This document shows, piece after piece, positions 1 to 36,913 of a stretch of 36,913 bases of DNA; position 1 is the stretch's first letter; each line of letters begins with the position of its first letter. The notes beneath the pieces are model-generated. The model worked only from the letters and a program-made list of their open reading frames with translations. It was not told the origin of the DNA and did no database searches. The DNA is from Thermodesulfobacteriota bacterium. Its GTDB lineage: Bacteria; Desulfobacterota_D; UBA1144; Nemesobacterales; CSP1-2. The stretch is from positions 1 through 36,913 of the forward strand of contig DASWID010000143.1 of NCBI GenBank assembly GCA_036397855.1, written 5' to 3'. The position numbers and the translations under genes are program-made.

Positions 1-459
1 GCTAAGGCAATATTTTTCTTTGTTCGAGTAGGTTACCCCTCTGTTCATGTTCTTAAAACGGTAAGGCTTCGGGGTTACATATATCAAGATTACTTTCCCA
101 AAGTAAAGTGTTACATCGAGAATAGGATCTTGAATCTTGCGTTCTCTATTCCGGAGAACGAGCAACCAGTAGAACTTATAGCTGATACGGGGTTTTCAGG
201 GTCTCTTGTGTTAGATACGAGAATTATAAAAGGAATCGATAGTGACTATGTTGGTGAAGATACTGTAACTCTTGCTGGAGGGGTAATTCAACCAGTAAGT
301 ATATACCTCAGTGATATTAATGTGGATAATTTAAGATTGAGCGAAGTAGAGATTATGGAAATGGAAGAAGAATTTCTAATGGGTGTATCTCTTATGAGAT
401 CAATGTGTAAAAGAGCAATATTCTCATTTGATAGCAATGAGCTTCTTTTTGAGGAGTAA
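1..459 (+). CDS. Aspartic protease-like protein (clan AA), 5'-partial
   Basis: The reading frame is open from base 1 to the stop at 457-459, and no ATG, GTG or TTG occurs in it before TTG at 130, so the true start probably lies upstream of the window. The key motif is ADTGFSG, the hydrophobic-hydrophobic-D-T-G-x-S/T-G signature of retropepsin-like aspartic proteases, some 60 codons into the visible frame. One such Asp per chain implies action as a homodimer if active. The upstream part (GYIYQDYFPKVKCYIEN) resembles the N-terminus of short clan AA proteins of about 120-150 residues. It is followed after 4 bases by a second small gene with its own ribosome site. Substrate unknown; such genes are common in accessory, toxin-antitoxin-like contexts. 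Confidence 0.6.
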   Translation, partial: AKAIFFFVRVGYPSVHVLKTVRLRGYIYQDYFPKVKCYIENRILNLAFSIPENEQPVELIADTGFSGSLVLDTRIIKGIDSDYVGEDTVTLAGGVIQPVSIYLSDINVDNLRLSEVEIMEMEEEFLMGVSLMRSMCKRAIFSFDSNELLFEE

Positions 460-463
460 AAGT

Positions 464-822
464 ATGAACAAACAAAAGAAGGATTTGTTGAAAAGCTTCA
501 TGGTACGTGTCAATTATCCCAACGTCAGCGGTTTTGAGGCACTGGAACTCCTCGATGTGAGAAGCTCCATCGCTGAGTTTGCGAGTAAGCTTACGAAGGA
601 GGAAAAATCGGAACCTGAGAAAGCCGGGAGTTTATTTCAATCTAATGTTAAAAAATTTTACAGAAGCGTTGCTAAAGTAGCTGACCTTCATGAGATACGA
701 AAACTGCCGGTATCCCACCTTCTCATTCGTGGTGGTCCATTGAGAAGCTCCTAAAGGCAAAAAAGTTAACTGTAGGTAAGTATGACGATATATGCCTAAA
801 AAAGAAATCACACAGACACTAA
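464..822 (+). pseudogene. Small conserved hypothetical protein with a late frameshift
   Basis: ATG at 464 follows GAGGAG at 451-456. The first frame reads 96 residues to a stop at 752-754. The last ~17 residues of that frame look unnatural, while the frame starting at 721 reads SHSWWSIEKLLKAKK and continues to a stop at 820-822. From memory, small bacterial proteins of this type (KYPNVxGFExLELLxVRSxIAE...) end in a tryptophan-rich PSHWWWYLDKL-like motif, so the second frame appears to be the original C-terminus and one base has been lost or two gained near 712-721. Function unknown. A sequencing error would restore an intact gene of about 119 codons. Confidence 0.5.
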
Positions 823-865
823 TTTTCTCCTCAAGGGATATGACCCATCCCCAAAAGGGAAAAAC

Positions 866-973
866 ATGGGAAGACACAAAAGCTCAATTTCAAATGCTAG
901 CACCTACGAGGAAACCAGCGATTTCTGGAGTCACGAAACATCTGGAGGATTTCTAAGACGAAATTTCAGTTAA
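866..973 (+). pseudogene. CopG-like antitoxin remnant
   Basis: ATG at 866 opens a 35-codon frame containing STYEETSDFWSHE. This resembles the N-terminal SYEEISDFWDTHD word common in CopG/BrnA-like antitoxins, which normally run 70-100 residues. Here the frame stops just after entering the direct repeat that begins near 933, so the repeat junction probably truncated it. No upstream toxin gene is visible. The match is short and from memory, so the call is tentative. Confidence 0.3.
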
Positions 974-1240
974 GTTTAGCTCAGCATTTTTTACTAATTA
1001 TTATCTTGAGCTATTCCATTCGTAATTCATGTATTGATAAATGCAAACTTGAACGTCTCTAGGATCCCTTACTCCAGATTTTAATCTTTTATCCTATCGT
1101 ATACAATCATCTGTAAAAAGTAGTTCGGAGGAAAAGTCGACATGAACATTCCTGAAGGGCTTAATGTCGCATTGAACTTCGGTCTTCTTGATTCGATATT
1201 TACAAGGCGGTCGAGAAGGTTTGGACTCGGGATGGAAATA
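933..1240 (+). repeat. Direct repeat, copy 1 (~307 bp)
   Basis: Matches 2148-2454 almost base for base at a constant offset of 1215 (1214 after one indel just before the ATG). It covers an intergenic segment, the ribosome site (TTCGGAGG) and the first ~33 codons of the nitroreductase-like gene. Differences are scattered single bases. The two copies enclose the toxin-antitoxin pair. Confidence 0.95.
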
Positions 1241-1261
1241 AAAAAAGCTGCACTTTGTTAA
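1142..1261 (+). pseudogene. Truncated start of the nitroreductase-like gene
   Basis: ATG at 1142 begins a 39-residue frame that is identical for about 33 residues to the start of the protein encoded at 2356 (MNIPEGLNVALNFGLL, then RRSRRFGLGMEI). It then runs into unrelated sequence and stops at 1259-1261. It keeps a ribosome site, so a peptide could still be made, but the body of the gene is absent. It is the coding end of direct repeat copy 1. Confidence 0.85.
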
Positions 1262-1418
1262 TTTTCTATCAACTTGACAAATGACACTGACTTATCTCCT
1301 CTTTGACCTAAGATAAGTTCCACAGTAAAATTTAGTATCAGTCAACTCCTTGAAAATGATTATTAGTTTACCATAGACAATCAACCTTTGAACACAATGA
1401 TGTTGACGGAGACACTCA

Positions 1419-1694
1419 TTGAGCAGAATCGGGCAGATGCGCTTGCTTGTTCGCAATGGTCTTTATTACCTGACCGAACATGCCGTTGAGGAAGCGATGG
1501 CTGAAAACTTTGACATCTACGATATAGAATATGGTATCTTAAAAGGCAAGGTTCGTAGAACTTGGCCGCGAGAAGATAAGTATGAGATACTTGGCTCTGC
1601 ACTGGATGGAAGAACCATCGGCGTTGTGTGTCGTATAACTCAAACTGGAAAGGTTCGTGTCATAACTGTTTATGAGGACCGACCCAAAGGATAG
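1419..1694 (+). CDS. DUF4258 family protein, probable toxin
   Basis: 91 residues from TTG at 1419, with GGAG at 1408-1411 seven bases upstream; ATG at 1437 is an alternative. Family hallmarks are LYYLTEHAVEEAMAE, YDIEYGILKGKV and GVVCRITQTGKVRVITVYE, typical of DUF4258 proteins, which have an MqsR/RelE-like fold and pair with YgiT-type zinc-finger antitoxins. The partner starts 17 bases downstream (1712). Oddity: the +1 frame from ATG 1402 reads MLTETLIEQ, the expected family N-terminus, and removing one A at about 1427 would join it to IGQMRLLVRNG. The gene may therefore have a one-base insertion near its start and now rely on the TTG. Expected action is mRNA cleavage or translation block; not demonstrated. 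Confidence 0.75.
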   Translation: MSRIGQMRLLVRNGLYYLTEHAVEEAMAENFDIYDIEYGILKGKVRRTWPREDKYEILGSALDGRTIGVVCRITQTGKVRVITVYEDRPKG

Positions 1695-1711
1695 GGCAAG
1701 GAGAAAGAGAA

Positions 1712-1951
1712 ATGAAATTTTGGGAAGGCGAACGCTGTGAATACTGTGATGGGACAATCGTCGAGAAAAAGGTAAACCTGTCTAGGAAAGTAAAAGGAAA
1801 GTATGTGCTAATTGAAAATGTACCCGCTGGTGTCTGTACAACCTGCGGTACACGCTACTTCGCAGCAAACGTACTCAAAACAATCGAAGAGACCATTAGA
1901 GGACGGAGAAAGGCAGAGCGAGAAATCCTCGTGCCGGTGTATTCGCTTTAA
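1712..1951 (+). CDS. YgiT-type zinc finger protein, probable antitoxin
   Basis: 79 residues from ATG at 1712, preceded by AAGGAGAAAGAG. Two CxxC pairs (CEYC at residues 9-12 and CTTCG from residue 42) form the zinc-binding site of the MqsA/YgiT N-terminal domain. The chain ends after a charged helix and lacks the C-terminal HTH domain of full MqsA, which is usual for the short YgiT-type antitoxins coupled to DUF4258 toxins. It should neutralise the protein encoded at 1419 by direct contact. Both genes sit inside a 0.9-kb segment bounded by direct repeats, consistent with a mobile or selfishly retained module. Confidence 0.8.
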   Translation: MKFWEGERCEYCDGTIVEKKVNLSRKVKGKYVLIENVPAGVCTTCGTRYFAANVLKTIEETIRGRRKAEREILVPVYSL

Positions 1952-2147
1952 TATAATAGCGGGCTTCAGAAAAAGCTTCGTTACAATCTAGACACTTCTA
2001 AGTTACTAGAAATAATTGAGGTACTAATTATTATTCGGATTTTGTAAGAGATTTTCTTACGCTTTAGCTTTTATAGTACTAAACTTCTTCCTTCTTTAAA
2101 GACCCTCATTAAAAAAACCAGAGGAGATGGTTAAGGTTCTATAAGTT

Positions 2148-2454
2148 ACGAAACATATGAACAATTTCTAAGAGGAAATTTCAGTTAAGTTTAGCTCAGC
2201 ATTTTTTACTAATTTTTATCTTGAGCTATTCCATTCGTAATTTATGTATTGATAAATGCAAACTTGAACGTCTCTAGGATCCCCTACTCCAGATTTTAAT
2301 CTTTTATCCTATCGTATACAATCATCTATAAAAAGTAGTTCGGAGGAGATATAGCATGAACATTCCTGAAGGGCTTAATGTCGCGTTGAACTTCGGTCTT
2401 CTTGATTCGATATTTACAAGGCGGTCGAGAAGGTTTGGACTCGGGATGGAGATT
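2148..2454 (+). repeat. Direct repeat, copy 2 (~307 bp)
   Basis: Partner of 933-1240. Here the repeat leads into the intact nitroreductase-like gene, so this is probably the ancestral location or the surviving junction. The 196 bases between the antitoxin stop (1951) and this repeat contain no recognisable feature. Confidence 0.95.
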
Positions 2455-3660
2455 AAAGAGGGAACACTAAAACATAGATCCAGGTTTGAACCAATACCGC
2501 TCACAGAACTAGAGGAGGCCTTTTTAATTTGGGCGGGGACTGGCTTGACGGGACTTTCACTCGGAGACCTCCCACGAACAGGAATCTCCTGGCTATTTCA
2601 ATGGACTGGACGCTCCTGGCCTTGTTCATGCAACTCCCATTCAACCGAGCTCTTTTACACAAACGATAATGGAGTTTACATGATAAAACTCTTTAATCTC
2701 ATGCCTGAGACTGGCGAGACATCTATTTTCCCCGGAAAATCAGAGGAGGAAAAACTGGAGAAGGTGCTTCAGCTTTTTAGGAAAAGCCAGATAAAGCTTC
2801 AGGATGGAAGGGCAGAACTACCGAAAGGCGAACCGGGACTTTTTGATTTCAACGCATGGAACACAAATAAGCCCGGAACGACATTCTTCATCCCGGTCAC
2901 AAACATAACGGTTGAATACATGGTACTCCTCTTCATATACTTTGGCGCGAAATATGGGTTTAACATAATTGATGAGTTAAACGGTGGGCGTTCCTGCGGC
3001 TTAGATAAATGGATCAAAAAGGGTTACATAAGAAACGATGTGAGGATGTCCCTATTCGACCTGGAACTTAGAGTACTGACGACGTTAAATGTCGAACAGG
3101 CCTTTATCTGTCAAAATATGAACCTCGCCCTCCAGTCACTGGGACTTGGCGGATGGGCATTTACGGGACTACTCCCTCACTACGCCCTCGGATTGGATCC
3201 GTCTTACAAAGGGCTGGGATTTCGATTCGTAAAGCCCGAAAAAACACTCAGGAGCATATCAAGCCCCATTCCTGTTGGGCGGGACGGCGTCTTCGAAGCA
3301 CTCTGCCCCCCCTATGTCAAGGACATGAGTGAAGCTGTTGATAAATTTCTAAAAGTAAGAGGCGAATTCTGGAAAGAAGAAAATCCATACCCGTATCAAG
3401 ATCCAAAGGCGGTTCTTAAAGATGAATACCATCCATCAGAGGAGAGGATCGAAATCGTTAAGGATTTCTGCACTTATGTTTACGAAAACTACGGGAGATT
3501 TCCTGCATTTCTTGATCCAATGTTTGTAAGACTGGTTTTTCAAGCACATCACCTGGACCTCGAATTCTATGATAAATACTACACGGAGGGAGCTTACACT
3601 GACATACATAAGAACCACTTCAGACTTTGGCACCCAGAAATAGCCCACTCCCTGGAATGA
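2356..3660 (+). CDS. Nitroreductase-like protein of unknown substrate
   Basis: 434 residues from ATG at 2356, with GGAGG ten bases upstream. N-terminal RRSRRFG (22-28) followed by PLTELEEAFLIWAGTG (48-63) resembles the FMN-binding start of nitroreductase-fold proteins (RRSxRxF ... PLxxxxLxxLLxAA), and QNMNLALQSLGLGGW (253-267) resembles their second conserved helix. At more than 400 residues it is about twice a simple nitroreductase, so it belongs to a large divergent branch or a different family with a similar fold. No signal peptide or clear membrane segment. A truncated duplicate of its 5' end lies at 1142. Its stop codon abuts a repeat array. Assignment is from motif memory and is moderate at best. 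Confidence 0.5.
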   Translation: MNIPEGLNVALNFGLLDSIFTRRSRRFGLGMEIKEGTLKHRSRFEPIPLTELEEAFLIWAGTGLTGLSLGDLPRTGISWLFQWTGRSWPCSCNSHSTELFYTNDNGVYMIKLFNLMPETGETSIFPGKSEEEKLEKVLQLFRKSQIKLQDGRAELPKGEPGLFDFNAWNTNKPGTTFFIPVTNITVEYMVLLFIYFGAKYGFNIIDELNGGRSCGLDKWIKKGYIRNDVRMSLFDLELRVLTTLNVEQAFICQNMNLALQSLGLGGWAFTGLLPHYALGLDPSYKGLGFRFVKPEKTLRSISSPIPVGRDGVFEALCPPYVKDMSEAVDKFLKVRGEFWKEENPYPYQDPKAVLKDEYHPSEERIEIVKDFCTYVYENYGRFPAFLDPMFVRLVFQAHHLDLEFYDKYYTEGAYTDIHKNHFRLWHPEIAHSLE

Positions 3661-3725
3661 TGCAGGATACAGGATGCACGATGCAGGATACACGATGCAG
3701 GATGCACGATGCAGGATGCAGGATG
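3660..3725 (+). repeat. Tandem array of a GATGCAGGATACACG-type word, left arm
   Basis: About 66 bases built from alternating ATGCAGGAT, ACACG and GCACG units, beginning at the stop codon of the nitroreductase-like gene. The reverse complement of the same word recurs at 4195-4222 on the other side of the four-helix-bundle gene, giving an inverted arrangement. Confidence 0.9.
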
Positions 3726-3808
3726 AAGTCAACACATGTGTGATAATGGATGTATAATTTGCTAAGGACATTGTGATTGCTTCAATTTGAATCCCTGAGC
3801 CGTAAATA

Positions 3809-4192
3809 GTGAATAGGCCAAAATCATTCAAAGACCTTGACATATATTTACTTTCAAAAGAGCTATCAATTAAGGTGCATGCATTGACAGTTGATAAGTT
3901 ACCAGGCTTCGAAATGTATGAAGAGGGTAGTCAAATTAGGCGTTCCTCAAAATCTATTGTTTCTAACATTGTCGAGGGATTTGGTAGAAGAAAATATAAA
4001 AATGAATTTGTACAGTTTTTAACATATTCCATTGCTTCATGTGACGAAACCAAAGTACATCTGGAGATACTTCGCGAAACAGGTTCCCTAAAAAAAGAGC
4101 TGTTTGAAAATCTCTTTGATAGGTACGAAGAATTGGGAGCAAAACTATTTAATTTTAGAGAAGCAGTTATAAGAGGTCATCGAACGTCTTGA
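3809..4192 (+). CDS. Four-helix-bundle protein, S23/23S rRNA IVP family
   Basis: 127 residues from GTG at 3809. The pattern KSFKDLDIYLLSKELSIKVHALT, then EMYEEGSQIRRSSKSIVSNIVEGFGRRKYKNEFVQFLTYS and a final helix with YEELGAKLF, is the four-helix-bundle (TIGR02436-type) family first seen in 23S rRNA intervening sequences and related to the Avd accessory proteins of diversity-generating retroelements. The family is basic and can bind nucleic acid; the role of stand-alone chromosomal members is unsettled. It lies alone between inverted repeat arrays and between two convergent genes. No reverse transcriptase or template repeat is present, so this is not a DGR. Confidence 0.85.
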   Translation: MNRPKSFKDLDIYLLSKELSIKVHALTVDKLPGFEMYEEGSQIRRSSKSIVSNIVEGFGRRKYKNEFVQFLTYSIASCDETKVHLEILRETGSLKKELFENLFDRYEELGAKLFNFREAVIRGHRTS

Positions 4193-4194
4193 AT

Positions 4195-4222
4195 CGTGTA
4201 TCCTGCATCATGCATCGTGTCA
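4195..4222 (-). repeat. Inverted copy of the repeat word, right arm
   Basis: CGTGTATCCTGCATC followed by ATGCATCGTGTCAT is the reverse complement of the 3660-3725 word. It starts 3 bases after the four-helix-bundle stop and ends 4 bases before the stop codon of ppa (minus strand). Confidence 0.85.
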
Positions 4223-4225
4223 TAT

Positions 4226-4759
4226 CTACAACGCAAATCTCTTGCCCTCTTTAATATATCTCTCTTGAGCTTCTTTAATTGTTTTTATTGCCGATTCACG
4301 ATCTTCCCAACCCTCTATGCCCGTTTTCTTTTCCTCCAATTCTTTATAAATTCTGAAAAAATGCTCAATCTCCTTCAAAAGATGCGGAGGAATGTCCGAA
4401 AGCTTTTTGATGTAGTTCCAATTCGGATCTGAAACTGGTACACAAAGGATTTTTTCATCTGGTCCCTTCTCATCCCACATCCTGAATAGTCCAACAGGTT
4501 TTGCCTCTATTATGCAACCAGGAAAAGTGGGCTCCCATACCAGTACCAATGCGTCGAGTGGATCTCCATCCCTACCCAAGGAATTCACTATAAAACCATA
4601 GTCGCTGGGATAATGGACGGCTGAAAACAGCATCCTGTCCAATTTGATCATCTTATTTTCTACGTCATACTCATACTTATTCCTACTCCCCTTCGGTATT
4701 TCAATCATCACCGTTACTATTATATCTTTCTTCATTGTGTGCGATGGAGTCCTGGCCAT
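4226..4759 (-). CDS. ppa: Inorganic pyrophosphatase, class I
   Basis: 177 residues, hydrolysing pyrophosphate to two phosphates in the cytosol and so pulling biosynthetic reactions forward. Family I marks are visible: EIPKGSRNKYEYD (20-32), HYPSDYGFI (49-57) and the metal-binding DGDPLD (64-69), followed by further acidic residues WDEKGPDEK (95-103). Length is normal for the bacterial hexameric enzyme. ATG at 4759 is preceded by GAGGAAA at a good distance; the internal Met at residue 9 is a weaker alternative. It faces the nitroreductase-like and four-helix-bundle genes convergently. Confidence 0.95.
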   Translation of the reverse strand: MARTPSHTMKKDIIVTVMIEIPKGSRNKYEYDVENKMIKLDRMLFSAVHYPSDYGFIVNSLGRDGDPLDALVLVWEPTFPGCIIEAKPVGLFRMWDEKGPDEKILCVPVSDPNWNYIKKLSDIPPHLLKEIEHFFRIYKELEEKKTGIEGWEDRESAIKTIKEAQERYIKEGKRFAL

Positions 4760-5142
4760 ACTTGATTTCCTCTAATTTTCTAATATCGCTATTGATATCT
4801 ATGACAAATGCACACCTCAGAACTATATTTGAGAATTATCTTTTTCATTAATTTAATACATATAAAAGGGAAATGTAAGTACCTGTAAATAAATCAAATG
4901 TGATATATGCACATTTATAGGTTTCAATAGCAGTTTTAAAAAAAATAATAAATTCGAGGACTAATATCGAAAGTGAAGGAAGAATACATCAACTCTTAAC
5001 AAGGCCAACAACACTATTAATTATTCTTAGCCAACGGTTATAATGAATATTTAATTCTCAGCAAGAAGTTAACTAGTCCTAAATAGCATAAGGTTACAAG
5101 GTCCTAAATATAAGCGAACAAACATTAATCGTATAACTTAAT
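4760..5142. other. AT-rich intergenic region between divergent genes
   Basis: 383 bases separating the starts of ppa (minus) and the diadenylate cyclase gene (plus). It must hold both promoters. I see several TATAAT-like stretches but no pair good enough to assign, and no open frame, hairpin or RNA. Confidence 0.5.
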
Positions 5143-6345
5143 ATGAAAGAACAAATTTCAAAAATTTTTGACTTTTTGATAACATTTCTTAAGCAAATAG
5201 GTTTCGCAGGGTTCTTCGATATAGCTTTTATGTCTCTACTAATCTATTCGGTTCTTGTTTGGTTTAAAAAAACAAGGGCAGGATTTGTACTTTCCGGGAT
5301 AATCATAATAAGCATAATATACCTTCTCGCCCGTCAGTTCAATCTAGTGCTGATTTATTCAGTCCTTCAGGGTTTTTTTGCCGTAATCATAATAGCTCTG
5401 ATCGTGATTTTTCAGGAAGAGCTAAGACGCCTTTTTGAAAAAATAGCTGTTTTGGGGTTAAACCCAACATTCAATAAACGTTCAAAATCCAAAGATTATC
5501 CAAGAGAAGTACAAATATTGGTAAAAACCCTTAGTGATTTTGCCAATAATCGAGTAGGAGCCCTCATAGTTCTTCCTGGAAGGGATTTAATAGATTTGTA
5601 CCTGGAAGGAGGGGTTGAATTAAACGGCGACCTAAGCGAACCACTCTTGAAGAGTATTTTTGACCCTCATTCAATAGGTCATGACGGTGCAGTAATTATA
5701 GAGAACGGAAAAATTACGATGTTTTCCGCTCATCTACCCCTATCAAAGAATTTTCAACAGCTACGTTATCATGGTACAAGACATGCCGCAGCTTTAGGTT
5801 TAACTGAATTCACCGATGCACTATGTTTGGTCGTTTCGGAGGAGCAAGGAGCAATCTCCGTAGCTCGTAATGGAATCCTAAAGCAGGTAGGGTTTGACCA
5901 ATTTAACCTTATTCTTCACAAATTTTATGAAGAAATACATCCGTCCAGCAGGGCTGCTGTTTTGAATGAATTCTTGGTGAAAAATTTTAAAGAAAAGATT
6001 ATTGCTATTATTTTGACCCTCGCACTCTGGTTTGTACTCGTATATGGGTCTGGATTGGAATATGAATCTTTTCTGGTCCCGATTCAGACTGCCCCTTTAC
6101 AATCGGAATATAAAATTTCCGAAGTGGAACCCAAAGAGGTTAAGGTAACATTCTTAGGTCCCAGAAGATCCTTCTTTTTCACGAGTGAACCTGAAATTTC
6201 CTTGATACTAAATCTCCCCAATGTCACTGCAGGGCGCAAGACAGTAACTATATCAGACTCCAACCTTAATTTCCCAAAAGGTCTCTCAGTAGAAAAGATC
6301 GAACCAGCAAAGGTAAAAATAAAAGTAGATAAAATCACTGATTAA
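5143..6345 (+). CDS. cdaA: Membrane diadenylate cyclase CdaA-type fused to a YbbR-like domain
   Basis: 400 residues. Three N-terminal membrane segments (about 25-41, 48-64, 68-90) precede a DAC domain with DGA at 181-183 and GTRHAAALG at 211-219, which makes cyclic di-AMP from two ATP. A fourth membrane helix (about 285-302) is followed by a ~95-residue beta-rich segment, KISEVEPKEVKVTFLGPR to IEPAKVKIKVDK, of the YbbR type. In Firmicutes the cyclase and its YbbR regulator CdaR are two proteins; here they are one chain, with the YbbR part predicted outside the cytoplasm. The usual RHR motif reads RHA (213-215); I do not know whether this is normal in the lineage. Ten bases of spacer and a short gap lead to mgtE, so cyclic di-AMP and ion transport may be co-expressed. 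Confidence 0.88.
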   Translation: MKEQISKIFDFLITFLKQIGFAGFFDIAFMSLLIYSVLVWFKKTRAGFVLSGIIIISIIYLLARQFNLVLIYSVLQGFFAVIIIALIVIFQEELRRLFEKIAVLGLNPTFNKRSKSKDYPREVQILVKTLSDFANNRVGALIVLPGRDLIDLYLEGGVELNGDLSEPLLKSIFDPHSIGHDGAVIIENGKITMFSAHLPLSKNFQQLRYHGTRHAAALGLTEFTDALCLVVSEEQGAISVARNGILKQVGFDQFNLILHKFYEEIHPSSRAAVLNEFLVKNFKEKIIAIILTLALWFVLVYGSGLEYESFLVPIQTAPLQSEYKISEVEPKEVKVTFLGPRRSFFFTSEPEISLILNLPNVTAGRKTVTISDSNLNFPKGLSVEKIEPAKVKIKVDKITD

Positions 6346-6391
6346 TTGAGATCATTTAATTGGACCTTTGGCAGTAATTGGAGGTGTTAAG

Positions 6392-7705
6392 ATGATGAAT
6401 GGAAATAGTCCGTTATTTCCATATGTAGAAAAATTTTTTGAATATGATCCTCTTACAGCGACTCGCGCGCTTGAAACAATGGACGAAGATGAAGCGATTG
6501 AAATATTAAAAAATCTCCCACCGTCAGTGTCAGTGAAGATCTTCCACAATCTTCAAGTTAATTATGCTGCAGCATTACTCAAGGAAATTCCAACTAATAC
6601 GTTTAAAGAAATTGTTGAGAACCTCAGCCCGGAACAGGGAGCAGCTATCATCGTTAACATTCCTGAAGACATACGAAAAAGGCTTTTGGAATGCCTATCA
6701 AATAAAAGCAGGCAAATGATTCAAGAGCTCTTGATATTCCCCGTAGACAGCGCTGGACGTATTATGACAACGAACTTCATAGCTTTTCGCACAGATATAA
6801 AGGTCAAAGATGCTATACAAAGAATACGATCATTAGCTTTCCAAAAACAGACCTCGTCATACGTTTACGTAGTAGACAATGGGAATCGCCTAGTCGGTGT
6901 ATTAAATATGCGCGACCTGCTATTAGCATCGCCAGAGGCAAAGCTTGAATCGGCAATGATAAAGGACGTATTTACTATAAATGCATTCACCGACCGCGAG
7001 GAGGTCGCCAATCAGCTTTCATCTAGAAGGTACTTTGCTGCCCCGGTGGTAGATAGTGACAATAAATTGCTTGGAATTGTTAATTCAGATCAATTGCTCA
7101 GTCATGTGCAGCAGGAGGCGACGGAAGATATCCAGAAGATGTTTGGAGCTGGGGGGAATGAGCGAGTATATTCGTCAATATGGTTCTCACTGAAGAAGCG
7201 ATTGCCATGGCTTCATATTAATCTTGCGACCGCATTTTTAGCAGGCTCGGTGGTCTCTCTGTTCCAAGACACAATCGCAAAGATCGCAGTCTTGGCTGTT
7301 TTCCTTCCTGTAATCGCGGGACAAAGTGGCAATGCTGGGCTTCAATCCCTCGCTGTTGTTATGAGGGGTCTTGTCATGAGGGAAATTCCACCAAAGAATG
7401 TGCCTATGCTACTCATAAAGGAAGCAAAGATTGGAATATTCAACGGGATAATAATTGGGTTTGTTACCGCGTTTATCTCATGGATATGGAAGGGAAAGCG
7501 TTATCTAGGTTTGGTTATTGGACTCGCAATGATTCTCACGTTGATAATAGCTGGATTAGCAGGGGCAATAATCCCCCTCGCCATGAAAACATTCGGTCTA
7601 GATCCCGCTCAGTCATCCAGCATAATATTGACCACGGTTACCGATGTGGTCGGGTTCTTCGTCTTTCTTAGCTTTGCGGTAATATTTCAGAGTTACCTCA
7701 TATGA
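6392..7705 (+). CDS. mgtE: Magnesium transporter MgtE
   Basis: 437 residues from ATG at 6392, chosen because GGAGGTG lies five bases upstream at 6380-6386. Order: MgtE N domain (about 10-115), two CBS domains (about 117-245) and five C-terminal membrane segments (about 273-437). PVIAGQSGNAGLQ (306-318) and TTVTDVVGF (414-422, with the ion-site Asp418) are diagnostic. It is a Mg2+-gated Mg2+ channel: the N and CBS domains sense cytosolic Mg2+ and close the pore. It starts 46 bases after the cyclic di-AMP cyclase stop, on the same strand, probably one transcript. No Mg riboswitch is possible in that gap. Confidence 0.93.
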   Translation: MMNGNSPLFPYVEKFFEYDPLTATRALETMDEDEAIEILKNLPPSVSVKIFHNLQVNYAAALLKEIPTNTFKEIVENLSPEQGAAIIVNIPEDIRKRLLECLSNKSRQMIQELLIFPVDSAGRIMTTNFIAFRTDIKVKDAIQRIRSLAFQKQTSSYVYVVDNGNRLVGVLNMRDLLLASPEAKLESAMIKDVFTINAFTDREEVANQLSSRRYFAAPVVDSDNKLLGIVNSDQLLSHVQQEATEDIQKMFGAGGNERVYSSIWFSLKKRLPWLHINLATAFLAGSVVSLFQDTIAKIAVLAVFLPVIAGQSGNAGLQSLAVVMRGLVMREIPPKNVPMLLIKEAKIGIFNGIIIGFVTAFISWIWKGKRYLGLVIGLAMILTLIIAGLAGAIIPLAMKTFGLDPAQSSSIILTTVTDVVGFFVFLSFAVIFQSYLI

Positions 7706-7764
7706 TGATCACACTAATCTCTCTCTTTTTTTAGCTACCTCATAAAAAGCATTATACGAGAACT

Positions 7765-9093
7765 ATGGACATAACTAGATTAAGACAAGACGCCATAACG
7801 ATATTCAAACATGGTATTAAGGCGGTCGACCCTGCCAATACAATTAAACATAATTTAGTGGTCGAAGATAACAGATTAGATATTCAGGGGAAAATATATA
7901 ACCTGTCAGCATATGAAAACATCTTTATCATAGGCATGGGTAAAGCCTCTGCTGCAATGGCAAAAGCGATTGAAGATTTATTGGGCAACAGAATAAAGGG
8001 AGGCATAGTAAACGTTAAATACGGACACAGCGTTCCACTTAAGATTGTTAAAGCAAATGAAGCCGGCCATCCGGTGCCTGACGAGGCAGGGCTGGCAGGT
8101 ACGAATGAAATTGTACAATTACTGAGACAGACTGGAGAAAAGGACCTAGTCTTTTGCTTGATCTCTGGCGGCGGTTCAGCTCTCCTGCCCTGTCCGGCTG
8201 AGGGCATAAGCTTGGAAGACAAGCAGCACTTAACCAAAGCACTACTAGATTGTGGTGCTACCATACATGAGATCAATTGCCTTCGTAAACAGATTTCGAA
8301 AGTCAAAGGTGGGAGATTAGCAAGGCTGGCTTATCCCTCAAAATTGATCTCCTTGATCCTGTCAGACGTCATCGGAGATAATTTAGACAGTATAGCCTCT
8401 GGTCCTACTGTACCGGACAAAACTACATTCGCAGACTGCTTTCGCATACTGGAAAAATACAAAATCCATCACGAGATTCCTGACCCTGTACTTGAATATT
8501 TTGAGAAGGGACGCCGGGGAGAGGTCGAAGAATCGCCAAAAGCCGATGATCGAATATTCGTAAGAACTCAAAATATCATCATTGGAAGTAACAAACAAGC
8601 GCTAAGCGCAGCGAAGGAGCAAGCAGATAAGCTTGGATATAACAGTCTTATTCTCTCATCATTTATTGAGGGCGAAACCATAGAAGTAGCCAAAGTCCAC
8701 GCGGCAATAGCGAAAGAAATTCTGAGTACTGGAAATCCGGTTGGAAAGCCTGCATGCGTTGTATCGGGGGGCGAAACTACAGTTAAGATTAAAGGTGAAG
8801 GGTTGGGTGGTCGCAATCAAGAATTCGCATTGGCAGCGGCGATTTCAATCGACGGATTAGAAAAAGTAGTAATACTAAGTGTTGGCACGGATGGGACAGA
8901 CGGCCCTACTGAGGCTGCGGGTGCGATAGCAGACGGGTCGACTTTAAGACGATCCAAGGAGTTGGGAATGGTCGCAGAAAAATATCTCAGAGAGAATAAT
9001 TCCTACAATTTCTTCAAACCCTTAAGAGACTTGATCATTACAGGTCCCACAAATACAAACGTGATGGATTTGAGGATTATTATGGTATCATAA
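7765..9093 (+). CDS. Glycerate 2-kinase, GckA/MOFRL type
   Basis: 442 residues. Phosphorylates D-glycerate to 2-phosphoglycerate with ATP. Landmarks: GMGKAS (57-62), SGGGSALLPCP (134-144), HEINCLRKQISKVKGGRLA (168-186), SDVIGD (200-205), GGETTV (335-340), GGRNQEFALAA (348-358), GTDGTDGPTEAAGA (374-387) and GPTNTNVMD (427-435), all typical of glycerate kinase II with its C-terminal MOFRL domain. Length is normal. The gene begins 60 bases after mgtE and is followed by a glycosyltransferase and MscS, a context that suggests recycling or supply of glycerate in compatible-solute metabolism. No strong ribosome site precedes the ATG. Confidence 0.93.
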   Translation: MDITRLRQDAITIFKHGIKAVDPANTIKHNLVVEDNRLDIQGKIYNLSAYENIFIIGMGKASAAMAKAIEDLLGNRIKGGIVNVKYGHSVPLKIVKANEAGHPVPDEAGLAGTNEIVQLLRQTGEKDLVFCLISGGGSALLPCPAEGISLEDKQHLTKALLDCGATIHEINCLRKQISKVKGGRLARLAYPSKLISLILSDVIGDNLDSIASGPTVPDKTTFADCFRILEKYKIHHEIPDPVLEYFEKGRRGEVEESPKADDRIFVRTQNIIIGSNKQALSAAKEQADKLGYNSLILSSFIEGETIEVAKVHAAIAKEILSTGNPVGKPACVVSGGETTVKIKGEGLGGRNQEFALAAAISIDGLEKVVILSVGTDGTDGPTEAAGAIADGSTLRRSKELGMVAEKYLRENNSYNFFKPLRDLIITGPTNTNVMDLRIIMVS

Positions 9094-9211
9094 GAGTTTA
9101 TTCATATTCTTAAAATATTATTATTTCATCTCCCATCTAAAACTTACAAATATTTAGGGTAACTTTAATGATAATTTATATGACAACGACGAACTCAGGA
9201 GATGTTTAATA

Positions 9212-10474
9212 ATGGAATTCAAAAAATATTCTACGGCGCTTAGAGAAAACGTACACATGTGGGTAGATAAGATTAAAACCGTTGATATCTTGGTAGGTAT
9301 TCCCTGCTATAACACAGAAGATACCCTTGGTTTTGTGATTGAGCAGATTGGAAAAGGACTAGCACAATACTTTCCGAACTGTAAATCTGCAATATTTGTC
9401 AGCGATGGAGGCTCTCTTGATGACACACGCGAACATGCATACGAAGCCGCTATACCTGAAAACATTCAAAGGAGAGTTACAATTTATCGCGGGCTTCCCG
9501 GAAAGGGAACATCTTTTAGAGCAGTTTTTGAACTAGCCTTAATCCTGAAGGCCAAGGCCATAGCCGTTGTTGATGCTGACTTAAGGAGTATCACGCCGGA
9601 ATGGATAAAACTATTGGTTGAACCCGTAATCGAAAATTCTGCAGGATTCGTCGCCCCCTATTACCGCAGGCACAAGTTCGACGGAACAATAACTAATCAG
9701 ATTGTATATCCAATGACAAGGGCTCTATACGGCGTTGATGTGCGACAGCCAATCGGGGGTGATTTTGGGTTTTCACCTGAGTTGGCAGCGTTTTATGTAA
9801 AAGAAGATGTATGGGAAACAGACGTTGCCAGATTCGGGATCGACGTCTGGATGACTACATGTGCCATAAATGAAGGATTTAAGGTTGTTCAAACATATCT
9901 TGGTACCAAGGTTCACAATGCCAAGGATCCAGCAACTGACCTTGGACCGATGTTCCGCCAGGTCGTTAGTACCCTGTTATATCTGATGGCTAAATATGAG
10001 AGCAACTGGGAAAGAGATAATCCGTTTCAAGCCATACAAATTAACAACAAGAGGGATGAAGAACCACAATTAGAAGATGTCTCCGTGAGTCTTCATAATC
10101 TACATGAAGAATTCGTTGAGGGATTTAGTCACTTTAGACCGATGTATAAGGATATCCTGGATGATGAAAAGATGGATAGGCTAGAAAAGATACACGAGAG
10201 TTGGAGTAATGGAAAAGAGGAGGTATTTGATTCGGATCTCTGGAGCAAAGTACTATATGACTTCGCATACGTATATCAGCTTTGGGAAAGAAACAAACGC
10301 CGTCTTGTTGACATAATTACTCCACTATACTTTGGTCGCACTAAAAGCTACTGTCAGCAGGTAATGAAAATGGACAGCGATGAGGCCGAAGAAGTCGTAC
10401 AGGAGCAGGCCAGGATTTTTGAGCACAATAAGCCTTATCTACTTAAACGATTCTCACTATGGGAAGAAGAGTGA
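9212..10474 (+). CDS. GT-A fold glycosyltransferase, glucosyl/mannosyl-glycerate synthase-like
   Basis: 420 residues from ATG at 9212. The N-terminal half is a Rossmann-like GT-A domain: VDILVGIPCYNTEDTLGFVI (24-43), FVSDGGSLDDT (62-72), the metal-binding DxD in VVDADLRS (119-126), and PIGGDFGFSPE (180-190). The second half is alpha-helical and acidic, as in retaining enzymes that glucosylate or mannosylate 3-phosphoglycerate or glycerate (GT81, GT78). Donor and acceptor are not provable from sequence; the adjacent glycerate kinase and MscS channel favour a glycerate-based osmolyte. No membrane segment. A broken paralogue of its N-terminus lies at 12310-12629. Confidence 0.75.
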   Translation: MEFKKYSTALRENVHMWVDKIKTVDILVGIPCYNTEDTLGFVIEQIGKGLAQYFPNCKSAIFVSDGGSLDDTREHAYEAAIPENIQRRVTIYRGLPGKGTSFRAVFELALILKAKAIAVVDADLRSITPEWIKLLVEPVIENSAGFVAPYYRRHKFDGTITNQIVYPMTRALYGVDVRQPIGGDFGFSPELAAFYVKEDVWETDVARFGIDVWMTTCAINEGFKVVQTYLGTKVHNAKDPATDLGPMFRQVVSTLLYLMAKYESNWERDNPFQAIQINNKRDEEPQLEDVSVSLHNLHEEFVEGFSHFRPMYKDILDDEKMDRLEKIHESWSNGKEEVFDSDLWSKVLYDFAYVYQLWERNKRRLVDIITPLYFGRTKSYCQQVMKMDSDEAEEVVQEQARIFEHNKPYLLKRFSLWEEE

Positions 10475-10715
10475 GAACTGAACCAAGAAAGACTCATATT
10501 CTTACAAACATCACAGAAATTTTCTCCTTTTTTGCGTTTCTCGGTTTTGCTTGAACGTTTCAGAACTTTCTCGTATAGGTTATAATAAAACTACACTGTA
10601 CAAGCTACCCTTAAAGAACAATCCAAGTAAATGGACTTCTCATATTAAGAATAAGTAATTTTTATCCAGAATTATCTGAGTAACCTTAAAAAATTTTCAA
10701 AAGGGGGTAAATACA

Positions 10716-11642
10716 ATGAGTAATGTTACATCAAAGTTTCTAAATCCAGCTTTTTTAGACCAATTCATCGCCTGGTCTATGACCTCAGGCACCAGGATCG
10801 TTTTAATTATAATAGGTGCTTTTTTAGTTCTGAAATTTTCTTACATCATAATTGGAAGAATTGAGAAACTAATAGCAGGTCGTGAAAGAGAATTCATAGC
10901 CGCAATTGAAACGGAAAAAAGGTTGAATACCCTTTGCAACTTATTGAGGAAAGTAGTCCTTATTGTTGTGCTGTTAACTTCGATCATGATGATTCTTAAA
11001 GAAGTAGGAATGGATATAGCACCGATCATAGCAGGCGCCGGTATTGTGGGCCTTGCAGTTGGTTTTGGAGCACAGAATCTTGTGCGGGACATTATAAGTG
11101 GTTTCTTTATCCTTTCGGAAAATCAGATTCGGGTTGGCGACGTGGGGATAATCAATGGAACAGGTGGACTGGTAGAAGAGATTAACCTAAGGACAATTGT
11201 GATTAGAGACTTAGAGGGAACGGTACATATTTTCCCCAACGGTACTATAGAGACATTATCCAACAGAAGTAAGGGGTGGTCCCGCTATGTAGTCGACGTG
11301 GGTGTCGCATACAAGGAGAATGTGGATGACGTAATGAAGGTGTTAAACGAAATTGGAGAGAGGTTATCTAAGGATGAACACTTTGGACCACTTATATTGG
11401 AACCACTTCAAATTCTTGGAGTCGATGACTTTGGTGATTCAGAAGTGACGATCAAATGTATGATTAAGACACTACCATTGAAACAGTGGGACGTAGGTAG
11501 GGAACTCAGAAGGAGAATTAAGAACACCTTTGACGAAATGGGTATCGAGATTCCTTTCCCGCATTTAAGTCTCTATTTCGGTGAAGCAAGTAAGCCGTTT
11601 AATTTAAATGTAAATCAGACCGATGCATCTAAAGCAGCTTGA
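10716..11642 (+). CDS. Small-conductance mechanosensitive channel, MscS family
   Basis: 308 residues from ATG at 10716, preceded by AAAGGGGG at about nine bases. Membrane helices at about 25-46 and 76-95, then the pore helix IIAGAGIVGLAVGFGAQNLV (104-123), which has the Gly/Ala packing pattern of MscS TM3, and NLVRDIISGFFILSENQI leading to the beta domain (GDVGIINGTGGLVEEINLRT). The C-terminal alpha/beta domain ends near 280. It opens on hypo-osmotic shock to release small solutes. Located after glycerate kinase and glycosyltransferase genes with a 241-base gap, so it likely has its own promoter but a related osmotic role. Confidence 0.93.
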   Translation: MSNVTSKFLNPAFLDQFIAWSMTSGTRIVLIIIGAFLVLKFSYIIIGRIEKLIAGREREFIAAIETEKRLNTLCNLLRKVVLIVVLLTSIMMILKEVGMDIAPIIAGAGIVGLAVGFGAQNLVRDIISGFFILSENQIRVGDVGIINGTGGLVEEINLRTIVIRDLEGTVHIFPNGTIETLSNRSKGWSRYVVDVGVAYKENVDDVMKVLNEIGERLSKDEHFGPLILEPLQILGVDDFGDSEVTIKCMIKTLPLKQWDVGRELRRRIKNTFDEMGIEIPFPHLSLYFGEASKPFNLNVNQTDASKAA

Positions 11643-11913
11643 ATTGATAAGCTGTCGGGCATAGCATCTCGATTCTAGAATTACTAATCATGTGGCGATC
11701 GAAGTTGAATTCACGTGTTAAGACCCCTAATAACTCATTTGCTCTATAGTCTGGAATATTCCCTGAAACAATAATATAGATACAAAATAGATAAGAAAAA
11801 TTCTTGATCGATACTTTAAATAGAGCACTGAATGGATTCTTGGCGCAGCCCGGGGAAATCTTATGAATTCATTATTCAAAATGCGTTGCATGTAATTGGA
11901 GAATTTGCAGAAT
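11643..11913. other. Intergenic region without recognised features
   Basis: About 270 AT-rich bases between the mscS stop and the end of the convergent 65-codon frame. No convincing terminator hairpin, RNA or frame found. Confidence 0.5.
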
Positions 11914-12111
11914 TCAATCGAAGTTCACTGAGCTATAATGCTCTCCGTTGACAAACAGATTTACCGTGCCGAAAATCCCCTTTTGTGCATTGACTAACCC
12001 AACAATTACATCACCCAAATCGGAAGCGAGTTTATTTAATAACGATTCATCAATGCCACCATCAAGATCCTCTTCAACATCCATTGTTAAGTTTATTGTC
12101 AGCTTAGGCAA
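11914..12111 (-). CDS. Small hypothetical protein, TTG start
   Basis: 65 residues (MPKLTINLTMDVEEDLDGG... to ...VNLFVNGEHYSSVNFD). The TTG at 12111 sits five bases after GGGAGG on the minus strand, a ribosome site much better than chance. The pattern of short alternating beta strands around one helix (ESLLNKLASDLGDVIVGLV) and the acidic composition look like a compact folded domain. No family recognised. A 68-codon frame on the opposite strand has no comparable ribosome site. It stands alone. Confidence 0.5.
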   Translation of the reverse strand: MPKLTINLTMDVEEDLDGGIDESLLNKLASDLGDVIVGLVNAQKGIFGTVNLFVNGEHYSSVNFD

Positions 12112-12309
12112 GCTAACCTCCCTACTAGAAGATTTTATCTTGCTTTATTCTTAGATTACCCATGACTAAAAATCAAATAAAACTCACAAACATGACTTAG
12201 TTCTTAAGAGCCTTACACAAAAAGTACTGATGAAGCTTACAGGCAAAAGTTTAATCTTTTCAAAATTCAGAATTAAAGTAAAATTCTAAACCAATAATGC
12301 AATATGACA

Positions 12310-12629
12310 ATGGTTGACAAAGTAATTGGTATTGCGGAGAAAGCATATTAAAAAAAACCTTAACCATTTTTGATGTTAACCCAGAAGTCAAAAGTCAGGT
12401 AGAACAAATTGAACAAGCAGATATAGTGATCGGGATTCCGAGCTTCAGCAATGAACACGGCATAAGCCATGTGGTTAGTGCATCAGAATTTGGCCTTGCA
12501 AAATATTTCCCAAATTTCGGACGAGTCCTGCTCCTATCTGTTGTATCAGTTCCAACTGGGTGGAATCCAGAAAATCCTCTAAAACAATTAGTGGATACAC
12601 AAGCTACTCTTCGTGAAGACCTTAACTGA
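12310..12629 (+). pseudogene. Remnant of a paralogous GT-A glycosyltransferase
   Basis: ATG at 12310 reads MVDKVIGIAEKAY and then stops; from an eight-A run at 12350-12357 the next frame continues KKTLTIFDVNPEVKSQVEQ, then ADIVIGIPSFSNEHGISHVV and GLAKYFPNFGRVLLL, and ends at 12627-12629. The second part aligns with the N-terminus of the intact glycosyltransferase (VDILVGIPCYNTEDTLGFVI ... GLAQYFPN). The sugar-nucleotide DGGS motif and everything after it are missing or scrambled. So this is a homologue broken by an A-run frameshift and a large 3' deletion. A GTG at 12426 could start a 67-residue stump, which I do not regard as a gene. Confidence 0.75.
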
Positions 12630-12786
12630 ATAATATGGGAAAGGATCTAACCATATCCAATTTGTTAATGAAGACTGATAACTTTTTCGAACCTGTCGTA
12701 TTGATGCTTCACCTTACATAAATTATCTATATTTCTTTGAACTTCTAAACGCTTTAACATAACGATTTAACTCGTAGTTACATAAA

Positions 12787-13938
12787 TCACATTAATTTAT
12801 CCAACTCAGAAAAAAACCTCAGAATCTCATCCTCTGTATTATAGAAATGGGGTGCCACTCGAATCGCCCCACTCCTAACATTAACCAATATGCCAAGAGC
12901 CCTTAATCTATCTTTAACACCAATAGGATCAAACTTCCCCATGATAGAATTAATCCCAGCCCTATACTTTCTGTCCATTGGGGACTTCATTTCCAATCCC
13001 CTCTTTTCCGATTCCTCGAATATTATATCTCCAAGGTCAAGTATCCTTTCGCTGATCCTGTCAATCCCGACTTCAAGGAGTAGATCAACCGCCGCACCCA
13101 GAGCCATGATTCCCATAACATTGAGTGAGCCTTCTTCAAATTTAAGCGAATTGGTTTTGAGTCGAAAGTCTATATGATCGTAATCGTTCTCATTTACAAC
13201 ACTCTTCCACCCTATAAGAGAAGGTTTTAAGAGCTCGGCAAGTTCATGTCGGCAATAAAATATCCCGGCCCCCTCTGGGCCGAGTAGCCACTTGTGTCCG
13301 TCTGACGCAAGAAAATCAATTCCTAACTCCCTCACATTCATTGGAACCATTCCTAAGCTCTGAATCGCGTCTACAAAAAGTAAAACCTTTTTCCTCCTAC
13401 ACAGTTCACCCAACCTTTCCAAATCAACCCTAAATCCATTAGAAAACTGCACTGAGCTAATAGAAAGGAGTCTCGTATTCGTATCTATCATTTTCTCAAT
13501 ATCATCCATATGAATCATATTTCCCCTTGCAGGAATAAACTTCACCTTAACGCCCCTTCTCTCTAGATTCAGCCACGGATAAATGTTAGAGGGAAACTCT
13601 TTTTCAAAAACCATAACGTTATCACCCTCCCTCCAATCAAGCCCTTCAGCAACTAATGAAATACCATGAGAGGTATTTTTGATGAATGCAATTTCCTCTT
13701 TCTCAGAACCAACTAACTCGGCACAGTTTCCCCTGATTTCCTCGACCCTATCCATCCAGTAACTATATTTAAAAAAAGCTGACTCGGTCGCTTCTGTTAA
13801 GAATTTTTCTACGGTATCCTTGACCCTTTTTGACAGTGGCGCAACTGCGGCATGGTCGAGATAAATGAATTTTTTCGTTACGGGAAATTCAACCCTGTAG
13901 GTGGCAAGAGAACTTTTTTTTAAGCTAATCTCAGCCAT
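12787..13938 (-). CDS. Aminotransferase class V family PLP enzyme
   Basis: 383 residues from ATG at 13938; a TTG two codons upstream is possible but neither start has a clear ribosome site. Fold-type I PLP landmarks: YLDHAAVAPLSKRV (27-40), NTSHGI (88-93), the pyridine-binding Asp190 in FVDAIQS, and the Schiff-base Lys216 in ASDGHKWLLGPEGAG. Overall most like the cysteine desulfurase / isopenicillin-N-epimerase-like branch (CsdB-type annotation). The C-terminal Cys loop of true cysteine desulfurases is not obvious, so sulfur transfer is uncertain despite the MoeB-rhodanese gene 1 kb away. Transcribed divergently from the DUF4159 gene. Confidence 0.85.
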   Translation of the reverse strand: MAEISLKKSSLATYRVEFPVTKKFIYLDHAAVAPLSKRVKDTVEKFLTEATESAFFKYSYWMDRVEEIRGNCAELVGSEKEEIAFIKNTSHGISLVAEGLDWREGDNVMVFEKEFPSNIYPWLNLERRGVKVKFIPARGNMIHMDDIEKMIDTNTRLLSISSVQFSNGFRVDLERLGELCRRKKVLLFVDAIQSLGMVPMNVRELGIDFLASDGHKWLLGPEGAGIFYCRHELAELLKPSLIGWKSVVNENDYDHIDFRLKTNSLKFEEGSLNVMGIMALGAAVDLLLEVGIDRISERILDLGDIIFEESEKRGLEMKSPMDRKYRAGINSIMGKFDPIGVKDRLRALGILVNVRSGAIRVAPHFYNTEDEILRFFSELDKLM

Positions 13939-14059
13939 TGGCAACTAAGTTAACCAATACCCCTCGATTTATCAAATACTTAAGTTCGGATGATTCCTAC
14001 CCGCATCATGGTAGGTTTCGCTTGACACCCAGAGGCCAAAGCATCAATATTAAACAATA

Positions 14060-14821
14060 GTGATAACACGAAGGGAATTCTTGAATCTCTTTCTCACGGG
14101 AGGCCTTTTATCAATAAATTTGCCTCTAAGTGCTACATATAGAGCATCCGAATTCTATTTTGCACAGGTAAAGTACAATGGCGAATGGGATCCCAGGCCC
14201 AGGGCATACAGGAGGCTTATGTCTACACTTGATTTAAGAACAAGTGTTAAAGCCTCTTTCCAAAAAAAGGAAATAGAGATCGATTCACCAGACCTTTTCC
14301 TTTACCCCTTTCTTTATTTAGCGGGAAGGGGCTCTTTTGAACCATTTTCTGAACCCGAAATAAAAAGAATCCGAAAATTTTTGACACTTGGAGGGACCTT
14401 ACTGATCGATGACGTATCAGGCGAAGAAAATTCACCTTTTGATAACCAGATTCGTTCAGAAACAGATAGGATTTTCCCAGAATATTCACTCGAAAGAATT
14501 CCAAGGGACCATGTCTTATACAAATCCTTTTACCTTCTCCCCGTGCCAAGTGGCCGGAGAATAATTAAACCCTATCTCGAGGGAATAACATTTGAAGATG
14601 AAGAGAGAACCTCATTAATCTACTCGCGGAATGACTTGGGTGGTGCATGGTCTGAAGATGAATTCGGCAGGTGGCAGTATGAATGTATTCCCGGGGGAGA
14701 ATCTCAAAGAGAGCTTGCTTTCAGAACGGGTATAAACATCATAATTTACGCGCTCACCGGCAACTACAAGAAGGATCAAATACATGCCCCGTTCATAAAT
14801 CGTAGACAGATGAATCTATAA
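14060..14821 (+). CDS. DUF4159 domain protein with twin-arginine-like leader
   Basis: 253 residues from GTG at 14060. The N-terminus TRREFLNLFLTGGLLSINLPLSA is a Tat-type signal (RR followed by a short hydrophobic stretch), so the product is probably exported folded. The mature part begins FYFAQVKYNGEWDPRPRAYRRLMSTL and has DLFLYPFLYLAGRGSFEPFSEPEIKRIRKFLTLGG, GTLLIDD and RIFPEYSLERIPRDHVLY, the layout of DUF4159, a glutamine-amidotransferase-like fold without the catalytic Cys. Such genes often accompany MoxR/BatA clusters; none is here. Function unknown. Confidence 0.8.
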   Translation: MITRREFLNLFLTGGLLSINLPLSATYRASEFYFAQVKYNGEWDPRPRAYRRLMSTLDLRTSVKASFQKKEIEIDSPDLFLYPFLYLAGRGSFEPFSEPEIKRIRKFLTLGGTLLIDDVSGEENSPFDNQIRSETDRIFPEYSLERIPRDHVLYKSFYLLPVPSGRRIIKPYLEGITFEDEERTSLIYSRNDLGGAWSEDEFGRWQYECIPGGESQRELAFRTGINIIIYALTGNYKKDQIHAPFINRRQMNL

Positions 14822-14954
14822 CCCCCCCTTATGAATCGGAATAGATATTGAGGATCGGTTCAGCAGCTAAAATCAAAAATTGAATTTGAAATTTTAATGT
14901 TTGTGTTATATTTTATTGATCCTCAAAATGATTAAAAACGGATGGTATTAGTCG

Positions 14955-16106
14955 ATGAATCTCACTAACGAACAAGTTAGTCGCTACAGCAGACATTTGA
15001 TAATGCCTGAGGTAGGAGTTGAAGGCCAGGAGAAACTGGTTGAGTCCAAGGTTCTGTGTATAGGAGCCGGAGGTCTTGGTTCCCCTCTAGCATTATATTT
15101 AGCCGCGGCCGGAGTTGGCAAACTGGGAATCCTTGATTTTGATGTAGTGGATTTTAGCAACCTTCAAAGACAGATCATACATAGTGAAAAAAACATTGGT
15201 AAGCTAAAGGTCGAATCTGCAAAAGAAAGACTCATTGAGCTTAATTCAGACATCAGCGTTCATACTTACAACACAATGTTAACATCCGGTAATGCAATGG
15301 AAATAATTAAAGATTACGATGTCATCATCGATGGAACAGATAACTTTGCTACGCGTTACTTGGTCAATGACGCATGCGTACTCCTGGGAAAACCAAATGT
15401 CTATGGAAGCATTTTCAGATTCGAAGGTCAGGTGAGCGTATTCGATGCCAAGAGAGGGCCATGCTATAGATGCCTTTACCCTGAGCCCCCTCCGCCGGGG
15501 ATGGTACCAAGCTGTGCAGAAGGTGGAGTATTAGGCATCCTTCCGGGTATTATAGGGACTATGCAAGCCGCTGAAGCGATCAAGCTTATTATCGGTAAAG
15601 GTCAACCTTTGATTGGAAAGCTTCTTTTCTTAGATGTAATGGAGATGAAAATTAGGGAGTTAAAACTCAGAAAGGATTCAAGTTGCCCTATTTGCGGTAA
15701 GAATCCGACAATAACAAAGCTCATCGATTATGAGGAATTTTGCGGAATTGGACGCGGGGACCCCGAGTTATTAGGAGATGTATCTGACATTGAGATTACG
15801 GTCGATGAATTTAGGTACATTCTATCAAATAAAAGCAACAATTTAGTGATACTGGATGTGAGGGAACCCCATGAGTATGAAATATGCAAGATAGGCGGTT
15901 CTAAATTAATACCATTGGGTGACTTACCATCTAGGATAAATGAACTTGACACAGCCGATGATATCATAGTTCATTGCCATCATGGTATGAGAAGCCTTCA
16001 GGCAACCAGGTTTCTGAGGCACATGGGTTTCAAGAGGGTAAAAAATCTGGGTGGTGGCATCGATGCATGGGCAGAAAAGCACGAGCCCTCCATGCCCAGA
16101 TATTGA
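14955..16106 (+). CDS. moeB: MoeB/ThiF adenylyltransferase fused to a rhodanese domain
   Basis: 383 residues. N-terminal E1-like domain: nucleotide loop GAGGLGSP (38-45), DFSNLQRQ (66-73), and DGTDNFATRY (126-135). Zinc pairs C170-C173 and C244-C247; the conserved Cys187 in SCAEGG. C-terminal rhodanese domain (about 280-380) with the active-site Cys341 in VHCHHGMRS. It adenylates the C-terminal Gly-Gly of a ubiquitin-like sulfur carrier (MoaD, ThiS or a CysO-like protein) and the rhodanese half can deliver sulfur to form the thiocarboxylate. No carrier protein gene is adjacent, so the pathway (molybdopterin, thiamine, cysteine) is undecided. Confidence 0.9.
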   Translation: MNLTNEQVSRYSRHLIMPEVGVEGQEKLVESKVLCIGAGGLGSPLALYLAAAGVGKLGILDFDVVDFSNLQRQIIHSEKNIGKLKVESAKERLIELNSDISVHTYNTMLTSGNAMEIIKDYDVIIDGTDNFATRYLVNDACVLLGKPNVYGSIFRFEGQVSVFDAKRGPCYRCLYPEPPPPGMVPSCAEGGVLGILPGIIGTMQAAEAIKLIIGKGQPLIGKLLFLDVMEMKIRELKLRKDSSCPICGKNPTITKLIDYEEFCGIGRGDPELLGDVSDIEITVDEFRYILSNKSNNLVILDVREPHEYEICKIGGSKLIPLGDLPSRINELDTADDIIVHCHHGMRSLQATRFLRHMGFKRVKNLGGGIDAWAEKHEPSMPRY

Positions 16107-16166
16107 GCGGTTATCTAACTTATTTCTTCAATCAACCAATAATTGCTGAGACACGAAGTCTAAGGA

Positions 16167-16194
16167 GTAGGGGCGTACAATTGAATGCCCCTAC
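16167..16194 (+). repeat. Palindromic hairpin downstream of moeB
   Basis: GTAGGGGC and GCCCCTAC flank a 12-base AT-rich loop: a perfect 8-bp stem. There is no T-run, so it may be a repeat family or an imperfect terminator for moeB. Confidence 0.6.
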
Positions 16195-16219
16195 TACATT
16201 CGGGCATCACGTTTAGGAC

Positions 16220-16304
16220 TGGGCAGGAAGGGAGTCGAACCCTTACGGGCGCAATGCCCAACGGCTTTTGAGGCCGTCGCGTCTGCCGGTTTCGCCACCT
16301 GCCC
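16220..16304 (-). tRNA. tRNA-Leu (anticodon CAA)
   Basis: On the minus strand the acceptor GGGCAGG (16304-16298) pairs with CCTGCCC near the 3' end, followed by discriminator A. The anticodon stem ACGGC/GCCGT encloses loop CTCAAAA, giving anticodon CAA, which reads UUG. A long variable arm (TGGGCATTGCGCCCG) and GGTTCGACTCC in the T arm confirm a class II tRNA-Leu. No CCA is encoded. Confidence 0.95.
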
Positions 16305-16317
16305 CGCACTACGGGTT

Positions 16318-16347
16318 ATATTATCCCAACTACGCTTTAATAATCAA
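16318..16347 (-). promoter_or_regulatory. Likely sigma-70 promoter for tRNA-Leu
   Basis: Minus-strand TTGATT (16347-16342), an 18-base spacer, and TAATAT (16323-16318), 14 bases before the mature 5' end. Good match to a housekeeping promoter. Confidence 0.5.
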
Positions 16348-16551
16348 GTTCTAGATGTGAAAATTAGCGTCATAACCTTCGGAAATTCGTATCATTAAAA
16401 TTTGACTGATAGATGTTGACCGTGATGGGAACTTTTACATCGACAATTAAATAATAGATATTACACGCTGAGTATTAAACCCCAAGAATCTTAAACTTAT
16501 ACCTCATTCCATATGGTATGCAATAAACTCACTTTATTGAAAAAAAACTGA

Positions 16552-16580
16552 TTGACAAATGATTTAAACTGTGAGATATT
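16552..16580 (+). promoter_or_regulatory. Likely sigma-70 promoter for the cold-shock gene
   Basis: TTGACA (16552-16557), 17-base spacer, GATATT (16575-16580). The leader of about 25 bases then reaches AGGAGGTG at 16597-16604. Between 16348 and this promoter no other feature is seen. Confidence 0.55.
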
Positions 16581-16611
16581 AAAAGCACGTTTAGCTAGGA
16601 GGTGTTTTCAT

Positions 16612-16830
16612 TTGTTAAAGGGTAAAGTAAAATGGTTTAATAGCTCTAAGGGCTACGGATTCTTAGAGCCAGATGATGGGGGCAAAGATGTGTTTGTCCA
16701 TTACAGCGTTATTGAAGGACAGGGATACAAAGTCCTTTCGGATGGTGAAGTTGTAGAGTACGAAGCCGTCGAGGGCCCAAAAGGACCTCAGGCTAGCAAG
16801 GTCGTCAGGACAAACAGTAACCAACAATAA
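16612..16830 (+). CDS. Cold-shock domain protein, CspA family
   Basis: 72 residues from TTG at 16612, chosen because a near-perfect ribosome site AGGAGGTG lies seven bases upstream and family members begin right at (M)xKGxVKWFN. The frame is open further upstream to 16552 but that segment is leader. RNP1 KGYGFLEP and RNP2 DVFVHYS are present, with the aromatic residues that stack on single-stranded RNA or DNA. It acts as an RNA chaperone in cold or stationary phase. A single-gene unit. Confidence 0.93.
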
Positions 16831-16901
16831 CTTTTCACGTTAAATACTGACGTAATTAAATAATGCTCTGATTAGTTATTTGTGAGAAAGATTCTAGATC
16901 C

Positions 16902-17456
16902 CTACGGAGGCGTTCCGCCTTTATTGTGTAACAGATACCAATAAAATGCCGAAATAACGAGGGCGTGAGTAATTTCTCCGTTGGATACCAATTTTATTAT
17001 TTCCCTGGTAGGCATCAAGAACGAAGCGATATCTTCGGTCCCATCAAGTTTCGGCTTCCCTATCTGTTCAACATTCCTTGCCAAATAGGTTAAGCATATG
17101 TTGTCCTGGATTGCGGGATTTGGATGAACATTACCAATCAAAGCCCAGTCATTTGAAATAAAACCAGTCTCCTCCAGTAATTCTCTTTTAGCTGCTTCAA
17201 GCGGGGACTCTCCTGGATCTACCATGCCCCCTGGTATTTCAAAGGTTACAGACCTGATACCATGACGATATTGCTTAATTAGAAGAATCTCGTCATCAGC
17301 ACTAATTGCAACCACATTAACCCATGTTGGCGCTTCGATTATATAAAAATCGTGCTCCTTACCAGTGACAGGCGATTTACCTATATCCATTCTCGTTGAA
17401 AATACCCGATAAGAGTTCAACCTCTTAGATTTGACAATATCCCAGTCCTTAATCAT
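16902..17456 (-). CDS. NUDIX hydrolase, ADP-ribose pyrophosphatase-like
   Basis: 184 codons from ATG at 17456, chosen because AAGGAG precedes it by eight bases; a further ATG at 17495 has none. The NUDIX box GX5EX7REUXEEXGU is complete: Gly77, Glu83, Arg91, Glu92, Glu95, Glu96, Gly98. HDFYIIEAPTWVNVVAIS upstream and GNVHPNPAIQDN downstream resemble ADP-ribose or nucleoside-sugar diphosphatases, which cleave the pyrophosphate and protect against free ADP-ribose. Next to, and on the same strand as, the crotonase gene (gap 78 bases). Confidence 0.88.
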   Translation of the reverse strand: MIKDWDIVKSKRLNSYRVFSTRMDIGKSPVTGKEHDFYIIEAPTWVNVVAISADDEILLIKQYRHGIRSVTFEIPGGMVDPGESPLEAAKRELLEETGFISNDWALIGNVHPNPAIQDNICLTYLARNVEQIGKPKLDGTEDIASFLMPTREIIKLVSNGEITHALVISAFYWYLLHNKGGTPP

Positions 17457-17534
17457 CGAATTGGCTCCTTGCTTTCTCCATGATTTCGGCAACATACAAA
17501 TTAAATGTGATAATCAAAGAAATAGTATTGAATC

Positions 17535-18287
17535 CTAGTCTTTGATGACAATCTTTCGAAGACTAGTACGAACACTTTCAGAATACCAAATATCTACAAA
17601 TTCAAGGATAGAGTCTTTCTCACTATCTTTTATGTAATCGGCAACCCGATTTCTCAGCAGAGATTTAATTCCTTTAAATCCGAGAGTGTCTTTATTTATG
17701 TGATCTTCGGCAATACTGCGAGCGGAACTCAGAAGTTCGTCCCTTGACACCGCATTATCGATTAATCCCAATCGAAGTGCTTCGTCAGCAGAATACATTC
17801 GCCCGGAATAAAGAATAGTCGAAGCATTCTTTGATCCAACCAAGAATCTGAGCATCTCGACGGCTGAAGAAAAAAGGGTTGATCCAAATGTTATTTCGTT
17901 TAAAGAAATCTTTGCCTTTTCAGCTACCATCAATCTGTAATCACACGCCAGAGCTAGGATACAGCCACCCGCGATGGTGTGCCCATTCAATGCCGCTAAG
18001 ACTGGCTTCGGGAATAGGAAAACATTTCTTAGCATGTCTGAAAAATTGAACATAAATTCGGTAAAATCTTCCTTTTTATAATTATATAACTCAGGAACAT
18101 CAAACCCGAAAGAAAAGAAACTGCCCTCACCCGTCAGAATTAAAGCCTTAGCACTGTCATCCCGTCGAATTTCGTCAAAACATTGTGCAAGTTCGTTAAG
18201 CACCCGCCCGTTTATCGCATTCACTTTTGGTCTGTTTAAAAAAATTTTCGCCACTCCCTCCCTAATATCAACGTTGACAAAGTTCAT
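17535..18287 (-). CDS. Enoyl-CoA hydratase/isomerase family protein
   Basis: 250 residues, crotonase fold. The CoA-binding/oxyanion motifs are FSFGFD (58-63) and GHTIAGGCILALACDYR (102-118). Glu131 (LNEITFG) occupies the first catalytic position. After it, the usual GxxPxxG loop carrying the second Glu reads GSTLFSSAVEMLRF, so classical hydration is doubtful and isomerase or another crotonase reaction is possible. ATG at 18287 is the natural family start (MNFVNVDIREGVAKIFLNRPK). Acts in fatty or aromatic acyl-CoA turnover; no pathway partner adjoins. Confidence 0.85.
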   Translation of the reverse strand: MNFVNVDIREGVAKIFLNRPKVNAINGRVLNELAQCFDEIRRDDSAKALILTGEGSFFSFGFDVPELYNYKKEDFTEFMFNFSDMLRNVFLFPKPVLAALNGHTIAGGCILALACDYRLMVAEKAKISLNEITFGSTLFSSAVEMLRFLVGSKNASTILYSGRMYSADEALRLGLIDNAVSRDELLSSARSIAEDHINKDTLGFKGIKSLLRNRVADYIKDSEKDSILEFVDIWYSESVRTSLRKIVIKD

Positions 18288-18707
18288 GATTGTGATCCTG
18301 CCATAAGAATCGTATCTCCCAAATACTTCAGTTCCTACACTACGACTAAATCCTCAGAAATTTGCTTAATATATAAAAAGATTCGATCCATCATTCAAAA
18401 CAAATCCTATTAATCCTACCCCATAACAATTCATCGGCTAAGCTCAATTTCATGCGAAATTTTGATGGCCCTTTGATGATTTCGTTACATAACATTTTGT
18501 CACAAATCAATTAGCGTATCAACAAAATAACTCATAAGCAGTATTAACAACTAACCAATTCCTCCAATTATTACCCAAAAAAAATAAAACCTAAATATTA
18601 ATATTGAAAATAAATTAATGCTTAACAAAACCAAATATACAGTTAGAATAAGTGCTTAATCGAAGCATGGTATTGATAATCAAGCAACAAACCAAGGAGG
18701 GTTAGCG
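18288..18707. other. AT-rich region between divergent crotonase and cytochrome genes
   Basis: 420 bases, very A/T-rich, that must hold promoters for both flanking genes. No RNA, frame or clear operator recognised. Confidence 0.5.
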
Positions 18708-19172
18708 ATGTCCAAAAACGCATTCGCATTGTTTGCCTTGCTGACAACCACCGTCTTACTGCTACCACTCATCAGTATCTCCGCAAAAGGTAGTGATGAT
18801 GAGGCAAGACTCTATAACAAATCTCAGGATTCAAGTAAAGCAGTACTCGCAAAAGCCGAACCCGAAGGCGATCCCGCAAAGGGAATGGAGATTTTCCAGG
18901 CCAATTGCGCGGCCTGCCATGGGCCTGAAGGCAAAGGTGATGGAGCTGCGGCAGCAGCGTTAAATCCCAAACCTAGGAACCTGAACGATGCAGAATACGT
19001 TTCAGCACTCAGCAATGAGCATTTACTTAAAGTAATAACAGAGGGTGGAGCATCGGTTGGAAAGTCTCCTATGATGGCAGCCTGGGGCGGTATACTGTCA
19101 GAAAATGATATCTTGAATGTAATTGCTTATATTAGAAAGGACATTTGCAAGTGTGAATATAAAGCGAAATGA
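18708..19172 (+). CDS. Periplasmic mono-heme c-type cytochrome
   Basis: 154 residues from ATG at 18708, after AAGGAGG. A Sec signal peptide (residues 1-26) precedes a flexible charged linker and a class I cytochrome c domain: heme site CAACH (67-71) and axial Met in SPMMAAW (120-126). KAEPEGDPAKGMEIFQANCAACHGPEGKGDG is typical of small soluble electron carriers with a cytochrome cbb3/CccA-like domain. The tail ends ICKCEYKAK with two extra Cys. It shuttles electrons in the periplasm; partner unknown because the gene is alone. Confidence 0.92.
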   Translation: MSKNAFALFALLTTTVLLLPLISISAKGSDDEARLYNKSQDSSKAVLAKAEPEGDPAKGMEIFQANCAACHGPEGKGDGAAAAALNPKPRNLNDAEYVSALSNEHLLKVITEGGASVGKSPMMAAWGGILSENDILNVIAYIRKDICKCEYKAK

Positions 19173-19504
19173 CCGACACGTTGAAATATCTCACAATAAA
19201 TTCAGGGGATATTTTCCATATAACATTATTATTTTTCGCTAGTTGCAGCCGTGCACAATTTTCAGCTAAGTAAGATACCTATGCTCCACCCGAACCTTTT
19301 GAAGGAGATGTTTTTTCTACTAGCGAATATCCATTGGGGAGATGTGAAACAAAATATCGCAAAACATTGTTTCCTTTCCGGATATCTATTCTAAACCTTA
19401 GAACTGGCAACAGGGATTTACATCTTAACGTTCGGTGAAATCAGTTTAAGATAAGATTATTATTCTTTTTGTTTTTCAACTTAAGAAAACGATCAATTGA
19501 TTTT
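19173..19504. other. Intergenic region without recognised features
   Basis: About 330 bases between the cytochrome stop and the tRNA-Ser promoter. No frame of note, no strong hairpin. Confidence 0.4.
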
Positions 19505-19533
19505 TTGAACATTTAAATTCGTAATGTTAAAAT
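19505..19533 (+). promoter_or_regulatory. Likely sigma-70 promoter for tRNA-Ser
   Basis: TTGAAC, 17-base spacer, TAAAAT, ending 22 bases before the tRNA 5' end. The transcript may continue through the SRP RNA into dnaX. Confidence 0.5.
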
Positions 19534-19555
19534 TTCGAAAAAAGTATTATTTGCT

Positions 19556-19648
19556 GGAGAGGTGACCGAGCGGCCGAAGGTGCACGCCTGGAAAGTGTGT
19601 AGAGGGTTAATAGCTCTCTCGTGGGTTCAAATCCCACCCTCTCCGCCA
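19556..19648 (+). tRNA. tRNA-Ser (anticodon GGA), CCA encoded
   Basis: Acceptor GGAGAGG (19556-19562) pairs with CCTCTCC (19638-19644); discriminator G at 19645, encoded CCA at 19646-19648. Anticodon stem CACGC/GTGTG encloses CTGGAAA, giving anticodon GGA for UCC/UCU. The long variable arm (GGGTTAATAGCTCTC region) and GGTTCAAATCC in the T arm fit tRNA-Ser. Confidence 0.96.
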
Positions 19649-19666
19649 TGAATAAAAAATAGAGTT

Positions 19667-19772
19667 CCAGTTAGCTAGGCCCGTACGGCAGGAGCTTGTG
19701 AAACCCGCCAGGCCTGGAAGGGAGCAACGGTAGCAAATTCTCCTGAGCGTTGCGGTTAACCTGGCTAGCTGG
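19667..19772 (+). ncRNA. ffs: Small SRP RNA (4.5S RNA)
   Basis: Terminal stem CCAGTTAGCTAGG (19667-19679) pairs with CCTGGCTAGCTGG (19760-19772). The apical part carries the Ffh-binding core: AGGCCTGGAAGGGAGCAACGG has the GGAA tetraloop and the asymmetric/symmetric loop bases (AGCA, ACGG) conserved in bacterial SRP RNA. It directs membrane-protein targeting with Ffh and FtsY. Sits 18 bases after tRNA-Ser and 12 before dnaX, an order seen in other bacteria. Confidence 0.94.
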
Positions 19773-19784
19773 TTTTGAAAAATC

Positions 19785-21446
19785 ATGTCATACCTTGTAC
19801 TTGCAAGAAAATGGCGACCAAAAGTCTTTGATGATGTAATTGGGCAGGAATATATAATCCAAACCCTGAAAAACGCCATATCAAGCGGAAAGACGGCTCA
19901 TGCGTTTATATTTTCGGGACCCAGGGGTGTAGGAAAAACCTCCACTGCAAGGATAGTTGCAAAAGCTATTAACTGCAAAGATGGGCCTACGCATCTTCCA
20001 TGTTCAGAGTGTACGAACTGTCAGGAAATATCTGAGGGGAATTCTCTCGATGTTATTGAAATTGACGCAGCTTCTCACACAGGGGTAAAAGACATAAGAG
20101 AAATCATTGAGAACGTCAAATATCTACCTTCATCGGGAAAAACAAAGATATACATAATCGATGAAGCTCATATGCTCTCTCAATCCGCCTTTAATGCTTT
20201 ACTTAAGACATTGGAAGAGCCTCCTCCCCACGTGCTTTTTATCCTAGCTACCACCGAGGTTCAAAAGATCCCTGTTACCATACTCTCACGCTGTCAAAGA
20301 TACGATTTTAAAAAAGTCTCAACGGATAAGATAAAGGACAGGATCATGCTGGTAACTTCTACTGAGAACATAAACATCACAGAAGAAACAATCTATTTGA
20401 TAGCCCAAGAATCGGATGGAAGCCTGCGTGATGCGCTAAGCCTTTTAGACCAGCTTGTTGCAACTTTCGGTACAGATATAAATCATGAAGAAGCAACTAG
20501 AATTTTAGGTTTACTGGACAGGCAGCTTTTAAGAAGGGCGGTTTCTTCAATTTTCAACAAAGATACAAAGATGTGCCTCGAAACACTAAATGAAGCAAGC
20601 CTTAAGGGTGTAAGTCCAAAGCGATTTGCAGAAGATTTGCTAAAAATGTTGAGGAACGCACTCATAATCAGAACATGTGGCGGGGGAATAATATCTAATA
20701 TATCAACAGAAGAGATAAGGGAAATTGAGCTATTATCGAATGATCACAGTATTGAAAACCTTGAGTTGCTATTTAATCTCATGCTGAAAGGAGCTGAAGA
20801 AGTACAACAATCGTTCTATCCTCAAATGGCACTTGAAGTTACTTTAGTTAAACTAACTATTATGGATACTTCAATTGCCATAGAGGATATTTTAAAAACC
20901 ATTGAAAAGCTTAGCGATAAGCTTGGAAATGCTAATCCCTCATCATATGATAAAGAAGTTTCTCATACTCGGGCTGTGAAACAAATGGCGAAAACACAAA
21001 GAGATAAGTCGCCTGACGTCGAATCAAAGAACGACACAAAGAGATCAGAAGATATCAAAGACGACAACACAGTAAATGTAGAAGGTCTAGATTTTCTGGG
21101 GTTTCTGAAAGAAAAAAAACCTGTTATAGCAATGCAACTAGAACACGCTGAATCTATGAAAATCGGTGATTCGATCATAAAGATAGAGTTTCCATCTCAG
21201 TCAACCCATTACGATTACATTGCTCGTAAAGAGACCCAAGACACAATTCGGAAATTATCAAAAGAATTTTTTGGGAGAGATTATAAGATAGTGGCTCTAG
21301 CGAGTTCATCCAATGCCGAAAATACGAGTTTGAGTGATAAAAATTCTAAAATCAGATCACAAATACAAAACACGCAAGCGGTTCAAGATGCGATGGAAAT
21401 CTTAAGAGGGAGAATAGTTAATATAAAAATCAGAGAAAAGGAGTAA
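19785..21446 (+). CDS. dnaX: DNA polymerase III subunit gamma/tau
   Basis: 553 residues. AAA+ clamp-loader ATPase: MSYLVLARKWRPKVFDDVIGQ start, Walker A GPRGVGKTS (45-53), zinc module with C64, C73, C76, C79, Walker B IIDEAH (124-129), sensor-1 region LATTE (154-158) and the SRC arginine finger (168-170). Domain III ends near 370, followed by a low-complexity charged linker (about 395-425) and a short tau-like C-terminal domain. It loads the beta clamp. An A8 run at 21112-21119 (codons 443-445) could give a shorter gamma-like form; see findings. Followed by ybaB and recR with tight spacing. Confidence 0.95.
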   Translation: MSYLVLARKWRPKVFDDVIGQEYIIQTLKNAISSGKTAHAFIFSGPRGVGKTSTARIVAKAINCKDGPTHLPCSECTNCQEISEGNSLDVIEIDAASHTGVKDIREIIENVKYLPSSGKTKIYIIDEAHMLSQSAFNALLKTLEEPPPHVLFILATTEVQKIPVTILSRCQRYDFKKVSTDKIKDRIMLVTSTENINITEETIYLIAQESDGSLRDALSLLDQLVATFGTDINHEEATRILGLLDRQLLRRAVSSIFNKDTKMCLETLNEASLKGVSPKRFAEDLLKMLRNALIIRTCGGGIISNISTEEIREIELLSNDHSIENLELLFNLMLKGAEEVQQSFYPQMALEVTLVKLTIMDTSIAIEDILKTIEKLSDKLGNANPSSYDKEVSHTRAVKQMAKTQRDKSPDVESKNDTKRSEDIKDDNTVNVEGLDFLGFLKEKKPVIAMQLEHAESMKIGDSIIKIEFPSQSTHYDYIARKETQDTIRKLSKEFFGRDYKIVALASSSNAENTSLSDKNSKIRSQIQNTQAVQDAMEILRGRIVNIKIREKE

Positions 21447-21451
21447 GTTAT

Positions 21452-21775
21452 ATGAAATTCGGTGGGAACATCAAGAATATGCTAAAGCAAGCCGAGAAGG
21501 TAAAAGAGCAGATGGAAAAGTTACAGGCTGAAGCTGGAGAAAGGGTTGTTGAGGCATCGGCAGGTGGGGGAATGGTAACTGCTGTCGCCAAAGCCAATGG
21601 CGAGGTACTCTCAATAAAGATCGAACCAACAATCTTACAGGAAGGTGATATCGAGATGCTCCAAGATTTAATAACTGCGGCTGTAAATGAGGCTCTAAAT
21701 AGAGGAAGGGAGATCATGAAAGAGGAACTAGCCAAGGCAGCGACAGGTTTTGGTCTGCCCCCTGGTCTTATTTGA
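21452..21775 (+). CDS. ybaB: Nucleoid-associated protein YbaB/EbfC family
   Basis: 107 residues. Typical start MKFGGNIKNMLKQAEKVKEQMEKLQ, then the glycine-rich beta hairpin ASAGGGMVTAVAKANGEVLSIKIEP and the helical tail. A small DNA-binding dimer. It starts 5 bases after the dnaX stop and its stop overlaps the recR start region, so the three genes are translationally linked. Confidence 0.95.
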   Translation: MKFGGNIKNMLKQAEKVKEQMEKLQAEAGERVVEASAGGGMVTAVAKANGEVLSIKIEPTILQEGDIEMLQDLITAAVNEALNRGREIMKEELAKAATGFGLPPGLI

Positions 21776-21777
21776 AA

Positions 21778-22380
21778 ATGCATTACGGTTTGCCAGATCC
21801 AATCTCCAGGCTTATTGAATCCCTATCTAAACTTCCAGGAATCGGTGAAAAGAACGCTACGAGGTTAGCCTTTCATCTGCTGAGGTCTCCCCAGGAATTT
21901 GCTGAAGGCATAGCAAAAGCCATCGTGGATGCTAAAAGGCAGGTTTCTACCTGCCCGATTTGCTTCAGTTTTATGGCTGGTGATAATTGCTCAATTTGCA
22001 CAGATCACGAAAGAGATAAATCTGTGATCTGCGTTGTCGAAGAACCTTTTGACCTTCTCGCAATCGAACGAAGCAGGGAGCACAGGGGCAAGTACCATGT
22101 GTTAAATGGCGTTATATCTCCAATAGAGGGTGTGGGACCCGACGATTTAAAGATCAAAGAACTCATTAATAGACTGAAGACAGAACCAATTACTGAAGTA
22201 ATAATAGCCACAAACCCGAGTGTCGAAGGAGAGGCCACGGCCCTATACCTTGCAAAAATAATAAAGCCTCTTGGAATTGAAGTAACTAGAATTGCCCATG
22301 GAATCCCAGTTGGCGGTGATATAGAATATGTTGACGAGATCACCCTGGGAAGGGCCCTGAAGGATAGAAAGAAAATTTAA
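21778..22380 (+). CDS. recR: Recombination mediator protein RecR
   Basis: 200 residues from ATG at 21778 (a TTG at 21772 overlapping the ybaB stop would add two). HhH motif KLPGIGEKNATRLAFHLL (18-35), zinc finger C59-x2-C62 and C71-x2-C74, Toprim domain ICVVEEPFDLLAIERS (84-99) and the C-terminal GIPVGGDIEYVDEITLGRAL. It acts with RecF/RecO to load RecA at gapped DNA. Canonical dnaX-ybaB-recR order. Confidence 0.96.
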   Translation: MHYGLPDPISRLIESLSKLPGIGEKNATRLAFHLLRSPQEFAEGIAKAIVDAKRQVSTCPICFSFMAGDNCSICTDHERDKSVICVVEEPFDLLAIERSREHRGKYHVLNGVISPIEGVGPDDLKIKELINRLKTEPITEVIIATNPSVEGEATALYLAKIIKPLGIEVTRIAHGIPVGGDIEYVDEITLGRALKDRKKI

Positions 22381-22431
22381 GTTCACAATAAAGCCTGAAA
22401 TTTAAATTGAGACTATGAGGTGCCAAACATC

Positions 22432-22878
22432 ATGAGAATAGGCAGGGCGTTTAATGAGTTGAAAATCGGGGAGAAATTTTCAGAGAGTATTACTATCACG
22501 GAGGCCCATATCGTCAAAGCTGCAGGCCTATTTAGGGACTTTAATTCACTTCACACAAACGAACCAGGCATGAGAAAATCAAGATTCGGAAAACGAATTC
22601 TCCATGGAGCGCTCACGTTCAGCTTCATGGTCGGGGTTTATAGCAACATATTTCACGATACCGATATATCAACGGTCGAAGCCTCTATAAAGTTCACTTC
22701 ACCCATCTACATTAACGATACAATTCACATGGAATGGGAAGTGAAGAGGCTCGAAGAAAAACCGAAGATCGATGGTGGACTTGTCGATCTATCAGGGGAG
22801 GTGAAAAATCAAGACGGCATTATAGCCGCCACAACCGAGGCGAGAATTCTTGTCTCAAATAAAACAATATTTGAGTAA
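22432..22878 (+). CDS. MaoC-like (R)-specific enoyl-CoA hydratase
   Basis: 148 residues from ATG at 22432, placed nine bases after GAGGTG; a GTG at 22420 would overlap that ribosome site. Hot-dog fold hydratase 2 motif with Asp36 and His41 in FRDFNSLHTNE, followed by GKRILHGALTFSFMVG. It would hydrate trans-2-enoyl-CoA to the (R)-3-hydroxyacyl-CoA, in fatty-acid or polyhydroxyalkanoate metabolism. Separated from recR by 51 bases on the same strand; probable read-through member of that unit. Confidence 0.85.
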   Translation: MRIGRAFNELKIGEKFSESITITEAHIVKAAGLFRDFNSLHTNEPGMRKSRFGKRILHGALTFSFMVGVYSNIFHDTDISTVEASIKFTSPIYINDTIHMEWEVKRLEEKPKIDGGLVDLSGEVKNQDGIIAATTEARILVSNKTIFE

Positions 22879-22891
22879 GAATAAGACTTTT

Positions 22892-23719
22892 TTAATCTAT
22901 TTCAGGCAATTTCGCAATTATACCTTCTGAGTTTCTTTGCCTATTGTAATCAAACGAAGCTTCCAGTATCAGCCAGACGGCCAGTGCCAGTATGATAGCC
23001 GATAGCACCAATAACAAGGGATTATAAGCAAATTCCTTAAAGTTCAGAATCATAGATCCAGTAGTCATGAGGATCAGGAGCACCATAGGAATTAACGTAT
23101 AAATAACAGGGCTTCCTGTTTTCCAAAGGAAGATTGTTGCAGCAAGAAGGGTCAGACCCCGACGAGCTGGTTGGTAGCCCCAAAGAGGGGCCAGAGAAAA
23201 AATCCGCCAGAACCGGGCCCTTGACCAGGGGCTTCTGCAAGTATTGCCAATAAAAGACCCGGTACTACCGCCAAAGCCGCACCCACATATCTGCTTTCTA
23301 AGATTCTTACGTTATAAGCAGATCCTAGTTCGCTTATTATCAACCTCTGTATTCTAGCTGCGGTATCAAGTGAGGTAGCGGCAAAGCTAATGATTAGCAC
23401 GCTTATCAAGGTGCTGCCTATCAGGTCAGGAATCTTCAACGCCTGTAAGAAACTCTAAGCTCCAATAACGAAGTTACTAAGACCACCGCTGCTTGCAGCT
23501 TGCCAGGAATCGTAGTGCTCCAGCTATAGAGGCGAAGTGGTGACCAAAGAGCACGTGTTTATTTGTCGGCACAAAGCCCAAGTCGTCTTTGAGCTCATGA
23601 GATGGGGTTAATTCATCATCTGAAACTTGAAACACCCTTCTTGAGATATATCTCGAATAGAAGCGATATCCAAAAAAATATAGTATCAGCACCACTACAG
23701 CAACTACTGCCGAGTTCAT
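22892..23719 (-). pseudogene. cstA: Carbon-starvation / peptide transporter CstA, internally deleted and frameshifted
   Basis: Three fragments in three frames on the minus strand. 23719-23477 is the CstA N-terminus (first helix, then RFYSRYISRRVFQVSDDELTPSH and KHVLFGHHFASIAGA), which then leaves the family right after IAGA. 23439-23152 is a C-terminal piece (AATSLDTAARIQRLIISELG, LFGATNQL). From about 23155 to 22892 a third frame continues LTLLAATIFLWKTGSPVIYT to the end. Intact CstA proteins exceed 500 residues; here most of the central membrane core is missing. Located 31 bases after the response-regulator stop with its own ribosome site (GGAG), clearly once the third gene of that operon. 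Confidence 0.88.
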
Positions 23720-23749
23720 GTGTGTTCTCCGGTCCGATTATTTGTTTAT

Positions 23750-25129
23750 TTATTCGAGGAGTCGCATTTTTTTCATTCTATACCTGAGGACTTCTCTGGT
23801 GACTCCTAGCTTTTCGGCGGTCCTCGTCTGATTCCAATCATTCATTGTCAACGCTTCCAGTATAACCTTTTCCTCTATCTTTGAAAGTGACATATCATTT
23901 AAAGACATCTCAACTACTATTTTTTCCTCCGCTTCGTCAAATTTCACATCGCTCTCAATTTGCCCCTCAAGCTTTATATAATTTGGATTCAGGACAACAC
24001 CATCACTGAGAAGAACCGCTCTCTCTATCGTACTTCTAAGCTCCCTAACATTACCTGGCCATGCGTAGTTTAAGAATTCCCCTCTTACCCCTTCAGGCAC
24101 TACCTTAATATTTTTATGAAGTTCATTATTAAAATATTCTACAAAATAGTCCGCGAGCATTGGGATATCGTCTCTCCTCGATCTTAATGGTGGCATCTCA
24201 AAACTTATAACATTTAGACGGTGATACAAATCTTCCCTGAAAAGCTTTTTGCTCACAAGTTCTTTTAGAGAACGGTTAGTGGCAGCAATTATCCTCACAT
24301 CTACACTAATATCCCTCGTACCTCCGATTCTCCTGAATGTTCGTTCCTCAATTACCTTTACAAGCTTTGCCTGAGTTGACAAGCTCATATCTGCGATTTC
24401 ATCGAGGAAAATCGTTCCCCCATCAGTGAGCTCAAAAATGCCCTTTTTCATTTTCTTCGCATCGGTAAATGCTCCAGCTTCGTGTCCGAAAAGTTCTGTT
24501 TCGAGGAGTGTATCTGGTATGGCTGCACAATTTAATTCCAATATAGGTTTTTGTGCTCTCACTCCATTAAAATGTAGTACCCTCGCGGCAAGACCCTTTC
24601 CCGTTCCACTTTCTCCCGTAATAAGAATCATTCGAGGGTCCGTATTGACTAATTTTAATAACAACTGGGTAATCTCTTTAATCGCGTCGCTCTCGCCCAC
24701 AAAGGAATTCAATTCATACTTCAACTGCTCCCTCATAGTCACAGCGCTCAGATTGCTTTTTAGTACGTGAGCACTTAGAGCATTACGAACCATTATTCTT
24801 AGCTTATCAACTGAAAAGGGCTTTTCTATAAAATCATATGCGCCCTTTTTAATGGCCGCCACCGCAACTTCAATATTGCCATGCGCTGTCATCATTATAG
24901 TGTTAGGTACTGGCTCAAGACCGGTAAGATAGCCAAGAACCTCAAGACCATCCACATCGGGAAGTCTTAGGTCTAGCAGAACCACATCCGGATTTTCTCT
25001 TATCGCAATCCCAATCCCATCTTTTCCAGTATAGGCAGTAACAACTTCGTGCCCTTCTTGAGACAGAGCCTTTTCTAGCTGTTTGCACAATAGCCTTTCG
25101 TCATCGATTATTAAAACAAGATCGGACAA
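23750..25129 (-). CDS. Sigma-54-dependent response regulator, NtrC family
   Basis: 459 residues. Receiver domain (1-120) with phospho-acceptor Asp53, acidic pair D9/D10, Thr81 and Lys103. AAA+ domain (about 142-375): Walker A GESGTGKG (172-179), L1 loop GAFTDA (219-224) instead of the commoner GAFTGA, Walker B FLDEIAD (241-247), and NVRELRSTIERA. C-terminal Fis-type HTH DWNQTRTAEKLGVTREVLRYRMKKM (431-455). It should activate a sigma-54 promoter when phosphorylated by the kinase encoded just upstream (77-base gap). A candidate target promoter and operators are at 26632-26760. Confidence 0.94.
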   Translation of the reverse strand: MSDLVLIIDDERLLCKQLEKALSQEGHEVVTAYTGKDGIGIAIRENPDVVLLDLRLPDVDGLEVLGYLTGLEPVPNTIMMTAHGNIEVAVAAIKKGAYDFIEKPFSVDKLRIMVRNALSAHVLKSNLSAVTMREQLKYELNSFVGESDAIKEITQLLLKLVNTDPRMILITGESGTGKGLAARVLHFNGVRAQKPILELNCAAIPDTLLETELFGHEAGAFTDAKKMKKGIFELTDGGTIFLDEIADMSLSTQAKLVKVIEERTFRRIGGTRDISVDVRIIAATNRSLKELVSKKLFREDLYHRLNVISFEMPPLRSRRDDIPMLADYFVEYFNNELHKNIKVVPEGVRGEFLNYAWPGNVRELRSTIERAVLLSDGVVLNPNYIKLEGQIESDVKFDEAEEKIVVEMSLNDMSLSKIEEKVILEALTMNDWNQTRTAEKLGVTREVLRYRMKKMRLLE

Positions 25130-25205
25130 TATTCGCTCCTAAGGTGCGTAAATCAATATCATTTATCTTCAAATCAGAGTTGCGAGTGTCTTAATCAATC
25201 AAGAT

Positions 25206-26546
25206 TCAAGCCTTTAAGTCTGATGGAATCAATATAGTAAAGGTCGTTCCCTCTTCTTTGTCACTTGAAACCCGGATCTTCCCCTTATGGATTTCAACTA
25301 TATTATTAGTAATTGAAAGTCCAAGTCCTGTCCCCATCTTTTTTGTTGAGTAATACGGGCGAAAAATTTTATCCATATCTTCCTCGGAAATACCTGATCC
25401 CGTGTCAGACACGCTTATCCTTATGTAGCCATTGGATGATGCTGTTTCAATGGTCAATTTCGCTGGGAACCCATTAATCGCCTCAACCCCGTTTATTAAT
25501 AGGTTCAGTACTACCTGCTCTATCTGTTCGTAATCTACGAAGAAAAGCTCACCGCACTCTAGCCTTTTCTCAATGACTATGCTCTTCTCCCGGGCCTTGA
25601 AACTAACCAGGCTGAGTGCCCTTTCCACAATCTCATTTGGAGAGCATTCAATGAGATTCAACTCGCTGGGACGCCCAAGCTTTAGCAGTTCCCTTATTAT
25701 GCGATCCAACCTGTCTATTTCCTTTAAAATATCAGCGCAAGTTTGTTTATGTTCAGGGTTTTTTGTATCATCCCTCATTATCTCGAGTGCTATTGCAATC
25801 CCAGAAAGCGGGTTTCTGACCTCGTGTGCTATTCCTGTAGCAAGCTCGCCGATAGTAGCAAGCTTCTCAGATTTTATGAGCTCCTCTTGCTTTTCCCTTA
25901 TCTCCTTAGTCGATACTTCTATCCTCTCCTCTAGAACTTCATTAAATTTTACGATAGATTGGAGTAGCTTTAGATTTTCCTCGTTTTTCTTTTCAAGCTC
26001 ATTTTTGTTCTGTTCAATGTTCATGAGCATGTTGTTAAACGCGTTAATGAGAGCGGAGATTTCAACACTTCCCATCAGACTTTTTACCCGGTAAGAATAA
26101 TCCCCTGAAGCAACGGCCTTCGCAGCATTGACCAGGAGAAATATCGGCCTTGTTATTATCCTAGGAACAATCAACGTAAGAAGGCCTCCAAATAGCAAGG
26201 CTATTCCCACCATCGTAAAGATATTGATGTAAGCCAGCTTTAGCTGATCATCTGAAATTTTTATTGCGTCCATCAACATTTGCTTTGCCAGATATCCCTG
26301 GGAGCTATCTTGATCATAAGCGAAAAGGCTCGACAGGGTTTTGTATCGTCCTTCGATATTTGAAGCCGCCTTACTGAGTTTGTATATACTAAATATTGAA
26401 AATCCCCCTATCAGCAACATGAGAATCAACATCGTTGCGAAACCTATCGTTATCTGTCTGTTTAACTTCAACGCAGACATTCTATCCCTGATATGCCTAG
26501 AAAGACCCAAACGGACCTTGGGCTTTACAAAATCCTTAAATTTCAT
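25206..26546 (-). CDS. Membrane sensor histidine kinase
   Basis: 446 residues. Two membrane helices (about 33-54 and 106-126) border a short external sensor of only about 50 residues, followed by HAMP (126-178), a coiled coil (175-230), HisKA with phospho-His241 in GIAHEVRNPLSG, and the ATPase domain with N box (N348/N352), G1 DTGSGI (381-386) and G2 GTGLGL (405-410). Cognate to the NtrC-type regulator downstream. The small sensor fits detection through the membrane or a partner rather than large-ligand binding. Transcribed divergently from the small exported peptide gene. Confidence 0.94.
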   Translation of the reverse strand: MKFKDFVKPKVRLGLSRHIRDRMSALKLNRQITIGFATMLILMLLIGGFSIFSIYKLSKAASNIEGRYKTLSSLFAYDQDSSQGYLAKQMLMDAIKISDDQLKLAYINIFTMVGIALLFGGLLTLIVPRIITRPIFLLVNAAKAVASGDYSYRVKSLMGSVEISALINAFNNMLMNIEQNKNELEKKNEENLKLLQSIVKFNEVLEERIEVSTKEIREKQEELIKSEKLATIGELATGIAHEVRNPLSGIAIALEIMRDDTKNPEHKQTCADILKEIDRLDRIIRELLKLGRPSELNLIECSPNEIVERALSLVSFKAREKSIVIEKRLECGELFFVDYEQIEQVVLNLLINGVEAINGFPAKLTIETASSNGYIRISVSDTGSGISEEDMDKIFRPYYSTKKMGTGLGLSITNNIVEIHKGKIRVSSDKEEGTTFTILIPSDLKA

Positions 26547-26631
26547 GACGCAATTCCTGTGCCATCTTTAATAGTGAATATATTAAACAATATTTCCAAT
26601 TTACCTAATAAATTATAGACCTCTAAAAAGA

Positions 26632-26674
26632 ACTGTGTAACTTTACACAGTAAAGACTGTGTACTTTCCCACAA
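26632..26674 (+). promoter_or_regulatory. Tandem operator-like sites, candidate NtrC-type enhancer
   Basis: Site 1 (26632-26651): ACTGTGTAAC followed by TTTACACAGT, a 20-base palindrome with one mismatch. Site 2 (from 26656): ACTGTGTACTTTCCCACA, a weaker copy. Centres are about 80-110 bases upstream of the sigma-54 promoter at 26744, the usual place for enhancer sites of sigma-54 activators, and also about 100 bases upstream of the kinase start on the other strand. Confidence 0.65.
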
Positions 26675-26743
26675 TTGTTAAGATAAATCTATATTTTAAC
26701 ACGTATCCGTCAGAAACGAATAAAAATATTTAGTAAAGTGGAT

Positions 26744-26760
26744 TTGGCATTATGTTTGCA
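26744..26760 (+). promoter_or_regulatory. Sigma-54 promoter (-24/-12)
   Basis: TTGGCAT (26744-26750) and TTTGCA (26755-26760): the GG and GC dinucleotides are separated by exactly 10 bases, as required. Close match to TGGCAC-N5-TTGCA. It points to the exported peptide gene at 26832. Confidence 0.75.
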
Positions 26761-26831
26761 CTCATAAATTTCAAGATTCCTAAAAAAGGCTTTCATCAGG
26801 ATTCCCTCGGGACCTAGGAGGTGAATAGTAC

Positions 26832-26999
26832 ATGAGATTTTGGATGCTGATACTGGGCATTGCGATGGTTTCTGTCTTTAGCGATCTAAGTAGTGCCATT
26901 TCAAAATATGGAACTACAATCGCTGCAGCTCAAGAGACTGAACCTGCTTCTACTCCTACTCCTACACCAGCTCCTGAAACGGAAAGTTATCTTAGATAA
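26832..26999 (+). CDS. Small exported peptide, sigma-54 promoter candidate target
   Basis: 55 residues from ATG at 26832, with TAGGAGGTG upstream (26816-26824). N-terminal hydrophobic signal (MRFWMLILGIAMVSVFSDLSSA), then a short Thr/Pro-rich tail with an alternating TPTPTPAPE stretch. No family recognised. Oddity: the frame stops at 26997-26999, but the frame that includes ATA at 26996 continues ITGVEKAEAEVIGTGQNKAK and stops at 27071-27073, inside the stem of the terminator. That makes the longer reading (about 80 residues) look like the original 3' end, with one base changed near 26990. Faces away from the kinase operon and is probably its regulatory target. Confidence 0.6.
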   Translation: MRFWMLILGIAMVSVFSDLSSAISKYGTTIAAAQETEPASTPTPTPAPETESYLR

Positions 27000-27068
27000 C
27001 TGGAGTAGAAAAAGCCGAAGCTGAAGTCATCGGAACGGGGCAAAACAAAGCTAAGGCAAAATTTAAAA

Positions 27069-27101
27069 AATAAGAGGGAATACAATAAACTCCCTCTTAT
27101 T
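27069..27101 (+). terminator. Rho-independent terminator (bidirectional)
   Basis: AATAAGAGGGA and TCCCTCTTATT form a perfect 11-bp stem around an 11-base loop, followed by TTAG on the plus strand and preceded by an A-run (T-run on the minus strand). Ends the small peptide transcript and could also stop the convergent 27223 gene. Confidence 0.85.
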
Positions 27102-27222
27102 TTAGCCAACTTTATCGCTCCCATGGAATATAATGCGCTGCAATACTCGCAAACTGAGAATTATTCTAACTCAATTAAATCTTATTTTTGTAAACAGAAA
27201 CCGATTAATACTTTAGGACTTG

Positions 27223-27588
27223 CTATTGGTTCAATCTTTTTAAAAAGAAACGGTAAGTCCACCAAGCCATCCTTGAACCCTTTACTCTAACTTCAATCGG
27301 ATGATAAACGAGGTAAGCGCAATCAGCCCTCTCACCCTCTGTACAATCCAGGAAAGAACCCTGAACTATAAATATTTCAGTACCCGGTTCGGTTGTAAAA
27401 CAATCGCCACTTGCGTACACCTTATTCAGTGCTTCACTGTCACCGTCATCGACATATCTCTCGGCTTCGAGTAGAAGACGGTCGTTTTTACACGCATAAA
27501 ACCCATCACTAGTAACAATTTTACTCATTTCTGCCAGAGCCAGGCTTGGCAAAAGAAAGACTATTGCAAAAAATAAAAGATTCTTCAT
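27223..27588 (-). CDS. Small secreted protein with four cysteines
   Basis: 121 residues from ATG at 27588, preferred over the upstream Met at 27660 because it starts directly with a Sec signal, MKNLLFFAIVFLLPSLALA. The mature part has four Cys (in YACKND, SGDCFTT, FLDCTEG, RADCAYL), which could form two disulfides in the periplasm, and a compact beta-rich pattern (GTEIFIVQGSFLDC, YLVYHPIEVRVKG). No family recognised. Converges on the exported peptide gene across a terminator. Confidence 0.6.
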   Translation of the reverse strand: MKNLLFFAIVFLLPSLALAEMSKIVTSDGFYACKNDRLLLEAERYVDDGDSEALNKVYASGDCFTTEPGTEIFIVQGSFLDCTEGERADCAYLVYHPIEVRVKGSRMAWWTYRFFLKRLNQ

Positions 27589-27904
27589 TGATTTGTGGAA
27601 TAATCCAGCACAAATTTTAACAGAAAATCCTAAAACTACATAATAACATAACGAAGTCATTTAAAATTTCTTATCCTTTTAATTCCATTACCGCGATCTT
27701 GGGCGGTGGTCTTGGTTAAGTAAATCTTATTCTCACTGAGAATATAACGACTCTACCACTTTAGATGTTACATAATTCGGGGACAGTCTCTTAGATCTTA
27801 AATGAACGGTGCTGCATGGGGTTGCTCTCGATAATTGACAAACCTTGAAACAAAGCGCTGGAAATCAAAGAATTAAGTCACTTGACTTATATGAAATAAT
27901 AAGA

Positions 27905-27966
27905 GCCCTAGGATCTTATCCCCCATGGAGGTGGCAGCATTTGAGGTATGGAGAGATACCTAGGGC
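27905..27966. other. Stem-loop, possible structured RNA or operator
   Basis: GCCCTAGGATC (27905-27915) pairs with GATACCTAGGGC (27955-27966) with one extra base; inside it AGGTAT/ATACCT (27944-27949, 27956-27961) offers an alternative hairpin. No known RNA family recognised and no gene follows closely. Confidence 0.4.
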
Positions 27967-28261
27967 CCTAACTTATGATGGGGTATCGTTCAATAATGTT
28001 TAACCAAGATTTAATCTTTTTGTTTCGGATCTCAGATGATTTATGTGCCGCAAAAATTAGAATAAAGAGAATAAAGGAGTGCGTCCCTCATATGTAATGA
28101 AATCGTGGTTATTAAAGTTTAGGTCAGTCGATCGGGAAAACGAAAGCTAATAATATACTTCCAGAGGGGAATTAACAACAAATTAACTTAACTTTCGTTC
28201 TAACTTAACTATACCCCTATATCCTGATTGAAGGTTATTGCCACATTCTCCTCACTGTGTT

Positions 28262-28297
28262 ACCCAGAGACTTCTTAGATAGGGGGAGTCTCTGGGT
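28262..28297 (+). terminator. Terminator-like hairpin
   Basis: ACCCAGAGACT and AGTCTCTGGGT form a perfect 11-bp stem around a 14-base loop, followed by CCCCTTATTT. There is no gene immediately upstream, so it may end an unseen small transcript. Confidence 0.5.
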
Positions 28298-28574
28298 CCC
28301 CTTATTTGTACTTATTGACTAAAATCCTCCGGAAAAGATTTCAGAACCTTTTTACCTGAAGCAGGGGTGTCAAAAACCACAAAAGATTTGCGAGTCCCCT
28401 ATTCTTTCCTTTCTTTGTATTTTCTTTTCTCGTTCAAATTATGTTAATCTCTCTGTAATTATACGTCCTAATAGTCGTATAACATAACATCATTTCGGAG
28501 GATCGCTGGTCGGGCATCCCCGAAAAATACAATGGGAATAAATTTATTGTGTAGATAAAAAAGGAGGACTTTTT

Positions 28575-28874
28575 ATGGCAACAAGGACAATATATGGCCA
28601 AGTCGAATCTAACGGCAATGTGCTGGCGGGAGCGGGTTTTCAAAGTTCTAGAGTCAGCACTGGTGTGTACACGATCGACTTTACCCAGGATTTTACAAGT
28701 GGTCCTGCGGTAAATGTAACGCCCATTGGATATGACAATAACCCTTGGTATATAAGACACGTGTTTATAAAGGAGCCAAGCAGCGGGCAGTGTATTGTGT
28801 ACCTATTCGACACATCTTCGCCACCTGTACCCTCGGACAACAGATTCAATTTCATTGCAATTGGAGAAGATTAG
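28575..28874 (+). CDS. Small beta-rich hypothetical protein
   Basis: 99 residues from ATG at 28575, preceded by AAGGAGG eight bases upstream. MATRTIYGQVESNGNVLAGAGFQSSRVSTGVYTIDFTQDF, then GPAVNVTPIG and a final FNFIAIGED look like a single jelly-roll or C1q/tail-fibre-like beta domain (G-x-G-F ... TGxYxIxF ... PAVxVTP). No signal peptide. Ligand unknown. Terminates 140 bases from the integron cassette boundary, on the opposite strand to the cassette, and its base composition is that of the AT-rich host. Confidence 0.6.
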   Translation: MATRTIYGQVESNGNVLAGAGFQSSRVSTGVYTIDFTQDFTSGPAVNVTPIGYDNNPWYIRHVFIKEPSSGQCIVYLFDTSSPPVPSDNRFNFIAIGED

Positions 28875-28939
28875 GCACGGATTTCTCTTATTCGCAAGCG
28901 CACAGTTCAATTAATTCAGATAGTGGGATGGTGGGATTA

Positions 28940-28971
28940 GAAAATGGGGACAGATGTCCCTATTTTCAAGA
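28940..28971. repeat. GGGACA/TGTCCC palindrome, copy 1
   Basis: GAAAATGGGGACA then GATGTCCCTATTTTC: a near-perfect inverted repeat of about 28 bases. A related GGACAGACAGATGTCCC word followed by T-rich sequence occurs at 30309-30337 inside the integrase remnant, and a shorter GGGACAGGGATGTCCC at 34657-34672. Confidence 0.7.
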
Positions 28972-29010
28972 GCCTGCGTCACATCCATCTGCGATTGCAA
29001 CTCCTTGAGC

Positions 29011-29081
29011 GCCTAACGGTGCCGTTCAGTTGCGCCGCGAAGCGCAGTGCGGCGGCGGCAACTGCAACACCGGGTTAGCCC
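29011..29081 (-). other. attC recombination site of an integron cassette
   Basis: Read on the minus strand: outer box GGGCTAAC (29081-29074), inner arm GTTGCAGTTGCCGCC, centre GCACTGCGCTTCGC, inner arm GGCGGCGCAACTG (written with one extra base), outer core GTTAGGC (29017-29011), which fits GTTRRRY exactly. The arms are imperfectly complementary with unpaired bases, as in folded attC. The outer box is exactly complementary to the start of the cassette at 30035 (GTTAGCCC), the expected relation in a circularised cassette. The exact inner-box limits are approximate. Confidence 0.82.
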
Positions 29082-30034
29082 TCCCACAATAATGGGAAAG
29101 ACAGCCCCTGACGCTTAAGCCAACGGACCGTATGCAATGCTATTCTATGCTTCCTGCCACTTGACCGCATATGTTTGCACTGGATGATCGAAGCCTTTTG
29201 GTGTTATTTGGCCTACATCAGAAAACAGTGACTTCTCGCCGTGATATTGATCTAGCACGACTTGTGCAACCAAAATCTGGCCGGGTTCAGCATGGGCGCA
29301 GGTGCGAGCCGCGAGCTGGACAGTTGCCCCAAACAAATCGTTATCTTCTTCAACGGGCTCACCCGCGCTCAAGCCAATTCGTACATACATGGATGTTTCA
29401 GGATTTGCCACGTTGTAAGCCGCAAACGCCTTCTGAATGGCGATGGCACACTGGATCGCGTTAGGGATAGCAACAAAGGAGACCATTAGTCCATCGCCAG
29501 TATGCTTGACTTCGCGACCATTGTGGTCTCTGATGGCGTTGCGCGTCATGGCATTGTGAACATGGAGCAAATGCAAAGCCTTTGCATCCCCTAGTCGCGC
29601 TGTCATAGCCGAAGAGTCCATTAAGTCAGTAAACATGATGACACGAAAGGCAGGTTCACGCAGTAGTTCCGCTGTACCCCCGGTACTTTCAGTGGGTACA
29701 GGGTCCTTAATTCGGCCCAAGAACGCATCCACAACCATCGGATCGACCTCGATGATTTCATTGGGAACCAGTCCGTGCGCTCGGGCGTGCGTTTTCTGAA
29801 CTGCTTCTTTGTTTGGAGCGGTTACGAGACAAAAGGCCGTACAACGCGCCTCGTCGAACCAGTACGTCAGAAAATTGACGCCATACTCGGCTTGAATCTC
29901 AAGGTCTTTTTCGTGAGCGTGAGCAACTGCGTGCCGAGTGGCACCTTCAACATAGTGACGATCCATATAGATTGGCATTCTTGCCTCCAGATTCCGCCTG
30001 TGCCGGCCTGCTGTGACTGCAACGACCGGGCTAA
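29017..30034 (-). mobile_element. Integron gene cassette carrying a DUF4242-cyclase gene
   Basis: A 1018-base unit from the recombination point G/TTAGCCC (30035/30034) to the last G of GTTAGGC (29017). It holds one ORF in cassette orientation: 56 bases from 5' boundary to ATG, 64 from stop to attC. G+C is visibly higher than the host sequence on both sides. The integrase remnant lies 120 bases beyond the 5' boundary, transcribed away from it, as in real integrons. Confidence 0.8.
29145..29978 (-). CDS. DUF4242 domain fused to a class III adenylate/guanylate cyclase
   Basis: 277 residues from ATG at 29978, five bases after GGAGG. Residues 1-90 are a DUF4242 (SCO4226-like, nickel-binding ferredoxin-fold) domain: MDRHYVEGATRHAVAHAHEKDL, YGVNFLTYWFDEARCTAFCLV, HARAHGLVPNEIIEV. 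Residues 108-275 are a class III nucleotide cyclase: metal Asp118 and Asp162 (FTDLMDSS, KHTGDGLM), substrate Lys158, Asp214 (DLFG), and the transition-state Arg225. The usual Asn before it (VNxAAR) is Gln221. Predicted to make cAMP from ATP. Cargo of the integron cassette; no membrane segment or signal. Confidence 0.85.
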   Translation of the reverse strand: MPIYMDRHYVEGATRHAVAHAHEKDLEIQAEYGVNFLTYWFDEARCTAFCLVTAPNKEAVQKTHARAHGLVPNEIIEVDPMVVDAFLGRIKDPVPTESTGGTAELLREPAFRVIMFTDLMDSSAMTARLGDAKALHLLHVHNAMTRNAIRDHNGREVKHTGDGLMVSFVAIPNAIQCAIAIQKAFAAYNVANPETSMYVRIGLSAGEPVEEDNDLFGATVQLAARTCAHAEPGQILVAQVVLDQYHGEKSLFSDVGQITPKGFDHPVQTYAVKWQEA

Positions 30035-30154
30035 CTAATAATTAGGCTGCAAAAAATGCAGAATAATTCTGCAATAGGGGTGTTATAGTGCAAATCGCGG
30101 TTCTAATTGATACTACGATAAATGTAATTTCTAGTCAATAGGAAAGTATGGAAG
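30035..30154. promoter_or_regulatory. attI-like junction and integrase promoter region
   Basis: 120 AT-rich bases between the cassette boundary and the integrase start. The junction reads CTAATTATTA-G/TTAGCC on the minus strand. A 17-base palindrome TGCAGAATAATTCTGCA lies at 30057-30073, well placed to control integrase or cassette transcription; it does not match the CTGT-N8-ACAG LexA box. The attI limits cannot be defined from one sequence. Confidence 0.5.
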
Positions 30155-30355
30155 ATGGAAAGTATGGAAGAACCAAAAAAGAGGCTTCTTGTCCTCGTAC
30201 GTGAAGCTATACGGCGAAAACATTATTCAGAGCGCACTGAGGAAGCCCACATCTACTGGGACAAAAATAAAATGACAATAATAAAACAGGGACAAAATAA
30301 AACAAGGACAGACAGATGTCCCTTTTTTCATTTTATCATCCTCTTCCATTGAAAA
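30155..30355 (+). pseudogene. intI: Integron integrase IntI, N-terminal remnant broken by a small insertion
   Basis: ATG at 30155 reads MESMEEPKKRLLVLVREAIR then RKHYSERTEEAHIYW (to 30259), the conserved N-terminus of integron integrases (xxLLDxVREAIRxRHYSxRTEEAYxxWIKRFILFHxKRHP). After the Trp the sequence changes to an ~78-base AT-rich insert, and at about 30338 the words FIILFH then stop reappear, matching the continuation FILFH. No catalytic R-H-R-Y portion exists downstream. The insert carries the GGACAGACAGATGTCCC palindrome. Non-functional. Confidence 0.75.
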
Positions 30356-30426
30356 GTTAATTAGAAGCTCGATTGATTAGGTAGACTTAACTGTCCCGAT
30401 ACACCTTGGATTTCCGGTCATTGACC

Positions 30427-31362
30427 TTATACATCAAGCCAATCAAGAATGGCAAGAATACTGCCAGTTGCTAGGGCAATGCTCGTGTCCGCCGCGCCAT
30501 AATACAGGTGGAGGGTGTCGCCATCGGGGGCAATGGTGTAGCCACAGGGAAAGACAACGTTGTCCACATCCCCGCGTTGCTCGTAAGGTTCTTCCGGGCC
30601 AAAGACCCATTCGTTGCTGCGCTTTAGGCACCGCTCCGGTGTGTGCAAATCAAAGAGAGCTAGTCCTAGTCGGTAAATAGAGCCGGCCGCGTTGTGCCGC
30701 ACACCGTGGTAAATCACCAACCAACCCTGCGAGGTTTCAATGGGCGGGGACGAGAGGCCGATTTTATTCGCATCCCACCACCCACCGAGCCGGGCTTCCA
30801 GCATCAGTTTGTGGCTGCCCCAGTGGCGCAGGTCGGGCGAATAGGACATCCACATGTGCGCGCCGAGATAACTGACAGGGCGATGGATCAAAGCCCAATA
30901 GCCGCCAATCCGATGGGGAAACAGAGCCGCATCTTTGTCTTCTGGTGACATGATCATGCCGTAGCGCTCGAAGTGGTGAAAATCTTCCGTGAGCGCCAGG
31001 GACACTCCCGGGCCGCCGCGGGTGTAGGCAGTATATACGATGGCATACTTGCTTAATTCAGGGACGTAGGTGATACGTGGGTCCTCAATGCCCCAAAGTT
31101 CTTCTGGAAACTGCTCGGGATCTGCCAATAGGGTGGGCTGGGGGTCAATCTGCCAGTCATCCACACCATTGGCGGAGCGGGCAACACAAAAGTGGGAATG
31201 CCCGCGCCGATCCTCTACGCGGCAAAGTAGCAGGGTGGTTCCATCTGGTAGCAAGATGGCGCCGGGGTTAAACACGCTATTGACCGGATAGGGCCAATCG
31301 GTGGCGGTCAAGATGGGATTGAGTTTATAACGGCGAAAGAGTTCGGGGTGTTGATTGCTCAT
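30427..31362 (-). CDS. GH130 family mannoside phosphorylase or beta-mannosidase
   Basis: 311 residues from ATG at 31360-31362, overlapping the upstream gene's stop (ATGA), so translation is coupled. Five-bladed propeller features: NPGAILLPDGTTLLLCRVEDRRG (32-54), catalytic Asp94 in GIEDPRI (91-97), KDAALFP (143-149), LIHRP (158-162), WWDANKIGLSSPPI and the final YYGAADTSIALA. The family splits between phosphorylases and hydrolases acting on beta-mannosides; key phosphate-site residues were not judged. Strongly GC-rich relative to the flanks. Partner of the GT4 fusion. Confidence 0.88.
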   Translation of the reverse strand: MSNQHPELFRRYKLNPILTATDWPYPVNSVFNPGAILLPDGTTLLLCRVEDRRGHSHFCVARSANGVDDWQIDPQPTLLADPEQFPEELWGIEDPRITYVPELSKYAIVYTAYTRGGPGVSLALTEDFHHFERYGMIMSPEDKDAALFPHRIGGYWALIHRPVSYLGAHMWMSYSPDLRHWGSHKLMLEARLGGWWDANKIGLSSPPIETSQGWLVIYHGVRHNAAGSIYRLGLALFDLHTPERCLKRSNEWVFGPEEPYEQRGDVDNVVFPCGYTIAPDGDTLHLYYGAADTSIALATGSILAILDWLDV

Positions 31363-33647
31363 TGAGATCGTGCCTCCACGGATAGAAGAGTATTCTCAGC
31401 TAGTCGCAGCTCTAGCAAGGCCTGGAGAAATGCCAGCGTAGACTCCGCGCCCTGATTCTCGTTCGGGCGGTCGGGATGCAGACCGTCGCGACAACCGCCC
31501 GTTGTCGGGTCGTAGATGGGAAGGTTCAAGTCGTTTCGCCCGAGGAACCACTCGAAGGCGCGTCGGGCTTCCTTGCGCCAGCGATTGTCTCCCGTGACCC
31601 GGTATGCTTCGAGGCAGGCGGAGACCATGGCTTGAGCCTCCACCGGCTGTTGATCGAACCGGTCACGCTCACCGCCCCGCTGATAAAAGCCGTTGGATCC
31701 AATGGGGACAAAATGACCCCCTTCCGCATCAGCGCGCTGCAAGTCGGCCAGCCAACTGAGCGACTCAAGTCCGGCCTCGGTCATGGCGTTATTCGGTATG
31801 GATTGCCCACACATGAGTAGAGCATGTGGGAGAACGGCGTTGCAATAGGTTAGCCCGTCTTCGTACCAGCGCCATTCATCCAAGCGGTGGCTTTGATACA
31901 ACGTCAACAGCCGTCCACCCAATTCCTCCAGGGCCTGGTTTGCCCTGCGGTCACCGGCAAACCGGCGAAGATACTCGTGGATGCCTATGAGGGCGAAAGC
32001 CCAGGCCCGTGGGCTGGTCGTGCCGCGAATGGCGGGCAATGCCTGCTCGAACAACCGGCCAGCCATACTCTGCAGTGCCGGCGTGTTAGAACGGCCCAAC
32101 ATGATGCCCAACGCCCATAACGTGCGACCGTGGCAATCGTCCGAACCGTTATCTTCTAGCCAGTGACGCTGGTAATCCATAAAGTTGCGAAAGCGTCCGC
32201 TCTCCACATTGAAGGCATACCAGATGAAGGCGAGATAACGGGAAGCCAGTTCTAAGGCCTCGCCATAGCCCAGTTCCTCCAGCAGAACACTCACCATCAG
32301 CGCGCGGGCGTTGTCGTCGGTGGTGTAGCCCTCACGATAGTCGGGCACCGTGAACAGGGCGTGCTGCAACATACCGGTCTCGTCGGTCATGTGGCGCAAG
32401 TGATCGAGTTTGAGGGGCGGTAATTCGCCCGGCCGTTTGTCGAGTGGTTTGACCGCAAAGCCGAGCGGAGTGAAATGTCGGCGTTCGGCGCGGGCGCGTT
32501 CAAAACTGTCCATGTAGCGACGCGCCACCTCTGGCCAGATCATCGCCCGCCCAAACAGATAAGCCCGCTTGCGCATGGCGTGGCGCTTGGACTCGTTGTC
32601 CAACAAGTCAATCACTTGCTCGGCCAATGCCGTCGGATCGCGGAATGGCACTAGTGCTCCCCGCTCTTCGGCAAGCATCTCTTCCGCATACCAATATGGC
32701 GTCGAAATCACTGCCTTGCCCGCCCCCAGGGTGTAGGCAAGTGTGCCCGAGCTGATCTGCGCCGCGTTGAGATAGGGCGTGATGTAAATGTCCGCGGCGC
32801 CGATGAACTCGACGAGTTCCTCCAAACTGACAAATCGGTTGTAGAAGATCACGTTACCCTCCACGCCTTTTTCTTGAGCCATCCATTGCAGTGACAACCG
32901 ATACGTTTCGCCTTCGTGTTGGATCACGTGGGGATGGGTCGCGCCGAGGATGATGTACACCACGTTCGGATAGCGGGCCACAATGCTGGGCAGCGCGGCG
33001 ATGACATTCTCGATCCCTTTGTTCGCCGAGAGCAATCCAAAACTGAGTAAGACAATTTTACCTTCGACGCCAAACAGGTCTTTGTGAAAACTCGGGTCCA
33101 CAAAGGGCACATCGGGGATGCCGTGTGGGATCTGATCAATCTTCTCCGGAGACACACCGTAGACCTCTTGCAAGAATTCCGCGCCGCGCTCGCTCATGAC
33201 GACCAATCGATCTGACAATGCCGCGACTTCTTCCAACACACGGCGTTGATCGGGGTCGGGGTCGCGCAGAATGGTGTGCAAGGTGGTGACAATGGGCATG
33301 CGCAATTCACACAAGAGGGACAGGATGTGACTGCCCGCTCGCCCGCCGAAGATGCCATATTCGTGTTGCAGGCACACCAGGTCTACATTGTTGATATTCA
33401 GGAAGTCAGCGGCGCGGCGATACGACTCAATATCCTTTTCCGTCAGCTCAAATCGAACACGAGGCGGATAGGCGTAACCGCCTTCGATGTCGTTGACGGG
33501 CAGGGCAATGCACGTTGTTCCACCATATTCGGTAGCGATGGCCTCACACAAGTCGGTGTTAAACGTGGCGATCCCGCACTGGCGCGGCAAGTAGTTGCCT
33601 ATGAATGCAATGCGGTTGATTGTTGAATTGGTTGAGCTGTGTTCCAT
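31359..33647 (-). CDS. GT4 glycosyltransferase fused to an alpha/alpha-barrel domain
   Basis: 762 residues; ATG at 33647 follows AAGGAGA by seven bases. Residues 10-385 form a GT-B glycosyltransferase: GIATFNTDLCEAI (25-37), CLQHEYGIFGG (92-102), LSFGLLSANKGIENVI (201-216) and the donor-site E-x7-E-like segment near 321-329. Residues 410-750 are a separate all-helical domain with TTDDNARALMVSVL (442-455), NFMDYQRHWLEDNGSDDCHGRTLWALG, WRWYEDGLTYCNAVLPHALL and EGGHFVPIG, like (alpha/alpha)6 barrels of epimerases or glycosidases. A carbohydrate-active bifunctional enzyme; donor, acceptor and second activity unknown. No signal. GC-rich, probably transferred. Confidence 0.82.
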   Translation of the reverse strand: MEHSSTNSTINRIAFIGNYLPRQCGIATFNTDLCEAIATEYGGTTCIALPVNDIEGGYAYPPRVRFELTEKDIESYRRAADFLNINNVDLVCLQHEYGIFGGRAGSHILSLLCELRMPIVTTLHTILRDPDPDQRRVLEEVAALSDRLVVMSERGAEFLQEVYGVSPEKIDQIPHGIPDVPFVDPSFHKDLFGVEGKIVLLSFGLLSANKGIENVIAALPSIVARYPNVVYIILGATHPHVIQHEGETYRLSLQWMAQEKGVEGNVIFYNRFVSLEELVEFIGAADIYITPYLNAAQISSGTLAYTLGAGKAVISTPYWYAEEMLAEERGALVPFRDPTALAEQVIDLLDNESKRHAMRKRAYLFGRAMIWPEVARRYMDSFERARAERRHFTPLGFAVKPLDKRPGELPPLKLDHLRHMTDETGMLQHALFTVPDYREGYTTDDNARALMVSVLLEELGYGEALELASRYLAFIWYAFNVESGRFRNFMDYQRHWLEDNGSDDCHGRTLWALGIMLGRSNTPALQSMAGRLFEQALPAIRGTTSPRAWAFALIGIHEYLRRFAGDRRANQALEELGGRLLTLYQSHRLDEWRWYEDGLTYCNAVLPHALLMCGQSIPNNAMTEAGLESLSWLADLQRADAEGGHFVPIGSNGFYQRGGERDRFDQQPVEAQAMVSACLEAYRVTGDNRWRKEARRAFEWFLGRNDLNLPIYDPTTGGCRDGLHPDRPNENQGAESTLAFLQALLELRLAENTLLSVEARSQ

Positions 33648-34239
33648 GACAACATCTCCTTCCTGGCAACCCCCTTATTTTGTGGCCTTTTGGTTAATTA
33701 ACACAAAGAGGCGGTTACTCTGGTGACCCCCTACGCCATACCCGGAAAGGATTGGGACCGACTGTTTTCTGTTTGGATGGTGAGCTACCAGTGATTACCT
33801 TGTTAATTACTATACCAGACAGTTAGGATTAAGGCTACCGCGCTCTCCTCGCTTAATTTGCGTTAGCATAAAACTGAACTTATCTCTATCCGGGGCGTTG
33901 AAAACGGCCTCCTCCACGAAACAACCAGCCTTCGATAAAAGTCCTATCGTTCCGTTTGTAACCGTCCCAAAAGAGAGCAACTGCAAAGCCGCATGAACAT
34001 ATAAATGGATACACAACTCAACCACGCGATTACGTTTTTGCGCCGCATGTTTATTCATGTCTCGCACTTGTGCAGTTCTTGAAGTTTGAGAATATTGTTC
34101 GCCTGTCTGCACGCACCCGCCTTGGCTTTGCGCTGCTTTGACTTTGAAAGCGCATATCATGCGCATAAGCTGCGGCACGCTCAAAAATCGAGGCAACCCT
34201 CTTTTTGAAGTCGAGGTAACAGGGTGATGGTCATACCTT
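33648..34239. other. Gene-free stretch between the GT4 operon and tRNA-Pro
   Basis: 592 bases in which base composition falls from GC-rich to AT-rich. A 179-codon minus frame crosses it into the tRNA and is rejected. No attC-like site, integrase or hairpin seen. Confidence 0.4.
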
Positions 34240-34316
34240 TGGTCGGGGTGGGCGGACTTGAACCGCCGACCTCTGCGTCCCGAACGCAGCGCTCTAGCCA
34301 ACTGAGCCACACCCCG
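34240..34316 (-). tRNA. tRNA-Pro (anticodon CGG), CCA encoded
   Basis: Minus strand: acceptor CGGGGTG (34316-34310) with CACCCCG (34250-34244), discriminator A at 34243 and encoded CCA at 34242-34240. Anticodon stem CTGCG/CGCAG with loop TTCGGGA gives CGG. The C1-G72 start CGGGG is characteristic of tRNA-Pro. Confidence 0.95.
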
Positions 34317-34880
34317 CAGTGTTGGAAAATTACGAATTCCAAATGACAAATTCCAATAAAGGTAACCTTAACTAATCCTACAAAGACCGTTTCAAAGTCA
34401 CAAATTCCTAATAGCAAATTCCAACAGACTTAAAACGACAACAAGATTAGAATTAATATTTAACACTAGCCCCACGAATTTTCAAATATTAAATATGGTG
34501 GTCAAATTTCCGTAAATCTCCGATGGTCAGATTTCTAACACAACGGATGCTCAGGGGAGCCAGGAAACTCCTGGGGCAAAACCGGCTCGGGCTCAGGAAC
34601 ACCTGGGTTAGTTTCGGGCTCCAAGACCCCTATTCTTGTGATAGCGCGATAAACCGGGACAGGGATGTCCCACCTATCCGTCATTAGGGCACCCGATAGC
34701 CGGGGTTTTCCAACCCCGGATGTCACACGTAGCCCCTCACCCGATATGGTCGTGTTAAAAAAAACACCCCCATCCTCACCTTCCCCCTTTAATAAGGGGG
34801 AAGGGATAATTTCATCCTCATGTAACGAGAGTTCAATCATGCATGAGCTATCTTGGAGACATTTTATTTATGCCTTAAAG
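34317..34880. repeat. Repeat-rich intergenic region
   Basis: 564 bases without a gene. 34332-34425 holds AATTCCAAATGACAAATTCC and a related AATTCCTAATAGCAAATTCC word. Further on lie GGGACAGGGATGTCCC (34657-34672), CCGGGGTTTTCCAACCCCGG (34698-34717, perfect stem with 4-base loop) and CTTCCCCCTTTAATAAGGGGGAAG-type hairpin (about 34781-34804, 9-10 bp stem). These are dispersed palindrome types rather than coding sequence. Confidence 0.6.
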
Positions 34881-35411
34881 TTACGAACTAGCCCCTTCGT
34901 CTTCAAATGTCGATTCAGTCAGCAGGTGAGGATGACTCGCTTTAATTTGCTCCAGGAGATCTGAGTCCATCTTAGCGTCCGCTAATGTCTCCACGTTTGA
35001 GAGCTGTTTTAGAGTGAGGTTTTTAGTGTTTCTTAAATCAACACCTTTTAAATTCGCATTGCTCAGGTCCGCTTCAATAAGTATCGCATTAGCGAGATTA
35101 GCAGACTCAAGTTTAGTGCCAATTAAGTTAGCCCTGGTAAGGTTTGCACCAACAAGAATAGCACCGCTAAGATCTGCCTCGTTGAGATTGGTGCCCATGA
35201 GATTCGCGTCTGTCAGGTCGGCTTTGCTCAGAACGGCTCCCTTGAGAAAAGCCCCTCTCAAATTTGCCTTACTTAAGTTTGCCCCCTTTAGATTAGCTTT
35301 ACTCAATGATGCCCAGTTGAGATCCGGGGTCAGAGTGGGATCTTTATGCCTCTCCCGGTTCCATACATCGGTACCCATTTTTATCAACTTTAGATGCTCA
35401 CCGTTCGCCAT
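34881..35411 (-). CDS. Pentapeptide repeat protein
   Basis: 176 residues. N-terminal MANGEHLKLIKMGTDVWNRER is the usual cap of this group, followed by about 18 A(D/N)Lxx repeats from residue 32 to about 125 (LSKANLKGANLSKANLRGAF...), which form a right-handed quadrilateral beta helix. The C-terminus is a helical tail (LTLKQLSNVETLADAKMDSDLLEQIK). Cytosolic; function unknown for most members, some mimic DNA. Single gene; the complementary strand shows a long frame that is only its shadow. Confidence 0.92.
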   Translation of the reverse strand: MANGEHLKLIKMGTDVWNRERHKDPTLTPDLNWASLSKANLKGANLSKANLRGAFLKGAVLSKADLTDANLMGTNLNEADLSGAILVGANLTRANLIGTKLESANLANAILIEADLSNANLKGVDLRNTKNLTLKQLSNVETLADAKMDSDLLEQIKASHPHLLTESTFEDEGASS

Positions 35412-35483
35412 AATATCAAAGGAAGCGATGAATGTCTCGTGCTTTAATCATTAATATTCTTCCACGATAAACAATCTCATTAA

Positions 35484-36110
35484 TTAATTCCCAGGCTTCA
35501 AAATAACAGTTTTGCCTTCGAACAGATCCCTAAACCTTTGCGCGTCCGACTCGGAACCAACGATAGAGCCCCAATGCATTGGAATCGCTATCTTGGGTCT
35601 TAACACATTAGCGATTTCAGCAGCCTCATCCGCAGTCATAGTATATGTTCCACCTACAGGAAGCAAAGCAATATCAACGCTAAGCTTTTTCATCTCCTCT
35701 ATGGCATCAGTATCGCCGGCATGGTAGATGCGCATTCCATCAACAGTAACTATATAACCGACCCAACCACTTGTCTTGGGGTGATAATTCTTTCCGATAT
35801 TATACGATGGGACAGTCTCTATTCCGACTCCTTCAATTTCAATATTATCACCCGAACTAATTATCCTCACATCGCCGCTTAGTTTTGAGGCAGAATCCCT
35901 TGTTGCAACAATAACCGTGTCCTTGGTCTGAATCCTCCTCACATCATCGAGTGAAAGATGGTCGAAATGCGAATGTGTAATAAGGATCAAATTGGCTTTG
36001 TCTTTTTTGACCCTCCAGGGATCAAAATAAATTAACTTTCCATCAGCATCTAGTTTGAAACTTGCATGTCCAAGCCAGTAGATTTTAATTTTTTGGGTAA
36101 CTTCAAACAT
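35484..36110 (-). CDS. UPF0173 metal-dependent hydrolase, MBL fold
   Basis: 208 residues. Metallo-beta-lactamase fold: HASFKLD near the start, metal ligands H46, H48, D50, H51 in THSHFDHL, YHAGDTDAI and the late His in PMHWGS. Length and layout (FEVTQKIKIYWLGHASFKL ... VDIALLPVGGTYTMTADEAAE) match UPF0173 / YtkL-like proteins, cytosolic enzymes of unknown substrate. It may share a transcript with the upstream acetoacetate decarboxylase-like gene (gap about 100 bases). Confidence 0.92.
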   Translation of the reverse strand: MFEVTQKIKIYWLGHASFKLDADGKLIYFDPWRVKKDKANLILITHSHFDHLSLDDVRRIQTKDTVIVATRDSASKLSGDVRIISSGDNIEIEGVGIETVPSYNIGKNYHPKTSGWVGYIVTVDGMRIYHAGDTDAIEEMKKLSVDIALLPVGGTYTMTADEAAEIANVLRPKIAIPMHWGSIVGSESDAQRFRDLFEGKTVILKPGN

Positions 36111-36213
36111 GAATCAATAATTTTATCTGAATAAAAGAGGTGCTAAACCAGAAATTTGGCAAAGCTCCTTTTGTTTATTTTCATTAATAATTTCGAATTT
36201 ACTTTGATTCAGT

Positions 36214-36913
36214 TTAAAACTCATTAATTACTTCGTACTTTGGATAAACAAAGCTCCCCTTCATCCAAACTGCCCATGTTGGATCTGCAAGTGGCTTCAG
36301 CCTATACAAAGGATTCTTTTCTGGAACCTTAAACGTTATCTTTGCATTTTCTGTTTTTACGGAACCACCATTATAGGGTATCGGGTATTTGACAACCTGG
36401 TTTATCTTCTTACCATCCTTTTCAGTCTGAATTAGACCAAAATAATTGAGATGACCGCCCCCGAAACCTCCAAGGGTGTCTCCTACATCCGCGGTTGCTT
36501 CGATAAACGGTTTTCCATCAACCGTTAAGACCGCTTTCAGCTTTCCGTTCTCAACAGTTGTCGTTGTATTTCCAGCCCGGGCTGGTATTCCGACCTTTTT
36601 GGTAAATTCACGCATCGAGGGTGAGCTATTAAAATAATACACAAAGTATCTTCCGGGATAACCGGTAGGCTGACCCATGTTATAGCCATCCTGACCCTTG
36701 AGTTCAACAGTCAGATACGTAAGTGTATACGCGCCGAAACCCGAGGTTTGGTTTGGATCAGGAACGGTGTACATATTTATAACCACTTGATTTTCTGGGT
36801 TTGGCTCCAATCCCTTAGGAAGAAGTGATTTTAGAACCACGGGATCAGCTTTATAAGCGGCGATAAACATCCACGCATCTGTGACTAACTGCGGAGGTGG
36901 CAGTGTTTTTCCC
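36214..36913 (-). CDS. Acetoacetate decarboxylase-like protein, 5'-partial
   Basis: At least 233 residues; the frame stays open to the end of the window (KTLPPPQLVTDAWMFIAAYK...), so the start is outside. Features of the ADC superfamily: SLLPKGLEPNPENQVVINMY, YTLTYLTVELKG, GYPGRYFVYYF and ATADVGDTLGGFGGGHLNYF. The catalytic Lys of clostridial acetoacetate decarboxylase (ExPKK context) is not evident, so another ADC-like activity (aldolase-dehydratase or lactone-type) is as likely. Substrate not inferable. Confidence 0.75.
   Translation of the reverse strand, partial: GKTLPPPQLVTDAWMFIAAYKADPVVLKSLLPKGLEPNPENQVVINMYTVPDPNQTSGFGAYTLTYLTVELKGQDGYNMGQPTGYPGRYFVYYFNSSPSMREFTKKVGIPARAGNTTTTVENGKLKAVLTVDGKPFIEATADVGDTLGGFGGGHLNYFGLIQTEKDGKKINQVVKYPIPYNGGSVKTENAKITFKVPEKNPLYRLKPLADPTWAVWMKGSFVYPKYEVINEF

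Follow-up and report, generated by a model that had tools for sequence, protein, structure and literature searches.

What does the intergenic region at 26.5-27.1 kb of this window (the whole 36,913-nt stretch of Thermodesulfobacteriota DNA that was analysed) control, and which regulator acts on it? The region separates a histidine kinase and an NtrC-type regulator from a divergent short open reading frame, and the earlier note had read it as a complete sigma-54 control unit for an exported peptide. The elements that it named (two operators, a -24/-12 promoter, a ribosome site and a 55-codon ORF) were all found in place. Operator 1 (ACTGTGTAACTTTACACAGT, 26632-26651) is a palindrome with a TGTG-N8-CACA core at 26634-26649, and the tandem arrangement to which it belongs occurs in all seven genomes of the family examined; operator 2 (ACTGTGTACTTTCCCACAAT, 26656-26675) is a less perfect palindrome. 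The two cores lie 24 bp apart from start to start, giving the array TGTG-N8-CACA-N8-TGTG-N8-CACA in the window, and this 24-bp register is kept in relatives. On the right, 71 bp from the operator block, a plus-strand sigma-54 element (TGGCATTATGTTTGCA, 26745-26760) faces the peptide ORF with exact GG-N10-GC spacing and 10/12 consensus positions, which makes it near-consensus. We propose that the region is very probably a divergent control region belonging to an NtrC-type two-component system and, at the same time, one node of its regulon.

The earlier note had overlooked a second sigma-54 site (TGGCACAGGAATTGCG, 26564-26549, minus strand) that faces the kinase from 69 bp beyond the operator block and, at 11/12 positions, outscores its peptide-facing counterpart. 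This site ends 2 bases ahead of the listed kinase ATG, so that a transcript started from it would begin inside the listed ORF, and for this reason the true kinase start may be Met-23, which is preceded by its own AGGGA. Also missed was a minus-strand sigma-70-like promoter (GTTACA-18-TATAAT, 26612-26641, 10/12) that overlaps operator 1 and faces the kinase; it was identified by consensus match only, with four such matches found against 2.3 expected in shuffled sequence, and it could provide basal kinase expression. The kinase itself (25206-26546, minus strand) has two apparent membrane segments flanking a short external loop, followed by HAMP, HisKA and HATPase_c domains. The regulator (23750-25129, minus strand) carries the receiver, AAA+ sigma-54 domain with a GAFTGA-type loop and Fis helix-turn-helix of an NtrC-type protein, and its sigma-54 contact loop reads GAFTDA rather than GAFTGA, as it does in close orthologues, with GSFTDA in more distant ones. 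GAFTDA is among the substitutions that a Desulfovibrio vulgaris study lists as compatible with activation (PMC4641369).

The operator was then considered genome-wide, as the earlier note had suggested. The tandem pattern alone was used, because the single-operator pattern at two mismatches gave 41 strand matches and its reversed control 44. Searched by operator sequence with at most one mismatch and with no promoter required, the tandem operator gave 58 strand matches in the seven genomes of the same family (f1) versus one for the reversed pattern, and none in 35 genomes from other families of the order and class. In a sister family (f3) the bare pattern stood little above its reversed control (11 versus 6 strand matches); the sites there, one in each of six genomes, owe their support instead to the promoters and targets that accompany them. 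With strands collapsed, 39 tandem sites were obtained, 33 in f1 (spread over all seven genomes) and 6 in f3. Every one of the 39 has a sigma-54 site matching at least 9/12 positions within 30-100 bp on one side, compared with 2.0% of A+T-matched control positions. Operator-promoter distances fall at 39, 50, 61-64, 69-75, 81-86 and 95-96 bp, in steps of ~11 bp; the periodicity is strongest at ~11.25-11.5 bp and none of 5000 permutations was as strong, a result indicating helical phasing that was obtained with near-identical pairs of one genome (G002) removed in f1 and other paralogous and orthologous sites retained. The operator-promoter arrangement is thus far beyond chance. The source genome encodes rpoN, the absence of which would have told against the unit, and together with the GG-N10-GC element and the conserved, promoter-phased upstream activator sites this places the promoters among those regulated by sigma-54 and an NtrC-type activator.

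That the adjacent regulator binds these operators is argued for by their position. Operators adjoin the orthologous kinase-regulator genes in all six f1 genomes in which the region is assembled (G000, G001, G002, G003, G004 and G006; the contig of G005 ends there, which puts it outside the comparison), although the first half-site is degenerate at the G002 locus. A kinase-facing sigma-54 site is present at all six loci, and an away-facing one at five, G004 being the exception. A close orthologue of the regulator (E <1e-130) was found in 12 of the 13 genomes with tandem sites, a co-occurrence that is confounded by descent, and its recognition helix is nearly unchanged across f1 and f3, both of which have sites. 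Ownership of the operator by some other NtrC-type regulator of the genome could be imagined from the 30 sigma-54 activator-like candidates that a first look returned and from G025, which has a site with no regulator orthologue at the cut-off used. We consider this improbable, since the operators sit beside the adjacent regulator's own operon at six of six loci, with divergent sigma-54 sites at five of them, and since sites occur almost only where this regulator occurs. Assignment of the control unit to the adjacent regulator is therefore strongly supported by the six loci and by the phased recurrence. At the f3 kinase loci (L008, L009, L012 and others) the kinase is divergent from a lipoprotein-like coiled-coil gene, mostly without tandem operators, and autoregulation therefore seems, from these sequences, to be specific to f1.

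The right-hand product is less uniform. In the window, a very strong Shine-Dalgarno sequence at normal spacing (AGGAGGTGA, 26816-26824, plus strand) precedes the 55-codon ORF (26832-26999, plus strand), whose product has a signal-like N-terminus, an Ala-rich cleavage-like site and an acidic Thr/Pro-rich tail, and is probably a secreted peptide. Downstream lies a terminator-like hairpin with a 15-bp stem (27067-27103, fold z -6.1), which the earlier note had missed; we list it on the plus strand, 3' of the peptide; its stem is near-symmetric, and the terminator scan assigned it to the minus strand. No Pfam or NCBIfam match was found for the 55-residue peptide and no convincing homologue either, the best outside matches reaching E ~0.005. 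One of these (G033 C198, E 0.005) was set aside as a relative, since it lacks a proper start codon and any obvious sigma-54 site. The best look-alike within the regulon is a 53-residue peptide (G002 C25, E 0.006) that has operators and a sigma-54 site, and the N-terminus and acidic Thr/Pro-rich tail of the window peptide resemble those of regulon peptides L114 and L111.

The earlier note had suggested checking whether the peptide is conserved beside orthologous kinases, and it is not. The G004 locus, with 75% kinase identity, has neither the right-facing promoter nor the peptide; its right-hand neighbour is the same gene as in the window (65% identity), at an operator-to-gene distance of ~250 bp versus ~590 bp. 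Elsewhere the right-hand side holds an 81-aa ORF followed by a DPBB protein (G001), a ~115-aa secreted protein (G002) or other genes (G003 and G006). The switch is thus conserved, and the cargo on its right-hand side changes. What stands of the dedicated exported peptide is thus a well-placed ORF with similar secreted peptides in the regulon, and what does not stand is its conservation or any significant membership in the peptide family described below; we regard a peptide at this locus as plausible and lineage-specific.

Two other accounts of the rightward product bear on this reading. The layout recalls zraP-zraSR, in which ZraR activates sigma-54 promoters that diverge from one another and ZraSR is repressed by ZraP (PMC4987338), and the kinase's short external sensor loop and the signal-like start of the ORF would both suit a dedicated periplasmic partner that represses or tunes the kinase. 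Yet the peptide occurs at no relative's orthologous locus, the loop is conserved in relatives including genomes that have no such peptide, and the peptide contains no His or Cys with which to hold metal, so that we think such a partnership quite unlikely; the feedback on the kinase sensor envisaged in the earlier note is unsupported. A larger, though still minority, probability attaches to a rightward transcript that acts as RNA or derives from a decaying gene, the 55-codon ORF being the remnant of a one-base indel. An open stretch in another frame (ending in TGVEKAEAEVIGTGQNKAKAKFKK*) was read from 26998 to 27072 on the plus strand, just short of where the terminator would end the transcript, and an indel, or else an error of assembly, may have truncated the peptide; the tail of ~70 nt compares with ~20 nt in related peptide genes, two further transcripts of the regulon lack an ORF, and at the orthologous place in G003 the sole ORF has 17 codons and lies within a hairpin. 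The very strong, normally spaced ribosome site and the resemblance of both ends of the peptide to L114 and L111 speak against a remnant, and a translated, probably exported peptide remains our preferred reading.

The targets of the remaining sites give the regulon its character. In the source genome (G000), the tandem site on C49 precedes a gene like those for UDP-sugar decarboxylases/epimerases, followed by a fused glycosidase-glycosyltransferase, and of the remaining two sites, the one on C78 stands before a transcript without an ORF and the one on C85 before an acidic, secreted peptide of 83 aa. Targets in relatives include GT2 glycosyltransferases, an aminotransferase followed by a GT2, LysM and DPBB proteins, a C39-like peptidase, TPR lipoproteins, a sigma-70-family factor, ~110-aa secreted proteins and short secreted peptides. 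By this predicted content the regulon is a cell-surface programme; we infer a matrix role. A second recurring product (L110, L111, L112, L113 and L123) comprises secreted proteins that share a 'GEVTxI..VKDExGK' segment and are mostly ~95-120 aa long; one of these proteins has a sub-threshold CusF-like match.

Each of the six f3 sites lies ahead of a secreted acidic peptide that carries GE(M/I)PGGEM-type repeats, and in one case the end of the contig cuts the peptide short. The source genome's C85 peptide groups with this PGGEM family (L105, L133-L138 and L203-L214), whose members are secreted acidic peptides of 75-113 aa and for which we found no existing name. In a reverse test, PGGEM genes were found by protein profile first and their upstream regions were inspected afterwards. 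In each of the 12 genes parsed, a sigma-54 site lies between -72 and -89 and one or more operators lie between -172 and -213; several of these genes are the earlier f3 and C85 sites, and the new ones come from G029, G041, G008, G027, G037 and G013. The window peptide was also tried as a PGGEM member and rejected, as it ranked fourth of the 307 window ORFs at E 1.7 and was missed by the profile search even though it was in the seed.

Two target transcripts may act as RNA. Tandem operators and a sigma-54 promoter with no ORF downstream were found at G000:C78:3942-3981 (L104) and at G004:C53:1403-1442 (L129), and the two loci have in common an exact 21-nt C-rich stretch, TCCATCCTATCCTCTCCACCT, that sits between the promoter and operators and a strong GC-rich hairpin (fold z ~-4). 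Neither ORF-less transcript had an Rfam match above the gathering score. The shared motif is complementary to the start regions of three related G004 genes (L194, L196 and L197). These features are suggestive of a sigma-54-dependent sRNA whose C-rich segment (CCUAUCCUCUCCACC) would pair with gene start regions. Other near copies of the motif in G004 were discounted as further sRNAs: they are not sigma-54 transcripts, and three of them are the complementary start regions of the gene family.

Several known systems resemble parts of this one. LuxO-Qrr and GlrR-GlmY are NtrC-type two-component regulators with sigma-54 sRNAs among their targets. A candidate sRNA is likewise among the targets here, although in contrast to those cases the RNA is predicted only and has no Rfam match. 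The GlmY/GlrR case is also treated in PMC4987338, which describes ZraP-ZraSR of E. coli and Salmonella as a kinase and an NtrC-type regulator whose genes diverge from that of a small exported protein, with one regulator acting at divergent sigma-54 promoters. The window shares that layout of a small ORF divergent from a kinase-regulator pair, but the divergent gene differs in relatives, the peptide is not ZraP-like and is not conserved at the locus, and the regulon is much wider. PrsK-PrsR, of PEP-CTERM/exosortase systems, governs a sigma-54 regulon of exported surface proteins tied to exopolysaccharide, and its activator motif of 17 nt ends in TTTACA, is sometimes repeated and lies 32-92 nt before the -24/-12 site (PMC1569441). 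Here the likeness is one of content, both being sigma-54 regulons of surface genes. The pair studied here belongs to neither system, because the scores fall well below the curated NCBIfam cut-offs (kinase 199.7 versus 479 bits for ZraS; regulator 335.5 versus 760 for ZraR and 364.3 versus 502.6 for the PrsR model TIGR02915), PrsK is not among the kinase matches listed, and no exosortase (PF09721) was matched in any of the seven f1 genomes. In D. vulgaris, cell exterior is the largest target group of the sigma-54 regulons and two regulators concern exopolysaccharide; the part of that work available showed neither a matching operator nor a regulon of small peptides (PMC4641369).

In the mechanism that we propose, the kinase would sense an envelope or matrix signal and phosphorylate the regulator, a dimer of which would occupy each operator, 24 bp apart. 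By DNA looping, the regulator would then activate sigma-54 RNA polymerase at the helically phased promoters on both sides. Firing to the left would transcribe the kinase-regulator operon itself, and thus amount to autoregulation; firing to the right would yield a short transcript that encodes the 55-aa, probably exported peptide and stops at the terminator. The same module elsewhere in the genome would drive polysaccharide enzymes together with a small, acidic, secreted peptide and what is probably an sRNA, and therefore the programme that the system turns on is most likely one of the cell surface or matrix. A more specific reading, which we offer as tentative but quite possible, is an exosortase-independent surface/matrix programme, in a phylum that has been little studied, in which one sigma-54 two-component system combines polysaccharide enzymes with PGGEM peptides as a new family of small, acidic, repeat-bearing secreted products, with shorter lineage-specific peptides such as the one in the window, and with an sRNA that pairs with ribosome sites through its C-rich segment.

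The sigma-54 regulon is well supported, and no description of it, of the TGTG-N8-CACA tandem operator or of the PGGEM family was found in the literature searched. It supplies a predicted regulator together with its operator, a promoter rule and a set of targets for mostly metagenome-derived bacteria with almost no known regulation, and it links small secreted peptides, which gene finders easily skip, to the control of surface polysaccharide. The operator and promoter rule can be used to discover such peptides and sRNAs directly, and PrsR-like regulon content without exosortase bears on the evolution of such surface programmes.

Two further features of the window were recorded. A cstA remnant (22892-23719, minus strand) consists of separate ORFs that match positions 1-67 and 434-522 of the 560-position CstA model, the middle of which is missing. 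Between 29000 and 34000 the G+C content climbs from ~0.40 to 0.59 across genes for a nickel-responsive/cyclase fusion, a GH130 phosphorylase and a GT4-like glycosyltransferase, a shift that may reflect either horizontal transfer or a chimeric contig.
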